Shown here in pieces: positions 1-64,000 of a stretch of 64,000 nt of DNA. The stretch spans positions 299,892-363,891 of the forward strand of contig JALGYY010000017.1 of NCBI GenBank assembly GCA_025782575.1, in the 5' to 3' direction. Every line of letters begins with the position of its first letter. Positions within the stretch are counted from its first letter, which is position 1. Below the pieces are notes generated by a model that had not been told where the DNA came from, did no database searches, and saw only the letters and a program-made list of their open reading frames with translations. The translations under genes and the position numbers were made by a program. Origin of the DNA: a bacterium (GTDB taxonomy: Bacteria > Orphanbacterota > Orphanbacteria > Orphanbacterales > Orphanbacteraceae).

Positions 1-1
1 G

Positions 2-97
2 GTAATCCTGCTCGTCCCGCAAGAGGACGCCGAACGCGCGAGAGAGATCATTGATGAGAAGGGCCAGCCGACACTGAAGACAGGCGATGATGGCTAG
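2..97 (+). CDS. C-terminal end of a DUF2007-like protein (partial)
   Basis: An open frame runs from the window edge to TAG at 95-97 and gives 31 residues. The stretch VPQEDAERAREIIDE resembles the end of DUF2007 domains (putative prokaryotic signal-transducing proteins), which are short and usually finish on a 'VP-E-DAE-A' helix. Only the tail is present, so this rests on one short motif. The next gene lies on the opposite strand and converges on it. Confidence 0.45.
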   Translation, partial: VILLVPQEDAERAREIIDEKGQPTLKTGDDG

Positions 98-164
98 GCA
101 AGTCTGGATATCGGGTGAAATGAAATCATAGATCCGGAGCTGATCATAGCCCGCGGGGCTGCAG

Positions 165-797
165 CTACTCTCCGACCGTATCCGCAAGCAGCGGGAATCG
201 GAATCGTTCAATTTCCTGAACCAGTTTTTCCAGGTCCTTCTTCCATCCCGGGCCTTTATAGTCGTGCTCTTCTATGGGCTGCATGATGATCGGTGTCTTC
301 ACGCTCTTGACCCACTTCTCATATTCCGGCTGGAGAGCGCGGACCATCTTTTCCACGCGATCGTTGAACTCGCTCTCCGCTCTGTTCCGGATTCGCTCGA
401 CGAGCAATTCGATCGGTCCGTAAAGATAAATAATCACGTCGAACGGCTCGGCCGCACGGACCAACTGACCTGAAAGCTGCCGATAAAGTTCATAATCGGT
501 TTCGCTCAGCAGGCCCTCGTTTCTCCAATATGGCGTGAACAGCTCGACATCCTCCTCCGGAATGCGATCGACCACTACCATCTTCCGGCGATTCACGTTT
601 TCGATATCAAGTAGTTTGTTTGATAGAAAAGTGATCTCGCAGTGAAAAGCAGTCTCTTTCTTGCCATTTATGAAATCGGAGAAATAAGGGTTCGCCTTTT
701 CATCCTCCAGAATAAGGACGCCGTCATAGTACCGGGCCACTTCTCTAGCGATCGTTGACTTCCCGGTGCCGCAGTTACCAGCGAATCCGACCAGCAT
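165..797 (-). CDS. Deoxynucleoside kinase family protein
   Basis: 210 residues, the usual size for bacterial deoxyadenosine/deoxyguanosine kinases, which phosphorylate deoxynucleosides for salvage. The N-terminus carries a P-loop (GFAGNCGTGKST, about residues 4-15). A VVVDRIPEED segment near residue 68 matches the DR/ERS-type substrate motif, and an arginine-rich stretch (LLVERIRNRAESEF) fits the lid. I start it at the ATG at 797, just before the P-loop and 3-4 bases after GAGGGAAGC. The longer upstream frame overlaps the region before the dipeptidase gene and looks non-coding. Nucleoside specificity cannot be read from the sequence. Confidence 0.8.
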   Translation of the reverse strand: MLVGFAGNCGTGKSTIAREVARYYDGVLILEDEKANPYFSDFINGKKETAFHCEITFLSNKLLDIENVNRRKMVVVDRIPEEDVELFTPYWRNEGLLSETDYELYRQLSGQLVRAAEPFDVIIYLYGPIELLVERIRNRAESEFNDRVEKMVRALQPEYEKWVKSVKTPIIMQPIEEHDYKGPGWKKDLEKLVQEIERFRFPLLADTVGE

Positions 798-928
798 GCT
801 TCCCTCGTGGTGAGTGTTCGGAGAACCGCCGCCATTGTAGCCGGAGCTCCGCCGATCGGCAAGCCCTCGTGACAACAGACCTCCTCTCTCTGCTACAATG
901 GCATCAAACTGACAAGCTGGAGGTGAAT

Positions 929-2002
929 ATGATCGCGGTGAAACCGGAATCACTCGAGAGAGCTCGCAAGCTGCATGCCCGGAACATCCTGCTCGATTCC
1001 CACGTGGACACGACGCAGCACCTGGCAAAGAGGGACCTTTCCATTCGAAACGAGAACGGCCATCTCGATATTCCCCGCCTGCATGAAGGTGGTGTAAGCG
1101 CCGTTATTTTCGCTATCTGGGCGGCGAAGCCGAAAAACCCGGGAGACGGGGTTCGCGCGGCTCGCGAGCAGATCGAGTCGATTCGGGAGCTGATGAAGAA
1201 GCATGACGCTGATCTGAGGCCCGCCACCACCGCAAAGGAAATACGTGAAGTACGCGATTCGGGCCGGATCGCCGTGCCGATCGCGATCGAAGGGGGGTAT
1301 CTGATCGAAGACTCTCTCGAGATTCTCCGTCAATACCGGGAAGCGGGAGCGGTTTACCTGACACTGACCCATGGGTTCCATACAACCTGGGCTGATTCAG
1401 CCGGCGTAATGGAAGACCTTGCCCCCCACCATGGCGGCCTGACGGAGTTCGGGAAAGAAGTAATTCGTGAATTGAACCGGATCGGTATGCTGGTCGACGT
1501 AAGCCACGTGAGCGATGATACCTTGAAGGACGTTCTCGACATCGCCGAGGCCCCCATTGTCGCCACCCACTCCTCATGCCGCGCCGTGAACGATCATCGC
1601 CGCAATCTCCCGGATGACCTCATGAAAGAGATCGCAGCGACAGGGGGTGTGGTGCAGATCAACTTCTCGGCGCCGTTTATCGATCCCGAATTCCCCACAA
1701 TCGATCCGGCCGAATACATGCGGTGGTGGGAGGCGGGCGGGATCGGCCCCCTGACTGACTATGAGTCGCCACTCGAAAATCTGATCGATCATTTCGACCA
1801 CGCGATCAGGCTGATCGGTCCGGAACATGTGGGAATCGGCAGCGATTTTGACGGAGTCGCGGCACTTCCCCACGGGATGGGGGAATGCTCACAGCTTCCG
1901 TATCTCACGGCATCTCTGTTCGAGCGGGGTTACGGAGAGAAAGAGCTGGCGCCACTGCTGGGTGAGAATTTTCTACGGGTCATGACTGCTTGCGGGAGGT
2001 AA
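929..2002 (+). CDS. Membrane dipeptidase (renal dipeptidase, peptidase M19)
   Basis: 357 residues. This is a zinc-dependent amidohydrolase-fold dipeptidase that hydrolyses dipeptides, including D-amino-acid-containing ones. M19 landmarks appear in order: the N-terminal metal site LLDSHVDTTQ, the glutamate in AIEGGYL, LTLTHGF, DVSHVSDD, then THSSCRAVNDHRRN and the late GIGSDFDG. The ATG at 929 follows GGAGGTGAAT at good spacing. Upstream in-frame sequence overlaps the divergent kinase gene and was excluded. No signal peptide is visible, so it is probably cytoplasmic. The last 23 bases overlap the convergent rRNA methylase gene. Confidence 0.9.
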   Translation: MIAVKPESLERARKLHARNILLDSHVDTTQHLAKRDLSIRNENGHLDIPRLHEGGVSAVIFAIWAAKPKNPGDGVRAAREQIESIRELMKKHDADLRPATTAKEIREVRDSGRIAVPIAIEGGYLIEDSLEILRQYREAGAVYLTLTHGFHTTWADSAGVMEDLAPHHGGLTEFGKEVIRELNRIGMLVDVSHVSDDTLKDVLDIAEAPIVATHSSCRAVNDHRRNLPDDLMKEIAATGGVVQINFSAPFIDPEFPTIDPAEYMRWWEAGGIGPLTDYESPLENLIDHFDHAIRLIGPEHVGIGSDFDGVAALPHGMGECSQLPYLTASLFERGYGEKELAPLLGENFLRVMTACGR

Positions 2003-2693
2003 GACAGGCGAGGAGAACGCCGGCCGCCACCGATGCGTTCAGGGAGTGGACTCCTCCCAGGGACCTGATCCGGCAGACCACGTCGCACTTCTGTTCGGTG
2101 AGACGCCGCATGCCGCGCTCCTCGTTGCCGACCACGACGACCCACGATCGATCACGTGGCACATCTTCGAGATCGGTATCCGCGTTCTCGGATGTGCCGA
2201 GAATCCAGTGGCCGCTCTCTTTCGCATCGTCCAAAGCCCGACCGAGATTGGTGACCCTCGTGAAAGGGACCTCTTCAAGCCCGCCCGAAGCAACGTCGTA
2301 GACGACGGATGTGATCGGCGATGTGCGATCCCGGGGAAGCAGAATCCCACGGACACCGAAAAATGCCGCGCTTCGAAAAATGGCGCCCAGATTGTGAGGA
2401 TCCTGCACATGGTCGACGGCGAGACGGATCGCCGGTTCGTCCGCACCGCTCGATTCGCCCGACGGATCACTCATAACCCTGTCCAGGTCAGCCTCTTCCA
2501 TAGCTTGAATCGTCGCGCCCGCCTCCTCCCCCCTTCCCTTACGAGTCACCATCGTACCTGCCCGCGCCGCCAGGCGCTCGACCTCAGCCCATGCACCGGA
2601 AGAGTGTTCCGGCAACTGCAGAGTTCGGACATGGGAAGGCCGCTTTAGTAAGACAGCGGCGATACTGTGTGGATTTCGGAGTTTCAATTTCAT
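1980..2693 (-). CDS. TrmH/SpoU-family RNA 2'-O-methyltransferase (RlmB-like)
   Basis: 237 residues. SPOUT-class enzyme expected to transfer methyl from S-adenosylmethionine to a ribose 2'-OH in rRNA or tRNA. The three knot motifs are present: DHVQDPHNLGAIFRSA (motif 1), VVVVGNEERGM (motif 2) and GGVHSLNASVAAGVLLA (motif 3). The N-terminal part looks like the short substrate-binding domain of RlmB/TrmH proteins. A GTG at 2714 would extend the frame, but it sits inside a perfect hairpin that ends the upstream VOC gene, so the ATG at 2693 is preferred. The exact target nucleotide is not predictable here. Confidence 0.87.
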   Translation of the reverse strand: MKLKLRNPHSIAAVLLKRPSHVRTLQLPEHSSGAWAEVERLAARAGTMVTRKGRGEEAGATIQAMEEADLDRVMSDPSGESSGADEPAIRLAVDHVQDPHNLGAIFRSAAFFGVRGILLPRDRTSPITSVVYDVASGGLEEVPFTRVTNLGRALDDAKESGHWILGTSENADTDLEDVPRDRSWVVVVGNEERGMRRLTEQKCDVVCRIRSLGGVHSLNASVAAGVLLACLTSRKQS

Positions 2694-2697
2694 GAGT

Positions 2698-2723
2698 AAA
2701 CGGGGGCGGCCCACGCCGCCCCC
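2698..2723 (-). terminator. Hairpin terminator after the VOC gene
   Basis: A perfect 9-bp GC stem (2702-2710 with 2715-2723, loop 2711-2714) is followed on the minus strand by a short T tract (GTTTA). It lies between the VOC stop at 2736 and the methylase ATG at 2693. It therefore separates the two genes and argues against the GTG start inside it. Confidence 0.6.
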
Positions 2724-2735
2724 CTCCAGGTACCG

Positions 2736-3500
2736 TCAGCTTGCGGACTTGAAAAATGCGACCGCAGCCCCCGCAGGGTCAGCGGTCACACTGAATCGGC
2801 CGATACCGGGGATGTCCTGGGGCGGAACGAAAACGGTTCCGCCGAGCTTGGTTACTTTAGCTGCGATTGCATCGACATCCTGTGTGCCGATATAGGGAAT
2901 CCACATGGGCGGGGCTTCGGAATCGGCGGGAACCGGCATCATCCCTGCCGTCTCTTTCCCACCTTCCCGGTCGAAGAGATAATAGGTACCCATGTCACCC
3001 ATTTCGGTCTCCCTCACCGACCAGTCGAACATTTCGGAGTAGAAAGCCCGCGATTTCCCGGGATCATCTGTCATGAGCTCCATCCAGATGAACGTGTGAT
3101 CCGCCGGGGTGCCTTCCGGTTCCGGCATCGCCTGGAGCGGTTTGAACGGTGCCAGAACTCCTCCCTCCGGTCCCATGACAACGCCGAAACGCCCCACCTC
3201 GGGAATGTCCGCCGGCTGCTGTATCACCTGGCCTCCGTGGTCAGCTGCCCGGGAGCAGACGGCATCCACATCGTCAACAAGGACATAGGCAAGCCAATGG
3301 GGGTGGACATTCTTTCCCTCATCCACCTGGACGAATCCGCCGATGTTACTTTTGCCCGCTCGAATCATCTTGTAGATCTTACCATCGCCCATATCCCAAT
3401 CATTCGTGGTCCAGTCGAGAAGCTTTGAGTAGTACTTCAAGGACCCATCTTGATCGCTGGTCATCAGATCGTGCCAGACAGCTCTTCCGTTTCCGGCCAT
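2736..3500 (-). CDS. VOC-family protein with two glyoxalase-like domains
   Basis: 254 residues forming two tandem vicinal-oxygen-chelate repeats of about 120 residues. The first starts at VWHDLMTSDQDGSLKYYSKL and the second at FIWMELMTDDPGKSRAFYSE. Each ends with a GRF-V--DP/GPEG strand and an AF/APFK finish. This two-repeat plan matches the CFP-30B/glyoxalase-like family, whose substrates are mostly unknown. Start ATG at 3500 follows AGAAGGAGAG, an excellent ribosome binding site. A TATAAT box lies about 80 bp upstream and a hairpin terminator follows, so it appears monocistronic. Confidence 0.85.
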   Translation of the reverse strand: MAGNGRAVWHDLMTSDQDGSLKYYSKLLDWTTNDWDMGDGKIYKMIRAGKSNIGGFVQVDEGKNVHPHWLAYVLVDDVDAVCSRAADHGGQVIQQPADIPEVGRFGVVMGPEGGVLAPFKPLQAMPEPEGTPADHTFIWMELMTDDPGKSRAFYSEMFDWSVRETEMGDMGTYYLFDREGGKETAGMMPVPADSEAPPMWIPYIGTQDVDAIAAKVTKLGGTVFVPPQDIPGIGRFSVTADPAGAAVAFFKSAS

Positions 3501-3580
3501 GAGACTCTCCTTCTAAGTATGAACTGGTGGGTTCGTCGATCGTTGCGGCGACGATAGCAAAGGGGTATCGGGTTCCTGTC

Positions 3581-3609
3581 ATTATACAGGGCGGTCAGGT
3601 CGGTCGGAA
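3581..3609 (-). promoter_or_regulatory. Predicted sigma-70 promoter of the VOC gene
   Basis: On the minus strand a perfect TATAAT (3581-3586) lies 17 bp after TTCCGA (3604-3609, 3 of 6 matches to the -35 consensus). It sits about 80 bp before the VOC start, leaving a leader of roughly 75 nt. Confidence 0.5.
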
Positions 3610-3618
3610 TGATTTTTT

Positions 3619-3753
3619 TCAGATTTCCGTCGCACCCTCGCAACGGGCCGCCACATAGAAGTCTCTGTCACTGAAGGAGCCCGGTTCAGCGAGGAATTGA
3701 AGGCCAGCACGCTTCAACGCTCGCTCGTGCCGCTCCTTTGTAGAGAGCGACAT
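3619..3753 (-). CDS. Small ORF downstream of thiC, unknown (possible gene remnant)
   Basis: 44 codons, ATG at 3753 to TGA at 3619-3621, starting 67 bp after the thiC stop. The product begins MSLSTKERHERALKRAGL and contains FSDRDFYVAAR, which is reminiscent of the last strand of SAM-dependent methyltransferases. It could therefore be a small protein or the tail of a lost gene. No strong ribosome binding site is visible. It is the only coding-looking stretch in the 320-bp gap between thiC and the VOC gene. Confidence 0.3.
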   Translation of the reverse strand: MSLSTKERHERALKRAGLQFLAEPGSFSDRDFYVAARCEGATEI

Positions 3754-3820
3754 CTCATGTTTCGTAGAACTTCACGGATTCGTCAAACACTGCCCGATCC
3801 TCAGCCTGAATAACGGCCGG

Positions 3821-5599
3821 CTACCGTTTCCCGCCAGTCTCATGACCGGCCATCCCGCCTGCCTGAAGCTCCCTCGCTTCTCCGTCAGCGGCCAGATCAC
3901 TGTGGCAGACTGCTTTGTGGCCGGTAGATGCACCGACCGCCTCTTTCGTCTTGCTGGCAAGCGCGTGAATCTCCGCCGGCGACAGAACGCCTCGCTGCTC
4001 GAGGATCTCCCTCTGCTCAGGCGTAAGAGCATCGCTCACCCGTGACTTCTTCCACGCGTACTCTTCGTCCTTCCCGCTCATGAACTCCTGGATCTCTTTG
4101 CTGATCCGGACCGAGCACCAATCGTGACCGCACATCGCACAGAAATCGGTATCTACATCGAGGTCTTCGTCGTGGTACGCCCGTGCCGTATCGGGATCGA
4201 AAGAAAGATCAAAGTGCTTTTTCCAGTTCAGCGCCGCCCGCGCTTTGGTCACCTCGTCGTCATTGTCTCTCGTGCCCGGAATGCCGAGGGCAATGTCTGC
4301 GGAGTGAGCGGCGATCTTGTAGGCAATGCATCCCTGTTTCACGTCATCCCGCTTCGGTAGGCCGAGGTGCTCTTTCGGAGTGACGTAACAGAGCATGGAC
4401 GCGCCATGATAAGCTGCCGCAGTTGCGCCGATGCAACTCGTAATGTGGTCGTAACCGGGGAAGATATCGGTAACCAGCGGCCCGAGAACATAGAACGGCG
4501 CACCGTGGCAGATTCGCCTCTCGATCTTCATGTTGTATTCGATCTGATCGAACGGGATATGACCGGGCCCTTCGATCATGACCTGAACTCCCTTAGCCCA
4601 CGCCCGTTCCGTAAGCTCACCCAGGGTTTCCAGCTCGCGAATCTGCGCTTCGTCGGTCGCGTCAGCCAGGCCACCGGGCCGAAGGCCGTCACCCAGCGAA
4701 AAACTGACATCGTACTCCCGCATGATGTCGCAGATATCGTCGAAAATCTCGTAAGTCGGATTCTCTTTGCCGTGATGAATCATCCATTTCGCCAGGAGTG
4801 AACCACCACGGGAGACAATCCCGATCAACCGGTCCTTGACATATGGCAGATGGGCGCGAAGTACACCCGCGTGAATCGTAAAGTAGTCCACTCCCTGCTT
4901 CGCCTGATTCTCCAGCTCCCGGAGGATGTCATCGTACGTCAAGTCCTCGATCTTCTTTCCGAAGATCATTGAATAGATCGGCACCGTACCGATGGGAACC
5001 GTGGAATTTCTTATCATCGCTTCCCGGCAGGCGTTGATATCCCCGCCGGTCGAAAGATCCATCACAGTGTCGGCACCCCATCGAATCGCCCAGCGAAGCT
5101 TTTCGAGTTCCTCATCGGTACCGCTCGAAACCGGCGACGCCCCCATATTGGCGTTGATCTTCGTTTTCGATGCCCTCCCGATCGCAAGGGGATCGAGTTC
5201 ATACGAAAGATGGACACGATTGGCGGGTATGATCATGCGACCTGCCGCAATTTCTTTTCGAATCTGTTCGGCGGTCAGGTGGGGCTCCCGCTCCGCAACC
5301 CGCTCCATTTCGGGCGTAATCAAACCGGCCCTCGCCGACTCGAGCTGGGTGATCGGCTGGTGGCCCCCCGGGGGCTCCGAGTAAAAGTCCCAGGCTGTTT
5401 TGGCCGACGGTAGCGGCATCCCCGGAGTGTCCGGCGAACAGAACGCGCCCGCCCCTCCCAGGTCGACCCGGGCGGCGAAGCTTGGTGGTGCCGTTCCCTG
5501 CTGGTCTGTAGACGGATGAAATGCGCCGTGAAGAGGCAACTCGCCCCCTCGACGATCGATTGTTGATTCTGCTGATTTGTCTTCTTGATTCTTCGACAT
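3821..5599 (-). CDS. thiC: Phosphomethylpyrimidine synthase ThiC
   Basis: 592 residues, close to the family's usual length. ThiC is a radical-SAM-type enzyme that rearranges aminoimidazole ribotide to hydroxymethylpyrimidine phosphate in thiamine synthesis. The C-terminal CAMCGHDWC (CX2CX4C) that binds the [4Fe-4S] cluster is intact. Family hallmarks [48 protein letters not shown] and [11 protein letters not shown] are all present. I choose the ATG at 5599. A GTG five codons upstream (5614) would sit on the AGGTG ribosome binding site. A TPP riboswitch lies just upstream and should repress it when thiamine is plentiful. No other thi genes are in the window. Confidence 0.98.
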
Positions 5600-5655
5600 G
5601 GCTGAGCACCTCACGTGAATAGGAACTCGGCCGGTGTGGAGGCTTTCCGGAGATA

Positions 5656-5742
5656 TCGCCTTCCCTACGCCGGTCCGAACCGGATCAGGTTCAACGGGTT
5701 CCTCTCAGCAGCTTTCCCTAGGAGAAGCCGCGCCCCGAGCGA
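5656..5742 (-). promoter_or_regulatory. TPP riboswitch (THI element) controlling thiC
   Basis: The minus strand shows the conserved THI-box pieces in order: GGGGCGCGGC, CTGAGAGGAACCCGTTGAAC, CTGATCCGGTTCGGACCGG and CGTAGGGAA. P1 can close with TCGC (5739-5742) against GCGA (5656-5659). The aptamer ends about 55 bp before the thiC ATG. No clear T-tract terminator follows, and the thiC Shine-Dalgarno lies near the 3' side. Control by sequestering the translation start is therefore more likely than attenuation. Confidence 0.95.
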
Positions 5743-5929
5743 ACATGTGTTGTCACGATAGCAAGCGAGCTACGATTGGGCAAGGGATATGGGGGGAGAA
5801 ACGAAGCCGGCTCAGCCGCAGCCACCGCCCGGATCGGAAACCGGCGCCTGTACCGGCATTCACCGAAAGGTACGTATTTCTGATTCGAGTCGCAAGTAAA
5901 CCCCCAAGCTGCCGGTGCGGTCACGGACA
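5743..5929. other. Non-coding stretch between thiC riboswitch and ino1 terminator
   Basis: No convincing gene. Short frames on both strands lack codon bias and family motifs. The thiC promoter should lie here, but I do not see a strong -35/-10 pair. Confidence 0.4.
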
Positions 5930-5967
5930 TAGAAAGAATAACCGGCCGGCTCACTCGGAACCGGCCG
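5930..5967 (-). terminator. Probable terminator after inositol-3-phosphate synthase
   Basis: A 7-bp perfect stem (CGGCCGG 5943-5949 with CCGGCCG 5961-5967, 11-nt loop) is followed on the minus strand by a T-rich GTTATTCTTTC. It lies 48 bp after the stop codon of the inositol synthase. Confidence 0.55.
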
Positions 5968-6014
5968 ATCCGTTCAGGTTGTTTTCTCGCGAAACTCCGA
6001 ACAGGTGACACGCC

Positions 6015-7325
6015 TCAGTCGTAGTACTCCTGGCCGAGATGGGTAATGAGCTCCTCACCCTGCATGTCACGGAGCGTGTTCTTCAGCTTCATGAGCTGAA
6101 TGAAGAGATCGTGTTCCGGATAGAGTTTGTCCGCGGTCTGAGGTGCCTTGAAGTAGAACGAAAGCCACTCCTGAATGCCCCGCTTGCCGGCCCGCATCGC
6201 TAAGTCGGAAAACAGGGCGAGATCGAGAACGATCGGCGCCGCGAGAATCGAATCACGACACAGGAAGTCGATTTTGATCTGCATCGGGTATCCCAGCCAT
6301 CCGAATATGTCGATGTTATCCCATCCCTCTTTGTTGTCACCTCGTGGAGGATAGTAGTTGATACGAACTTTGTGATGCATATCGCCGTAAAGGGTAGGAT
6401 AGACTTTCGGCTGCAGAATGTGATCGAGAACAGACAGTTTGGAAGCCTCTTTGGTCTTGAACGACTCGGGATCATCGAGGACCTCGCCGTCCTTATTACC
6501 TAAGATGTTCGTCGAGAACCACCCGGCCACACCGAGAAGTCTCGCCTTGAATCCGGGGGCCAGAACGGTCTTCATGAATGTCTGGCCCGTCTTGAAGTCC
6601 TTTCCGCAGATCGGCACGGAGTGTTCGCGCGCCAGCTCCACCATCGCGGGTAGATCGACGGTTAGATTAGGCGCCCCGTTCGCGAAGGGAACACCAGACG
6701 TAATCGCGGCGTAGGCGTATACCATGGAAGGCGAGATTCGTTCGTCGTTGCCGCGAAGGCCCTCCTCGAACGACTTGATCGTCTGATGAACGTCGGATGG
6801 TTCAATGAAGATCTCTGTTGAACCGCACCAGACCACGACAACACGGTCGAGATCGTTCTTCTCTTTGAAACTGCGAATATCCTCTTTCAGCTGCTCGGCA
6901 AGTTCGAACCAATTGGCCCCCTCTTTGACATGGGTGCCGTGCAGATTCTTCACGTAGCGATTACTGAAGACAGCCTTCATCGGCTTGACCGCCTCGAGCA
7001 TCGGACGCACCTTCTCGATGAGTTGTGCTTCGAGAACGCCCGCCTTTTTTGCAGACTCGTAACAATTCTCCTCGAAAATATCCCAGCCCCCGAAAACAAG
7101 ATCTTCGAGTGGAGCGATAGGCACGAATTCCTTGATCAGGGGCGTCTGGTTGTCGGTCCGCTTTCCGAGGCGGACAGTGCCCATCTGGGTCAGCGACCCG
7201 ATCGGCTCGGAAACGCCCTGGCGGATCGCTTCGACCCCCGCAAGGAAAGTTGTAGCCACAGCGCCAAGCCCTGGCAGCAGAATTCCCAGTTTCCCTTTGT
7301 GTGGTTTGATACTGGATTGAGCCAT
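6015..7325 (-). CDS. ino1: Inositol-3-phosphate synthase
   Basis: 436 residues. Converts glucose 6-phosphate to 1D-myo-inositol 3-phosphate in an NAD-dependent oxidation-aldol-reduction cycle, in the cytoplasm. The N-terminal dinucleotide motif LLPGLGAVATT and the catalytic-region segment GKDFKTGQTFMKTVLAPG are clear. NILGNKDG, SFKTKEASK and KVRINYYPPRGDNKEGWDNID also match the family. Start ATG at 7325 follows CAGGAGAAGAACC. It is divergent from a LysR regulator over an AT-rich 120-bp spacer, and a hairpin terminator follows. Inositol could feed phosphatidylinositol-type lipids or osmolytes; the window does not say which. Confidence 0.95.
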   Translation of the reverse strand: MAQSSIKPHKGKLGILLPGLGAVATTFLAGVEAIRQGVSEPIGSLTQMGTVRLGKRTDNQTPLIKEFVPIAPLEDLVFGGWDIFEENCYESAKKAGVLEAQLIEKVRPMLEAVKPMKAVFSNRYVKNLHGTHVKEGANWFELAEQLKEDIRSFKEKNDLDRVVVVWCGSTEIFIEPSDVHQTIKSFEEGLRGNDERISPSMVYAYAAITSGVPFANGAPNLTVDLPAMVELAREHSVPICGKDFKTGQTFMKTVLAPGFKARLLGVAGWFSTNILGNKDGEVLDDPESFKTKEASKLSVLDHILQPKVYPTLYGDMHHKVRINYYPPRGDNKEGWDNIDIFGWLGYPMQIKIDFLCRDSILAAPIVLDLALFSDLAMRAGKRGIQEWLSFYFKAPQTADKLYPEHDLFIQLMKLKNTLRDMQGEELITHLGQEYYD

Positions 7326-7397
7326 GGTTCTTCTCCTGAAAAGTGAATAGGGTACATCTGTAAGTCGGTCATCAGGATAGCAGGCGACCCGTCATAA

Positions 7398-7449
7398 TTT
7401 CCATAAATCATTTTCATTCTTTCCATAATATAGTATTATCATTTTATGG
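7398..7449. promoter_or_regulatory. Probable LysR operator between ino1 and its divergent regulator
   Basis: TTTCCATAA occurs twice in direct orientation (7398-7406 and 7420-7428), spaced exactly 22 bp, two helical turns. An inverted copy, TTATGG (7444-7449), overlaps the LysR start codon. The spacer is unusually AT-rich for this window. This geometry suits a tetrameric LysR-type regulator controlling both divergent genes. No experimental site is known. Confidence 0.4.
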
Positions 7450-8321
7450 ACCTGCTCACCTTGAGAACCTATGTCACTGTCGCCCGTACGAAGAGCGTAA
7501 CCGAGGCATCACGGCATCTTCATCTCACACAGCCGGCAGTCTCTCTCCAGATCCGGCGACTCGAGGACTCCCTCGGGGAGACACTGTTCGATCGGTCGGG
7601 CCGCGGAATGAAGCTGACAGCAGCGGGGACCCACCTCCTTCCGAGGGCTGAGGAGGTACTCCGGTCAGCTGACAGCCTGGAAGCGGCCGCCCGCGACTAC
7701 CGCGGCATTCATAGCGGCTCACTCTCCATCGGAACGACCGACGTGGCGAGCATTCATGTTCTCCCTCGTACGTTTCGGAAGTTCAACAGGCGCTACCCCG
7801 GGATCGAACTTTCCGTCCAGGTCGAGGGGACACGTTCTCTGATTTCATCGCTTCGGGCGGGAGACATCGAAATCGCCATTGTAGCGTTGCCCGTAGCAGG
7901 AGACGATCTCGTGTCGCGCGCAGTGGGGGAAGACAGATTAGTCGCCATTCTCCCTCGGCGCCATCCGCTTTCCGACCGAAAGCGGATTCGCCTCGAGGAA
8001 CTGGCCGGCACACCGATGATTACCTTCAAAGAGGAGTCGGTAACGAGAACATGGGTTTCGGAGACTTTCCGCCGCGAAGGCCTCAATCCGACCATTGCCA
8101 TGGAAATATCGAGCCCGGAGGCGATCAAGAAACTGGTGGAAGTGGGGCTCGGCTTTGCGTTTCTTCCCGAGCGAACGGTTCATCATGAGATTCGAGACGG
8201 ACGCTTGTCCTCACCGAGCGTTGCCGGCGTCCGGCTCATCAGAAAGATCGGGGCGCTTCGCGTATCCGATCGCTACCTGTCGCCGGCGGCGGAAGCATTT
8301 CTGGATTTACTCCCGAAATAA
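7446..8321 (+). CDS. LysR-family transcriptional regulator
   Basis: 291 residues, typical LTTR length. The N-terminal winged helix-turn-helix is plain: [20 protein letters not shown] followed by [18 protein letters not shown] (about residues 17-55). A substrate-binding-like effector domain starts at [10 protein letters not shown] (about residue 91). By family logic it probably regulates the divergent inositol-3-phosphate synthase, and itself, through repeats in the spacer. No ribosome binding site is obvious; translation may start near the transcript 5' end. Its last 15 bases overlap the convergent glycosyltransferase gene. Confidence 0.88.
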
Positions 8322-9047
8322 TCTTCGGTCCCTTTTCAGTCCCCACTTGTTCAGCAGAAAAGAGGCGACCACACCGAGCGTTTCCAGACCGTATTTGATA
8401 CTTGGTCCCAGTCGGATCTCCGAGGCCTCGTCGAAATACCGGCAGGGGACAGGCACGTCACCGATCGAATAGCCGAAAGCGACGACCTCGGCCAGGAACT
8501 CGGTATCGAACACGAAATCATCCGAGTTTCTGTGATAGGGAATGCTCTCCAGAACATCCCGCCTGTAGGCACGGTAGCCGGTGTGACACTCACTCAGATT
8601 GGTGCCGAACGCCAGATTCTCGATGAGAGTCAAAACACGATTGGCGGCATACTTGTAGGCGGGCATGCCGGAGGCGAGTGCTTCCCGGCGGGAACGAATC
8701 CGCGATCCCAGCACGACATCGCAAACACCGTCTCGAATGAACCCGATCATATAGGGTAACAACCTGGAATCGTATTGATAGTCAGGATGGACCATGACCA
8801 CAATGCCCGCCCCGGCCCGAAGCGCTTCTTCATAGCAGCGTTTCTGGTTTCCGCCGTAACCGCGCCTCGAGGAGAGTACAATCGTTCGTAACCCGAGTTC
8901 CCGCGCGATTTCCACCGTTCGATCCGTCGAGCAATCATCCACCAGGATTATCTCGTCCACCACTCCCTCGGGAATGTCAGCTACCGTTTTCCTCAATGTG
9001 GATTCGGCGTTCCTCGCAGGCATGACGACAATCACTTTGTCCGGCAA
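8307..9047 (-). CDS. GT2-family glycosyltransferase (dolichyl-phosphate mannosyltransferase type)
   Basis: 246 residues. The GT-A fold starts with [22 protein letters not shown], then the nucleotide-binding [12 protein letters not shown] and a [10 protein letters not shown] segment. MVHPDYQYD supplies the metal-binding acidic motif, and [17 protein letters not shown] is typical of DPM-like enzymes that load a sugar on polyprenyl phosphate. The C-terminus ([17 protein letters not shown]) is mildly hydrophobic but there is no large membrane domain. The donor sugar is unknown. It is transcribed alone, divergent from proC. Confidence 0.85.
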
Positions 9048-9188
9048 GAGCGACTCCTCGGTCCAGGCGGTTCTTCAGTCTCTCCCTATTTTATACCAAA
9101 AGTCGCTAAAGTCGCGACCCTTGACGGGTCCTGATCCTACCAGCTACATTGGGCGTCTCACCCGTTCTCATTTGAGCTGGAGGATCGT

Positions 9189-10010
9189 ATGAAAATCCCC
9201 ACACCAATAGCCATTCTGGGAGTCGGAAATATTGGCGGCGCCCTCGCCCGGGGCCTCGTCTCCCGGGGTGGGATCGCGGCCGACAAGATCTACGTTACTC
9301 GCCGCACCGAAACGCTGCTCGGCCAGTTCTCAAAAGAGGGCTTTCGGACGAGCACTGAAAACGGCCCGGCCGTCAAGGCATCCAAAATCATAGTTCTGGC
9401 TGTGGGGCCCTCCCAACTCGACGAGTTGCTTCAGGAGATCGCTCCGGATGTTATCGCCGCAGACCATCTGGTGGTATCCATCGTATCCGGAGCCTCGATT
9501 GCCAGCATTCGCGCCTTTCTCCCTGCCGGGGTGGAGATCGTTCGGGCTATGCCCAATACTGCCATCGCGCTCGGCGAATCGATGACGTGTGTGGCCGGCG
9601 AATCGTCCGAGGTCGAGGGGCTGAGCGCCACACACGCCCTTTTTCAGACAGTGGGGAAAACGCTCCCGATCGCTGAAGAACAGATGACAGCCGCAACAGC
9701 CCTTTGTGCATGTGGAATCGCATTTTTTCTTCGAGCGATTCGGGCCGCCTCCCAGGGTGGAATCGAGATCGGGTTTCACTCGGAAGAAGCGTATACCATG
9801 GCCAGCCAGACCGCTCGAGGCGCAGCCTCCCTCCTGCTCGAGATGGAGAGTCATCCCGAGTCCGAGATCGACCGGGTGACGACGCCTCTCGGATGCACGA
9901 TTTCGGGGTTGAACGAGATGGAGCATCGCGGTTTCAGTTCAGCGCTGATCAAGGGAATTGTCCGGTCTGCGGAGAAGGCGGGCCAGCTTTATTTACCGGA
10001 ATCGGATTGA
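9189..10010 (+). CDS. proC: Pyrroline-5-carboxylate reductase
   Basis: 273 residues. Last step of proline synthesis: NAD(P)H-dependent reduction of 1-pyrroline-5-carboxylate. The Rossmann motif IAILGVGNIGGALARGL is at the N-terminus, VRAMPNTA in the middle, and the family signature region LGCTISGLNEMEHRGFSSAL near the C-terminus. The signature usually reads TPGGTT-GL, so this copy is slightly divergent (PLGCTISGL). Start ATG at 9189 follows TGGAGGATCGT. lepB follows 87 bp downstream on the same strand. Confidence 0.93.
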   Translation: MKIPTPIAILGVGNIGGALARGLVSRGGIAADKIYVTRRTETLLGQFSKEGFRTSTENGPAVKASKIIVLAVGPSQLDELLQEIAPDVIAADHLVVSIVSGASIASIRAFLPAGVEIVRAMPNTAIALGESMTCVAGESSEVEGLSATHALFQTVGKTLPIAEEQMTAATALCACGIAFFLRAIRAASQGGIEIGFHSEEAYTMASQTARGAASLLLEMESHPESEIDRVTTPLGCTISGLNEMEHRGFSSALIKGIVRSAEKAGQLYLPESD

Positions 10011-10097
10011 CATGGAACCTGAATCGCCCATCCGGCGTAGAGAGTGCAGGCTCCCCGAGACGGATCAGGGGGCGGAAAACCCGAAGGAGCTGTCACC

Positions 10098-10736
10098 ATG
10101 AGCGAAAACGAAATCACGGAAGCCCAGGGTTCCTCCGGCTCTGACCATCTCCGCCGCCGCCCCGGCAGGCTCTGGAATCGTGCCAAAGATATCGTCTTTA
10201 TGGTAGTGGCCGTGCTCTTTCTCCGCACGTTTGTGGTCCAGGCGTATCAGATCCCATCCGGTTCCATGGAGAATACGCTTCTCGTCGGTGATTTCCTGAT
10301 CGCCAACAAGATGATCTACGGACCGCACATTCCGTTCACGAACCTCAAGCTAATGGGACGCATGCCGAAGGGGGGTGACATTGTCATCTTTCGTTCGCCG
10401 GCGGATGACAAGGACTACATTAAGAGGTGCATTGCTACACCCGGAGAGACTGTCGAGATCCGGGACAACAGAGTCTTCATCGACGGTGTGCTCCTCGACG
10501 AATCCTATGTCGCGTTCAAGGGGTTCGCCCCTCCCCAGGCTGACTACGGCCCTATCGTAGTCCCTGAGAAAAATATCTTCGTACTGGGCGATAACCGGAA
10601 TCGGAGCTACGACAGCCGCTTCTGGGGAACTGTGGATGAAAAACTCCTCCGCGGGAAAGCTGAAGTGATTCACTGGTCCTGGGACAAGGACGAAAAACGC
10701 CCGCGTATCAGTCGAGTGGGAGATCTCGTTCGATAG
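10098..10736 (+). CDS. lepB: Signal peptidase I
   Basis: 212 residues. Membrane serine protease that removes signal peptides from exported proteins. One transmembrane segment (IVFMVVAVLFLRTFVVQAY) precedes the catalytic serine in IPSGSMENTLLVGD. The general-base lysine is in DYIKRCIATPGETVEI, and the box E motif GDNRNRSYDSRFWG is complete. ATG at 10098 follows AAGGAGCTGTCACC and is better placed than the upstream frame extension. The many exported proteins in this window would be its substrates. Confidence 0.95.
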   Translation: MSENEITEAQGSSGSDHLRRRPGRLWNRAKDIVFMVVAVLFLRTFVVQAYQIPSGSMENTLLVGDFLIANKMIYGPHIPFTNLKLMGRMPKGGDIVIFRSPADDKDYIKRCIATPGETVEIRDNRVFIDGVLLDESYVAFKGFAPPQADYGPIVVPEKNIFVLGDNRNRSYDSRFWGTVDEKLLRGKAEVIHWSWDKDEKRPRISRVGDLVR

Positions 10737-10787
10737 TACGGCACAATTCCGTCCGCCGATCATGAGAGAGCGGGGACAACGCAGAAC

Positions 10788-12110
10788 TCACCTGACCACA
10801 CGGAACTGATCGATCACTTCTCCATCCTTGTCGATTGCCAGTGCAACGACCTGACTTAAACTCATGAAGAACTGCGTGTAGTGGTAGGTTTTCTCTCCTC
10901 GCGCGATCCAACGTTCATCCAGATCGGGGAAAGATCGAAATCGCTGACTCCCACCGCCCCCTCCTGAGACAACGAAGATCGTCCCTTCATCCCTGTCGAA
11001 TCGCCGATCATTCCCGGCTGAGACGCTCTCGGCCGAGCGGCTCGCCGGATTCCGAAAATCCTCCGGATCGTCGATCCTGATCGGCCAGCTTCTCTGGTAG
11101 TCATGCTCATGGCCGGTCAGGACGAAGTCCACTCTTCGGCCCGCCTCTTTTTGCCCATCCCGGAGCATGGCCATCAAACCGCAGTGGCTCTTATGGTACG
11201 ACGTGCTGAGAGGAGGATGATGCATCATCACGAATACCCACGCTTCCTCCGGTGACCGGGCCAGCTCCCGCACGAACCACCGGTATTGCGGATTGTTCCG
11301 TTCCTCGAGATTCAATTCATCAACATTCCGATAACGATTCTTCTCGCTTACTTTACGGCCGTCGCTGCACCCCTCGTCCCGGCGAGCCCCATGAATGTTG
11401 GAATCGAGGACAATCACCCAGGCATCGCCCCATCGAAAAGAGTAGTAACGCCCCTCATGATCGACCGGCCTGTTGAAATCGGTTCCAGGTAGACGAAAGA
11501 CATCGAGGTAAGGAGCTGCGTCCTCCGTCCGGATATCATGATTCCCGATGCAGGGGTAAAATGGAGCGCGCCGCAACAAGCCGCGATACATGTCGAAGAA
11601 GTCCTCGTCGTATCCTTCCCGCTGGCCGGATGGGTAGATCACGTCCCCGGAATGAAGAACGAAGTCGGCGTCGACATCGTCCATTAGTTCCGCGATTGCC
11701 TTCTGCCCTGAACTGCCGGACCCGGTATCACCGAAGAATAGAAAGGTCGCCGGACCCGCACGGGGGGCCGCAAAAAAATCGACCCCCCCGTCCTGGATGG
11801 GCCGACCGTCAGGATCGAGAAGGATCCCCTCGATCCGCTGTCCGGGAATCAACCCTCGCAGAGTGATCGCGGTCCGGGACCGCCATTTGTCATCGACCCA
11901 GGTCGATTCCGCCTGCGTGGTAAATCTTGTAGGAACACTCTCGCCGACAAGCTCCAGGGTCAGTTGGTGAGCATCCTCACCTTCCCACAGAATGACTGCG
12001 CTCGACTCGGTCACCGCCTGGATATAGGGGCCGAATTCGGGGTGGCTACGTGCGGGAGTCTGGGCTGCGGTTAAGCACAGGAGCACCGCCACCGACAATG
12101 GTCGGATCAT
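10788..12110 (-). CDS. Exported purple-acid-phosphatase-type metallophosphoesterase
   Basis: 440 residues with a signal peptide (about residues 1-21, ending AQTPARS). A fibronectin-like N-terminal domain (about 25-115) precedes a calcineurin-type catalytic domain. All five metal-binding blocks are present: FFGDTG (127-130), GDVIYPSG, GNHD (189-192), FVMMHHPP and GHEHDYQRS. This matches bimetallic purple acid phosphatases that cleave phosphate esters outside the cytoplasm. It starts at the ATG at 12110, overlapping the upstream TPR lipoprotein stop as ATGA. It is the last gene of a five-gene coupled unit that also encodes an exported kinase-like protein. Confidence 0.88.
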   Translation of the reverse strand: MIRPLSVAVLLCLTAAQTPARSHPEFGPYIQAVTESSAVILWEGEDAHQLTLELVGESVPTRFTTQAESTWVDDKWRSRTAITLRGLIPGQRIEGILLDPDGRPIQDGGVDFFAAPRAGPATFLFFGDTGSGSSGQKAIAELMDDVDADFVLHSGDVIYPSGQREGYDEDFFDMYRGLLRRAPFYPCIGNHDIRTEDAAPYLDVFRLPGTDFNRPVDHEGRYYSFRWGDAWVIVLDSNIHGARRDEGCSDGRKVSEKNRYRNVDELNLEERNNPQYRWFVRELARSPEEAWVFVMMHHPPLSTSYHKSHCGLMAMLRDGQKEAGRRVDFVLTGHEHDYQRSWPIRIDDPEDFRNPASRSAESVSAGNDRRFDRDEGTIFVVSGGGGGSQRFRSFPDLDERWIARGEKTYHYTQFFMSLSQVVALAIDKDGEVIDQFRVVR

Positions 12111-13069
12111 TCGATGTCGACTTCCCACAGCAGGAGTAACTCGGCGAGACGGTCCTGCACCGCCGCCGGGCCTGCCTGCTGCCAGGCGCGGCAGCGATCG
12201 GTAAAACGAAACAGGGGATCCGGGGATGCGAGAGACTCGGCAAGGCTCTCAAAGACTTCAACTTCCTCCAGGGGGACCAGCAGCGCGTAGCGGTGGATTT
12301 GATCGGCCGCTTCCTCCATATCCTTCCTCCGAAGTGCCAGTATGGCGAGACCCCATCGGGGCTCGGGCCAGTTCCGGTTGCGATTCAGGATCTCACGGAA
12401 AAGCCTTTCCGCTTCGAGGTCTTGGCCGAGATGGAGTCGGCAATCAGCGAAGCGGAGTCGAACGCCGTCATCACTTCCCCGGGGAAATTCTCTTCTTTCC
12501 AATTCAGTGAGGGCGTCTTCGTATCGTCCCCGTCCTCGGAGGAGATCCACGAGAGCGAGCCTGTAATCCGAATTGTCCGGCTCGCTGTCGAGTGCTTTCT
12601 TGAAGCTTGCCTCCGCTTCCCAAAAAGATCCTCTCTTCTCCGAGAAGAGACCGAGAAGATACGCGGCCAGCGGGGTATCCCCTGCGCCATGGCGGCGCGC
12701 ATCGAGTATGTTTCGCTCCGCCCGCTCATAGTCACCAAGTTCATAGTAGAGACGGCCGAGACCGAGATAAGCGGGACCATAAGTCGAGTCGAGCACTACC
12801 GCCCGCCGAAACTGCTCCTCCGCACCGTCCGAATAACCGGTCTCGGTGAAGATCCTCCCCAGGCCGTACCGAGCGGGGGCGTAATACGGGTCTGTATCGA
12901 GGATACCGTTGAACATTCCCATCGCGTAGGAGTATTTGCCGTCGTCCAATAGGCGGAACCCTTCCTTCATGGAAGCATCTTTGTCCAGCGGAGGAGCGCC
13001 TCCGAGGAGAGCGCACCCCCCAAGAACAAATGCGGATAGAGCACAAAATGTGAGTCGAATCACGCGCAT
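12107..13069 (-). CDS. TPR-repeat lipoprotein
   Basis: 320 residues. The N-terminus MRVIRLTFCALSAFVLGGC is a lipoprotein signal with lipobox LGGC. The rest is tandem tetratricopeptide repeats, for example YAPARYGLGRIFTETG, YGPAYLGLGRLYYELGDYER and WEAEASFKKALDSEP. Such proteins scaffold complexes at a membrane. The start ATG at 13069 overlaps the upstream stop as TGATG, and its own stop overlaps the phosphatase start as ATGA, so translation is coupled on both sides. A longer frame from 13096 is possible but spoils the signal peptide. The specific partner is unknown; the neighbours suggest the exported kinase-like protein or phosphatase. Confidence 0.85.
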   Translation of the reverse strand: MRVIRLTFCALSAFVLGGCALLGGAPPLDKDASMKEGFRLLDDGKYSYAMGMFNGILDTDPYYAPARYGLGRIFTETGYSDGAEEQFRRAVVLDSTYGPAYLGLGRLYYELGDYERAERNILDARRHGAGDTPLAAYLLGLFSEKRGSFWEAEASFKKALDSEPDNSDYRLALVDLLRGRGRYEDALTELERREFPRGSDDGVRLRFADCRLHLGQDLEAERLFREILNRNRNWPEPRWGLAILALRRKDMEEAADQIHRYALLVPLEEVEVFESLAESLASPDPLFRFTDRCRAWQQAGPAAVQDRLAELLLLWEVDIE

Positions 13070-13266
13070 CAGAACAGATACCTTCTCACGAACCATGACA
13101 ACACCAGAAGTCCGATCAGGAGAAAGAGCACTCTCCCGCGGCCGAATCGAAATGATGCCAGAACACCGGAACTACTGGGGAGCATCTCACTGCAATAGAT
13201 GCAACGAAGGTTCTCTTCGGGTGATTTCTTCCCGCAGTTCGGACATTTCTGGAACTCCTCCATCAT
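13069..13266 (-). CDS. Small zinc-ribbon protein with one transmembrane helix
   Basis: 65 residues. The N-terminal part has two CxxC pairs, CPNCGKKSPEENLRCIYC, a classic zinc ribbon. The C-terminus ends with one hydrophobic helix (VLFLLIGLLVLSWFV) and a basic RRYLF tail, so the ribbon probably faces the cytoplasm. The start (13266, or 13263) overlaps the stop of the upstream kinase-like gene, and its stop overlaps the lipoprotein start. Zinc ribbons of this kind occur in many unrelated small proteins, so no function is assigned. Confidence 0.75.
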   Translation of the reverse strand: MMEEFQKCPNCGKKSPEENLRCIYCSEMLPSSSGVLASFRFGRGRVLFLLIGLLVLSWFVRRYLF

Positions 13267-14960
13267 CGATCCACGGCAATCAAACGGGTGCTCTTCCTCG
13301 CCACGTATGCTGTAACAGATCCCTGCCACCCGCGGCCCCGATCCAGATCGACTTCGAAGGCAATATATGGGTACTCCTTTTCCGACTGACTCTTGAGCAT
13401 CCGAATCGCCTCGGGGGTCTCCATCGGGAACGATGTCTCATCGAGAATCATCCACGGGGACCATCCCCTCGCCTTCCGATCGTCAGTGACCGCCGAAAAC
13501 CGCGCCCGATATCGGGGCGTCACGCCGGGAAACGTGTTTCGTTCGGCGGCCAGATCTCTCCAGTGGAGAGCATCACTTTCGATTCGGAAAAAATCGATCG
13601 GCGTCACTCGATCGAACCAACGCCGGGCGATCTTGTCCCGCCGCTCCATGAGAACACGAGCCACATACTCTTCCGCTTGATGATCCCTATATCCTGCAGC
13701 TGCACAGATCGCACGGATATGTTCGTCGCTGAAAGCGGTTACGATCTTCGTCGCCCAATAACCGTCCCGATCTGTAAGATTGACAAACGCCGAGTTCGGG
13801 ACCTGGGATTCAAAATCTTCCGGCTCAAACAGGCGGGACTCCCAGTAACCGACTTCAGGAAGTTCATCCATCAACTTGAATTTACGCCAGTCAGCTTCGT
13901 AGAGGCCGAGCGATAGTGTCTTCCCAATGAAAGCCGCAAAATCAAATCCGTATTCCCAGCCATTTTTGGGCGTCGGCCCCCGTCCTCCGGCCCCGATGGT
14001 ACTTGCAAAGTCGATCAAATAGTGCTTTACAAACGAAACACCGTCTTCCTGTATGAAAATATCGAGTGAATTGTGTTGCTTGGTATCGAAGTGATTCAAC
14101 CATGCGGCAAAAACCCGCAATCCCCTGAGCTCGCGCCGGTGCTCATGTTTGACCCTGTCATTCGGGTCATCATGTCGGCGGCCCTTGTAGTCGAACGGGC
14201 CGATCGGGGCCCCCGGAAGAAATCTGCTCGAAATCGCTAACCACCGTCCGTCGGGGAGTCTGTCCACGTTATTGAGAATCATGTCGAGATCGCCGGCGGT
14301 CATCGGTCTCTTCTTCCCGCCTCTTTCTTTGATGCGGGCGCTCTCACCGACCACGAGCCGGCTTCGCTCGAAGATCACCGTACCATCTTCCGGCACGTTA
14401 TAACCGATGGCATGAAAGATCCGGCTGGAAATCACTCCCGCGGCCGTTGTCATACCCAGAAAGCCAGGCACATCGAACTTGATGAGATAGACGTTCCCTT
14501 TGGCGTCTCTAATATTGAACCCGGGAGTAACTCCTTCGGTCTTGGCACTGACCACGGTCCAGACTCCCGACCGATCAGGCCCCTGACCTGTCCCTATCCC
14601 TCGAGCGACCTCTTCAGGTGTCATGGGATAGAGGCCGATCCGATTAGTAAACCAGGTGGAGTTCGGAACCTCGTCGAGGACATTTACGTTGGACGCTGTC
14701 GGAACGTGATTCCCGCCGAAGAGGCTCCCCACGCGACGAACGGCGCGCCCCGGACTCGTCGCGCGAATAAGCGGTCGCTTGATCGACGCATTCACACCGT
14801 CCCAGACCAGGTTGGGCTCACGCTCAGCAGGCTTAGAAGATACGAAGCCCCGGTCGTCATCGTACCAGACGACGGGAGCATCCGTGAGCCGATCGCGCGC
14901 CGATGAGTCGCTTGCGACCAGGAAGACCGCCAGAAGAATCACGAAAGATTTACACCGCAT
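13263..14960 (-). CDS. Exported protein with kinase-fold-like motifs, unknown function
   Basis: 565 residues with a signal peptide (FVILLAVFLVASDSSA, cleavage near residue 21). No family is recognised with certainty. The middle resembles a protein/lipid kinase core: K161 in a NVYLIKFD strand, H290-x-D292-x-K294-x-x-N297 in a catalytic-loop-like NHFDTKQHNSLD, and D317 in YLIDFAS, 20 residues on, like a DFG loop. That spacing and order fit the kinase superfamily (compare HipA, CotH, Fam20-type secreted kinases). An N-terminal domain of about 140 residues and a C-terminal domain of about 200 residues are unassigned. It follows the barrel gene by 17 bp and overlaps the zinc-ribbon gene (ATGA). 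Confidence 0.7.
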   Translation of the reverse strand: MRCKSFVILLAVFLVASDSSARDRLTDAPVVWYDDDRGFVSSKPAEREPNLVWDGVNASIKRPLIRATSPGRAVRRVGSLFGGNHVPTASNVNVLDEVPNSTWFTNRIGLYPMTPEEVARGIGTGQGPDRSGVWTVVSAKTEGVTPGFNIRDAKGNVYLIKFDVPGFLGMTTAAGVISSRIFHAIGYNVPEDGTVIFERSRLVVGESARIKERGGKKRPMTAGDLDMILNNVDRLPDGRWLAISSRFLPGAPIGPFDYKGRRHDDPNDRVKHEHRRELRGLRVFAAWLNHFDTKQHNSLDIFIQEDGVSFVKHYLIDFASTIGAGGRGPTPKNGWEYGFDFAAFIGKTLSLGLYEADWRKFKLMDELPEVGYWESRLFEPEDFESQVPNSAFVNLTDRDGYWATKIVTAFSDEHIRAICAAAGYRDHQAEEYVARVLMERRDKIARRWFDRVTPIDFFRIESDALHWRDLAAERNTFPGVTPRYRARFSAVTDDRKARGWSPWMILDETSFPMETPEAIRMLKSQSEKEYPYIAFEVDLDRGRGWQGSVTAYVARKSTRLIAVDR

Positions 14961-14977
14961 GGATCACAAGCATTCTC

Positions 14978-16393
14978 CTACCGCGTAGGAATCGGGTTTC
15001 GGCCATGGTACAGCCCGCTCTTCGCATACTGGAAGATCTGATCCCCTCGAAGCCGAAACACCCACTCTTCCGCGCTTCTCGCGATCTCGAATCTCCCGCC
15101 GAAACCGCTCTCATCAATCCACCGGAAGCCGCCACCGACAGAATTGCGAAGATTATCGGATTTGATTTCATTGAATTCGCCGAACACCTGGCCAGCCTCG
15201 GCGAAGAGATAGGCGTCGACGCCGGAGCCCTCCACTGTCCTCTCAGCGAAAACCGGCCAGCGGTATTCCGCGGACAGAGCCGTCATCCCACGATCATGCC
15301 AGCGGAAATCACGGAAACCCCGAATGATATCCGGTTCATCATTCGTCATGAGCCGCTGGAACGGTATGTTCGAGCGATCATCCGCTTCGATCCAGGAAAC
15401 ATATCCGCGGAGCGCCAGGGAACGTGAGGTGAGCCAGAGAGGCAGAAACTGCTGAGCCTCTACCCGAAACGTCCAGAAGTCTTCGTTGTCCCCATCTCTG
15501 TCCTGGAAGTACGTGGCGGCAATACGCCTCGCTCCGCCTCCATCGGGGCGTCCGGTTTCCTCGATAGTATTGTGGGCAAGGCTGAGCGAATATCCGACCC
15601 CGTCTGTCCGTCCGCCAAGACCGGGAAGACTAACGGCCCCGGATGCCCCACCCCCCCGATCATACACTTCCGAAATCCTGGGCTCTTCCTCGTCACGTGG
15701 ATCAAAGGCTCCGACCCCGGAATAGATAATCCCGAGATCACTGGTGAGAGCGAACATCCAGTCCCGTTGCCAGGAGATCCCTCCCCAACCGATCTCCTGT
15801 GTCCAGAACGTCTCGTCATCTTCGCTCGTTTCCGGCCCTATACCGAAAAAGCGGGCATCGGGCCGGCGGCGATAGCCACCTCCCAGTTCGATTCGATTGC
15901 CCGGCAGAGGAGTGAGTCTGATACCGAACGTCGCTTTTGACGTCTCCCGGTTAGTGACTTTCCCGGTGATTTTCATCCGATTCCGATCGTCACCCGTCTT
16001 GCTGCTCATCGAGATTCCGTAGCCCTGAAGTCCACCGGCGAGCAGGAAAAAGCGAGTATGGAACGGACCGATTCGGGGACGAGTGACAGCCCGGTAGTAA
16101 TATCTGAGCTCTGCGCTCTCGGCAACGAGGATTGTCGCCCCCTTGGCGCCTTCGAAAAACAGGTAGATCGGTGCATAGGCGATCCGGTAGGGAACATTCA
16201 GTGTCTTTTCCCAGAGAGGGACGGGGCGCTGTTCGAAATGGGCGGAGGTGGAATCAGACGGGCCCGGAATCACCCCCCAGTAGCTTACCGCTCCTGTTAC
16301 TTCCTTGTCATGCGCCGAGTCCGAATCGGCAACAGCCGACGGAACTGTTGGCAAGAGAAAGAGGAGCAAAAGAACGAGCGATGAATACTTCAA
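14978..16393 (-). CDS. Omp85/BamA-like outer-membrane beta-barrel protein
   Basis: 471 residues with a signal peptide (MKYSSLVLLLLFLLPTVPSAVA). The body is rich in alternating aromatic/polar strands. A DIIRGFRDFRWHDRGM segment near residue 375 matches the conserved RGF loop of Omp85 barrels, followed by LSAEYRWPVF and a VDAYLFAEAGQVF strand as in BamA/TamA C-terminal barrels. There are no recognisable POTRA domains; only about 100 residues precede the barrel. It opens the coupled operon running down to 10788 and may export or anchor the products of that operon. The last residues are not the usual terminal aromatic, which is odd for a barrel. Confidence 0.75.
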   Translation of the reverse strand: MKYSSLVLLLLFLLPTVPSAVADSDSAHDKEVTGAVSYWGVIPGPSDSTSAHFEQRPVPLWEKTLNVPYRIAYAPIYLFFEGAKGATILVAESAELRYYYRAVTRPRIGPFHTRFFLLAGGLQGYGISMSSKTGDDRNRMKITGKVTNRETSKATFGIRLTPLPGNRIELGGGYRRRPDARFFGIGPETSEDDETFWTQEIGWGGISWQRDWMFALTSDLGIIYSGVGAFDPRDEEEPRISEVYDRGGGASGAVSLPGLGGRTDGVGYSLSLAHNTIEETGRPDGGGARRIAATYFQDRDGDNEDFWTFRVEAQQFLPLWLTSRSLALRGYVSWIEADDRSNIPFQRLMTNDEPDIIRGFRDFRWHDRGMTALSAEYRWPVFAERTVEGSGVDAYLFAEAGQVFGEFNEIKSDNLRNSVGGGFRWIDESGFGGRFEIARSAEEWVFRLRGDQIFQYAKSGLYHGRNPIPTR

Positions 16394-16517
16394 GAAAACT
16401 GCTCTCTCCGCGCACGAATCGTTTCAGTGTGGGAACAGACTCTTATCGCCTGATCGATGGTGTCGCAACTCGGGGAAAACCATAGCCGCGACAGGAGAGG
16501 AAGTCAATCCTGATTGG

Positions 16518-18731
16518 CTAGCGGAGAAGAACCAACCGGCGTGTGGACTTTCCGCTATCGGTCTGTATTGACCCGAAGTAAATACCGCTCGGCACCGGCC
16601 TTCCCCCTTCGTTCAAGCCATCCCATGAGACGCTCAACGACCCACCAGGCACAGGGCCGTCAAACAATACCCTCACAAGGCGCCCAGCGAGATCATGAAC
16701 GGTAAGGCGGACCTCCCCCTCGACCGGACCCGCCTCGATTACGGTACGTGGGTTGAACGGGTTGGGGCGCGCCGTGATCCGGAGAGGATTCGGAATGGGG
16801 ACGCCTCCCGGGCCGAGTACGGAGACTGTCGCTTCCTCGAACCACGGAACGGAACCACCGAACGTCCCGGCGATGACCCGGTCCGCCAGGAATGCGATCG
16901 ATCGAACATCTTTCGTAATCAGGCCATCGGATAATTCGGTCCAGTTGTCAGCACCATCCCTGCTCTCGAATATTCCATCGAGAGTGGCGGCGAAGAGATG
17001 ATCCGGGTCGGCGGGATCGATGGCAAGCGCCCAGATACTGAGGTCCGTTAGGCCGTCGTTCTCAGAAGTCCATCCGGCGCCGCCGTTGATCGATTTGTAG
17101 ACGCCCCCTTTTCCCGAGTCCTGATAGTAACCGCCGGCATAGACGATGGACGGGTCAGACGGGTGAATCGCGAGCGCCCTCACAAAGTCGTCGCCCACGG
17201 GGACCTCAGTCCAGTTGCCCGCAAAGTCGTTCGACCGAAAGAGCCCGTCTCCATAAGTTCCGGCGTAGATCAGCGAGGGATCGGCCGGCGTTGTCGCCAC
17301 ACCCCATATTTTATGAGCGCCCATACCGTTCCAGGAAGTGGACCACGTCGCCCCGCTGTCGGTGCTTTTGTGGGGGCCCGAGTATGTACCGGCTAACACC
17401 TCGGTGCTGCTCCCTGTCTTATAGACAAGACAAGTCACGGTAAGATCTCCCACGATTCCTGTGCTGGATGGATTCCAGCTCCCACCCCCGTCGATGGATC
17501 GATAGACGCCCCCGAAGAAAGCGCCCGCCAGAAGTTTGCTCGAGTCATTCGGATCCATTGCGACCGAGCGAACGTCCAGCCCTTCCATCCCCGCCGATGA
17601 TCCGGCCCACGTCCAGCCTGTGTCGCTCGTCACCGATACGCCGCCATAAGATGCGGCCCATGCTGTGCCGGCATCATGAGGGGAGGATACGACTTCCCAC
17701 ACAAAACGGTTCGTGAGCCCGTCACTGCAAGGACTCCATCCGGTCACGGGATTCGCCGTGTGATCGACGCCCCCCCAGTAGCTACCCGTAAAAAGTGAAT
17801 CGCTGCCCCATGCGATCGAATAAGCTTCAGGATCAGTCAGGCCGGAACTCAAAGGTACCCAGATCAAGCCGGCGCTGAACGATCCGAATATCCCGCTCCT
17901 GGTGGCCGCCCAGATATTGGCCGTGGTGGCCGGGTCGAAAACAAGCTCTTCAATATAAACGCTTCCCATGCCGAGATTGGATTCATTCCAGGATGAACCT
18001 CCATCTGTCGTTTTAAAAACGCCCCCACCCGCCGTACCGGCGTAAACACGATCAGAATCGGTGGGATGAACGAGGAGATCCGTCACTATCAACGTCGTGA
18101 GTCCGGAAGCTCGGCGAGTCCATGTCATGCCGCCGTCCGTCGAACGGAAGACACCGTCATCGGTAGCCGCATACCAGGTGAGTGGAGACGAGGCGGCTTG
18201 CGCGATCGCCCGTACGGAGAATTCCGTCAGGCCGGTGTTCGCCGGAGACCAGCTCGTTCCTCTGTTGTCCGTGTAATAGATCCCGCTGCTGGCGGTGGCC
18301 GCAAAAAGACGGCCGCCGTCGAAAGCAAACGTGAGATCCGGAATCGTCAGGTCGGGCAGACCACTATTAACCGGGAACCAACTATCCCCCCGATTGGCAC
18401 TTCGATAAACGCCCCCGCCGCCGGTACCTGCAAACATCGAATCCGGATCGGAGTAGTCCGCGGCAAGCGCGAGTACATCCTTGACTACCAAACCATTATT
18501 CCGAGTCATCCAGCCTGACCCGTCGCCGTCCGAATGAAAGATTCCCCCTCGCTCCGTACCGATGTAGAGCGAACGGGGATCGTCCGGCATCTCCAGAATG
18601 ACGTGCACCCGTCCGCCGAAAGGTCCTCCATCTACGGTCCAGCCGGCATAACCTGCCATGACGGGAGAAGAAACAGCGAGAATCAGTGCAGGGATGACGA
18701 GTCGTTGAGTGATTGATCCGATCCTATTCAA
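16518..18731 (-). CDS. Secreted BNR/sortilin-like beta-propeller protein with C-terminal FlgD-Ig module
   Basis: About 737 residues: signal peptide (QRLVIPALILAVSSPVMA), then more than ten repeats with the BNR/Asp-box pattern S-x-D-x-G-x-(S/T)-W (RSTDGGMTWTR, KTTDGGSSWNE, RSIDGGGSWNPS, KSINGGAGWTSE). These form beta-propellers as in sortilin/Vps10 or glycosidase-like proteins. The C-terminus is a FlgD-Ig-like module (ARPNPFNPRTVIE, LTVHDLAGRLVRVLFDG, SGIYFGSIQ, RRLVLLR). No canonical start is well placed: TTG at 18731 has no ribosome binding site, while GTG at 18776 follows GCAGG but spans the hairpin. It probably depends on read-through from the small gene upstream. Confidence 0.85.
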   Translation of the reverse strand: MNRIGSITQRLVIPALILAVSSPVMAGYAGWTVDGGPFGGRVHVILEMPDDPRSLYIGTERGGIFHSDGDGSGWMTRNNGLVVKDVLALAADYSDPDSMFAGTGGGGVYRSANRGDSWFPVNSGLPDLTIPDLTFAFDGGRLFAATASSGIYYTDNRGTSWSPANTGLTEFSVRAIAQAASSPLTWYAATDDGVFRSTDGGMTWTRRASGLTTLIVTDLLVHPTDSDRVYAGTAGGGVFKTTDGGSSWNESNLGMGSVYIEELVFDPATTANIWAATRSGIFGSFSAGLIWVPLSSGLTDPEAYSIAWGSDSLFTGSYWGGVDHTANPVTGWSPCSDGLTNRFVWEVVSSPHDAGTAWAASYGGVSVTSDTGWTWAGSSAGMEGLDVRSVAMDPNDSSKLLAGAFFGGVYRSIDGGGSWNPSSTGIVGDLTVTCLVYKTGSSTEVLAGTYSGPHKSTDSGATWSTSWNGMGAHKIWGVATTPADPSLIYAGTYGDGLFRSNDFAGNWTEVPVGDDFVRALAIHPSDPSIVYAGGYYQDSGKGGVYKSINGGAGWTSENDGLTDLSIWALAIDPADPDHLFAATLDGIFESRDGADNWTELSDGLITKDVRSIAFLADRVIAGTFGGSVPWFEEATVSVLGPGGVPIPNPLRITARPNPFNPRTVIEAGPVEGEVRLTVHDLAGRLVRVLFDGPVPGGSLSVSWDGLNEGGRPVPSGIYFGSIQTDSGKSTRRLVLLR

Positions 18732-18735
18732 AAGG

Positions 18736-18763
18736 AAAAAGGGGAGACCATGCAGGCCCCCCC
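18736..18763 (-). terminator. Terminator-like hairpin after the lasso-leader-like small gene
   Basis: On the minus strand GGGGGGGCC (18755-18763) pairs with GGTCTCCCC (18741-18749) around a 5-nt loop, nine pairs with two G-T wobbles. It is followed at once by TTTTT (18736-18740). This is a canonical intrinsic terminator shape. It sits 40 nt after the small-gene stop and directly before, or inside, the start of the beta-propeller gene. It could act as an attenuator between them. Confidence 0.7.
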
Positions 18764-18802
18764 GATCTCGATTCACTCTTTTGCCTGCTAAAGCCGCGAC
18801 TT

Positions 18803-18925
18803 CTAGCTGGTCACGTCGTCGTCGTCGTCGTCCGGCGGTTTGACGGAAATCAGTGTAATTTCCTTCACATTGCCCTGACAATCGAATCTCGGCTTCTCGT
18901 AGGTCCGGGTTTTGTCGCTTTTCAT
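18803..18925 (-). CDS. Orphan RiPP-like precursor with lasso-type leader motif
   Basis: 40 residues, ATG at 18925 to TAG at 18803-18805, preceded by AAGAGGAGAACTGCATC, a strong ribosome binding site. The sequence contains YEKPRFDCQGNVKEIT, which fits the lasso-peptide leader motif Y-x-x-P-x-hydrophobic-x3-G-x5-T position for position. If the conserved Thr is at -2, the core would start at Ile and read ISVKPPDDDDDDVTS, with Asp at core positions 7, 8 and 9, where lasso rings close. Ile at core position 1 is atypical, and no B, C or ABC-transporter genes lie in the window. It has its own promoter (18952-18980) and terminator-like hairpin. Coding is well supported; the lasso fate is inference. 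Confidence 0.72.
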   Translation of the reverse strand: MKSDKTRTYEKPRFDCQGNVKEITLISVKPPDDDDDDVTS

Positions 18926-18951
18926 GATGCAGTTCTCCTCTTAGTCTCAAA

Positions 18952-18980
18952 ATACTATCACATGATGTGCGATTCGTCAA
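18952..18980 (-). promoter_or_regulatory. Sigma-70 promoter with palindromic spacer upstream of the small RiPP-like gene
   Basis: Minus strand: TTGACG (18975-18980), 17-bp spacer, TAGTAT (18952-18957). The spacer contains an 11-bp palindrome CACATNATGTG (18959-18969), a possible operator centred between the boxes. The start codon lies 27 bp downstream of the -10. Confidence 0.6.
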
Positions 18981-19007
18981 CCTTGACCTTTCCCCTACTT
19001 CCCGGCA

Positions 19008-22000
19008 CTACCGTATGAGGATCATGCGGCGGGTGGCGGTCTGACCACCACTCTCGAGAGAATAGAAATATGTGCCCGAAGGAGAATCGGCTCCCCGCTC
19101 ATCTTTTCCGTACCAGTAGAACGACTGCTCCCCGGCTGATAGCGAGCCGTCGTGCAGAACCCTGACCAGCTGGCCGGCCGCATTGTAAATAATCAGACGA
19201 GCGTAGCCGGCCGACGGAATCTCTACTGTAATCCTTGTCTGCGGATTGAACGGGTTAGGCACATTCCGATGGAGGAATGCCTGTGTCGACACCGGTGACT
19301 GTCCATTCGACGACTCCGGATCTACGAACTCGGGATCGAGTCGAACTTGATAGGGGATACCGCAGGTATCGGTGTACGTCACATCGAACCAGATATTGAA
19401 ACTACCGCCGGGCCAACCGGTCAAATCGAACTGGTATGTCGAATTGCTCGGCTCTCCGGAACTCCGTCCCCCCTGAGGGAGGTCACCATAATAGGTGGTC
19501 GGGTCCGGAATATTGAGCCATGCAATATCATGATCCATGACGGCCGTAATGCTCCGCGCTTCTCCCGGACCGGTGTTGATCATTTCAATCTGAACGGTCC
19601 AGAACGTGCCGTCAAAATCGACAGTCGACACATCGCCGAGTGCCAGAATCGGCTGTCCCTGATCGCACTCGGTCTCGAGGACACGGGTCGTAACCGATAC
19701 ACACACCGAATCACCCTCGACAAACACCGCGCCCTTGGCGGGATTTCGAGGAGCGATGCAGAAGAAGCAGACATCCAGTCTGTCCTCATCCCCTTCAATC
19801 GCGTCAGCCGGAATCGTGTGTTCGATCGTCACGATTTCTACGCCCCCCGGGGGTATCGGGTCCTGAGGAGCCGGACTCGGCAGAATATTCCAACCGTGCT
19901 CGCTCGCAAATGAGGCGCCCGGCATGGCATCACAGTTCCCGATATTGGTGTATCGGAAATCGTAGGAGACCACGTCACCCGCACCGCCCGTCTGATCGCT
20001 CGTCAGTGCTTCCAATCTGACGGCGCAGACCTCTTCAACCCCCAGAGTCTCATATTCAAAGATCATGTTATTCGGCGCGCACTTCGATTGGACGGCGAGA
20101 GTGATCTTATTCACATCAGTGCAGAGGGCGTTCTCCGGAATCTGAACTTCAACAGGAACCGTGTGCGTGCCCTGGAACTCGCCCGTCATGTCGCCGTCCG
20201 GAAGGCTTACGGCCCATCCGAGACTATCGCTCAAGAACAGATTATAGGCGTCCGGATCACCCAGGTTATCGATGTCATAGAGCAGTGTGAGCGTATCCCC
20301 CGGCATCTCTGACACTGGATTACCAATCTGAGCGGTCACAGTGAAGTCAGAATTGCATGGGGCTTCGCCGACAGTAGAGGTGACGCAGAGCGTGTCACCT
20401 GTCAGGAGCGGCACTCCTGCGCCTTTGAGGATGACAGGGAAATCGAATGCCAGGCAGAACGTCCCGTTTTCGCCGACCTGGGCGTTCTCAGGTATCACAT
20501 GAAAAACACAGAACTGGTCACTGCCACCCGGCTGGAGGGGGATCCGGGCGTTGTCACCGAGAACGGTCCATTCTTCCGATGCCAGGCTGATGTCCACGCT
20601 GAATGCACAGTTCCCCGTATTGGTAACGTCGAAACAGTACTCGAGCGTGTCACCCGGTGCTCCTGTGAGACCGTCCGGGGCGACAGCATCTATTGTCTCG
20701 ATGGGACAAACGGTCTCCGTGACGGAGTCATCGCCAGTTGCGCCGGTAGAAAGTCCGGTCGCTGTTAGTGTCACCGAGGCCTGATCGAAGCAGGCTCCGT
20801 CAGCAGGTGGAATCACATCTACAGAAACAGTAAGTGTGTCACCCTGGTTGATGTTGATCCCCCCAACTGTAGGAGTGAGCTCGACCGTCCAGCCGACCAT
20901 ATCGACGGAGGGAACGAGATCGAACTCTTCGGGGCAGTTGCCCGTATTCGTCACATCGAAGAAGGCGGTGCCTGTCGCCCCGGGGTCGATGCACACCCCG
21001 TTCAATTGAGCGGCGACTGTCACTCCCCCCGGCCCGTGGTCGACGTTCGTAGTGGCGTCATCGTTATCCGTGATGCTGCCGTTATCGCTCTTGGTGGCAG
21101 TGAGAGTGACGATGTCAGATATGATGGCGCAATCCACATTCCCGGGAATCGTGACGTGTACATCGACTGCGGCATTGTCGACTATGTTGATCGTAACCGG
21201 GCTCAGCGAATCGCCGATCAGGAGTGACCAGCCATGATCGGAGACCGCGCTCAGCACGAAATCCGCAGGGTTGTCCCCCAGATTTACCACAGTGAATGCG
21301 TGGGTCACCGTCTGGCCCGGCACATCCTCCTGCGCGACGCCGGGACCCTGAACATCCACGCCCTCCGCCGGTGGAGGATCGATCGTGATCTGACAGTTCC
21401 GCGTGTCCTGGTCGAGCGTGGCTTTAACAACACCGTCCGACACCATCACCGTCATTTGAAAAATGCCGTTCTCGGTCGGCGCGCCGCCGAACTCCCCGGA
21501 TACGCCGTCAATGTTCATTCCATCAGGCTGGCCGGTCACTTCCCAGAAAAGCTGGCCACCTCCACCTGTAGCGGTAAAGGTCACGGGAGTGTACTGCTCT
21601 CCCTCCGTCCCATCGCCAAGCGGGCATGAGGGTGTAACGGTGTTGATGACGAGAGGTGGATTGTTAATCGTCAAGGTGCAGTTGAGCGCGTCCTCCGTAC
21701 CGTCTCCGTCGACGAGCATGATCGCGATCGGGATGTCGGTACCGGCCGTAGTCGGCGTGCCGCTCAGTTCACCGGAACTGCTCCCGATATCCAGACCGTC
21801 GGGCAGACCGCTGCCACTCCAGGTAAACGGTGCCTTTCCGCCTGTGAAAGTGAATGCCACAGGACCATACGGTTCACCGACTGTTCCGTCGGCGATCGGG
21901 CAGATATCGTCGATCACAAGCGGGGCGGCGGCAATCGTGATCTGGCACTGGCGCTGCGCCTGCAGAGGCTGCGCATCTGTGACTGTCACTGTAAATGATT

Positions 22001-23075
22001 TGAATTGGGGTGTGGTCGGCGTACCGACGATCTCGCCCGAATTTACGTTTATCGAAAGACCGGCCGGCAGATTACTCGCCGCCCATGTGTAGGGGGGAAT
22101 ACCGCCTGTTGCGGTGAATGGAGCGGCGGTCCCGTCGTAAAGCTGACCGACCTCGCCGCTCGGAAGAGGACAAGAGGGGGCTTGTGTATCCACCAGGAGA
22201 TCGGCAGGAAACAGCTCCATCGAGCACTGGCGGGTAGCCATGGTCTTCGTCAGCGGGGCGACGTCCGAATCGGTCAATGTAATCGTGTAGTTATATGTAC
22301 CTGGCGTATCGTCCGGGGTACCGCTCACCTCTCCCGTACCGGAGCTGATGTCGATGCCGCTCGGCTGGTCCGCGATAGACCAGCTGTACGGGGGTACGCC
22401 TCCGATCGCCAGGAAGGTCGCCGGCCCGAACGGGTCTCCCACCTTCACGTCTCCCGGGCAGGCGGGACTGTCCTGATTGATCGCGAGCGGCTCACTGGTG
22501 GGGCAGGCGAACGGGTCACACGTCTCGCCGGTTCCGGAAAAGTCACCGGTCGCGAATGTCGTCAGAAAATATCCCGAGCCGGCCCCATCCATTACGAAAC
22601 CGATACACTCATCAGTAGCGGCATCAAACGAAAACGTGCCATATTTTGTGTTGGAATCAAAAGCGAAGGGTGATGAGAACGTGAAATCGACAGACTGGAA
22701 GAGCCAGCATATCAGTGTCGGATAGGTAGCCACCAGAGTGGGGTCGAGCTCGAACATCGCGAGCCGCCGGGCAGGGGTATCGGTCCAGGTTCCCGGAGTG
22801 TTATACGCAAAACTCCATGAACTTTCATCGACCGTCAGGCTGTCCTGAATACAGAATGCACAGTTGGCGGAAAACGCAGTGGCAAGATCAAAAACAATAT
22901 CAATATCGTATGTTTGACTGTTGACCGCCGGGTTGATCCCCATGTCAGCCGGGGTGCCGCATACGCCATCGCCGGTCCGGTCCACACCGAGGAACTGTGC
23001 CGATGCCGGTACGGCCGAAAGTAACGGGACAAGACACAGCGCGAAAATAAACCGCACCCATTTCAACGAACTCAT
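19008..23075 (-). CDS. Large secreted Ig-repeat protein with C-terminal FlgD-Ig module
   Basis: 1355 residues. The signal peptide (FIFALCLVPLLSAVPASA) is followed by a cysteine-containing N-terminal domain of about 180 residues. Next come four to five putative-Ig (He_PIG-like) repeats with the pattern GG-PPY-W---LP-G--I---SGE--GTP (about 210-610). Several NEW3/CARDB-like repeats (VTNTGNCPEEF, VNLGDNPADF, IDNLGDPDAY) run to about 1180. The end is a FlgD-Ig module: NVPNPFNPQTRITVEI, LIIYNAAGQLVRVLHDG, SGTYFYSLESG, RRMILIR. Likely a surface or extracellular structural or adhesion protein. ATG at 23075 follows AGGGGGAAACTG; a longer frame from 23123 lacks that site. No catalytic motifs are seen. 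Confidence 0.88.
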   Translation of the reverse strand: MSSLKWVRFIFALCLVPLLSAVPASAQFLGVDRTGDGVCGTPADMGINPAVNSQTYDIDIVFDLATAFSANCAFCIQDSLTVDESSWSFAYNTPGTWTDTPARRLAMFELDPTLVATYPTLICWLFQSVDFTFSSPFAFDSNTKYGTFSFDAATDECIGFVMDGAGSGYFLTTFATGDFSGTGETCDPFACPTSEPLAINQDSPACPGDVKVGDPFGPATFLAIGGVPPYSWSIADQPSGIDISSGTGEVSGTPDDTPGTYNYTITLTDSDVAPLTKTMATRQCSMELFPADLLVDTQAPSCPLPSGEVGQLYDGTAAPFTATGGIPPYTWAASNLPAGLSINVNSGEIVGTPTTPQFKSFTVTVTDAQPLQAQRQCQITIAAAPLVIDDICPIADGTVGEPYGPVAFTFTGGKAPFTWSGSGLPDGLDIGSSSGELSGTPTTAGTDIPIAIMLVDGDGTEDALNCTLTINNPPLVINTVTPSCPLGDGTEGEQYTPVTFTATGGGGQLFWEVTGQPDGMNIDGVSGEFGGAPTENGIFQMTVMVSDGVVKATLDQDTRNCQITIDPPPAEGVDVQGPGVAQEDVPGQTVTHAFTVVNLGDNPADFVLSAVSDHGWSLLIGDSLSPVTINIVDNAAVDVHVTIPGNVDCAIISDIVTLTATKSDNGSITDNDDATTNVDHGPGGVTVAAQLNGVCIDPGATGTAFFDVTNTGNCPEEFDLVPSVDMVGWTVELTPTVGGININQGDTLTVSVDVIPPADGACFDQASVTLTATGLSTGATGDDSVTETVCPIETIDAVAPDGLTGAPGDTLEYCFDVTNTGNCAFSVDISLASEEWTVLGDNARIPLQPGGSDQFCVFHVIPENAQVGENGTFCLAFDFPVILKGAGVPLLTGDTLCVTSTVGEAPCNSDFTVTAQIGNPVSEMPGDTLTLLYDIDNLGDPDAYNLFLSDSLGWAVSLPDGDMTGEFQGTHTVPVEVQIPENALCTDVNKITLAVQSKCAPNNMIFEYETLGVEEVCAVRLEALTSDQTGGAGDVVSYDFRYTNIGNCDAMPGASFASEHGWNILPSPAPQDPIPPGGVEIVTIEHTIPADAIEGDEDRLDVCFFCIAPRNPAKGAVFVEGDSVCVSVTTRVLETECDQGQPILALGDVSTVDFDGTFWTVQIEMINTGPGEARSITAVMDHDIAWLNIPDPTTYYGDLPQGGRSSGEPSNSTYQFDLTGWPGGSFNIWFDVTYTDTCGIPYQVRLDPEFVDPESSNGQSPVSTQAFLHRNVPNPFNPQTRITVEIPSAGYARLIIYNAAGQLVRVLHDGSLSAGEQSFYWYGKDERGADSPSGTYFYSLESGGQTATRRMILIR

Positions 23076-23208
23076 CAGTTTCCCCCTGTTATGATCAAGT
23101 TGTCCGAAGGCAGGCGAAGTCACACTAGCACCAAATCACGCTAAAGTACAGGGACAAACAGCTTAGCGGACGCTACTCCCCCTTCCTCAGGCAACTCTAT
23201 TGCCGGAA

Positions 23209-23232
23209 TTCCCGATAAGTGGGCATCGGGAA
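23209..23232. other. 8-bp inverted repeat upstream of the 28-residue peptide gene
   Basis: TTCCCGAT (23209-23216) and ATCGGGAA (23225-23232) form a perfect stem with an 8-nt loop. There is no T tract on either side. It lies 40 bp before the small ORF and could be an operator or mRNA leader structure. The rest of 23076-23208 shows no gene and should hold the divergent promoters. Confidence 0.35.
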
Positions 23233-23272
23233 ATTAAGACTGGATCTGGATTCCATTGAAAGGAGCCGGCCA

Positions 23273-23359
23273 ATGAAATCAGCGGAATATGAAGGGGAAT
23301 ACTTGAGCTGGGTCATCTATCTCGTCGGGGCGATCGCCATTCTGCTTGCCACCATCTAG
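23273..23359 (+). CDS. 28-residue single-span membrane peptide
   Basis: ATG at 23273 to TAG at 23357-23359, preceded by GAAAGGAGCCGGCCA, an excellent ribosome binding site. The peptide begins MKSAEYEGEYLSW and continues into one hydrophobic helix, VIYLVGAIAILLATI. Acidic N-terminus and C-terminal helix suggest an N-in (or tail-anchored) orientation. It is unlike a signal peptide because it stops right after the helix. It lies 92 bp before the sigma factor gene on the same strand and could be co-transcribed with it. No homologue is recognised. Confidence 0.5.
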   Translation: MKSAEYEGEYLSWVIYLVGAIAILLATI

Positions 23360-23451
23360 ACGCCGACAACCGTCCCCCCGTTACAGGAGGTCCCTCCGCT
23401 TGCAATCAGATGGGCTAGCCCCTTATAGTCAAAGAGATTGCAGGGAGGCCC

Positions 23452-24336
23452 ATGCCGATAGCCGACAAGGAACTCGTCTCTTTATTCCAAACCGACCCCG
23501 ATCGGGGCTGGGACATCTTTGTCGAGGATTACTCCGACCTCCTCTTCAGTGTGGCCGCCAAATTCGCGTGGGACGAGGACGGGCGTGTCGATCTCTACCT
23601 CCATATCTGCGAAAAGTTGCAGGCTGATAATCTCCGACGGCTCTGTCGATTCGAGCCTGACAGAGAAGGGAGACCCTGCAAACTCTCCACGTGGCTTGTT
23701 ACGGTCGCCCGCAATCTGTGCATCGACTGGATCAGAGGCCGTGACGGCCGCAGGCGGCTGAATGAGCCGATCAAGCGACTTTCCGAACTGGATCAGCTCG
23801 TCTTCCAGACATGTTACTGGGACGGGATGACGATTGCCGAGACCTACGAAACTGTCAGGGGCAAGCACGGGCAGGAGATCGAGTTTCACGGGATCTACGA
23901 TTCGATCAGGCGGATCAACGAAGCGCTCACTTCCAACAACCTCTGGAATCTCGCCAATGACCTGATGCGCATGGTACCCGCCCTCTCTCTCGATTCCGGC
24001 CCCAGGGACGAGGATGGCGAGAGCCGCCGGCTGGAGCTGGGAAGCGGTGCCCCGGGACAGGACGAGGTGCTCGCCGCACGGGAATTCGAGTCTATTTGCG
24101 GGGAGATCCTCGCCTCGCTGGACGACCGGTCGAAAATAATTCTTAAATCCTACTATTTCATGGAGTTACCGGTGCGGGAGATCGCCGATCTCATCCATAT
24201 CCCTGAACATACCGTGTACCGGCAGATCCGGAAACTGACGGCCGATCTTTCGAAACGATTTGCGGAGAAAGACGTTACAGCGAAGAGTCTTCCCGAGGGG
24301 GTGAGGATCCGCCTCGAGTCGGCCCTCCAGACCTGA
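23452..24336 (+). CDS. Sigma-70-family RNA polymerase sigma factor (large ECF-like)
   Basis: 294 residues, longer than ordinary ECF sigmas (about 170-200). Region 2 is seen at about 12-100, ending with CKLSTWLVTVARNLCIDWIRGRDGRRRL. Region 4 is at about 222-270 (LDDRSKIILKSYYFMELPVREIADLIHIPEHTVYRQI), a clear helix-turn-helix. Between them is an extra segment of about 110 residues (WDGMTIAETYETVRGKHG and onwards) rather than the usual short linker. GGGAGG lies 4 bases before the ATG. The next gene encodes a likely membrane anti-sigma factor, so this is probably an envelope- or surface-responsive pair. Confidence 0.8.
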   Translation: MPIADKELVSLFQTDPDRGWDIFVEDYSDLLFSVAAKFAWDEDGRVDLYLHICEKLQADNLRRLCRFEPDREGRPCKLSTWLVTVARNLCIDWIRGRDGRRRLNEPIKRLSELDQLVFQTCYWDGMTIAETYETVRGKHGQEIEFHGIYDSIRRINEALTSNNLWNLANDLMRMVPALSLDSGPRDEDGESRRLELGSGAPGQDEVLAAREFESICGEILASLDDRSKIILKSYYFMELPVREIADLIHIPEHTVYRQIRKLTADLSKRFAEKDVTAKSLPEGVRIRLESALQT

Positions 24337-24467
24337 CCGGCAAGGCGCGTTCGAGCGTCGCCCGGAATGACCTGTCAAAGCGAGCCGATCGGTCCGTAGA
24401 ACAGGGGTAGAGAATAGAATCGCCGGGGATGGCGTGATGTCGGGTCGAACGCGAAAGAGAGGACGAC

Positions 24468-25172
24468 ATGAGTATCGATAATCGAGATAAAGGGAAGCGA
24501 GTCAGCGAAGAAACGCTCGCCTCCTATCTGGACGGAAGTCTCGAACCGGAGGATAGAGCCGAGGTCGAGGCCGTTCTTGCCGATGATGATCGTGCACTGA
24601 AAGAGCTTGCATCACTCCGCATGCTGCTCACTTCGATCGAGGAAGAGCCCGAACCGGCTCCCAAGTTCGCGAAAGTCCATGCGCGAAACCTCCGGCGGAC
24701 CGGGTTCGTTCGGAAAGAGACCGTAGAACCGGGCTTCATGCAAAAGCTCGTCGCTCTCTTTGCACCGATACCAGTGAAGTTCGCTACTGTAGCGGTTTCG
24801 GCCGCGCTCATTCTCGTAGTGATGCAGGTGAGTGATTTCGGAAACGCCCCGAATGAGGATCCGGGGACGAGGATCCGCGGAGAGCAGACGGCCGGCCTCT
24901 CTCTCGTCGAGTCCGATGTGATCGTAAAGCCGGGAGCCCGGGTGGCGCTCGCGTGGCATGGCATCGATGACGCTGAGAGTTATGTGATCCGCATCTATGA
25001 CGAGACGGGAACGGTCATCTGGCACGGCAGCTCAGATCAGCCGGCTATCATAGTACCGGCAGATGTCTTGAGCGCTATTTCGGGCCTCACTTCCCTCAAC
25101 TGGCAGGTCGAGGCGGTTCGCCCCTTCGGTCAGTCCATTCGATCCGACCTCGGGACGATTGCCATCGACTGA
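24468..25172 (+). CDS. Probable transmembrane anti-sigma factor
   Basis: 234 residues. The N-terminal cytoplasmic part (LASYLDGSLEPEDRAEVEAVLADDDRALKEL, in overlapping helices) has the helix pattern of anti-sigma domains. It lacks the HxxxCxxC zinc ligands of ZAS proteins. One membrane helix (VKFATVAVSAALILVVMQV, about 101-119) leads to an extracytoplasmic domain of about 110 residues with a fibronectin-like sandwich (VALAWHGIDDAESYVIRIYDETG). It follows the sigma factor by 131 bp on the same strand. The role is inferred from layout and helix pattern. Confidence 0.65.
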   Translation: MSIDNRDKGKRVSEETLASYLDGSLEPEDRAEVEAVLADDDRALKELASLRMLLTSIEEEPEPAPKFAKVHARNLRRTGFVRKETVEPGFMQKLVALFAPIPVKFATVAVSAALILVVMQVSDFGNAPNEDPGTRIRGEQTAGLSLVESDVIVKPGARVALAWHGIDDAESYVIRIYDETGTVIWHGSSDQPAIIVPADVLSAISGLTSLNWQVEAVRPFGQSIRSDLGTIAID

Positions 25173-25191
25173 ACCGTTCGGATGATCTTAT

Positions 25192-25229
25192 GACCCGGCG
25201 GCGTGCTTGACGCTTCCCCCCGCCGGGTC
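25192..25229 (+). terminator. Strong hairpin after the anti-sigma gene
   Basis: GACCCGGCGG (25192-25201) and CCGCCGGGTC (25220-25229) form a perfect 10-bp stem with an 18-nt loop, 20 bp after the anti-sigma stop. No T tract follows, so termination is plausible but not certain. Confidence 0.45.
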
Positions 25230-25265
25230 GTACATTCCCCCTACCGGGCGCGGCCCGGCATTCTT

Positions 25266-26180
25266 ATGAAGAGGCCTCCCGTCATTTATTCGGATCTCTA
25301 TGAAGTGGATATCGGCGTTCACCCATTTCCGACCTGCAAATACAGAATGATCCGAGACGAGTTGATGGAAAACCCCGGTTACGGGCCGGACGAATTTCTG
25401 GTGCCGCCCCAACCGAGTGCGACTGATTTGTTGCTCGTCCATTCTCCGGCTTATGTAGACGATCTGGAGAAAAGTCTTGCCACACCACGTACGATCCGGT
25501 CAGAGCTACCGATCAATCCGGATGTGATCGGCGCGTTCCGTCTTGCGGCGGGCGGAAGCCTGCTTGCCGCCGGGTGTGCTGTGCGAGAAGGTTTGGGGAT
25601 CCATCTGGGCGGAGGTCTTCACCACGCTTTCGCCGACCATGCCGAAGGATTCTGCTACGTTAACGACACGGCCATTGCGGCGAGGGGAGTACAGAGAGAC
25701 CGGGCCATCGATCGGGTTCTTATTGTGGACGCAGACGTGCATCAGGGAAACGGAACCGCATCCATTTTTGTGGGAGACGATTCCGTCTTCACTTTTTCGA
25801 TCCACCAGGAGAATAACTATCCAGTGAAAGAACGGTCTGATCTCGACATCGGACTGGCGGACGGAGTGGGGGATGACGAATACGTCGCTCACCTCGAAAA
25901 GCACCTGCCTGTATTGCGTGAGAGATTCAGGCCCGACCTCGTTCTCTATGTGGCGGGCGCCGATCCCTACTTCGACGATCAGCTCGGCGGCCTGAGCCTG
26001 TCACTCGACGGTCTTCGCCGGCGGGACCGGACGGTTCTGGAGACATTTGTCCTCTGCGGGATTCCGGTAGCGGTTCTGCTCGCCGGCGGATACGCCAGAA
26101 AGCTGACCGACACGGTCGGGATTCACGCGACTACGTGCCGGGAAGCGATTCGCACGTGGGCAGAAAGCGAGTTCTCATGA
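25266..26180 (+). CDS. Histone-deacetylase-family (arginase-fold) deacetylase
   Basis: 304 residues. Zinc amidohydrolase of the HDAC/acetoin-utilisation/acetylpolyamine family. The catalytic pieces are all present: HLGGGLHHAFADH (His-His dyad), DADVHQGNGT (zinc Asp/His), GADPYFDDQLGG (zinc Asp) and LLAGGYA (catalytic Tyr). It resembles short single-domain bacterial members (HDAC11-like). Substrate could be an acetylated protein, polyamine or sugar. ATG at 25266 has no strong ribosome binding site. Its stop overlaps the start of the following glycosyltransferase (ATGA), linking it to a glycan operon. Confidence 0.88.
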   Translation: MKRPPVIYSDLYEVDIGVHPFPTCKYRMIRDELMENPGYGPDEFLVPPQPSATDLLLVHSPAYVDDLEKSLATPRTIRSELPINPDVIGAFRLAAGGSLLAAGCAVREGLGIHLGGGLHHAFADHAEGFCYVNDTAIAARGVQRDRAIDRVLIVDADVHQGNGTASIFVGDDSVFTFSIHQENNYPVKERSDLDIGLADGVGDDEYVAHLEKHLPVLRERFRPDLVLYVAGADPYFDDQLGGLSLSLDGLRRRDRTVLETFVLCGIPVAVLLAGGYARKLTDTVGIHATTCREAIRTWAESEFS

Positions 26181-27283
26181 GCCTCCCGCTCCGCATCATG
26201 CAGATGACCCATCAAGGGGATTTCGGCGGCTCCACGAATTCCATCACCTATCTGACCGGCGGCCTTGCTGACAGGGGCCACGAAGTCTGGCTCTGCTGCC
26301 GCAGAGAATCCCTTCTGTATGAGCGCTTTTCCGGGCACGATCGTGTGCAGTTGATCCCATTCGAGTTCGGTCGCTCCCCGCTGGCGCTATCCAGGTCATT
26401 GGCAATCGCGCGACTGGCAAAGGAGAGGTCCATCGAGATCATCAATTCTCATGCATCGGTCGATCGTCATCTCACGATTATGGCGAGGCGGCTGTTCGGC
26501 GGACGATTTCGATTAATTCACACAAGAAGAAACGTTCCTCTCTCATCGGGAGGACGATTGCAGGGACAGTATTATGGTTTCGGTACCGACCGGGTAATCG
26601 GAGTGAGTGCCGCGGTTGCTGACGGGATGATCCGCGGCGGCCTCCCTTCCGAGCGGGTCTCGGTGGTTCACAACGGTCTCCCCCTTGAGCGGTACGATGA
26701 GGTCCCGAACCAAAAAGTGGCTGAAGCCCGCGAGTCCCTTGGAATCGGTGAGCGTGAGATCGTCATCGGTGTCGTCGCCCGCCGGAAGAGCCAGGCCGAA
26801 CTCCTCCGCGCCATGAAGGGAATCGATCAGGAAGCGACACTTCTCTTTCTGGGAATTGACAGGGACGATGATCTGGAAGCGCTTCGCGGCGAACTGGGTC
26901 TCCCCCACCGGGTGATCTACGGCGGATTCCGACCGGACATTCTGCCCTGTTACAAGCTTCTGACCATTTACATACTCCCTTCGATCATCGAGGGTTTCTC
27001 TCTTTCGATTCTGGAGGCGATGGCTCTCGGCCTTCCCGTGATCTGCACAAGAGCGGGCGGGAACCCGGAAGCGGTGGAACACGGCGACAATGGTTTCCTG
27101 TTCGATCCCGGCGATACGGAGGGCCTCCACCGGGCGATCGATCAGCTCCTGAAAGATCCTGATCTGCGAATCCGCATGGGGGCCAGGAGCGCGGAAATCG
27201 TTCGGCGTTTTCATGTCAATGAGACGATTCGAAAGACGGAAGAGGTGTACCGGTCGACGCTGAACGGGCGCAGACACTCATGA
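26177..27283 (+). CDS. GT4-family glycosyltransferase
   Basis: 368 residues. GT-B fold: N-terminal QMTHQGDFGGSTNSITYLTGGL glycine-rich start, inter-domain region YNGL-type VVHNGLPLERYDEV, and C-terminal donor-site motif EGFSLSILEAMALGLPVICT followed by RAGGNPEAV. This EX7E pattern marks retaining GT4 enzymes. Middle gene of a three-gene unit with ATGA overlaps on both sides, ending with an O-antigen-ligase-type protein, so it probably works on a surface polysaccharide or lipid-linked glycan. Confidence 0.92.
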   Translation: MSLPLRIMQMTHQGDFGGSTNSITYLTGGLADRGHEVWLCCRRESLLYERFSGHDRVQLIPFEFGRSPLALSRSLAIARLAKERSIEIINSHASVDRHLTIMARRLFGGRFRLIHTRRNVPLSSGGRLQGQYYGFGTDRVIGVSAAVADGMIRGGLPSERVSVVHNGLPLERYDEVPNQKVAEARESLGIGEREIVIGVVARRKSQAELLRAMKGIDQEATLLFLGIDRDDDLEALRGELGLPHRVIYGGFRPDILPCYKLLTIYILPSIIEGFSLSILEAMALGLPVICTRAGGNPEAVEHGDNGFLFDPGDTEGLHRAIDQLLKDPDLRIRMGARSAEIVRRFHVNETIRKTEEVYRSTLNGRRHS

Positions 27284-28497
27284 GGATCGCGGGGCTCACC
27301 GGCCTCGCCGGCTTGATCGCCTTTCTCCCCTTCGGTATTGCCGGACAACAGTACGGCCTCGGTCTCGCGCTTCTCGTACTCATGCTTTCAAGCGAATCCA
27401 GAGGGCGGCTGACGGCGCGGTTAGCGGGGGGGGACGGACGCCGACTGGCAATCGCCTTCTCTCTTTTTGTTGGCGCTCAGCTGATCGCCTTGATCCTATC
27501 ATCGGAGACCGCGGACGGTCTGCGCGAGCTACGGAAGATTCCGCTTGCCGGAGCGATCATTCTCCCCGCCGCTTTTCTTCGTACCACGAGAGAGATTCGC
27601 GGCGCCTGGATGCTGCTCATTCTCGCCGGCCTGGCAGCTTCTCTGGTCGGCCTTGCTGAACATGCCCGGGGAGCCGGTTTTCATCCCACCCGCCTCGACG
27701 GCCCGATCAACTTCTACATGACTACATCGGGTGTACTTCTCGGGATCAGTCTCGTCGCGCTCGCAGCGGTGGCCACCCGGTCCGCTCCGGCAGGAGCGTA
27801 TATATCGGCCGCGCTTGTGATTACAAGCGCCCTGATTTTCACCTATACACGGGGCGCGTGGATCGGGTGGCTCGCCGGCGCTGTTATTCTGTTCGCCCGT
27901 TTGGCACCCCGGTTTCTGATCCCCGGGATCGCTCTCTTTCTCGTCGTACTTCTGGGGTTCCCCGGCCTCCGGGAAAGAGCTCTCACCTCTTTCGATCCCG
28001 ACTTCGTGTTCAACCGGGAAAGAGTCATTCTCTGGAAAGCGGGGTGGGAGGCTTTTCTTGACCGCCCTTTTTTCGGCGCCGGCCTGCAAGATCTGAAGGG
28101 TTTACTTGAATCCTATAAGAACAAGACTTCGACTGAAGCGCTCGGCCACCTGCACAACAACTTTCTACAGACGGCTGTAGCGACAGGATTGGCCGGGCTC
28201 ATCGCGCTCCTCTTCTGGATCGCTGCTCTCTATCGGTCGCTTCTGGGGGCGGCGAAAAGGGCGACAGAATCGCTCGACCGGGCTCGCACGGAGGGAGCGA
28301 TCGCGGCACTCACCGGATTTCTTGTGCATGGGCTTTTCGAATGGAATCTCGGTGACTCTGAAGTGGTCACCACACTGTATATGATTGTCGGCCTGGCTCT
28401 AGCTCAGGGAGGGCAAGCTCGGGATCGCGAAGTGCCGGAACCAGAGCGGCGAGAAACGTGCTCCAATTCCCTGCAAGCCCCACATCCATCGAACTGA
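27280..28497 (+). CDS. O-antigen ligase / Wzy-type polymerase family membrane protein
   Basis: 405 residues, about ten membrane helices. The periplasmic loop and following region carry the family signature: HLHNNFLQTAVATGLAGL, a Wzy_C-type motif with the conserved His, and ERVILWKAGWEAFLDRPFFGAGLQDLKG before it. It joins or polymerises lipid-linked glycan chains at the periplasmic face. It starts at the ATG overlapping the upstream stop. Its last 131 bases overlap, antisense, the 3' end of the GIY-YIG gene. The final 30 residues after the last helix are polar and probably dispensable. Confidence 0.88.
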   Translation: MRIAGLTGLAGLIAFLPFGIAGQQYGLGLALLVLMLSSESRGRLTARLAGGDGRRLAIAFSLFVGAQLIALILSSETADGLRELRKIPLAGAIILPAAFLRTTREIRGAWMLLILAGLAASLVGLAEHARGAGFHPTRLDGPINFYMTTSGVLLGISLVALAAVATRSAPAGAYISAALVITSALIFTYTRGAWIGWLAGAVILFARLAPRFLIPGIALFLVVLLGFPGLRERALTSFDPDFVFNRERVILWKAGWEAFLDRPFFGAGLQDLKGLLESYKNKTSTEALGHLHNNFLQTAVATGLAGLIALLFWIAALYRSLLGAAKRATESLDRARTEGAIAALTGFLVHGLFEWNLGDSEVVTTLYMIVGLALAQGGQARDREVPEPERRETCSNSLQAPHPSN

Positions 28498-29704
28498 TTT
28501 GACCTCCCTTTTCCGCGTACCAGCGCGCGACCAGGGCGAACGCAAGATCGTCCGGATCCCCTTTTGAGCCGTAAAAGAACGGTCGGAGAGAGCGGGTCAA
28601 TCCATCCGTTTTCTTCAGATTCCTGCGAACGGCCCGGAGGAGAAGTGCACGATCTTCCCGTGTACAGACGAGCATGATGTAATCCGCATTTCGATGAGGA
28701 ACAAAAAAGAGCCGTCTCCCCCTGTCCAGCCTGGTCCGCTCGGGAGTGTGAATCCGGATTTTCTCATTGTAGAGGGGTCTCTCCCGCCTGATCGCCCGTG
28801 CTTCGATGATCAAGGCGAGAATCTCCGATCCAGATTCTTCGAATGTGACATCTGCCGCCCGGGCAATCATCTCCTGTTTGGATTCAGGCAGTTCCGTCTG
28901 ACGATCAAACCAGCTCTCGAGCCTTCGCTTGAGCGAGATCGACTTTCCCACATAAAGCAGTCTCTTTTTCTCGTCCCACAAGCGATACACTCCCGGCGCC
29001 TCAGGAATATTGGAAAGAAACGACGGTCTCTCTCTATTCACAACCGGCGCACCGATCGCTCGGACCGCTTCGGTTCCGTACCGTGATTCCAGCTCCCCAT
29101 GGAGTCGCGCTAGAAGCCTTGCTCTATCGTCGGGTCGATCGGACTCCAGATAGGTGATTCCGAAGAAATCGGCAAGAGTCGACGGATCGCGAAGAGAGGA
29201 GACGCCTGACAATCGCTCGGCAATCGGGCGAAGCCGAATCGGCGATTGTTCCATCAACCTGCCGGCGGGCCCGGCGACGGACCAGATAAACGGCGAAGCC
29301 CCCGCTGCCAGTGACTCTGCATCCGCCGGGATGTTCTCCCCCGGACGATGTCTCCACGCGAAACAGACTCCCCCCCGCTCTGCATTCCCGAACCCGGGAC
29401 GAAAGAGTCCGACATCAACCGCCCCACCGGCAGGACCGGATCGGACCCATACATAGAGCCGGTCGGTGAGCGGAAGTTCATGGGCCTTCGACTCGGATGC
29501 CGTCCATGTTCCAGCGGGAAGTCTCCGGAACCGATCGTCTCTTTTCAGCAGATGAAGAGCGAGGTCTGATGCAGAGGGAGAGGGAGTGAGATGGAGAAAA
29601 CGTCCGGCAATCTCTTCTGCAGAAAGGCCAGACGGTTCACGGCGGAGAGCATCATGGAGACGGTCGAGCAGGTCGCCGGAAGGGTCGCCGGCGAATCGGT
29701 TCAT
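28367..29704 (-). CDS. GIY-YIG nuclease-domain protein
   Basis: 445 residues. The GIY-YIG core lies near residues 235-320: PGVYRLWDEKKRLLYVGKSI, LKRRLESWF with the conserved Arg, the metal-binding Glu in LALIIEARAI and the Asn in RPLYNEKIR. This resembles the UvrC N-terminal/Cho module, which nicks damaged DNA. The N-terminus (about 10-70) looks like a small winged-helix domain, and the regions at 70-230 and 330-445 are unassigned. No UvrC helix-hairpin-helix is seen. It starts at the ATG overlapping the metalloprotease stop (ATGA). Its 3' end overlaps the O-antigen ligase gene by 131 bp. Confidence 0.8.
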   Translation of the reverse strand: MNRFAGDPSGDLLDRLHDALRREPSGLSAEEIAGRFLHLTPSPSASDLALHLLKRDDRFRRLPAGTWTASESKAHELPLTDRLYVWVRSGPAGGAVDVGLFRPGFGNAERGGVCFAWRHRPGENIPADAESLAAGASPFIWSVAGPAGRLMEQSPIRLRPIAERLSGVSSLRDPSTLADFFGITYLESDRPDDRARLLARLHGELESRYGTEAVRAIGAPVVNRERPSFLSNIPEAPGVYRLWDEKKRLLYVGKSISLKRRLESWFDRQTELPESKQEMIARAADVTFEESGSEILALIIEARAIRRERPLYNEKIRIHTPERTRLDRGRRLFFVPHRNADYIMLVCTREDRALLLRAVRRNLKKTDGLTRSLRPFFYGSKGDPDDLAFALVARWYAEKGGQISSMDVGLAGNWSTFLAALVPALRDPELALPELEPGRQSYTVW

Positions 29705-32688
29705 TCGGCATACTGCAGGCGGACAATCCGGCCCATCTCCTCCCGCCCCCCCGCATCGAGATGGTAGAAGTAGATTCCCTGGGCGACATCCCGCCCCTCC
29801 GTATTTCGCCCGTCCCAAGTTACATCAAGCAGGCCCTTGGGATAATGCCCGTCCAGGAGATCGACGACAAGTCGGCCGGCCAGGTCAAATACACGAAACT
29901 GGACATTGCCGTTCTTTCCGAGAAGGAGTCGAAACGAAATCGCGTCTGCAAACGGATTCCGGCTTATGACCGTCACCCCGGGCAACCTGGGAAGAATCTC
30001 GAATGAATGGAGGCCGTCGGAAGGACTGATTGTCCGGTTCGCCGCGATAGCATGATCGACAGCAAGAATACTGTACTCCACCTGGCCGACGGCTTTATCC
30101 GAAAGCGGAAGCTCCGCACGATAGAAAACTGTCTCAGTCCCCCTGTTGGGAATCAGCATGAACGGTGCCGAACCGGCCGTGTCCCGCGGCGTACCGCGAA
30201 AGTTGTACTGCACCAGCAGCGAATCCGGATTGAGTGCGCCGTCATCATCGATCATCGCGAAGATCTCGACCGGCACCTCCCCGCGGGAGACCGAAGCCGG
30301 AGGCTCGTGGATAATGGACGGGGCGACCGTGTCCGCCCATACCTGAAACTCGTACCGGCCGCTCACCGGATTGGTTGCACTGTTACTGTTGATCGCCAGA
30401 TCGGCCGCTCGAACCAGGTAAGCATAGATGCCGACGCCTCCCGGTTGATCAGGAAAGGTACCCGTATAAACCGAATCGCTCCCCGGAAGCAGGCTGAGCG
30501 TGAAGCTCTCTTCTACTTCGGGGGAAGCGACCCCATCGAAAGAGTATTCACAAGCAACCAGGGCGGGATCGATGCCCAGATTGTCAACAATGGTCGCCGT
30601 CAATATGAGAGGGAGCTCACTATCCAGAAGATCGGTGATCGGGGAGTGGTCAATGGTGGGAGGTAATTCATCCGGCTCGATCGCCGCCAGGAAGAGCGTC
30701 GAAGGTGCGTCGGTCGGGAATGTGGCGGAACGACCGAGGCCGTCTTCCGCCCAGTAGTAGTAAAAGAGAGTGTCCACACCGATGGTGATGGAACTGCTCA
30801 TCCCGGACCAGGTCAATCCCGACGGTTGCAGAAAAAGAGTATCAGCCGGAGCTCGATCGCCGCCGTATATGAGGCCTGACCGGAGGACCGAGCCGGCGGC
30901 CACGTCGATACTCGCCTCGAACTCCTCCCCTTCGATCAGCTCGTCGGGCGTAGATGGGGCGGCCAGAAGGGGCGCAATAATATCGTCATCATCCAGGATT
31001 CCCCTCGCACGAAACGCTCCGAATAACAGGCTGCCGTTCACTCCCCCGTTCAGCGCTTCATCGGCGGCAATAACAGCGAGCGCGCCATCTTTGAAATCGG
31101 CGGGGGTAACGACGAAAAAGTGGCTCTCAATCACAATGCGGTCGGTCACTTCCCCGCCGAGAACTTTCCGGATGTCCCAGAGTGAACCGGACCAGATCTC
31201 GCCATCCGCATGGAGCTGACCGACGAGGGAGTCGGGATAGATCTTTTCGGTATCGACTCGCCTTCCGGCCCAGCAACCGCTCCCCGGCCCGTCCCAGTCA
31301 AAGACCTGTCCCAATCCGAAGGTGCGTCCCGTTCGATCGGTAAATGACTCAGCCCAGTAGTCGCCAAAACCCTCACCCATCGATCCCATCTGCCCCGCGG
31401 AGAGCCACCCCGGCACCTGAGAATCTTGAATTGCGTGGCCGTATTCATGAACGATCACATCGCCGTCCTCGGCATCATCAACACACCCGTCGCCGAATGC
31501 GAGACTCTTGTTGGAAGGCGTATACCAGGAATTGTCCTGTCCGTTCAATCCATGTGGATCGACGGCGATGGAGAACGGGACAACCTCTGCATCTCCCGTA
31601 AACCCGAGGCTCTGCAGATAGCGCTGGTTCGTATCAATATGGAAGTAGACCATGACCGCTTCGAAGAGATCACTCTCCCGGGTAGCATGAAACCCGTCAG
31701 GCGACCCCACAGCCGGTATTCCGGTAATCGGGTTCTCGTGATCAGAAATGTGAACATGGGGGCCGGAAAGACGATACAGTCCGTCACCCTCAGGCGGATC
31801 CAGGTCCCGTAGCGTCACAGTCTCATATGCCGGGTCGAACAAGGCCTGGTCCGCATCGTCCAACTCATTCACGGGAGTCGCCCACTCGAGCGCATTCACC
31901 GGATTGGGGCTCCAAACTGTCCCTTCACCGTCAAGATACCAGGCCCGATCCCGCCGCATTCTTTCTGTTCCGTCCGCGGCATCGATCCAGACTTCCCAGT
32001 CCCCTCTTGGTTCGTCAGCCAGATACCGAACCCGCCAGACGAGCTCGAGCCCGTCTTCAAGTTCAACATAAATCAACTCCGACTCAGGAATGGGCGCCTG
32101 CCCTGCTTTGTAATGCGAACCGACGGCAAGCCTGATCGCCTGATCGCTATCGATCAACGCACTCCGCTTCGACGGCTGCAGGCGGGGATCGAGGCCGATC
32201 CTGGCAAACAAGAGATTGCCGCCGAGAGTCGTGTGCACACTCACGCACCCATCGCCGACCGGCACGCCATTGATCATGCGACGATAGAGCAGATGCCGTG
32301 TCGCGATTCCGCTTCTTGTCTCGGCGATTTCAAGTTCGTTGATAATAGGGGCGATGCCGAGCCGGACCGCTTCGGTTTCGAGGAATGATCGGGTGGCCGC
32401 TGATGGATCGAGCCCTTTGAAACTGATCTTATCACTCGGGTGCCGCGGAACCATGCGGCGCACGATGCCGCTCTCGTCCTCTCGCCAGATCTGCCAGTCT
32501 CCGTCGGTCTCCACTGTCTGAGCCGGCGAAATCAAGTCCCGAATCGGGGTAACAGGTTTAGACCGGGCGACAGAAACCACAGGCCTGTGGGCCTCGGCGA
32601 TTCCCGCCAGGAGTAGGAGAGCGAGGAACACCCCCCGGATAGAGGAGAGGGAATTCCACGAGCGGCATGTTCGTCCGGTGGGTGGCAT
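29701..32688 (-). CDS. Secreted M36/thermolysin-like metalloprotease with FlgD-Ig end
   Basis: 995 residues. Signal peptide (GVFLALLLLAGIAEA), FTP-like propeptide (about 60-220), then a gluzincin catalytic domain with zinc motif VIVHEYGHAIQD and downstream GSMGEGFGDYWAESF supplying the third ligand. It is closest to M36 fungalysins. Two or three Ig-like domains follow (about 580-900). The C-terminus is a FlgD-Ig module (ISRNPFADAISFRLL, FRVFDLAGRLVVDLLDG, WDGRNTEGRDVAQGIYFYHL) with RNPF in place of PNPFNP. ATG at 32688 lies 13 bp after the galT stop; a TTG at 32727 inside galT is the alternative. Likely extracellular protein degradation. Confidence 0.9.
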   Translation of the reverse strand: MPPTGRTCRSWNSLSSIRGVFLALLLLAGIAEAHRPVVSVARSKPVTPIRDLISPAQTVETDGDWQIWREDESGIVRRMVPRHPSDKISFKGLDPSAATRSFLETEAVRLGIAPIINELEIAETRSGIATRHLLYRRMINGVPVGDGCVSVHTTLGGNLLFARIGLDPRLQPSKRSALIDSDQAIRLAVGSHYKAGQAPIPESELIYVELEDGLELVWRVRYLADEPRGDWEVWIDAADGTERMRRDRAWYLDGEGTVWSPNPVNALEWATPVNELDDADQALFDPAYETVTLRDLDPPEGDGLYRLSGPHVHISDHENPITGIPAVGSPDGFHATRESDLFEAVMVYFHIDTNQRYLQSLGFTGDAEVVPFSIAVDPHGLNGQDNSWYTPSNKSLAFGDGCVDDAEDGDVIVHEYGHAIQDSQVPGWLSAGQMGSMGEGFGDYWAESFTDRTGRTFGLGQVFDWDGPGSGCWAGRRVDTEKIYPDSLVGQLHADGEIWSGSLWDIRKVLGGEVTDRIVIESHFFVVTPADFKDGALAVIAADEALNGGVNGSLLFGAFRARGILDDDDIIAPLLAAPSTPDELIEGEEFEASIDVAAGSVLRSGLIYGGDRAPADTLFLQPSGLTWSGMSSSITIGVDTLFYYYWAEDGLGRSATFPTDAPSTLFLAAIEPDELPPTIDHSPITDLLDSELPLILTATIVDNLGIDPALVACEYSFDGVASPEVEESFTLSLLPGSDSVYTGTFPDQPGGVGIYAYLVRAADLAINSNSATNPVSGRYEFQVWADTVAPSIIHEPPASVSRGEVPVEIFAMIDDDGALNPDSLLVQYNFRGTPRDTAGSAPFMLIPNRGTETVFYRAELPLSDKAVGQVEYSILAVDHAIAANRTISPSDGLHSFEILPRLPGVTVISRNPFADAISFRLLLGKNGNVQFRVFDLAGRLVVDLLDGHYPKGLLDVTWDGRNTEGRDVAQGIYFYHLDAGGREEMGRIVRLQYAE

Positions 32689-32701
32689 ATTGCTGTCGAC
32701 T

Positions 32702-33781
32702 CTATTCACGTCCGGTTGGTTCGTCAAGCGACGACCCCTTGCCGCCAGGTCGTGGGTCGATCGTTCGGAGAAACTGCGCCGCCGCTTCAGGAGGTGTGGG
32801 ATTGATATAGAATCCCGTTCCCCACTCGAATCCGGCCATGCGAGTCAGACGTGGGACGATTTCGATATGCCAATGAAAGTCATGTTTCAGTGTCGCCCAG
32901 TGGTTAGGACGCTTCGGCTCGGAGTCCGTATTCGGAGAACTGTGAAACACGTAATTGAATGGAGGATGATCGAGACCGTTCCGCAACCGGCCAAGCACAT
33001 CCTGCATGATTTCCGCCAGGCCGCGGAGTGATTCCGGCGAGGCATCCGTGAACGAATGCTGATGATGCCGGGGAGCGATGAATAACTCGAATGGAGACCG
33101 GCTTGCGTAAGGAGCGAACGCGACAAAATGATCGGTCAGCGTAACCACACGGTCACCCGCTTCGATTTCCTGGTTGATAATATCGCAGAACAGACACCGC
33201 TCTTTCCGCAAGTAGTGCTCCTTCGCGGAATTCAGCTCCATAGCCACGGTCTTCGGCGTAACCGGAGTGGCGATGATTTGATGATGGGGATGAGCCAGGG
33301 TCGCACCCGCGGGGGCGCCTTCGTTCTTGAAGAGCAGCACATACTTGAACCGACCATCGAGCATGAGATCGCGGAGACGCTCCTGGAGCATGTGATACAC
33401 AGCCGTGGCATGGGCGAGGTCCATGCCGGCGATGCCCCCCTCATGATCGGGGCCTTCGATTACCACCTCGTGCGCCCCGATCCCGGCGATCTGATCGTAA
33501 AGGCCGACTCCCCGCCGCGTCAGCTCACCCTCGATTCGAAGTGCAGGGTACTTGTTCGGGACTACCCGGACCGTCCACCCTTCAGAATCGGGCCCTCCGT
33601 CCCCCTCTCGATAAGCGGCGATTTCAGGAGGAGTCATATGCTCCCGCCCGGGACAGAAAGGGCAATCCTCCTCCCCACCCACATCCGCATACTCCACAGA
33701 GAAACTGTCGGGGCGCTCACTTCTGCCCGTAGCGATAATGACCCATCGCTTCTGAATCGGATCATGTCTCAGCTCGGACAT
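32702..33781 (-). CDS. galT: Galactose-1-phosphate uridylyltransferase
   Basis: 359 residues. HIT-superfamily nucleotidyltransferase of the Leloir pathway, exchanging UMP between UDP-glucose and galactose 1-phosphate. The zinc/structural motif CPFCPGREHMTPPE, the NKYPAL strand, HEVVIEGPDHEGG and the catalytic GATLAHPHHQIIATP (His-Pro-His) are clear. The second pair CLFCDIINQEIE is also present. Other galactose genes are absent, so a related sugar-1-phosphate activity (UDP-sugar pyrophosphorylase-like) cannot be excluded. It precedes the metalloprotease by 13 bp, which is an odd functional pairing. Confidence 0.88.
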   Translation of the reverse strand: MSELRHDPIQKRWVIIATGRSERPDSFSVEYADVGGEEDCPFCPGREHMTPPEIAAYREGDGGPDSEGWTVRVVPNKYPALRIEGELTRRGVGLYDQIAGIGAHEVVIEGPDHEGGIAGMDLAHATAVYHMLQERLRDLMLDGRFKYVLLFKNEGAPAGATLAHPHHQIIATPVTPKTVAMELNSAKEHYLRKERCLFCDIINQEIEAGDRVVTLTDHFVAFAPYASRSPFELFIAPRHHQHSFTDASPESLRGLAEIMQDVLGRLRNGLDHPPFNYVFHSSPNTDSEPKRPNHWATLKHDFHWHIEIVPRLTRMAGFEWGTGFYINPTPPEAAAQFLRTIDPRPGGKGSSLDEPTGRE

Positions 33782-33954
33782 TGGAACTCCTTTGCAGGTC
33801 CGGGCGACCTGCCGAAACTATAAGAGTCTCCCGATCCCTCTATATAAGGAGGTCACCCGGCGGGACGCAACCGGAAACTGAGGGAGGAAATCGCTCCCCT
33901 GGGAAACGGATTCTAGTAAGATGCACGCATCATGAAGAGAGGATCTCGATAAAA

Positions 33955-35991
33955 GTGCGGATTTCCCCCCGAAGCGTCGTGCTACCCGTGGCACTGATAC
34001 TACTGGATCTGCTGGCACTGAACGGCGCCTATCTGACCGCCCTGTTCCTCCGTTTCCATGACCACGATCTTTCCCAGTGGATCCCCCGGTTCGGTCTCTC
34101 CTATCTCTATCTGCTGATTGCAACGATCCTGATCTATCTGGTTCTCACGATCTACCACAGAGAGTACGCATTCCCGAGGCGTTTCAAGCCGACCCACGTT
34201 CTTCCCCGGATGGCGCAGATCATGTTGATCACCGTGCTGATATCGGTAATGGTCATTTTTCTGTCCAAGGGACTCTCCCGCACCGGACAGGTCTACCATT
34301 TCTCAAGGCCAACCCTGGTCGCTTTCTGGGTAATCGCGTATTTCTACACCTCGGCCGGCCGCTTTCTGATCGGCGTTGTTCAGCTCTATCTTTTCGGACG
34401 GGGCTTCCTGCAGAGACCGGTGCTCCTCGCAGGTGAAGGCGCGCCCATGAAGGATTTCCTGTTCCGTCTCCAGTTCAATCGTTGGTTCAGTGTTCGCACA
34501 GTGGGCACAGTCGTTGTTCGGCCGGAAAACAGCTCGCCGATCGATCCGGGTAGTACCCATCTTGCCGGCGAGAATGAGCTGGCCGCTCATCTGGAGGCGA
34601 ACGGGATTCATGAGTTGTTCCTGGCTGCTCCGCCGGACGATCTCGCCCAGATTTTTGCGATTACGGGAGCCTGCCGCCGGACCGGCGTTCACATTCGTAT
34701 GCTTCCCGAACACCTTCAGATCGTGATCAGCCATATTTTGCTATCGGAAGCGCTCCCCGTTCCTGATCGCACCAAAGAGGATCTGGTGTTCGAACTCTAT
34801 CAGCAGATCGATTCCCGAACCTCTCTCGACCTCGCCACAGTCGCCATGATCGGAGCGAAGGGAATTCCCCCTACTTTCGGCGGGATCGAGCATCATGTCG
34901 CGGAGTTGACACAGCGCCTTGCGAGACAGGGCTTTCACGTCATGGTCTACTCGCGACCTTACTACACCAGCATCGAGGGCCGCTTTCAGGGTGTGGAGAT
35001 TGTCCGACTGCCGACCATTCAGACTAAACATCTGGACGCTATTACTCACACACTTCTCGCCTCGCTTCATATCATGTTCCACAAAGTAGATGTTGCCCAC
35101 TATCACGCTCAGGGGCCTTCCATCTTTTCATTCTGGCCTCGACTGTTCGGCATTCGAACCGTTTCGACCATTCACGGGCTCGACTGGCGGCGGGAAAAAT
35201 GGGGGGCGTTCGCCAAGAAGTGCCTCAAGCTGGGCGAGCTCGGGTCCGCCCGTTTCCCCACACGAACGGTGACGGTATCACGCACATTGAAGCGCTACTA
35301 TGAGAAGCACTACAATCGACAGGTGACCTATATCCCGAATGGGATCGGAATTGGCGACTTACCTCCTCCGACAGAAATCAAAGAGAAGTTCGGATTGGAA
35401 TCGGGAAGCTATGCGCTGTTCGTAGGGCGGCTCGTTCCTGAAAAGGGCTGCCACTATCTGATCGAGGCGTTTCGCCAGGTGAAGACCGATCTCAAACTGG
35501 TAATCGCCGGAGGGTCGAGCCACTCCGATGAATATGCGGAAAGTCTGAAAGAGCTGGCCCGGGGAGACGACCGCGTTCAATTCCTTGGATACGTTTACGG
35601 AGAAGCTCTCAGCGAGCTCTACACCCACTCCCACATCTATGTTCATCCCTCCGATCTCGAAGGTCTGTCGATCGCGCTTCTGGAAGCTCTCTCCTTCGGC
35701 GCGTGCGTGCTCGTATCTGACATCGATGAAAATCTGGAAGTTCTTTGTGATGCGGATACGCCTATCAATCACTGGAACCTGACACCACCTCAGCCGGGAG
35801 CGCCTGTAGGATTTCGATTCAAGCGAAGTGATGTGGGTGATCTCACCCGGACGATCCAGACTCTGCTGGGCGAAGAAGAGAGTGTTGCTGTCATGCGGGC
35901 CAAGTCACGGGACTGGCTTTCCAGTCGTTACGACTGGGATCATGTTGCGAGCGAAACCGCCAACGTCTATCTGGATATTATCAGGAAGTAA
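33955..35991 (+). CDS. Fusion of polyprenyl-transferase-like membrane domain with GT4 glycosyltransferase
   Basis: 678 residues. The first about 150 residues hold four to five membrane helices (VVLPVALILLDLLALNGAYL and others). A CoA-binding-like Rossmann domain follows (about 155-290). Both resemble the N-terminal half of WbaP/WcaJ-type phosphoglycosyltransferases. Instead of the usual catalytic sugar-transferase domain, a complete GT4 enzyme follows from about 300: MIGAKGIPPTFGGIEHHVAE, VSTIHGLDWRREKW, YIPNGIG, FVGRLVPEKGCHYLIEAF, LEGLSIALLEALSFG. The start is probably GTG at 33955; the upstream frame to 33781 lacks a signal of coding. Likely a membrane-bound surface-glycan enzyme. Confidence 0.85.
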   Translation: MRISPRSVVLPVALILLDLLALNGAYLTALFLRFHDHDLSQWIPRFGLSYLYLLIATILIYLVLTIYHREYAFPRRFKPTHVLPRMAQIMLITVLISVMVIFLSKGLSRTGQVYHFSRPTLVAFWVIAYFYTSAGRFLIGVVQLYLFGRGFLQRPVLLAGEGAPMKDFLFRLQFNRWFSVRTVGTVVVRPENSSPIDPGSTHLAGENELAAHLEANGIHELFLAAPPDDLAQIFAITGACRRTGVHIRMLPEHLQIVISHILLSEALPVPDRTKEDLVFELYQQIDSRTSLDLATVAMIGAKGIPPTFGGIEHHVAELTQRLARQGFHVMVYSRPYYTSIEGRFQGVEIVRLPTIQTKHLDAITHTLLASLHIMFHKVDVAHYHAQGPSIFSFWPRLFGIRTVSTIHGLDWRREKWGAFAKKCLKLGELGSARFPTRTVTVSRTLKRYYEKHYNRQVTYIPNGIGIGDLPPPTEIKEKFGLESGSYALFVGRLVPEKGCHYLIEAFRQVKTDLKLVIAGGSSHSDEYAESLKELARGDDRVQFLGYVYGEALSELYTHSHIYVHPSDLEGLSIALLEALSFGACVLVSDIDENLEVLCDADTPINHWNLTPPQPGAPVGFRFKRSDVGDLTRTIQTLLGEEESVAVMRAKSRDWLSSRYDWDHVASETANVYLDIIRK

Positions 35992-36010
35992 GATTGGTCG
36001 GGGTGTGGCG

Positions 36011-36117
36011 TTGCTCGGCCGGTCCATTTAGTTCTGGGGACACAATACTCAATTCCCAAACATGTTCTGGCTGAATTGAGTATTGTGTCCCCAGAACTAA
36101 ATGGACCGGCCGAGCAA
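36011..36117. repeat. Perfect 45-bp inverted repeat (REP/MITE-like palindrome)
   Basis: Left arm 36011-36055 and right arm 36073-36117 are exact reverse complements, with a 17-nt loop. The arms contain GGGGACACAATACTCAATT, a sequence type I recall near REP-associated (RAYT/IS200-like) transposases; that link is from memory. It lies in the convergent gap between the GT4 fusion gene and the SPOR gene, where it could also act as a two-way terminator. No transposase is in the window. Confidence 0.85.
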
Positions 36118-36196
36118 GCAGGCGAGGGACGACGTGAGGAGTCCCGCAGCACCTCCCGGAAGGAGGATTGCCCGGCTCGGGAAGGAAAACAGTCCG

Positions 36197-37474
36197 CTAG
36201 AATCCGGTTCTCCTGACCGCCAGGGTATACTCGATCCCGTACTGGTCGGCAAGCTTCACGGCCTCATCGCTTGCACGGTCATAGTCGTCAAAATTGCCGA
36301 CGAGAATCCGATACCAGATCCCCCGGTCCCCGAGATCCCTCTCTTCGATCGTGACCTGCGAGCCCCGCTTGACCCAGCGGGCAAAATCAACCTCCGCCTG
36401 ATCCAATGTGCTGAACGAGGCGACATGAACGGCGAATCGATTGAGGGCAAAAGTAGGCTCCGGCACTATCGGTCGGGGAGGCGCCGTCACAATCGGATCA
36501 GCATGAGTGGCGGGCATCTCGACATCCATTTCTTCGGCCGGCGCTTCGAGCACGACAACAGATATCTCCTCTGCGGCGGGAGTCTGTTCCAGTTCCGCTG
36601 TCGCATCAGCCTCATCCGTGATCTGTTCATCTGTCGTGTCGGCAGGCAGATGAAGAATAACGTCTTCAATCGGATCGGGCTCAGCAAGAAGAACGACTTC
36701 TTCGAGACGGTCTGTCAGCAATGGAACAGCTCTCTCTTCGTTCTCGCCATCTGAATGGTTCCATGTCTCGAGTTCGGCGAGCTCGACTGAACCAAGCGGA
36801 TCGACAACGGGCCAGTTAATCTCGTCTACTTCCGCCGGAAGCTCGATCGGAATCTCTGTCTCCGGTTCAGCCGGCACTGTTGCCGCGATCACCTCTTCGA
36901 GATCTGAAGTCTTTGATTCCATCATGGCCATCAGGTCGTCAGCCGAAGTGAACAACGTGTCGTAACGTATTCTCCCTTCAAGAGAGAGGATCTCGACCCC
37001 TACTTCCTCTCCCCCGAAGAGAGAAGAAACGATCTCGTCAGAGAGGACATCGCCCGGGCTTCCGGACGGCGATATCGCCGGGACCGGCTGCACCGATCGT
37101 CCCTGGTTCATGGCAAAGCGATCGATCGGGGTTGGTTCGGCAAACGAACGCTTCAACCCTGCCAGGGAAAAAACAAATGATATGGCCGAGAGGCCGACCA
37201 TGATCTTTTCTCGTCCGGAAGCATCCCAATAAGGACTGGCATCGTCCCCCACCGCCTCCAGTTCATCAGCACGATCGTTATAGAATCGAAGGTCAATCAT
37301 GCTGGATGTAAGCAGGGTAGCATTCAGCAGGGTGAGGGCACCCCAGAAGAGCGTAGAGCCGTGAGCCCTCTGTGCGGCGTAGTCTTCCGCAGTCGTGATC
37401 GATTGATCTGCAATGGCCTGGTGGGGAAACACGAGAGCAAAGCAGCTCGCTGCGAGAATGAAATGTTTGATCAT
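36197..37474 (-). CDS. SPOR-domain cell-envelope protein
   Basis: 425 residues. Signal peptide (FILAASCFALVFPHQAIA), a hydrophobic region with two possible helices (STLFWGALTLLNATLL, IMVGLSAISFVFSLAGL), then a long acidic, low-complexity linker rich in Glu, Pro and Ala (about 150-345). It ends in a SPOR domain of about 75 residues (RFAVHVASFSTLDQAEVDFARW, GIWYRILVGNFDDYDRA). SPOR domains bind denuded peptidoglycan at division sites. ATG at 37474 follows AAGGGGGCTGAAG. Divergent from trpS. The long acidic linker is characteristic of envelope-spanning proteins. Confidence 0.85.
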   Translation of the reverse strand: MIKHFILAASCFALVFPHQAIADQSITTAEDYAAQRAHGSTLFWGALTLLNATLLTSSMIDLRFYNDRADELEAVGDDASPYWDASGREKIMVGLSAISFVFSLAGLKRSFAEPTPIDRFAMNQGRSVQPVPAISPSGSPGDVLSDEIVSSLFGGEEVGVEILSLEGRIRYDTLFTSADDLMAMMESKTSDLEEVIAATVPAEPETEIPIELPAEVDEINWPVVDPLGSVELAELETWNHSDGENEERAVPLLTDRLEEVVLLAEPDPIEDVILHLPADTTDEQITDEADATAELEQTPAAEEISVVVLEAPAEEMDVEMPATHADPIVTAPPRPIVPEPTFALNRFAVHVASFSTLDQAEVDFARWVKRGSQVTIEERDLGDRGIWYRILVGNFDDYDRASDEAVKLADQYGIEYTLAVRRTGF

Positions 37475-37615
37475 CTTCAGCCCCCTTTTTGCTGTTTTCC
37501 CACTTTTCGGCCCCAAAGGGCCATCCCTTGACACCTGCCGCCGCCGATTGCTATGCTACTGCAACTCTTGAACTTGCAGAGAATCCATACCAGCGGCCCG
37601 GAGAGGAATCGTTCC

Positions 37616-38590
37616 ATGAGTCGACTTTTCAGCGGCATTCAGCCGAGCGGCGAGCTCACGATCGGCAACTACCTGGGAGCGATCAGGAACTGGGTTTCGC
37701 TGCTGGATCAGTATAGCTCAATTTTCTGTATCGTCGACCTCCATGCTCAGACAATTCAATACGAGCCGCAGGAAATGCAGGACCGTATTCTGGCAGCCAT
37801 GGCGGCGAATATGGCCGCCGGTCTCGATCCGGATCGGTGCATCATCTTCGTCCAGTCTCATGTTGTGGAGCATACAGAGCTTACATGGTACCTGAATACG
37901 GTGACCCCCATGGGTGATCTGGGACGAATGACTCAGTTCAAGGAGAAGTCGCAGCAGCATAAAGAGAACATCAATGTCGGCCTGTTCAGCTACCCGGTTC
38001 TTCAATCCGCCGATATTCTCCTCTACAAAGCTGACAAGGTCCCGGTCGGGGAGGATCAGGTGCAGCATATCGAACTGTCGCGGGAAGTGGCCCGCCGCTT
38101 CAATTCCCGTTACGGCGACGTCTTCCCCGAGCCTGAGGCGCTTCTCTCACCCACCCCCCGCCTCATGGGTCTGGACGGCAAAAACAAGATGTCCAAGTCG
38201 ATGAACAACTATATCGGGCTCGTTGAAGAGCCCGAGTCAATCCGCAAGAAGCTCGCCGGCGCCATGACCGACGAGAACCGAAAGAGACGGACCGATCCCG
38301 GAAACCCGGATATCTGCAACATCTTTACTCTTCACAAGTCCTTTTCATCTGACGAAGAGGTCGGTATGGTGGACACGGAGTGCCGGAGGGCCGGAATCGG
38401 CTGTGTGGACTGCAAGAAAATGCTGGCGGACAATATGCTTGTGGAACTGGATCCGATCCGCGAGCGATATCATGATCTGCAGAAAGATCCTGACCGGCTC
38501 CGCCATATCCTCCAGAAGGGGGCCGATCAGGCACGGCCGATTGCGGAGGAGACTATCCGGGAAGTGCGCAAGGCAATGGGTCTTCGATAG
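37616..38590 (+). CDS. trpS: Tryptophanyl-tRNA synthetase
   Basis: 324 residues. Class I aminoacyl-tRNA synthetase charging tRNA-Trp. The HIGH-type motif is GELTIGNYLGA, and the KMSKS loop is NKMSKSMNNYIG. SGIQPSG at the N-terminus and the GEDQVQHIELSREVARRFN segment are typical for bacterial TrpS. ATG at 37616 follows CGGAGAGGAATCGTTCC; the upstream frame is not conserved. No T-box-like leader is visible. The following outer-membrane protein gene overlaps its 3' end. Confidence 0.97.
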   Translation: MSRLFSGIQPSGELTIGNYLGAIRNWVSLLDQYSSIFCIVDLHAQTIQYEPQEMQDRILAAMAANMAAGLDPDRCIIFVQSHVVEHTELTWYLNTVTPMGDLGRMTQFKEKSQQHKENINVGLFSYPVLQSADILLYKADKVPVGEDQVQHIELSREVARRFNSRYGDVFPEPEALLSPTPRLMGLDGKNKMSKSMNNYIGLVEEPESIRKKLAGAMTDENRKRRTDPGNPDICNIFTLHKSFSSDEEVGMVDTECRRAGIGCVDCKKMLADNMLVELDPIRERYHDLQKDPDRLRHILQKGADQARPIAEETIREVRKAMGLR

Positions 38591-40667
38591 CATTCCCATC
38601 CCACGCACTTCTTGTCTCGGACTCATTCTCTCGATCTCCATCCTCTTTTCCACTTCCTCCTACGCCCAGACCGCTCGCATCTTTCACACCCCCCTCCCCC
38701 CTCTTTCGTCAGGCGATCAGGCGATCGTTTCGTTCCGCTTGGAGGGAGACGATCCGGCGGTCTCGGCTGATGTCGCGGCGCGCCGGACAGGTGATACTGA
38801 GTTCGAACGCTTTGCCGCAAGGGAACGGGGAGGAACCTGGACTGTCACACTGCCTGGCCGCCTCTCTGCGGCCCCCGGTATCGAGTACGCCATACTCGTG
38901 AACACTGAGAGCGGCCTCGTTGTGTCGAGCCCGGAAAATGCCCCTCTCGAGCATCCCCACTTAGCCATCGTTACCGCTGAAAACGCCGCCGCCCGAATCG
39001 TGATTCTCGCGCCTGAACCGGATGGTGTGGTGGAGCGGCAGTCCGATCTTCTGCTGAGCGTCCTCTTCGATCCTCCCGTGTTCGAGCAGGACATCTCGCT
39101 CCTCTATCTAGACGGCCGGGAAATCACGAAAGGGATCGAACGGACAGAGGATTATATTCTCCATCAACCGGAAAACGAAATTGCACCGGGAGCACATGAA
39201 GTAACGGTCGTTCTGATCGATGAAAACGGGCGGAGTATCGAAAAGAAGTGGTCATTCTTCTATCGTGAATACAGGAAGAAACGGGAGCTCAATCTTTCCG
39301 GAAAGGTCGAGGTCGGCTGGGCATCGGTGCAGACCGGGAATGTGAGCGGCACACCGTACCCACCCTACGACGAGACATCATCACTCCGATTCGATCTGTA
39401 CGGTTACGGCGATTGGGGAGGGCGCGCGATTTACGTAGCTGCGTCGAGAGACCCGATCTACGACGATGAGATCCGCGCTACCGGGCGGATTTCGGGCGAT
39501 CATATCGGGGTCGAGGCGGGTGACATCTATCCATCGTTCAGTGAGCTCTCCGTCTCCTGGCTCTCCGGCGAAGGGGGGCAGCTCTCGCTTACGGGCGGTC
39601 CCTTGAGAAGCCAATCGTTTTGGGTTCGCACACTGTCATCCGATACAACCGGCGGGTTCGGCACCTACTCGCAGTTCATTGCGGGAGAAAAGCTCTCCTT
39701 CAGGAACGAACGCTTTGAGGGAAATCTGCAGGTCGCGTACGGCTGGGAAAATGAGGAGTCCATACCGGAATCTCTTCGATTCCTGGTACCGATCAAGAAC
39801 CTCGTCGCCACAGCCGGGGCGGGGGTCGGTCTGGCGTGGGGAATGAAGATCGAGATCGAGGGGGGCGTGAGCGATACCGAGGGGGATGACACGACTAAGG
39901 CAGGCGCGTTTCGTACCCTCCTGACCATTCATGACGACCCCTCCCGGCGGCTTCTGATCGAGTATCACACGTACGACCCGAGTTACTACGCGCTCGGCAG
40001 CCCGACGGTGGACGGCGGAGAGCGTGGTTTTCTGGTTGACGGGACGATTCGATTCGGCAACTGGGTGAGGCAATCGGCCAAAGTCGAACTCTACGATGAC
40101 CGTGACTCTTTTCAGAAAATCAAAGATGGACGTTCGATCGTTCAACTCTACGGACGAACCGACCTCTATTGGAAAAGGGGACAGGCCTCGCTCAATCCGT
40201 ACTTTCTTTTTCGGACGTATGAGATTCCATATGACGAGGCCGAAGGGGGGGCTCCCTATCGGAGCCGGTATGGATCGGCCGGGGTCTACGGACGATGGGG
40301 GAAACACAATCTCTCGCTGATCGGCACTCGATCGATTACCACCTCCACCACGGACACTGAGACCTGGACGGCGGCCGCCTATCTAAGCGGGGTTGCGGCG
40401 GGGGATCGTGTTCGCTGGAAGATCGGCGAACGCTATGGGGCGACCGAATCAACCGGGGAAATATTCAGCGACCTCACGAACGACCTCGTTTCGGCCGAGG
40501 GGCTGTTGTCTGACGAAGAGCGCTGGACCTTCATCGCCGAAACGAGTTTACGGATCGGCCGGTTCGATTGGCGTGCCGAGTATGAACGGATCACGGAGGA
40601 CGACCCAGTTGATGAGATCCGGTTTATTCAGCATCTCTTTTCGCTCGTTGCCGGCCGACGGTTCTAG
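38541..40667 (+). CDS. Outer-membrane beta-barrel protein with Ig-like N-terminal domains
   Basis: About 708 residues. After a signal peptide (CLGLILSISILFSTSSYA) come two Ig-like domains (about 45-240), then a long series of amphipathic strands ending in AGRRF, a terminal aromatic typical of outer-membrane barrels. The start is uncertain: TTG at 38541 gives a basic n-region and a good signal peptide but lies inside trpS. ATG at 38472 and a non-canonical ATT at 38592, just after the trpS stop, are alternatives. It heads a run of genes ending with an ECF sigma, a membrane anti-sigma and an Ig-repeat protein. No porin subfamily is recognised. Confidence 0.75.
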   Translation: MRRRLSGKCARQWVFDSIPIPRTSCLGLILSISILFSTSSYAQTARIFHTPLPPLSSGDQAIVSFRLEGDDPAVSADVAARRTGDTEFERFAARERGGTWTVTLPGRLSAAPGIEYAILVNTESGLVVSSPENAPLEHPHLAIVTAENAAARIVILAPEPDGVVERQSDLLLSVLFDPPVFEQDISLLYLDGREITKGIERTEDYILHQPENEIAPGAHEVTVVLIDENGRSIEKKWSFFYREYRKKRELNLSGKVEVGWASVQTGNVSGTPYPPYDETSSLRFDLYGYGDWGGRAIYVAASRDPIYDDEIRATGRISGDHIGVEAGDIYPSFSELSVSWLSGEGGQLSLTGGPLRSQSFWVRTLSSDTTGGFGTYSQFIAGEKLSFRNERFEGNLQVAYGWENEESIPESLRFLVPIKNLVATAGAGVGLAWGMKIEIEGGVSDTEGDDTTKAGAFRTLLTIHDDPSRRLLIEYHTYDPSYYALGSPTVDGGERGFLVDGTIRFGNWVRQSAKVELYDDRDSFQKIKDGRSIVQLYGRTDLYWKRGQASLNPYFLFRTYEIPYDEAEGGAPYRSRYGSAGVYGRWGKHNLSLIGTRSITTSTTDTETWTAAAYLSGVAAGDRVRWKIGERYGATESTGEIFSDLTNDLVSAEGLLSDEERWTFIAETSLRIGRFDWRAEYERITEDDPVDEIRFIQHLFSLVAGRRF

Positions 40668-40697
40668 GAGACCAAAAGATAGCCGGGAACCAAACAG

Positions 40698-41207
40698 ATG
40701 GTTCGAGGAACAGACTTGAATAGGAGACCGCCATTCCATCGGTTGATCGACCGGCATGGCCGGACGCTCTGGGCGTATTTCATGGCCGCTACCGGGAGTA
40801 AGGAGACCGCCTCCGACCTCACGCAGGAGACTTTTCTGCAGGCGTTTCGAGGTTGGAAACGATTTCGAGGGGAGAGCAAACCGTTCACCTGGCTCTACGC
40901 CATCGCCAGAAAAATCCTGGCCAGGCACTACCGGAGAGCGGGAGTGGAACGAAGAGCGGAAGAGCGGTTGAAATCGGAAGCGGCCGGGTCGTGCCCCGGC
41001 GACTCCTCCGACGAGGAGAGAGGCTTCATGATTCGGCAGGCGGTGTCGCAGCTTTCGGAACCATTTCGGGAGGCCATACTGCTGCACTACTTCGCCGATC
41101 TCTCCGTCGCCCGGATCGCCGAGTCACTCGGCATACCGGAAGGGACGGTTAAGTCGAGACTGGCGAGGGGCCGCAAGATACTGAACCGGATGTGGGAGCA
41201 GGTATGA
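40698..41207 (+). CDS. ECF-type RNA polymerase sigma factor
   Basis: 169 residues, standard ECF size. Region 2 includes SDLTQETFLQAFRGWKRF and SKPFTWLYAIARKILARHYRR. Region 4 is SQLSEPFREAILLHYFADL followed by SVARIAESLGIPEGTVKSRL, a clear RpoE-like helix-turn-helix. The stop overlaps the start of the membrane protein that follows (ATGA), the usual sigma/anti-sigma arrangement. It may control the barrel and Ig-repeat genes around it. The upstream barrel gene ends 30 bp earlier on the same strand. Confidence 0.93.
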   Translation: MVRGTDLNRRPPFHRLIDRHGRTLWAYFMAATGSKETASDLTQETFLQAFRGWKRFRGESKPFTWLYAIARKILARHYRRAGVERRAEERLKSEAAGSCPGDSSDEERGFMIRQAVSQLSEPFREAILLHYFADLSVARIAESLGIPEGTVKSRLARGRKILNRMWEQV

Positions 41208-41713
41208 ACGGGATCACGGAACAGGATTTGAAACAGGAGGGGGAGCGCGTGCTGGGTAGTGCGCCGCCCGATCTCGAGGCTCGTCTTGGGCGTGCGGTCC
41301 GACGTGACCGAACCATCCGGATTCGAGCTGCTGTTGCTGCTCTCGCTGCGATTCTTCTGATCGGCGGTTACATCCTCACCCGCGCCCCGGGACAGAGATC
41401 TTCCCCGGAATCAGCTGCACTCGGCACACCCGATTATCTGAATGTTGCGCTCATTTCCCCACCGGAAGAATCGCCTATCCATCTGGACGGGGAACCGATT
41501 TGCGCCGCCATTTATCCTCCCCTGCTGAACGGTGTGGTCCGCGTATATTTCGATGAGCAGGATCTGACTTCGATCGCCGAGCGAAACGATCATTTCATCA
41601 TACTGGATCCGCCCCGTGAGACAGCGGCCGGACCCCACCTCCTCCGACTCGAATTGATCGATCAGGAGGGAAAATTACGGGGAGAACCGACATGGGTCAT
41701 TTACATACTATGA
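41204..41713 (+). CDS. Probable membrane anti-sigma factor
   Basis: 169 residues. A short cytoplasmic part (about 1-40, LKQEGERVLGSAPPDLEARL) precedes one membrane helix (AAVAALAAILLIGGYIL). An extracytoplasmic Ig-like domain of about 110 residues follows (EESPIHLDGEPICAAIYPPL, HLLRLELIDQEGK). No zinc-binding anti-sigma motif is visible, so the assignment depends on ATGA coupling to the ECF sigma gene and on topology. Its own stop overlaps the next gene start as ATGA. Confidence 0.6.
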   Translation: MNGITEQDLKQEGERVLGSAPPDLEARLGRAVRRDRTIRIRAAVAALAAILLIGGYILTRAPGQRSSPESAALGTPDYLNVALISPPEESPIHLDGEPICAAIYPPLLNGVVRVYFDEQDLTSIAERNDHFIILDPPRETAAGPHLLRLELIDQEGKLRGEPTWVIYIL

Positions 41714-43764
41714 CTGCCTATCGCATTTTCTCGCTCACCCTTGCAGGCGTAGCCATATTGATCGCATCTTCCGCGGCGGCGGAACTGCGCGTGACACCAG
41801 GTCGCGCCACGCTCTCACCCGGCGAGGAGATCCGGTTCGAAGCACGGATCCGGGGGAGGGGCGACGAAACGATTGCCGGTCCGATCGAGTGGCAGGTCAT
41901 TCCAGCCCGCCTCGGAACGATCACACCTCTCGGGCAGTTCGTCGCCGGACAGTCATCAGGGAGAGGGATTGTGCGCGCGCTCGTCGACTCGGATGAGGGC
42001 GGGCAGGTGGGTCACGCTCTCGTCCGGGTCGGAACCGCAGGTGACCGGCCGCTCTCGATTCGCGTAACTCCCGGGCGGGCTCGACTGGGGATCGGAGAGA
42101 GCGTTTCATTCCGAATAGAGAGAATCGGCATGGACGGAGCGGCAACGGTAACCTGGTCGGTCGTCCCGTCCGGGCTCGGCACGATAGGAGCCGACGGGGG
42201 GTTTCAGGCGGGGCAAAATCCAGGTTACGGAAGAATTGCGGCTATCGTGATTGACGGGGAGAATGGCCGGGGCATGGGTTACGCGTCCGTTCAGGTCGGC
42301 TCGCCTGAGGCTTCCGGGGCGGTGCGGCTCCAACTGCGACCCGAGAGAGCGGAGGCGGCACCGGGGGGGACGATTGAATTCCAACTGGAATCAACGGGAC
42401 TTCCTGATGACGCGGCGATCGAGTGGATGGCGGTCCCCCGGGAAATCGGCACAGTCGTAAACGGTCACTTCCAGGCCGGTTCTTTCCCTATGGAAGGGCG
42501 TGTGGTCGCTTCGATCCTGACTCCGGCCGGAGCATCGCGAGCGGTCGCAAGAGTGCGGATTCATGGTCCGCGCCCCGACATCGCCTGGGTTGTACGCCCT
42601 GAAGATGTGACTGTTCGATCGGGAGACTTCGTCCAGTTTTCGATGGAACCCCCGGGTAATCAGGAGACCGATTATTCTCCTTCCCTGATCGAATGGTCTG
42701 TCCAACCGCCCGAGGCAGGCACCATTAGCCCGGACGGCCTCTTTCAAGCATCAAGTTCCGAACAAGGCGTTCCGATTGTCGCCCACGTCATCGGACTCTA
42801 CCGGGATCCGTCAACGTCATTGACAGGCCGGGGAGTGGCCCGCATCTACATTCCGGGCGATCTGGCCGACTCCCCGCTGATCGTCAGGCCACGAACGGCG
42901 ACCATTCCCCCAGGCGAGCAAATCCGCTTTTCTGTCGAGTTCGATCGCGTTATGGACCTGCCCGTCGAATGGAGCGTCCAGCCACGTACGATCGGCACCA
43001 TCACTCCCGACGGGCTCTTCCTTGCGAACGATGTTCTGACTGATGCAACGGGGCCCGAGTTTCTGCGCCAGGAGGGCGTAGTTTTCGCGAAGGTCGAAAT
43101 GGACGACCGCACGTTCACCGGGAGTGCCCATCTGATCGTCGGGGGAGAGATCATCCCCGCTATGCTGGTGATTGAACCGAAGGAAATTCATGCCGAAGTA
43201 AACCTGCTCGACCTGTCAAGCATCCGCCCCGTTTACTTGAGCGCCAGAGCGATTTCACCGAATCACGTGAGCGCTCCCCTGGTGGAGTGGCGCGTCGTGC
43301 CGGAGAACCTGTTCGAGGTACATCCACGGATCGGCAACCGGACCGAGCTCCGTCTCATTCGGACAGCCCCATCCGACCTTTCGACGATTCTCATCCGTGG
43401 CCAGGTAATCGCCGAACTCCTGCTTGAAAACGGCCAACGGATCGGCGCCACCGCATCGATCGACATACGTATTGTAGGCACGATCATTCAAATTCAAGCG
43501 AGACCGGCCCTGCTCGATCTCCGTGTAGGGGAAAGCGCAACGATCCGAGTGGTGGTAACCGGCGCCCTAGACCACGTGATCGACCCTTCACGGGTCAACT
43601 TCGAGGCAACATTCAATCATCCGGAAGTGGGTGATTTCGATCCTGACACGCGCACATTTCATGCAATTCAAGCAGGCATCGGCCAGATCGAGATCAGAGC
43701 AAGGCTAAAGGAGTATCCCGCCGTGACAGCCGTCACGCGGGTGCGCGTAACCGTACGCCCCTGA
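41710..43764 (+). CDS. Secreted protein of tandem bacterial Ig-like repeats
   Basis: 684 residues. Signal peptide (IFSLTLAGVAILIASSAAA), then five to six repeats of about 95-100 residues. Each begins with a (L/I)RV-P--A-L--GE-(I/V)-F pattern and holds a core like VEWSVQPRTIGTITPDGLFLA, VTWSVVPSGLGTIGADGGFQAG or IEWSVQPPEAGTISPDGLFQAS, then VVA-V. These are Big2-like domains, usually structural or adhesive on the cell surface. ATGA-coupled to the anti-sigma gene, so production may be tied to that regulator. No anchoring or enzymatic motif is visible. Confidence 0.82.
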   Translation: MTAYRIFSLTLAGVAILIASSAAAELRVTPGRATLSPGEEIRFEARIRGRGDETIAGPIEWQVIPARLGTITPLGQFVAGQSSGRGIVRALVDSDEGGQVGHALVRVGTAGDRPLSIRVTPGRARLGIGESVSFRIERIGMDGAATVTWSVVPSGLGTIGADGGFQAGQNPGYGRIAAIVIDGENGRGMGYASVQVGSPEASGAVRLQLRPERAEAAPGGTIEFQLESTGLPDDAAIEWMAVPREIGTVVNGHFQAGSFPMEGRVVASILTPAGASRAVARVRIHGPRPDIAWVVRPEDVTVRSGDFVQFSMEPPGNQETDYSPSLIEWSVQPPEAGTISPDGLFQASSSEQGVPIVAHVIGLYRDPSTSLTGRGVARIYIPGDLADSPLIVRPRTATIPPGEQIRFSVEFDRVMDLPVEWSVQPRTIGTITPDGLFLANDVLTDATGPEFLRQEGVVFAKVEMDDRTFTGSAHLIVGGEIIPAMLVIEPKEIHAEVNLLDLSSIRPVYLSARAISPNHVSAPLVEWRVVPENLFEVHPRIGNRTELRLIRTAPSDLSTILIRGQVIAELLLENGQRIGATASIDIRIVGTIIQIQARPALLDLRVGESATIRVVVTGALDHVIDPSRVNFEATFNHPEVGDFDPDTRTFHAIQAGIGQIEIRARLKEYPAVTAVTRVRVTVRP

Positions 43765-43830
43765 CTAAATTAATCGGGATCTGATCGAGAAAAAAAGAAA
43801 CCGCTATTCGCTGCTTAAGCTCGACCCGCC

Positions 43831-44181
43831 TTAGACGCTTTCCTTCTTGAAACTCGCGACCGCCTCTTCCTCGGTGTAGTAGCTCTCGAAAACAGATAGA
43901 AGCTTGGTCACCATGAGAATGCTCTTGACCCGTTCTTTCAGATTCAGGAGCTTCATCGCCCCACCGGCGTTTCCAAGTGAGGTAAAGCCGGAGACGATAA
44001 TTCCGACGCCGGTTGAGTTCATCCAGGGGACACCGCTTAGATCGAGGACCACGTTCTTTGAATCCTTCTCAATGAGCTCCGCGATTTTAGACCGAAAAAG
44101 ATCTGAATCCGGCCCGCCCTGAATGTCACCGCTCAATTCGAGAACAACGACCTCGCCGTTCATCCGTTCGCTGATCTTCAT
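43831..44181 (-). CDS. STAS-domain anti-sigma factor antagonist
   Basis: 116 residues, one STAS domain. GEVVVLELSGDI opens the fold, and VVLDLSGVPWMNSTGVGIIV carries the phosphorylation-site region (usually MDSSG; here MNST, so the phosphoacceptor Ser/Thr is kept but Asp is Asn). Proteins like SpoIIAA bind a kinase/anti-sigma partner and release sigma when dephosphorylated. No RsbW/SpoIIAB-type kinase is in the window, so its partner is elsewhere. It follows dsbD's neighbourhood but is read as its own unit, 27 bp upstream of dsbD. Confidence 0.88.
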   Translation of the reverse strand: MKISERMNGEVVVLELSGDIQGGPDSDLFRSKIAELIEKDSKNVVLDLSGVPWMNSTGVGIIVSGFTSLGNAGGAMKLLNLKERVKSILMVTKLLSVFESYYTEEEAVASFKKESV

Positions 44182-44208
44182 TCGATTCTCCTTCTGATCG
44201 CGGCCGCT

Positions 44209-46026
44209 CTACTGAACAGCCTTCATGATATCGAGATAGTCATCCGCCTCGACAAAACCGGTTACTGTGAGCTCATTCTGAATTTCGCCGTCCGAATCAA
44301 CCCAGATGATCGTCGGCAGACCGAACACTCCATAGCGATCTTTGAGTACTTTGATTCTATCCGTCGATCGCGTGGCGTCGACCTGGATGGACACGAACCT
44401 CTTGCTCTCCGCGACCACAGCAGGGGCTGAATAGGTGAGGTGTTCGAGCTCCTGGCATGCAGCACACCAATCGGCGGTGAAGTCGATCATGACCGGGAGC
44501 CCCTCCGCCTCGGCGCGGGAAATGCCCTCCTCATAATCTTCGACCCATACGATCGATTCTGTAGCCGCCGACCCGGAAACCGTCCCCATCATGGGGAGCG
44601 GTAGTAACGGTAGAGCGAGAGAACCGATGAGGAGCACGAGGCCCGCCGCCGTAATCAGCAAAGCGATCGCCTTTTTGATTCTGTGGGCTACTCGGGCGCC
44701 GGGCTTCAGCGGATCGAAGAGACCCAGCGACGTTGTGCCCATGAGGAGCATAAGAAATCCGGACGCCGGAATCATGACTTTTTCGGGAAGAATGGGAGCC
44801 GCGAAATAGAGAGCCACGCCGAGAAGCAGCCATCCGAAGAACTGCTTCACCTCTTCCATCCAGGTGCCGGCACCAGGAAGGGTAGTCAACAAACCCGAAA
44901 ATGTCCCGATTACGAGAAAGAGAACGCCGATCCCCATGGCGAGGGTAAAGAGAAGGGTGAAGCCGAGAATGGCGCTTCCGGTCTGGGCGATGTAAACAAG
45001 AAGTCCGACGAGCACCGGACCGACACAGGGCGAGGCGACAAGACCGGCCACAATCCCCATGAGAAAGATCCCGACCCAGCCTCCTCCGCCGCCGACACTC
45101 TGAAGACGGGATGCGAGCGCCGGCGGAACCTGGAGTTCATAAAGGCCGAACATGCCGAGCGCGAGAGCCGTGAAGACCGTGACCATGCCGAGTACGAACC
45201 AGACGCTCTGAAAGAGCGACCCGAAGAGTGCACCCGAGCTCGCCGCCACTACACCCAGCACGGCATAGGTCATCGCCATCCCGAATACATAGATGAGAGA
45301 AAGGCCGAACCCCTTGACCGGGTTCTTTTCGCCTCTGGCACCGATCACGGAGAGTGTGATCGGGATCATGGGGAAAACGCACGGTGTAAACGAAAGCAGG
45401 ATTCCGGCGAGAAACACGGCGAGATAAGTCAGGAAGAGTCCCTTCGATTCGATCTGACTCGCCACATCGAACTTGCTGCTCCCGCCGACTTTCACTTCCG
45501 CCTGCTCTTCCGGAGCAGCGTCTTCCGTACCGCCTGGTTCTTTGCCGGCGATGCTCGCCACTACAAGAGCGGGATCACCGCGATTCCAGTCAGCTGTCAG
45601 CCGGATCTCCTCCGGGAAATAGCAGAACTCGGACGTACACCCCTGGAAGAGGAGCCAGATCCTCGCGCTGTCAGGAAGACTTCTTCCCTCCCGCACGGAA
45701 ACCTGCACCGCAATCGTCGGCGCGTGCTCATAGACTTCGGTTTTTTCCTCCAGGAACGGGTCGAACTTAACTTTTCCGCGGGGGAGCGAAACATCGTCCA
45801 GAATCAGATCAAGAGTGTCCACGAGGAATACTTCGACCTTGCTTCGATAGAGATAGTGGCCTGCCGGGACTTCGATCGTCGCCTGAACGGCACCATGGGA
45901 CCCGTCGTCCGACTGAATCGCCTCGATGGCGGGCGTGAACGGGCTATCCTGTGCGCCGGCTGTCATGGGAGCAAAAAGGATGAGGATCCCCGCCAGCAAT
46001 GCTCCCGCAAAGTTTCCCTGTCTCAT
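44209..46026 (-). CDS. dsbD: Thiol:disulfide interchange protein DsbD
   Basis: 605 residues. Moves electrons from cytoplasmic thioredoxin across the inner membrane to periplasmic thiol proteins. The three parts are in order: signal peptide plus N-terminal periplasmic domain with the GCTSEFCYFPEEI cysteine pair, an eight-helix domain with paired cysteines in SFTPCVFPMIP and SPCVGPVLVG, and a C-terminal thioredoxin domain with DFTADWCAACQELE. ATG at 46026 follows CGAGGAATCA; the long upstream frame is not coding. It fits with the cysteine-rich secreted proteins in this window, which would need periplasmic redox control. Confidence 0.95.
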   Translation of the reverse strand: MRQGNFAGALLAGILILFAPMTAGAQDSPFTPAIEAIQSDDGSHGAVQATIEVPAGHYLYRSKVEVFLVDTLDLILDDVSLPRGKVKFDPFLEEKTEVYEHAPTIAVQVSVREGRSLPDSARIWLLFQGCTSEFCYFPEEIRLTADWNRGDPALVVASIAGKEPGGTEDAAPEEQAEVKVGGSSKFDVASQIESKGLFLTYLAVFLAGILLSFTPCVFPMIPITLSVIGARGEKNPVKGFGLSLIYVFGMAMTYAVLGVVAASSGALFGSLFQSVWFVLGMVTVFTALALGMFGLYELQVPPALASRLQSVGGGGGWVGIFLMGIVAGLVASPCVGPVLVGLLVYIAQTGSAILGFTLLFTLAMGIGVLFLVIGTFSGLLTTLPGAGTWMEEVKQFFGWLLLGVALYFAAPILPEKVMIPASGFLMLLMGTTSLGLFDPLKPGARVAHRIKKAIALLITAAGLVLLIGSLALPLLPLPMMGTVSGSAATESIVWVEDYEEGISRAEAEGLPVMIDFTADWCAACQELEHLTYSAPAVVAESKRFVSIQVDATRSTDRIKVLKDRYGVFGLPTIIWVDSDGEIQNELTVTGFVEADDYLDIMKAVQ

Positions 46027-46117
46027 TGATTCCTCGGGTTCCAGTATCGGCTTGTTCAACAGATACCCCGGCGACCTGTCCGCGGTTCCTCCTCGACCGA
46101 ATGACGGGCGAGCAGGA

Positions 46118-46942
46118 TCACTTGCCGCTCCCGAGCGGGGGAAGCCGTTTCTTGATCTGCTGAAAACGCTTCGAATCCTTACGGAGGCCCGCCTTGAACG
46201 GAAGCTGAGCAATATAGGCATTCGACTTATCAATCCGCTCTCTTGTCGGCGGGTGGGTGGAGAAGAACTTCTCGAGTCCGGAGGGGGTGCGCCCCCCTTC
46301 GAGCTCGAGCAGCTTCCCGAAAAACGCCGCCATCCCTCCCGGGTCGATCCCGGCGCGATAGGTTTCATCCGCACCGAAAACGTCCGCCTCACTTTCCATG
46401 TCGCGGCTGTACTTCATGAGCGCGCCGGTCGTCACGATGCCTGCGACAAGTTGCTCTACCATGGACGAACTGTCGCCGAGAGCGATCGCGATGATGGACG
46501 AAAGACCGATCTGTCCTGACAACTGCCGAGCGCTATGCTTCCCGACGATATGACCGATCTCATGACCCATTACAGCAGCGAGCTCTGACTCTGTTTCCGC
46601 AGTCGAAATCAGCCCCCGATTGACATATAAATAGCCTCCCGGGAGGGCGAATGCGTTCACCTCGTCCGTATCGACTACTTTGATGTGATACTCGATGTTC
46701 GTGCGATCTGAGTGGGCAGCCAGAAGCTGACCCAGGCTATCCACGTAGGCCTGTACGACCGGATCGTCGTACATTTTCATTTCTGTCTCGACCTGCTCCG
46801 CGAACTGACGACCGAGCGCCACTTCCTCCTGCGTACTTATAAAATTAATCTGTGAAATTGTAGCGCAGCCTGCGAAGAGCTGAACCAGAACCAGTAGAAC
46901 GGCTGCCGACCAGATTCGTTGGCGAGTCGCTTCGCTATCCAT
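46118..46942 (-). CDS. M48-family metalloprotease lipoprotein (LoiP/BepA-like)
   Basis: 274 residues. N-terminal lipoprotein signal with lipobox LFAGC near residue 24. The M48 zinc motif is AAVMGHEIGHIVGKHSARQ, and the third ligand lies in YSRDMESEADVFGADE. FALPGGYLYVNRGLI and FFSTHPPTRERI are also typical. Such proteases act in the periplasm on misassembled outer-membrane proteins. The start ATG at 46942 overlaps the tryptophanase stop by 8 bp, so the two are translationally coupled. It has no TPR tail, unlike BepA. Confidence 0.92.
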   Translation of the reverse strand: MDSEATRQRIWSAAVLLVLVQLFAGCATISQINFISTQEEVALGRQFAEQVETEMKMYDDPVVQAYVDSLGQLLAAHSDRTNIEYHIKVVDTDEVNAFALPGGYLYVNRGLISTAETESELAAVMGHEIGHIVGKHSARQLSGQIGLSSIIAIALGDSSSMVEQLVAGIVTTGALMKYSRDMESEADVFGADETYRAGIDPGGMAAFFGKLLELEGGRTPSGLEKFFSTHPPTRERIDKSNAYIAQLPFKAGLRKDSKRFQQIKKRLPPLGSGK

Positions 46943-48314
46943 TGAGTGCACGCAGCCTCGCTGTGAAGTGACGGAGAACGGGTGCCTCATAGACCAGTTC
47001 CAGTCCATGAATCGACTCCCTCCTCTCATACACGTCACGGATAATTTCCGCCACGTAGTGAATGTGGCTTGTAGTATAGACACGTCTCGGTACCGCCAAT
47101 CGGACCATTTCCAGCTCCGGCCAGACATCTTCGCCCGTCACCGGATCCTTGTGGCCGAACATGAGCCCGCCGATCTCGACACCCCGAATTCCACCTTCTT
47201 CATAAAGGGCGCACGCGAGCGCCTGGGCAGGATACTCGTCCGGAGGTATGTTGGGCAGGAACTCCTTGGCGTCCAGATAGATGGCATGCCCGCCGGGAGG
47301 AGTCAGGATCGGTACACCGACATCAATCAGCGATTCTCCCAGATACTGTACCTGGCCGATGCGAAAATCGAGATAAGCCTCGTCGAGCACTTCACGGAGT
47401 CCGAGGGACATCGCTTCCAGATCGCGACCGGCAAGTCCGCCGTAGGTCGGAAAGCCCTCAATCAGTATGAGCATGTTCGTGATACGTTCGGCAAGTTCAT
47501 GGTCGTTGGTGCAGAGGAAGCCACCCATGTTGACGAGACCGTCCTTCTTGGCGCTCATCGTACAGCCGTCGCCGTATGAGAAAATCTCGCGGGCGATCGA
47601 AAGTATGTCCTTGCCGGCATAAGCAGGATCTCGTTTCTTGATGAACCAGCAGTTTTCCGCGAATCGGCAGGCGTCGAAATAGAGCGGAATGTTGAACTGA
47701 TCCAGAAGCTTTCGGGTCGCCTTGATGTTATCCATGGAGACCGGCTGCCCGCCGCCCGAGTTATTCGTGATCGTCATGAGACAGAGGGGAATATTTTCCG
47801 CTCCCGCCTCGCGGATCACTTTTTCGAGCTTCTTCAGATCCATGTTCCCCTTGAACGGATGTTCCGCCCTCGGTTGCAGCGCATCGTCGATCACACAGTC
47901 GACCGCTTTGCCGTTGTTGTGTTCCACGTTCGCCCTGGTCGTGTCGAAGTGGATGTTGTTCGGGACCACATCCCCCTTCTTGAGCGTCGTGCTGAAGAGA
48001 AGGTTTTCCGCGACCCGACCCTGGTGGGTCGGTACCACATACTTATAGCCGAAGATTTCACGAACCGTTTTTTCGAAATGAAAGTAATTCTTGCTTCCGG
48101 CGTAGGACTCATCCCCTATCATGATCCCGGCCCACTGGTTGTCGCTCATGGCGGAAGTACCGGAATCGGTCAGAAGGTCAATCGTGACCTTCCCGGCTGG
48201 TATGCTGAAGAGATTATACCCGGCTTCTTCGAGGATCTGGCGGCGTTCGCGCCTGGACGTCCGCGGGATGGACTCCACAACCTTGATCCTATAGGGTTCC
48301 ATCGGGAATTTCAT
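46935..48314 (-). CDS. tnaA: Tryptophanase (beta-eliminating PLP lyase)
   Basis: 459 residues. PLP enzyme splitting tryptophan to indole, pyruvate and ammonia. Features shared with TnaA/TPL: LLTDSGTSAMSDNQWAGIM, PTHQGRVAEN, NNSGGGQPVSM, the PLP lysine in DGCTMSAKKDGLVNMGGFL, and GGLAGRDLEAM. Near the C-terminus the sequence reads RGVEIGG, as in tryptophanase, where tyrosine phenol-lyase has an Arg (MERG). I therefore favour tryptophanase. No TnaC-like leader or tnaB permease is present. It is ATGA-coupled to the PTS IIA gene upstream. Confidence 0.85.
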   Translation of the reverse strand: MKFPMEPYRIKVVESIPRTSRRERRQILEEAGYNLFSIPAGKVTIDLLTDSGTSAMSDNQWAGIMIGDESYAGSKNYFHFEKTVREIFGYKYVVPTHQGRVAENLLFSTTLKKGDVVPNNIHFDTTRANVEHNNGKAVDCVIDDALQPRAEHPFKGNMDLKKLEKVIREAGAENIPLCLMTITNNSGGGQPVSMDNIKATRKLLDQFNIPLYFDACRFAENCWFIKKRDPAYAGKDILSIAREIFSYGDGCTMSAKKDGLVNMGGFLCTNDHELAERITNMLILIEGFPTYGGLAGRDLEAMSLGLREVLDEAYLDFRIGQVQYLGESLIDVGVPILTPPGGHAIYLDAKEFLPNIPPDEYPAQALACALYEEGGIRGVEIGGLMFGHKDPVTGEDVWPELEMVRLAVPRRVYTTSHIHYVAEIIRDVYERRESIHGLELVYEAPVLRHFTARLRALNG

Positions 48315-48784
48315 CGATCCGTTCCTTCCGTTTCCAGAATGATGTTCACCACTTCCGCCGAGGTTTTCGATCGCATGAGTCTCTCACAAACTGAGCGATC
48401 CCGCAGGAGATTCGAGAGGCTGGACAGAACCTCCAACCTCTCCTCAGTACGAGATTTCGAGCAGACGAGCAGAAAGAACAGGCTCACAGGTTCGTCGTCG
48501 ATCGCCTCGTACTCGATCGGATTTGCTGTGATGCCGAGTACAGCCATGGGCTCAATCGAATCATCGATCTCCCCGTGGGGGATGGCGATCCCCCTGCCGA
48601 TTCCCGTGGAAAACCTGTTCTCCCTCTCCCACACACAGTTGCTGATCCGGTCGACCGGATCTTCCCGATCATAGGCCTTCAGGAGAAACTGAATCAGCCT
48701 GTCAATCGCCTGCTCCTTGCCGGAGCCCTCCAGCGGGAGCAGTACTCTCTCTTCAGTTATAATGTCAGCGATCCGCTTCGCCAT
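48311..48784 (-). CDS. PTS EIIA (fructose/nitrogen-type) domain protein
   Basis: 157 residues. PTS_EIIA type-2 domain: the phosphorylated His is in GIGRGIAIPHGEIDD, with FFLLVCSKSRTEERLEVLSSLSNLLRD typical of the second half. Without EIIB/EIIC neighbours it is probably regulatory, like PtsN, rather than a sugar transporter. ATG at 48784 is favoured; the longer upstream frame is unlike PTS proteins. The stop overlaps the tryptophanase start (ATGA). Co-operon placement suggests phosphotransfer-linked control of amino acid catabolism, but this is only inference. Confidence 0.88.
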   Translation of the reverse strand: MAKRIADIITEERVLLPLEGSGKEQAIDRLIQFLLKAYDREDPVDRISNCVWERENRFSTGIGRGIAIPHGEIDDSIEPMAVLGITANPIEYEAIDDEPVSLFFLLVCSKSRTEERLEVLSSLSNLLRDRSVCERLMRSKTSAEVVNIILETEGTDR

Positions 48785-48953
48785 GGCCCGATCCGTGTGT
48801 CGCGAGGGGCGGCCTTTTCCCCATGCAGGGGGAGCGGGCAGCCTCGCTCGAGTTTGGGTTCCTGCGACGAATGAAAATACCAAAAAAGAATGGGCGGCAC
48901 CATGCTTTCCTGCGCAGCATCCCACCCTCTCCCCTGTTACACTCTGAGGAGTT

Positions 48954-51821
48954 ATGGATACGTTTCTAGCGGATCTTGAAAGCTGTATGGACGGGGAGGT
49001 CCTGATCGACGAGGTCTCCCTGGGCATCTACTCGACCGATGCGAGCAACTACCAGGTCAGTCCTGTCGCCGTGGCGATCCCCCGGCATGACGAGGACGTC
49101 CGCCAAGCCGTTGCGACCGCTCGTGCTCATGGTGTCACGATTCTTCCCCGGGGGGGAGGAACCTCCCTCGCCGGCCAGACCGTCGGCCCCTCCCTCGTAA
49201 TCGACTTCTCGAAGTATATGAATCGCGTTCTCTCTCTGGACGTCGAAGCCAGACGGGTCCGGGTAGAGCCTGGCATCGTCCGAGAGGAGTTGAACCAGAT
49301 TCTCGCCCCTCACGGCCTTTACTTCGCGCCCGATCCGGCCACTTCCAATCGGGCCAATATCGGCGGCATGGTGGGAAACAACTCATCCGGAACAAGAAGC
49401 ATTCTCTATGGGAAGACGGTCGATCACGTCACGGGAATGAAAGTCCTTCTTCCCGGCGGTGAGACTATGGATCTCACTGACCTTACGGCAGAAGAAGTGG
49501 CTGAGCGGGCATCACGGCCTGATCATGAGGGGAGAATTCTTCGAGGATTCCGAAAGATCATCGATAGGAACCGCGAGGAGATCGAGGCCCGCTTCCCCAA
49601 AGTGATGCGCCGTGTGGCCGGCTATAACCTGGACGAATTTCTGGGGAATCGCCCCTGGAACCTTTCCCGACTGATCACGGGAAGCGAAGGGACGCTCGCC
49701 ATCATTATGGAAATCGAGCTGAATCTGGAACCGGTTCCGGTTGCGACATCCATCGCGATTCCCCACTTTCCCGGATTGCTCGAAGCGATCCGAGCGGTCA
49801 AACCGATACTGGAGCACGGGCCGTCGGCGGTAGAAATCCTCGACCGCATGGTTATTGAAAAGGCGCACGAAAACCTCGCCACATCGAGGATCGCCGGATT
49901 TCTCGATCAGAATGCGGAAGCAGCCCTGATTGTCGAATTCTTCGCCGATTCGAGAGAAGAGGCTGCCTCCAAGGCACATCGACTCGCTTCCGACCTGCAT
50001 CGAAGCCACGCCGATTTCCACTGCCCGGTTCGGCTCGGACGGGATGAGCAGCAGGAAGTATGGGAGGTTCGAAAAGCGGGACTCGGGCTCATGCTCAGCC
50101 TGCGAGGGGATCGCAAACCGATTCCCTTTATTGAAGACGCCGCCGTGCCGGTGGATGTGCTCCCGGAGTATGTCGAACAGGTTCTCGCAATCTGCGATTC
50201 CCGAAAAGTGGATGTCGCAATCTATGCCCATGCGAGCGTCGGTGTGCTCCACATCAGACCGATTCTCGATTTAAAGCGAAACAGCGACATTCAAAGTATG
50301 AAGGAGATCGCGGACGAAGTGTTCGCGCTGGTCAAGCAATACGGCGGGGCCTGGAGCGGGGAACATGGGGACGGGCTCGTACGAAGCCCTTTTATCGAGT
50401 CGTTCTTCGGGCCGAAGATAACGGCCGCCTTCGGCGACGTGAAACGTCTCTTCGATCCGGCGGGGCTCATGAATCCGGGGAAGATCGTCGCGCCCGGTCC
50501 GATGGACGCGCATCTCCGTTACGGTCCGGCCTACGGGAAGAGCGAACTGGAGGGGATCTATCGCTACCCGCTCGACGGGAGCTTTGGCGGCGCGGTCGAG
50601 ATGTGTACCGGGGTGGGAGCCTGTCGGAAGACGCTTGGCGGTACCATGTGTCCGAGCTACCGGGTAACGCGGGATGAACAGGATTCTACGCGGGGCCGGG
50701 CGAACGCGCTTCGCCTCGCCATGACAGGCGCGTTCGGTCCCGACGGCCTGACGAGCAAGCGCCTGTCGGAAGTGCTCGATCTCTGTATTTCATGCAAAGC
50801 GTGCAAGGCGGAGTGCCCGAGTAATGTCGATCTTGCCCGTCTGCGGGCGGAAGTACTCCAGCACATGCGGGATGTTCGTGGGGGTTCACGCCTTCGTGAC
50901 CGTCTGGCAGCCGGTTCGCCGGCCGCGGCATCGCATATCGCCGGCCCCCTCGCTCTGCTTCTGAACCCCCTTCTCGAATCCCCTGTGATCCGGCGCATTC
51001 TGGAACAAACGGTCGGCTTCGACAGACGACGTGTACTCCCCCGCTTCGCCAGGACGCCGCTGTCAGACCGGCTGTTACCTGATGGACGCAGGACTCTGAA
51101 GAACGCCACTCCTGTCGTTCTGTTTGACGACACCTATATGAATTTCCATGAGCCGCATGTAGGTGAGCACGCCGTGGCCCTGCTCGAATCGTTTGGATAT
51201 CAAGTGACAATCGCGCGTGCCGGTTGCTGCCAGCGGCCTCGGATCTCCCACGGATTTCTGCGAGAGGCAAGAGAAGACGGGGGAATCACAATGAAGGCGC
51301 TCGACCGTTTCGCGCGGCGGGGATGGCCGATCGTTACCTGTGAACCCGGATGCGCTTCCGCACTCGTCGATGATCTTCCCGACCTTATCGAGGACCGGGA
51401 GCTGGGGAGTCGGGTGGCGGCGGCCATTGTGCCGATCGACATCTTCCTGGACAGGGAATTCTTAAGTGGGCGAACCACCGCTTCAGGGATTCGATCAAGC
51501 GGTAGCCTTCATATTCATGGCCATTGTCATCAGAAGGCGCTCTTCGGAATGGACGCCATGACCCGGCTGCTCCGAGCGGGGGGGGCCGCAGTAGAAGAGA
51601 TCGATTCGGGCTGTTGCGGTATGGCCGGATCGTTCGGATACGAGAAAGAACATTACGATCTATCCATGCAGATCGGAGAGGACCGGCTCTTCCCCGCAGT
51701 CCGCGAAGCGCCCGCAGACGCACTGATCGTCGCTCCGGGATTCAGTTGCCGACATCAGATCGAGCACGCTACCGGGCGGCGGGCGGTGCACTGGGTGGAG
51801 GCTCTCCGCGGTATGAGCTGA
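48954..51821 (+). CDS. FAD-linked oxidase / Fe-S fused dehydrogenase (YdiJ-like)
   Basis: 955 residues. N-terminal FAD-binding PCMH domain (ILPRGGGTSLAGQTVGPSLV, GGMVGNNSSGTRS), then an FAD_oxidase_C domain (about 270-530) with GEHGDGLVRSPFI. An Fe-S domain follows with CTGVGACRK and CISCKACKAECPSNVDL, each binding a [4Fe-4S] cluster. Two CCG domains close it (RAGCCQRPR, HGHCHQKAL, DSGCCGMAGSFG). This layout matches D-2-hydroxyglutarate/D-lactate dehydrogenases such as YdiJ, with electrons passed to the quinone pool. ATG at 48954 follows TCTGAGGAGTT. Its last 53 bases overlap the convergent gene. Confidence 0.92.
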   Translation: MDTFLADLESCMDGEVLIDEVSLGIYSTDASNYQVSPVAVAIPRHDEDVRQAVATARAHGVTILPRGGGTSLAGQTVGPSLVIDFSKYMNRVLSLDVEARRVRVEPGIVREELNQILAPHGLYFAPDPATSNRANIGGMVGNNSSGTRSILYGKTVDHVTGMKVLLPGGETMDLTDLTAEEVAERASRPDHEGRILRGFRKIIDRNREEIEARFPKVMRRVAGYNLDEFLGNRPWNLSRLITGSEGTLAIIMEIELNLEPVPVATSIAIPHFPGLLEAIRAVKPILEHGPSAVEILDRMVIEKAHENLATSRIAGFLDQNAEAALIVEFFADSREEAASKAHRLASDLHRSHADFHCPVRLGRDEQQEVWEVRKAGLGLMLSLRGDRKPIPFIEDAAVPVDVLPEYVEQVLAICDSRKVDVAIYAHASVGVLHIRPILDLKRNSDIQSMKEIADEVFALVKQYGGAWSGEHGDGLVRSPFIESFFGPKITAAFGDVKRLFDPAGLMNPGKIVAPGPMDAHLRYGPAYGKSELEGIYRYPLDGSFGGAVEMCTGVGACRKTLGGTMCPSYRVTRDEQDSTRGRANALRLAMTGAFGPDGLTSKRLSEVLDLCISCKACKAECPSNVDLARLRAEVLQHMRDVRGGSRLRDRLAAGSPAAASHIAGPLALLLNPLLESPVIRRILEQTVGFDRRRVLPRFARTPLSDRLLPDGRRTLKNATPVVLFDDTYMNFHEPHVGEHAVALLESFGYQVTIARAGCCQRPRISHGFLREAREDGGITMKALDRFARRGWPIVTCEPGCASALVDDLPDLIEDRELGSRVAAAIVPIDIFLDREFLSGRTTASGIRSSGSLHIHGHCHQKALFGMDAMTRLLRAGGAAVEEIDSGCCGMAGSFGYEKEHYDLSMQIGEDRLFPAVREAPADALIVAPGFSCRHQIEHATGRRAVHWVEALRGMS

Positions 51822-53886
51822 GCATCCGCAATCGGGCGCGAGCACCTTCATGGCCCTTGTCAATCTGAAGCACATCTTCCAGAGCGTCGATCGCTTCGCC
51901 GGTTCGATTCGATCGGACGAGCGCCAGGGCGAGGTTCATGCGGGACTGAATATGCAGGGGATCGAGCACAGCGGCCCGTTTCCACGCCCCGATCGATTGA
52001 TCGATCCGGGATGATTGATAATACGCATTTCCCAGTTCGAACCATCCCCCCGCCGAACCGGGTTCCGCCTCCGAAGCCTGTTCCAGAATCGGTATCGCCT
52101 CATCGGACCTCCCTGTCGAAGAGAGCAGTTTCCCCAGATTGAACAGGCCCACCCTGTCGCCGGGGTAGAGCCCGAGGCCGCGACGTAGAAGCTCTTCCGC
52201 CTCTTCGGTTCGCCCCTGCTCTGCCAGCATCCCGCCGAGATCGAAATAGCCGTCCGGGTAGTACGGATCTACCTCGATTGTTCTGCGATAGTATTCTTCC
52301 GCTTCGGAAAGCTGCCCGAAGTCTCGATAGTGGTCGGCGATCGTAACGAGTACTTTTGGGTTCAATGGTTCCAGCCGGTTTGCCTCGTGCAGATGGGCCA
52401 GCCCATCCTGGATTCGCCCGCTCCCGATCAGCACGGATCCCAGGTGATGATGGCTACCCGCAAACTGAGGGAGAAGCTCGATCGATTCTTCATAGGCGGC
52501 GATCGCCTGATCGACCTGCTCGTTTCGGGCAAGAACGTTCCCCCGATGAAACGCCTCCTGGCCCGAAGTAGAAAGCCGGATGTGAAACGGATCGGCCGAT
52601 GAGGCTGCTATGCCGGCGATCAGGAACAGGACAAGAAGCAGACTCGAAACCGGGCTTTTCGACCGGATCCGCCGTCCGAATTCAGCCAGCCCGGCCGCCG
52701 CCAATGGGAAGAGCGCCGGCAGAATGGGGACCCGGAACCGACCGCACACAAAAAAAAGAATGATCGATATTCCATAAACGACGGCGTAGCTCTCCAGAAG
52801 CCAGGGGGTGCGATTCCTCCGTCTGGCCAGGATCGATCCCGCCAGAGCGAGCGGAATAAGGACGCTCCACCCCGGCGAGGGAAAAGCAAGCAAACGGTTC
52901 TCATCCCGATAGCTTTCGATATCCCTGTTGTTACCGATTTCGTAGCCGCCGGCAAGGAAAGCGGCTTTTCGCAGCAGTCCCGAGACGAATGTCCCTGGAT
53001 TCTCCCGGACCAGTTTGATCGCCTCATTCATCCAGTAACGGGAGAGTTCGGCCTGCTTGGGCATATGGCCGATCCGGGCAGCGGTGAGCCGCTCGATGTC
53101 GTCATTCCGCCACGACACAAGCCCGGGAAAGACGGCGTGCCGGCCATCTGACTCGGGATGATTGCCGAGATAGAAGTTGAGCCCCCCCTGTGAGGCGATG
53201 AGCGTCCATTCGCCGGAGACCAAGTGATTTCGAACCGTGAGACCGCCAACGATACAGAGTGAGACGGCGCCGAACAGGATGCCGTTCCGTAGTCGGCGTC
53301 GGGCCAGGAAGAGGGTGGCGACCGGGAGAAAGAGGAGAATATTGGGACGGGCCGCCGCGAACAGTCCGAGCAGAAGACCGGCTGCCGCCGCTCCTCTTCC
53401 CCCCGACACCGTTACCGTCCAGACACGGGAAAGTCCGAGCAATAGAATCGCCCCGAGGAGCGGGAGAATCGAGCTGATCAGGAGTTCCCCTTCGAAATAG
53501 ATCGAGATCCAGTAAGTTGCGGCCAGAAGCCCGGTCAGGATCGATGTCGTGCGATCGAAGATGCGGAGGGCGAGAACCATCAGAAGGGCAACCGTGATTC
53601 CTCCGAGAAGAAGCTGAACGAGCCGGGCCACTCCCGGGTCGGGACCGGTGATGCCGTAGATGGAGGAGAGAAAGTAGGGGTAGAGAGGAGCGCGAAAAAT
53701 GGCGTCCCCCCCTGTCCAGGCCCCATTCCCGATGGCGAGAGCCTGATCGTGGAACCAGCGTGCGTCGAGCGTTGGTGTCTGAAACTCCGGATGATCTGTA
53801 ATCGAGAACCAGTAGGCAAGGCGAATGCCTACCGCGAGCGCGACAATGACGACCGGAAGTACTCGATTACGGACGGAAGGGCTCAT
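51769..53886 (-). CDS. Membrane glycosyltransferase (GT39/ArnT-like) with TPR tail
   Basis: 705 residues. About ten membrane helices (1-430) with an ArnT/PMT-type first loop (TLDARWFHDQALAI) and FRAPLYPYFLSSIYG, typical of polyprenyl-phosphate-sugar-dependent transferases. The C-terminal about 250 residues are seven or so TPR repeats (FAGSHHHLGSVLIGSG, YPDGYFDLGGMLAEQGRTEE, SAGGWFELGNAYYQSSR). This combination suggests glycosylation of a protein bound by the TPR domain, by analogy. Its 3' end overlaps the FAD dehydrogenase by 53 bp. A similar membrane-plus-TPR gene lies at 56474-58393. Confidence 0.8.
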   Translation of the reverse strand: MSPSVRNRVLPVVIVALAVGIRLAYWFSITDHPEFQTPTLDARWFHDQALAIGNGAWTGGDAIFRAPLYPYFLSSIYGITGPDPGVARLVQLLLGGITVALLMVLALRIFDRTTSILTGLLAATYWISIYFEGELLISSILPLLGAILLLGLSRVWTVTVSGGRGAAAAGLLLGLFAAARPNILLFLPVATLFLARRRLRNGILFGAVSLCIVGGLTVRNHLVSGEWTLIASQGGLNFYLGNHPESDGRHAVFPGLVSWRNDDIERLTAARIGHMPKQAELSRYWMNEAIKLVRENPGTFVSGLLRKAAFLAGGYEIGNNRDIESYRDENRLLAFPSPGWSVLIPLALAGSILARRRNRTPWLLESYAVVYGISIILFFVCGRFRVPILPALFPLAAAGLAEFGRRIRSKSPVSSLLLVLFLIAGIAASSADPFHIRLSTSGQEAFHRGNVLARNEQVDQAIAAYEESIELLPQFAGSHHHLGSVLIGSGRIQDGLAHLHEANRLEPLNPKVLVTIADHYRDFGQLSEAEEYYRRTIEVDPYYPDGYFDLGGMLAEQGRTEEAEELLRRGLGLYPGDRVGLFNLGKLLSSTGRSDEAIPILEQASEAEPGSAGGWFELGNAYYQSSRIDQSIGAWKRAAVLDPLHIQSRMNLALALVRSNRTGEAIDALEDVLQIDKGHEGARARLRMLSSYRGEPPPSAPPAAR

Positions 53887-54023
53887 CGAGGGATTATGGG
53901 GCCCGGGAGCGCCGACAGCAAGCGGTCAGCACTCTGTTGCGCCACTTCTCCGTAGGCGATAAGATAAAGGAGAGGCAGACAACCACGAACTCTTAATCCC
54001 ATTCGATCGGAGGATTGGCACTC

Positions 54024-55157
54024 ATGTCAGAAGTATCGAGTAGCGAGCAACAGTCACCGGTTCAGCCGAGCGCCCCTCCCACAACGGCCAAGGTCGGCGT
54101 GCTCCGCGTCAACGCCGGCAACGTGATCGAGAAGTACAAAGAGCTTCTCCGCTCGCTCGACTATCAGAAATACCTCCCTAAAGAAAATGATACCGCTCTC
54201 AAGATCAATATCTCCTGGGCGAAATTCTACCCCGCGTGCTCGACCGTGCCGTGGCAAATGGACGCCGTTATTCAGTGCATGCTCGAGGATGGTTACTCGA
54301 AGGATCTCATTCACGCCTGTCACAACAATACAGTTGTTGTGAATTCCAAGAATGGGGAGCGAAACAACAAACACATCCGTGTCGTTCGAAAGCACGGACT
54401 TCGGAACGTGCATCTTTATGAGGGCGAGCCGTGGGAATTGTACGAGCCTAAGGGTGAATTTCTGGTGCTCGACAAGGTCTTTCCCGAAGGTGTGACGATC
54501 CCGAAACGATTTCACGGGGAGAACATCATTCACTTCCCTACGATGAAGACTCATGTATTCACGACCATGACAGGCGCCATGAAGAACGCTTTCGGCGGGC
54601 TGTTGAATAGAAAGCGTCACTGGACACACAGTGTGATCCACGAGACGCTCGTCGATCTCCTCATGATTCAGAAAGAAGTTCATGGCGGCCTGTTCGCGGT
54701 CATGGACGGCAGTGTCATCGGTGACGGACCGGGGCCGCGCTGCATGGAGATCAGGGACGGCGGGTACATTCTCGCGTCGAATGACCAGGTGGCGATCGAT
54801 TCGGTTGCAGCCAGAATGATGGGATTCAACCCTATGGATCTCAAGTTCATTCGGCTTGCCCACGAAAAAGGCCTCGGCATCGGCGAGCCCAAAGATATCG
54901 AAATCGTCGGTGATCCCATTGAAGGAGTCGACTTCCACTGCCACAAAGCCGACACTTTCGCGAGCAAAGGCCAACACGCGCTCTACCACGGCATATTCAA
55001 ACCCGTGGAGAGGCTCCTGACTCATACTCCTCTCGTCGTACTCACCTATATCGCATCGTGGGCGTATCACGATTGGTATTGGTATCCGGCAATCGGATCC
55101 AAGCGGGTGGCCAAATACATGGAGTCTGAGTGGGGTGAGCTGTTCCGCAGCTACTAG
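54024..55157 (+). CDS. DUF362-domain protein
   Basis: 377 residues. DUF362 core: LKINISWAKFYPACSTVPW, the lysine-containing FPTMKTHVFTTMTGAMKNAFGG, and AVMDGSVIGDGPGPRC followed by SNDQVAIDSVAARMMGFNP. The family is often annotated uncharacterised, and sometimes sits with ferredoxins or racemases. There are no added Fe-S motifs. ATG at 54024 is chosen (TTG at 54015 would sit against the GGAGGA site). It is followed 26 bp later by a LarA-like gene, a likely operon. Confidence 0.82.
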   Translation: MSEVSSSEQQSPVQPSAPPTTAKVGVLRVNAGNVIEKYKELLRSLDYQKYLPKENDTALKINISWAKFYPACSTVPWQMDAVIQCMLEDGYSKDLIHACHNNTVVVNSKNGERNNKHIRVVRKHGLRNVHLYEGEPWELYEPKGEFLVLDKVFPEGVTIPKRFHGENIIHFPTMKTHVFTTMTGAMKNAFGGLLNRKRHWTHSVIHETLVDLLMIQKEVHGGLFAVMDGSVIGDGPGPRCMEIRDGGYILASNDQVAIDSVAARMMGFNPMDLKFIRLAHEKGLGIGEPKDIEIVGDPIEGVDFHCHKADTFASKGQHALYHGIFKPVERLLTHTPLVVLTYIASWAYHDWYWYPAIGSKRVAKYMESEWGELFRSY

Positions 55158-55183
55158 CGTGTAACAACAGGGTTTCAGGCAGA

Positions 55184-56440
55184 ATGAACGTCGCTTTCGG
55201 TTCGGGGCTCCTCCCCGTTTCGCTTCCCGCCGGCCTGGATGCGGATCTGTTTGTGCCACGTGCGGTAACGGCGGCCGCCGCACCGAGTGACATCACCGTA
55301 CACGCCATCGATCACCCGATCGGAACGGCGCCGCTCCGGCAACTTGCCCGGGGCCGCCGTTCCGCCGCGGTGATTGTGCCTGACGGCACACGAGCACTCC
55401 CCTTCCGGGACATACTCCCTCCCATACTGCAAACTCTCGAAAAGGAAATCCGTCGGGACGAAATTGTGCTGGTATTTGCTACCGGCATGCACCGGCCTGT
55501 GTCGGCTGAAGAAGCAGAGCAGTTGCTCGGGCCGGACATCACGGAAAATTATCGGTCCGAATCCCATGACGCCGGAATCGTGCAGGCGATCGGGAAAACG
55601 AAGCGGGGCACACCGGTCTCCGTCAATCCCACCTGCATGAAAGCCGACCTCAAGCTTGTTGTCGGCCTCGTGGAGCCCCATCTGCTGGCAGGATATTCTG
55701 GTGGGCGGAAGATGATCGCCCCGGGGGTGATCGGGCTGGACGCCATGCCGATTCTTCACGGTCCCCGATTGATCGGACATCCTGACGCTCGCATCGGGAA
55801 TTTGACAGGAAACCCCGTTCATGAAGAAGCGCTCGAGATCGCCCGGATGGTCGGTGTCGATTTCGCAGTCCACGCCGGAATCACCGAGGGGGGAGAACTT
55901 TCATCGGTGCTGGCCGGCGATCTGTATTCCTCGCATATCGAGGCGGCCCGGAGAGTACGCGAATCGTCTCGTGTTCCTGCGTACCGGCGCTATCCCATTG
56001 TGATCACTTCCGGCGGTGGCGCCCCCCTCGATGCCACCCTCTATCAGAGCATCAAGGGAGCGATCGCCGCCCTTCCCATTCTCGAAGACAATGGCACGAT
56101 CCTCCTGATTGCCGAGTGCGCGGAGGGTTGGGGAAGTTTCGATTTTCTCGAACTTCTCGAACGTCTGCCCGACCACGATTCATTTCTGGATTGGGCCGGC
56201 GGTTCATTTCAAAAGGATCAGTGGATGGTGCAGCATCTGAGGGAAGCGCAGCGAACCGCGCGAATCCTGGTCCATACACCCGCCCGACATTCGCCGGAGC
56301 TTCAAAGTCTGGGAATCGAACGGGCGGATAATCTGGGCAGCACAATTGATTCCATTGTTGGTGAAATCAATCCGGATCGGATCGCGCTCCTCCCCCGGGG
56401 ACCGTACACATGGGTCGACCTGGAGACGGCCGGTTCTTGA
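55184..56440 (+). CDS. LarA-family (DUF2088) nickel-pincer racemase-like protein
   Basis: 418 residues. LarA isomerises 2-hydroxy acids using a nickel-pincer nucleotide cofactor attached to a lysine. Matching pieces: VPDGTRALPFRDIL, VFATGMHRPVSAEEAEQLLG (the His that ligates or acts in catalysis), and VEPHLLAGYSGGRKMIAPG, which holds the His and the cofactor-binding Lys. GNPVHEEALEIARMV carries a further His. LarB, LarC and LarE, needed to make the cofactor, are not in this window. Substrate is unknown; lactate, malate and gluconate-type homologues exist. Confidence 0.82.
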   Translation: MNVAFGSGLLPVSLPAGLDADLFVPRAVTAAAAPSDITVHAIDHPIGTAPLRQLARGRRSAAVIVPDGTRALPFRDILPPILQTLEKEIRRDEIVLVFATGMHRPVSAEEAEQLLGPDITENYRSESHDAGIVQAIGKTKRGTPVSVNPTCMKADLKLVVGLVEPHLLAGYSGGRKMIAPGVIGLDAMPILHGPRLIGHPDARIGNLTGNPVHEEALEIARMVGVDFAVHAGITEGGELSSVLAGDLYSSHIEAARRVRESSRVPAYRRYPIVITSGGGAPLDATLYQSIKGAIAALPILEDNGTILLIAECAEGWGSFDFLELLERLPDHDSFLDWAGGSFQKDQWMVQHLREAQRTARILVHTPARHSPELQSLGIERADNLGSTIDSIVGEINPDRIALLPRGPYTWVDLETAGS

Positions 56441-56473
56441 CGGCGCACTCTCCCGGATCGGGCGGTCGGCATC

Positions 56474-58393
56474 TTATTCCGGACCGAGCCGATCGAGATA
56501 CCCCCTTAGATTCTCGTTCTCCGGCTCGAGTGAGAGAGCCTCTTTGAATGAAACCCTAGCCTCTTTCGTCTGACCGAGGCGAGCCTGCATCACTCCGAGA
56601 TTCGCCCACCCTTCCACGTGCTCCGGAGCAATTCGTACACACTCACGGAGAGAATTGATCGCCTCGTCCGCACGCCCCTGCCCGCCGAGCAGAGTACCGA
56701 GTTGATAGTGCGCCTTGGCCTGATCGGGAGCGATCGAAAGAAGAGAGCGAAGGGTCTTTTCCGCATCGACGAGATTGCCCGCCTTCAGCTCGGCGGTCGC
56801 CAGGTTCAAGTAGGCGTCTTCGTACCGCGGTTCCGCTTCGATCGCCCGTCGCAGATAAGAGATGGCCTGATCGTACTTCCCACGACGGGCGCTGTTCGTT
56901 CCCAGGTTGAACAGATTCTGGGGATCGTCTCCCTGATTCTCGGCAGCTGTTCGAAAGAGCTCCGCCGCCGCTTCGTGATAGCCGGCGCGTGACAGAATGA
57001 CGCCCATCGACTTGGGGGCGCGAGCCGCCGGATTCGCATAGTGGGGGTCGTCCACTACCATAGCGAGAGTCATCTCCACCGAGCGATCCTGGTCGGCATT
57101 AACTAGGATCCAAGGCAGTGTGTGTACCAGAATCGCGCCGATGATCATACCCGAAGCCGCCGTCCCCGGTTCGCGGGTTCCACGGAACAGATAGCTGCCG
57201 ATGAGAAGAATCATCGGCGCGCCGAAAAGCGCCATCAAGTCCCAATCCCGGGGGCCGAGCATGGGATCCACCAGGATCAGGTAAATAAGTGCCAGCCCGG
57301 TGGAGACGGCGAGAAACGGAGTCACACTTCGGGGCGAATCGCTCGCGCTCTCCGCCGAGGGTGATTCCTGACGTACATCCATGAAGGGGAGAAGGAGCGC
57401 CCCGCCTAGGATCAGGAACAGCTCATTTCCGATGAACAGCAGATGATGGACAGAGACCATGGGATAGGAATGGCTTCCCTGATGCAGGAATGGAACGAAA
57501 GCGTCGGCCCCCCGGTAAAACTCTTCCATGTAATTCAGGAGCGCCCACGCGCCGAGAATCGCCACGAGGATTGCGCCGCCGATCATTGCCCCACGTGCCG
57601 CTCGGGAGCGGCTGATGGAAGGGGCCGCCACGATGAGCCATGAAGGCGCCAATGCCACGGCAGAAAGGTGCAGAAGAGAAGCGGCGACCAATGTGACAGC
57701 CGGAATCCAGATCGGCCAGGCACCCCGAAGGGACCGGATGGAGCCGTACAGATAGAAAAAGAGGGTCGCCTGCATGAGCGGATAGTGCTCCACGTAACCG
57801 AATGAAAAGAGGAGGCCGGCCCATCCGGCGAGAGAGACGAAGAGAACGGTACGGGCGCGGGCGCCTGTTGTCAGGAGAGCCGCTAGCCGGGCTGCCAGAA
57901 ACAGCATGGCCAATCCCGCGCTCACGCTCGTCAGAATAAAAGGCCAGGTTCCACCCTCCCAACCGAACAATGAAGATCCAGCCCGATAGAGGATTTTGTG
58001 AATCCAGAGCGATCCGACTCCTGCGGTACCGAACGTCGCTGATTCCGGGTTCATCACTACTGTGGAGAGTAAGAGACTGTCCCCTAGAAACGAGTTATTC
58101 GTACGGAGCGTAAGAAAAAAGAAGGTAGCAGCGGCCATGATGAGAACGATCGGAATCCATCGCGAACCCTGCAGCAGACTGCTGATACCGCCCGCCATCC
58201 GCACGAGAAATCGCCGCCACCACGGAATCAGCGTGGCGGCTGCGAGAATGATCCAGAGTGCCAAAAAGGAGGGCTTCAGAAAACCGGCGTGGTGAGCGCC
58301 CCAGATCCGACCCGGGAGGGTGAACGAAGCGAGGATATGAACGCTCACAAAAAGGAGATACGGGACGACCGGTATCGGGACGGGAAATCGCAT
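56474..58393 (-). CDS. Polytopic membrane protein with C-terminal TPR repeats
   Basis: 639 residues. About twelve membrane helices (1-435) with an LTLRTNNSFLGDSLLL first loop and an EHYPLMQATLFFYLYG segment reminiscent of GT39/PMT-like mannosyltransferases. The C-terminal about 190 residues are TPR repeats (DPQNLFNLGTNSARRGKYDQ, YEDAYLNLATAELKAGNL, VEGWANLGVMQARLGQT). The catalytic acidic motif is not obvious, so function is tentative. Its start overlaps the stop of the small upstream gene (TAATG). It is the second such membrane-TPR protein in the window. Confidence 0.75.
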   Translation of the reverse strand: MRFPVPIPVVPYLLFVSVHILASFTLPGRIWGAHHAGFLKPSFLALWIILAAATLIPWWRRFLVRMAGGISSLLQGSRWIPIVLIMAAATFFFLTLRTNNSFLGDSLLLSTVVMNPESATFGTAGVGSLWIHKILYRAGSSLFGWEGGTWPFILTSVSAGLAMLFLAARLAALLTTGARARTVLFVSLAGWAGLLFSFGYVEHYPLMQATLFFYLYGSIRSLRGAWPIWIPAVTLVAASLLHLSAVALAPSWLIVAAPSISRSRAARGAMIGGAILVAILGAWALLNYMEEFYRGADAFVPFLHQGSHSYPMVSVHHLLFIGNELFLILGGALLLPFMDVRQESPSAESASDSPRSVTPFLAVSTGLALIYLILVDPMLGPRDWDLMALFGAPMILLIGSYLFRGTREPGTAASGMIIGAILVHTLPWILVNADQDRSVEMTLAMVVDDPHYANPAARAPKSMGVILSRAGYHEAAAELFRTAAENQGDDPQNLFNLGTNSARRGKYDQAISYLRRAIEAEPRYEDAYLNLATAELKAGNLVDAEKTLRSLLSIAPDQAKAHYQLGTLLGGQGRADEAINSLRECVRIAPEHVEGWANLGVMQARLGQTKEARVSFKEALSLEPENENLRGYLDRLGPE

Positions 58394-58626
58394 TACTCCT
58401 CGGGCGACAGGATTTCGATTCGATCCCTTTGCACATCTATGAATGGAGCGCGCAAGACGACCTCGCCATCGAGTGTACTGACTTCAGCGTCCGTAACAGC
58501 CACGAACGATTTAGCATTCAACAGGTAGTCCGTCACCCGCTCGTTTGGAGTCGCATTGATCTCACCCCGTATTTTGAAGCTCGGGGTCAGAATGATCACA
58601 CGCATCTTCGCCATTCCATGATCCAT
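58393..58626 (-). CDS. Small uncharacterised protein, 77 residues
   Basis: The product reads as a small all-beta protein (VIILTPSFKIRGEINAT, NERVTDYLLNAKSFVAVTDA, VVLRAPFIDVQRDRIEILSP). A conserved-looking -RVTDYLN-K-FI-V-DA- pattern recalls DUF6812-like proteins; I am not certain. Starts at ATG 58626, following AGAGGCCGAATAGTC; ATGs at 58614 and 58605 are alternatives. It sits 2 bp after the ABM-like gene and overlaps the membrane-TPR gene (TAATG), so it is translated as part of that run. Confidence 0.7.
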   Translation of the reverse strand: MDHGMAKMRVIILTPSFKIRGEINATPNERVTDYLLNAKSFVAVTDAEVSTLDGEVVLRAPFIDVQRDRIEILSPEE

Positions 58627-58628
58627 GA

Positions 58629-58901
58629 CTATTCGGCCTCTTCCAGATAGTAGAAATCCGGGACTTCACAGACTCCAGCGTCGCGCATGAGATCACGCAT
58701 CTCCACTCCGCCGAACATCATTCGAGCCTCTGAAAGATCGGACCATTCGAACAATCCCAGAATGTGGTTCTCATCTCCCGCGAGGTGAAAAATCTTTGCA
58801 GAGAGTTCGCCCCCTTCTTTACGAACGGCAGCTGCCCCTTCGAACCCTTCTTTCCAACGTTTGTAGTCCTCCACTCGATGTCTGACGATCACGAACGGCA
58901 T
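58629..58901 (-). CDS. Small ABM-like (dimeric alpha-beta barrel) protein
   Basis: 90 residues. The pattern PFVIVRHRVEDYKRWKEGFEG, then IFHLAGDENHILGLFEWSDLSEARMMF, is that of antibiotic biosynthesis monooxygenase/EthD-like ferredoxin-fold proteins, which act as dimers. Enzymatic residues cannot be judged. ATG at 58901 follows AAGGGGGATTCC. It lies 13 bp downstream of ettA and 2 bp upstream of the next small gene, in one minus-strand run. Confidence 0.7.
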   Translation of the reverse strand: MPFVIVRHRVEDYKRWKEGFEGAAAVRKEGGELSAKIFHLAGDENHILGLFEWSDLSEARMMFGGVEMRDLMRDAGVCEVPDFYYLEEAE

Positions 58902-58914
58902 GGAATCCCCCTTC

Positions 58915-60600
58915 TTAGCTCCGGGTCAGATGGCGATATTTTATGCGGTGGGGCCGGTCAGCCTCCTCGCCGAGACGTTCCTTGCGATTGGCTTCGTAGT
59001 CGGACCAGTTCCCCTCGAACCAGAATGTGCGGCTATCCCCTTCAAAAGCGAGAATGTGCGTGGCGATTCGATCGAGAAACCAGCGATCATGCGAAATCAC
59101 GACCGCACATCCGGCAAACGACTCGAGGCCCTCTTCCAGAGCCCGCATCGTGTTGACGTCAAGATCGTTGGTCGGTTCATCGAGAAGGATGACGTTCGCC
59201 TCCTCTCTCAATACCCGCGCGAGATGCACGCGATTTCTCTCTCCACCGGAAAGAACGCCCACTTTCTTCTGCTGCGTCGCCCCTTTGAAGTTGAAACGTG
59301 ACACATATGCTCTCGAATTCACCTCACGATCACCGAGAACGATCGTTTCATTCCCACCTGAAATGACCTCCCAGATGGTCTTATCCGGATCGAGTACATC
59401 CCGGCTCTGCTCCACATATCCCAGTTTCACCGTTTCCCCGATTTGAAAATCGCCTGAGTCCGCTTTTTCTTCACCGGTAATCATGCGGAACAGGGTTGTC
59501 TTACCGGCACCGTTCGGACCGACGATCCCGACAATTCCGCCGGGTGGCAGTGCAAACGTCATGCCTTCCATGAGAATATTGTCGCCGAACGATTTGGTGA
59601 CCTCTTTCGACTCGATCACGATGTTGCCGAGCCGGGGACCGGACGGGATATAGACCTGAAGATCTTTCCCCCGGGTCATCTTGTCCTGACTCCGAAGTTC
59701 CTCGTAGGAACTAATGCGCGCCTTCGACTTGGCCCGGCGCCCCTTCGGCGACATGCGAATCCATTCAAGTTCCCTCTGAAGCGTTTTTCGCCTCTCACTC
59801 TCCTGCTTCTCTTCGACGGAAAGCCGCTTGTCCTTCTGTTCGAGCCACGAAGAGTAGTTCCCCTTCCACGGGATTCCCTCGCCCCTGTCGAGCTCCAGAA
59901 TCCAACCGGCCACGTTGTCGAGGAAATAGCGATCGTGGGTAACGGCAATTACCGTCCCCTCGTAACGACGGAGATGTTGCTCGAGCCAGGCGACCGACTC
60001 CGCATCCAGATGGTTCGTCGGTTCGTCAAGCAGGAGAATATCCGGGTTCTTGAGTAGCAGACGACAAAGAGCAACGCGGCGACGCTCCCCACCGGAAAGG
60101 ACATCTACTTTCATCTCGCCCGGCGGGCATCGAAGCGCATCCATCGCCATATCCAGCCTGGACTCGAGATCCCATGCGTTGGCCGACTCGAGCTTATCCT
60201 GCACCTTTCCCTGCCGCTCAATCAGCGACGCCATTTCATCATCAGACATCGGCTCCGCGAACTTCTCGTTAATGTCATCGTACTCTTTGAGAAGGTCCAC
60301 CGTCTCCTGGACAGCTTCTTCCACGATTTCCTTGACCGTCTTCTCCGAATCGAGAACCGGTTCCTGTTCCAGGAAGCCGACCGTATGCCCCGGCGCCAAA
60401 TGGGTCTCTCCATTGAACGTTGAATCCACGCCGGCGAGGATTCGGAGGAGCGAGCTCTTCCCCGAACCGTTCAGCCCGAGTACGCCGATCTTGGCACCGT
60501 AGAAGTAGGAAAGACTGATGTCTTTCAGGACAGGTTTCTTGTCATGAAACTTACTGACCTGAACCATCGAATAGATGATCTTGTTCGGCTCACCGCTCAT
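58915..60600 (-). CDS. ettA: ABC-F ATPase, energy-dependent translational throttle protein EttA
   Basis: 561 residues. Two ABC domains without membrane segments: Walker A GLNGSGKSSL and GPNGAGKTTL, signature LSGGERRRVALCR and LSGGERNRVHLAR, Walker B ILLLDEPTNHLD and VILLDEPTNDLD. EttA-type features are the arm insert (VDLLKEYDDINEKFAEPMSD) and the KGNYSSWLEQKDKRL linker with IRMSPKGRRAKSKARI. EttA binds the ribosomal E site and gates the first peptide bond according to ATP/ADP. ATG at 60600 follows a GAGAGAAC stretch. Length matches E. coli EttA (555). Confidence 0.95.
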   Translation of the reverse strand: MSGEPNKIIYSMVQVSKFHDKKPVLKDISLSYFYGAKIGVLGLNGSGKSSLLRILAGVDSTFNGETHLAPGHTVGFLEQEPVLDSEKTVKEIVEEAVQETVDLLKEYDDINEKFAEPMSDDEMASLIERQGKVQDKLESANAWDLESRLDMAMDALRCPPGEMKVDVLSGGERRRVALCRLLLKNPDILLLDEPTNHLDAESVAWLEQHLRRYEGTVIAVTHDRYFLDNVAGWILELDRGEGIPWKGNYSSWLEQKDKRLSVEEKQESERRKTLQRELEWIRMSPKGRRAKSKARISSYEELRSQDKMTRGKDLQVYIPSGPRLGNIVIESKEVTKSFGDNILMEGMTFALPPGGIVGIVGPNGAGKTTLFRMITGEEKADSGDFQIGETVKLGYVEQSRDVLDPDKTIWEVISGGNETIVLGDREVNSRAYVSRFNFKGATQQKKVGVLSGGERNRVHLARVLREEANVILLDEPTNDLDVNTMRALEEGLESFAGCAVVISHDRWFLDRIATHILAFEGDSRTFWFEGNWSDYEANRKERLGEEADRPHRIKYRHLTRS

Positions 60601-60668
60601 GTTCGGTTCTCTCTCCTCGTCACTCCTTCAAGGGAGTAAATGTTGTTATCCGAATATACCCGTGAATA

Positions 60669-61697
60669 CTACCATGCCGGGTCAGCCTTAATCCTCTTTT
60701 CCAGATCGAGTTGATCTGATCCCGATAACCAGGAAGAGCGGACAGCGCACAAAATGAGATTCCGGATCTCCTCACGGGTAAATCCGATATCCGTCTGAAG
60801 CGCACGATACTCATCGACGAGCGAGTTTCCGAACATCTTGGGGTCATCCGTATTCACGGTGACAGTGATTCCCCGATCCAGAAAGCGGCGAATCGGATGG
60901 GAAGCGACGTTCGGAATAATTCCGGTCTTCACATTCGAGATAGGGCAGGCTTCGATTGCCGTTCCCGCTGCAGCAATGTGATCGAGCAGGGACTCATCCT
61001 CGGCAGCACGAGTACCGTGGCCGATACGATCGACTTTCAAGGCCCTTATCGCACCCCAGACGCTTTCGGGTCCCGCCGCCTCACCCGCATGAGCGCTGGT
61101 ATGAAACCCGAACCGTCGCGCCCTGATATATGTCTCCTCGAAAGGTTCAGGAGGAAAGTCATGTTCCGATCCGCCGATCCCGATTCCGACGATGCCCTGA
61201 TCACGTACTTCGGCGATCTCTTCGAGTGTACGGGCGGCACGTTCCGGGCCGAAATCACGAATGAGATCGGCCACGAGGGCCACTCGAATTCCGGGCACGA
61301 GATTCAATCCGGCGCGTATCGCCTCCGCGATCCCCTGCGGCCGCAAACCGTGGCACGCAAAATCACCCGGCGAAAAGAAAGCCTCTACATAAAGTATATT
61401 CTGACCGAGCAGATCGTTCGCCACAGCCTCGGCCAGATAGCGAAAATCATCATACTCGCGAATGAACCCGTTCTTCCAGATCCAGGTCTCGATGAAATGG
61501 GGGAAGTCCCTGTATCGGAATCTGGCTTCCAGGGCAGCCCGATCAGGCACCTCTTTTTCTCCGCCGTATTTCCGGACTAACTCGAAAAGGGCATCAAGAG
61601 GGATCGCCCCTTCGAGGTGAAGGTGAAGCTCCACCTTCGGGATACGACTCAACCAGGATCGCTCGATCGAATCCAAGTCACCACTCAAGGGAATCAC
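60669..61697 (-). CDS. Adenosine deaminase family protein
   Basis: 342 residues. Zinc amidohydrolase: KVELHLHLEGAIPLDALF (first His pair), FHTSAHAGEAAGPESVWGAI (His and catalytic Glu), RIGHGTRA, ACPISNVKTGIIPN and VTVNTDDPKMFGNSL (Asp-Asp). The SNVKTG and TDDPKMF forms are seen in prokaryotic adenosine deaminases and also in aminodeoxyfutalosine deaminases of the menaquinone route, so the substrate is not settled. Starts at ATG 61697; the 68-bp gap to ettA shows no clear terminator. Confidence 0.88.
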   Translation of the reverse strand: MIPLSGDLDSIERSWLSRIPKVELHLHLEGAIPLDALFELVRKYGGEKEVPDRAALEARFRYRDFPHFIETWIWKNGFIREYDDFRYLAEAVANDLLGQNILYVEAFFSPGDFACHGLRPQGIAEAIRAGLNLVPGIRVALVADLIRDFGPERAARTLEEIAEVRDQGIVGIGIGGSEHDFPPEPFEETYIRARRFGFHTSAHAGEAAGPESVWGAIRALKVDRIGHGTRAAEDESLLDHIAAAGTAIEACPISNVKTGIIPNVASHPIRRFLDRGITVTVNTDDPKMFGNSLVDEYRALQTDIGFTREEIRNLILCAVRSSWLSGSDQLDLEKRIKADPAW

Positions 61698-61743
61698 CTC
61701 TTCCGGGCAGAGAGGATCGAGGTTGCGGACGAGCCGATCGGCT

Positions 61744-62034
61744 CTACTCCTCTTCGCCTATCCAGCCATGGAGAGCGGCGATGATCTTCCGAGCCTGATC
61801 AGCGCTCGAAATATTGAATTTGGAACGGGGCGAATACTGACCATCACGCTTCTGGTAGCGGCGGATCGTAAACTTCTCCGGCCCGTACTCCTCTTTTCTA
61901 CGGTCCCAGTCCTGATACTTGAATATGAGCGTAGCCCAGGCACCCTTGGTCAGGACCACTTTATCCAGCTCCTTGACGGTAACGAGACCGTCCTCTTCCC
62001 ACTCAACGGTAAGCTCATCTACCTCCGATGCCAT
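61744..62034 (-). CDS. Small uncharacterised protein, 96 residues
   Basis: Not recognised. Charged, mixed alpha/beta: VDELTVEWEEDGLVTVKEL, then GAWATLIFKYQDWDRRKEEY and a basic FTIRRYQKRDGQYSPRSKF, ending in an amphipathic helix SADQARKIIAALHGW. No cysteines or membrane span. ATG at 62034 follows AAAGGGGAATC; the upstream in-frame stretch to 62208 overlaps sixA in another frame and was excluded. It lies between sixA and the adenosine deaminase gene on the same strand. Confidence 0.7.
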   Translation of the reverse strand: MASEVDELTVEWEEDGLVTVKELDKVVLTKGAWATLIFKYQDWDRRKEEYGPEKFTIRRYQKRDGQYSPRSKFNISSADQARKIIAALHGWIGEEE

Positions 62035-62116
62035 GATTCCCCTTTCAAGATTGATCAAAAGTAAAGGCCTGCCCTGATCGATGGGCCTGCCCGAAACAAA
62101 CATCGATTTGGCCGCG

Positions 62117-62614
62117 TCAGCCTGCTGTTCTCTTTGGATAGTCGAAGTCGACCAGCTCACCGCTGCCCAGTTCGACATCCGCCCACCTGTCGACGGCGAG
62201 ATCGACAATCACGACGCCTGATGTGGGGACATTCTCGATCCGCACTCCGGTCATCAACTCGGCGAAATCGGTGAGCCCCGGATTGTGGCCGAAGATCATC
62301 AATCGCTCCACTTGATCGTCACAATTCTTCACGATCCGAAGAGTTTCCGACGCGCTTGCCCCGTAGAGACCATCGTCAAGAGCGATCTTCGATCGCGGAT
62401 GACCGAGGGCGTCAGCAATCATTCCGGCTGTTGTAAGAGCCCGCACCGCAGGGCTCGTGATCATGTGATCTACCGATTCACCCCGGTCCGCCAGCCGACG
62501 CCCCATTTCAGGCGCGTTTCGCTCTCCTCTTTTGTTCAACGGCCGATCGAAGTCGGAAAGATCGGGATGATTCCAACTCGACTTGGCATGCCGTACAATC
62601 GTCAATCGCTTCAT
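62117..62614 (-). CDS. sixA: SixA-type phosphohistidine phosphatase
   Basis: 165 residues, the size of SixA. Histidine phosphatase superfamily: LTIVRHAKSSWNHPDLSDFD with the RHG/RHA catalytic motif (RHAKS in SixA), LNKRGERNAPEMG, TSPAVRALTTA and IFGHNPGL with the second catalytic His. It would remove phosphate from phosphohistidine proteins such as phosphorelay or PTS components. ATGA overlap with the upstream phosphatase gene. A PTS IIA protein is encoded elsewhere in the window (48311-48784), though linkage is only speculative. Confidence 0.9.
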   Translation of the reverse strand: MKRLTIVRHAKSSWNHPDLSDFDRPLNKRGERNAPEMGRRLADRGESVDHMITSPAVRALTTAGMIADALGHPRSKIALDDGLYGASASETLRIVKNCDDQVERLMIFGHNPGLTDFAELMTGVRIENVPTSGVVIVDLAVDRWADVELGSGELVDFDYPKRTAG

Positions 62615-63600
62615 TCGTCAATGACCACCTTGCCGATCGCATCAATCAACGCATCGTGTAATGCGCCGTTCGAAACGACGATACCCCGGTTGTTCTTCAG
62701 CGTTTCACCGGCGCGAAAATCGAGCTTCCTGCCATGCATGTCGCTTACTACACCACCGGCTTCGCGAACAACGATGACTCCCGCTGCATGGTCCCAGATC
62801 CGCTCCTCGTATCCCTTTCTCGTGGGAAGACGAAGATAGATCGATGCGTCACCCCGCGCCACCGCGGCATACTTACACTGGCTGTCGATCCGATAGGGCT
62901 TACTTTTGATCCCGAGATGGGCCGAAATCCGAGCATGGGTATCATGCGCCCCATGGCCGCTCTCAACGGATTCACAAAACCGCGCTTCAGACGGGTCGCC
63001 CTGCCCGTCCACACGAATGGCGCTCCCGGCCGAACCGTCGAGAGGATGAACGAATGCCCCCGCACCGGCAACCGCTGAAAAGAGCGCCCCCCCCTGCTTC
63101 TCTCGGGGATCACCCCCTGACGGCGAAAGATTGGGACAGCCGAGGACGCCGACGACCACTTCGCCATCCACAATCAGGGCGAGCGCGACTGCGTACTGAT
63201 CCCCTCTAAGAAACCCTTTGGTACCATCTATCGGATCGACGGTCCAGTATCGTCCGTTCCCCTCGGCAGAACCGCCCCCTCTTTCAATCGCTTTATAAAG
63301 TCCGTCTCGATCGATTCCGGGAAACTCCTCCAGTACCAGTCCCAGAACTTTATTGGACAGGTCGGCATTTTCCCTGAGAAGCGATGTATCCTCCTCTCCC
63401 ACAACGGGATCATCAGGGAAGGCTTCAGCCAGTTCCAGACAGACCACCCCCTGGCTGCCGAGATCGGCGATCGTCACGGGAGACCGGTCCTCCTTGGCGA
63501 GTGTGTCCTCGCCGACGAGTTTGTCCTGCACGTTTCTGCAGAGCCGGCTCGCCTTCGACACCGCCCTCAGGGCTGCCTCCAGCTCTCTCTCGTATCCCAT
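62611..63600 (-). CDS. CysQ/Hal2-type 3'(2'),5'-bisphosphate nucleotidase
   Basis: 329 residues. Inositol-monophosphatase superfamily, Mg-dependent and Li-sensitive in the family. Metal motifs: VVGEEDTS, WTVDPIDGTKGFLRGDQYAV and RIWDHAAGVIVVREAGG. QYAVALALI and KYAAVARGDASIYLRLP are typical of Hal2/Met22 and of plant SAL1 rather than plain inositol phosphatases, so it probably hydrolyses PAP from sulfate metabolism. Start ATG 63600 follows CAGGGAGAGACG; the longer frame is not family-like. ATGA overlap with sixA. Confidence 0.88.
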   Translation of the reverse strand: MGYERELEAALRAVSKASRLCRNVQDKLVGEDTLAKEDRSPVTIADLGSQGVVCLELAEAFPDDPVVGEEDTSLLRENADLSNKVLGLVLEEFPGIDRDGLYKAIERGGGSAEGNGRYWTVDPIDGTKGFLRGDQYAVALALIVDGEVVVGVLGCPNLSPSGGDPREKQGGALFSAVAGAGAFVHPLDGSAGSAIRVDGQGDPSEARFCESVESGHGAHDTHARISAHLGIKSKPYRIDSQCKYAAVARGDASIYLRLPTRKGYEERIWDHAAGVIVVREAGGVVSDMHGRKLDFRAGETLKNNRGIVVSNGALHDALIDAIGKVVIDE

Positions 63601-63770
63601 CGTCTCTCCCTGGATAACCCCGCCATGGTAACCGGGACTTTGATTGATTATCAGTTTTGAGGCATCATAGCACTCGGACCGCCTCCATCCCAGCCATCGC
63701 GGGCCCGATGGCGGGAGATCCCGGCCAATCTCCAAATCACCCGGATGAGGGCCTAATGAAAGGAAATGAC

Positions 63771-64000
63771 ATGAACAGAGCAGCCGCGATCATGCTGCTC
63801 AGCGCAGCAATTACTCTTCCCTCCCATGCCCAGGTTTCACCGACCACGACTCCGGAGGGCGCCACGCTGGCGGTTGTTCAGGTGCCCGCAGGCTATGGAG
63901 ACGGCAGGGTCACCGAAAGGGATGCCAAGGCTCTCGGCGAGTATTGCGTCTGGGGATTCAACCGCATGATCGAGTTGGAAGGAGTCGATTTTGAGCTGGG
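63771..64000 (+). CDS. Exported protein, N-terminal part (truncated by the window)
   Basis: Starts with ATG at 63771 after GAAAGGAAATGAC and runs open to the window edge (76 codons). The N-terminus is a signal peptide, AAAIMLLSAAITLPSHAQ, followed by a polar region (TTTPEGATLAVVQVPAGYG, KALGEYCVWGFNRM). The family is not recognised from this fragment. The 170-bp gap to the divergent phosphatase gene should hold both promoters. Confidence 0.65.
   Translation, partial: MNRAAAIMLLSAAITLPSHAQVSPTTTPEGATLAVVQVPAGYGDGRVTERDAKALGEYCVWGFNRMIELEGVDFEL

Follow-up and report, generated by a model that had tools for sequence, protein, structure and literature searches.

The linear polyphosphorylated peptides (LPPs) offer the nearest described parallel to the system analysed here. 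LPP precursors share the motif YxxPxVLxHQxIxFETxxS and are cut after the Thr, and an HprK-like kinase phosphorylates Ser3, three residues past that Thr, often repeatedly (PMC13381572). The LPP cluster of Paenibacillus alginolyticus, lppA-K-B-S-D-N, was published in 2026, and LPPs were described as restricted to Bacillota (PMC13381572). A published structure shows residues N33 and D70 of LppB in contact with the Pro and the Tyr of the leader (PMC13381572). A second point of comparison is the Bsf system of Bradymonas sediminis, in which an RRE, a kinase and a B2 protease act together on one precursor (PMC10368454). Paeninodin-type lasso peptides resemble the present system in their kinase, NTP transferase and B1 + B2 set but, as those two papers summarise them, differ in having a cyclase, a WxxP leader and phosphorylation of a C-terminal Ser (PMC13381572, PMC10368454). 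Literature searches returned nothing on unlinked precursors and, for lasso peptides in Eisenbacteria, nothing beyond one paper with a single mention.

The window, a 64,000-nucleotide stretch of contig JALGYY010000017.1 (assembly GCA_025782575.1), contains a genuine precursor-type gene of 40 codons (Table 1). The gene starts with ATG and encodes MKSDKTRTYEKPRFDCQGNVKEITLISVKPPDDDDDDVTS, for which Pfam has no family. An initial annotation, made from the sequence alone, had reported an exact lasso-leader motif, Y-x-x-P-x-(hydrophobic)-x3-G-x5-T, in this peptide, and the motif is present as Y9-x-x-P12-x-F14-x3-G18-x5-T24. The ribosome binding site and terminator-like hairpin that it described were likewise located, as was a promoter-like site. 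Shuffled sequence contains a mean of 0.4 such promoter-like sites and 0.5 such hairpins. Similar hairpins lie 3′ of the four orthologues that were folded, with z of -1.6 to -3.0.

Table 1. Features of the orphan precursor locus, in window coordinates.
Feature	Position	Strand	Basis or remark
Orphan precursor peptide gene, 40 codons	18803..18925	-	ORF; orthologues at the matching syntenic place in five relatives
RRE-binding leader motif, Y9-E-K-P12-R-F-D-C-Q-G-N-V-K-E-I-T24	18854..18901	-	Alignment; NF033521 in six relatives
Predicted core LISVKPPDDDDDDVTS, assuming a cut right after Thr24	18806..18853	-	Putative; alignment to the LPP cleavage site (after T-1)
Ser27, invariant T-x-x-S position, proposed phosphorylation site	18845..18847	-	11/11 alignment; LPP spacing
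(GAC)6 run, Asp32-Asp37, triplet repeat	18815..18832	-	Sequence; not kept in orthologues (alignment)
Ribosome binding site AGGAG	18935..18939	-	Sequence; 9 nt 5′ of ATG
Sigma-70-like promoter TTGACG-17-TAGTAT	18952..18980	-	Consensus match only
Terminator-like hairpin with T-run, 9-bp, GC-rich	18741..18763	-	Sequence; recurs in relatives
Upstream gene, 1371-aa Ig-repeat protein, FlgD_ig C-terminus	19008..23123	-	Pfam He_PIG, FlgD_ig; 82 nt before peptide
Downstream gene, sortilin/BNR-repeat protein, FlgD_ig C-terminus	16518..18735 (start approximate)	-	Pfam PF15902, FlgD_ig; order kept in relatives

Orthologues with a matching leader were found in five of six genomes of the same family (E 5e-6 to 5e-4). 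The order of Ig/FlgD_ig gene, peptide, hairpin and sortilin/BNR-like gene is syntenic in five Candidatus Eisenbacteria relatives, with 69-109 nt between the Ig gene and the peptide and an upstream Ig/FlgD_ig protein of 980-1389 aa. One relative, G002, carries a second copy of the peptide upstream of the Ig gene. In G005 the peptide was not found, but this absence is uninformative: the assembly is 82% complete, and no clear orthologue of the adjacent BNR gene is present in it either. Only three loci came back from a scan of named genomes; all belong to one family, two of them labelled Candidatus Eisenbacteria and the third a Gemmatimonadetes MAG. In G005, 64 stretches match the FlgD_ig secreted-protein kind encoded at 16518-23123 of the window, most of them at the C-terminal domain, so FlgD_ig proteins form a large sorting-domain family. 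Divergently upstream of the window's Ig gene, a 294-aa ORF (23452-24336, + strand) reads like a putative RNA polymerase sigma factor.

The Y, P, I and T of the motif are invariant across 11 aligned peptides, and E11, H18 and E23 (first-row numbering) are kept in at least 90% of them. The His is present in 10 of the 11 and replaced by Gln in the window copy, which is the most divergent orthologue. A Ser three residues past the conserved Thr is also invariant (11/11), and the tails past the leader are unrelated. A comparison of the two closest genomes shows 3 nucleotide differences in the 28 codons of the leader part (2 nonsynonymous) and 12 in the 20 codons of the tail (9 nonsynonymous). Judged from these comparisons, the leader is constrained and the core freer, a pattern resembling that of RiPP precursors. 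In a comparison with a leader HMM, of the kind that the initial annotation had proposed, six related peptides score above the cut-off of NCBI NF033521 (lasso_leader_L3), a leader-only model that is silent on a lasso product. That cut-off is missed by the window copy, whose score against lasso_cyano is only 12.4 bits (cut-off 33). The assignment of a lasso leader is nevertheless right, because the six relatives pass NF033521, and on its alignment the window peptide carries a lasso-type (RRE-binding) leader. As a DNA pattern, Y..P.h.....h.E.T occurs at four sites in the 4.9-Mb genome, three of which are the window gene and its two paralogues; the reversed pattern, used as a control, gave none in the same genome.

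A genome search placed the two paralogous precursors on contig 13 of the window's genome (G000), where they are followed by a PqqD-type RRE, an HprK-like kinase, a B2 protease, an NTP_transf_5 protein and an ABC-2 exporter. The two genes (L016:11518-11768, - strand) overlap by ATGA (stop/start), an arrangement that suggests coupled translation. The reported lack of B/C genes holds for the vicinity of the orphan gene, but B1 and B2 are encoded elsewhere in the same genome. The recommended look for RRE, cyclase and protease genes at a distance succeeded for RRE and B2, in an operon without a cyclase. A genome devoid of RRE and cyclase homologues, which together with conservation of the whole peptide as a folded protein had been named as grounds for abandoning the leader, is not what was encountered, because the genome holds an RRE and a B2 protease.

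Every one of the seven family genomes has the operon RRE-HprK-B2-NTase-ABC-ABC, at a syntenic locus and mostly among the same neighbours; this co-occurrence, within seven genomes of one family, is not an independent test. No Asn_synthase homologue lies within the operon in any of the seven. The RRE matches PqqD PF05402 with 62.9 bits and the protease matches NF033537 with 41.5 bits (cut-off 33). The best matches to the predicted RRE structure (pLDDT 90.8) are TbiB1 and TfuB1, whose structures were each determined together with a lasso leader, and its residues Asn38 and Asp75, which align to N33 and D70 of LppB, are invariant. Also invariant are kinase residues H141, G156, K162, S163, D179 and D180, equivalent to H148, G163, K169, S170, D186 and D187 of BsfK, which have been shown to matter (PMC10368454), and Cys90, His124 and Glu136 of B2. 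Neither a fold comparison nor a sequence comparison with the PDB gave a match for the B2 model. Going by residue conservation and structural modelling, the RRE, the kinase and the protease look functional.

Linked precursors were found beside the operon in G000, G001 and G003, and none was recognised beside it in G002, G004, G005 and G006. In G002, G004 and G006, which are good genomes, whole-genome pattern and profile searches find the orphan-type precursor only. The orphan gene is physically linked to the operon in none of the genomes. That the operon acts in trans on the orphan peptide is argued chiefly from those three genomes, in which the orphan type is the sole precursor found.

Set against the LPPs, the system has an identical leader spacing (Y0-P3-h5-H8-h11-T15-S18), its invariant Ser at the offset of the LPP phospho-Ser (Tyr 18, Thr 3) and a similar set of RRE, HprK-like kinase, NTP transferase and exporter without a cyclase. 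LPPs have a signal-peptidase-like LppS, an MsbA-like exporter and an in-cluster precursor, and come from Bacillota, whereas the Eisenbacteria system has a B2 protease, an ABC-2 exporter and an unlinked precursor, and comes from Candidatus Eisenbacteria. At the level of the operon only, the B2 transglutaminase-like protease takes the place of LppS; because of this replacement the LPP label is not given, although the system would work in an LPP-like way. The Bsf system shares the RRE B1, the B2 protease, an HprK-like kinase with the same catalytic residues, a nucleotidyltransferase, and a Ser near the core N-terminus that is phosphorylated in Bsf and is the proposed site here. Bsf differs in its cyclase, its Gly1 and Asp8, its Ile at -2 and its in-cluster precursor, and its Ser lies one residue further from the Tyr. 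The T-x-x-Ser kept past the leader suggests that the operon's HprK-like kinase phosphorylates this Ser.

On balance, we favour the reading that the orphan gene encodes the precursor, unlinked to its enzymes, of a linear RiPP that is phosphorylated on Ser and relies on a lasso-type B2 protease and LPP-like chemistry. The YxxPxh...T leader would be bound in trans by the PqqD-type RRE encoded on another contig. The HprK-like kinase would then phosphorylate the invariant Ser three residues past the leader Thr, possibly more than once, and the NTP_transf_5 protein may contribute a further step. The lasso-type B2 cysteine protease would cut off the leader near the Thr, and the ABC-2 exporter would secrete a short Pro/Asp-rich peptide. 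Because there is no cyclase in the system, this product most likely stays linear, as an LPP-like compound for which the B2 protease replaces the signal-peptidase-like LppS; in short, it is probably phosphorylated and linear and not a lasso. Since its gene lies directly downstream of a gene for a large secreted Ig-like protein, the peptide may act at the cell surface.

A true lasso peptide made by scattered enzymes, with B1 and B2 from contig 13, a cyclase supplied by one of two asparagine-synthetase homologues (C16 or C45) and a ring from Ile1 to Asp7, 8 or 9, is quite unlikely. The leader, the RRE and the B2 protease are all present, and the window copy has Asp at core positions 7-9, where the initial annotation had placed the ring site. 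This run is however a triplet repeat not kept in orthologues, an acid (Asp/Glu) at these positions occurs in only 6 of the 11 peptides and is missing from the other 5, and core position 1 is I, T, V or L and never Gly. With the maturation operon also conserved without a cyclase, formation of a lasso ring is not supported. Both C16 and C45, the remaining route to a lasso, are Cys-less, lie in other surroundings of the window's genome and give partial matches to lasso cyclase models, below cut-off; they could in principle be unlinked cyclases. Against this, their neighbours are glycosyltransferase- and amidinotransferase-like, judged by eye, and the 96%-complete G001, which has the operon and both orphan and linked precursors, contains no Cys-less homologue that could be found, only a canonical Cys2-containing AsnB-like asparagine synthetase. 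Asparagine-synthetase homologues without the N-terminal Cys, at L017:5646-7613 and L018:8447-10351, are linked to no precursor. On the B2 contigs the sole Asn_synthase match is a weak one on contig 13 (G000); it lies ~300 kb away from the operon and was not taken to be a cyclase. The lasso peptide label is not given because the cyclase and the ring acid fail as family features.

The peptide might instead carry a reused leader and no longer be matured, serving as a decoy, sponge or regulator of the RRE or kinase, or acting as a small partner to the secreted proteins encoded next to it. The very short and variable tails (e.g. TSFQPPPPK), the constant position after the Ig gene and the operon-linked precursors of three genomes fit such a role. 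Mere competition with a linked precursor is impossible where the orphan type is the sole precursor found, as in the other three genomes named above, and no copy has lost the Ser of the kinase site; we regard this alternative as unlikely, though it retains some weight. The initial suggestion of a "new precursor or reused leader" came close to the truth. That the ORF arose by chance or is decaying, with a fortuitous motif, is very improbable. Its small size, the divergence of the window copy and the low-complexity (GAC)6 run would fit, but syntenic orthologues in five other genomes with a conserved leader and a variable tail, curated HMM matches in relatives and the recurrence of the RBS and hairpin speak otherwise. 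At the family level the syntenic orthologues and HMM matches already refute it.

Comparable leaders occur in other families. Spread over three contigs (L115, L116 and L117), G231 has five leader peptides (PYTKPTLTKHKPLRDITA...) that are nearly identical and have very short tails. One of its loci combines an RRE, a B2 protease, a radical-SAM-like protein, an HprK-like kinase and a nucleotidyltransferase-like protein; no cyclase was seen there. A locus of G125 (L120:8753-11411) holds an RRE, a radical-SAM-like protein, a YSKPVLTKYGTVKDV leader peptide and an HprK-like kinase, with no B2 or cyclase seen. In G208 and G338, leader-like peptides lie beside RRE-HprK sets with a cyclase-like protein. 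The leader is thus common to several kinds of pathway, since it is found beside both radical-SAM-like (G231, G125) and cyclase-like (G208, G338) sets.

Genome-mining tools commonly seek precursors beside a cyclase. The lasso-type leaders described here are conserved with neither a cyclase nor any other enzyme linked to them. The chances are about even that they mark a class of phosphopeptide RiPPs outside Bacillota that is cyclase-less and B2-processed, and whose main precursor lies away from its enzymes, at a conserved place beside a gene for a large secreted Ig-like protein, so that one operon serves unlinked substrates. Such a class would extend the phosphopeptide RiPP idea past Bacillota and combine it with a lasso B2 protease. 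Finally, the tie to large secreted-protein genes offers a place to look for the role of these peptides.
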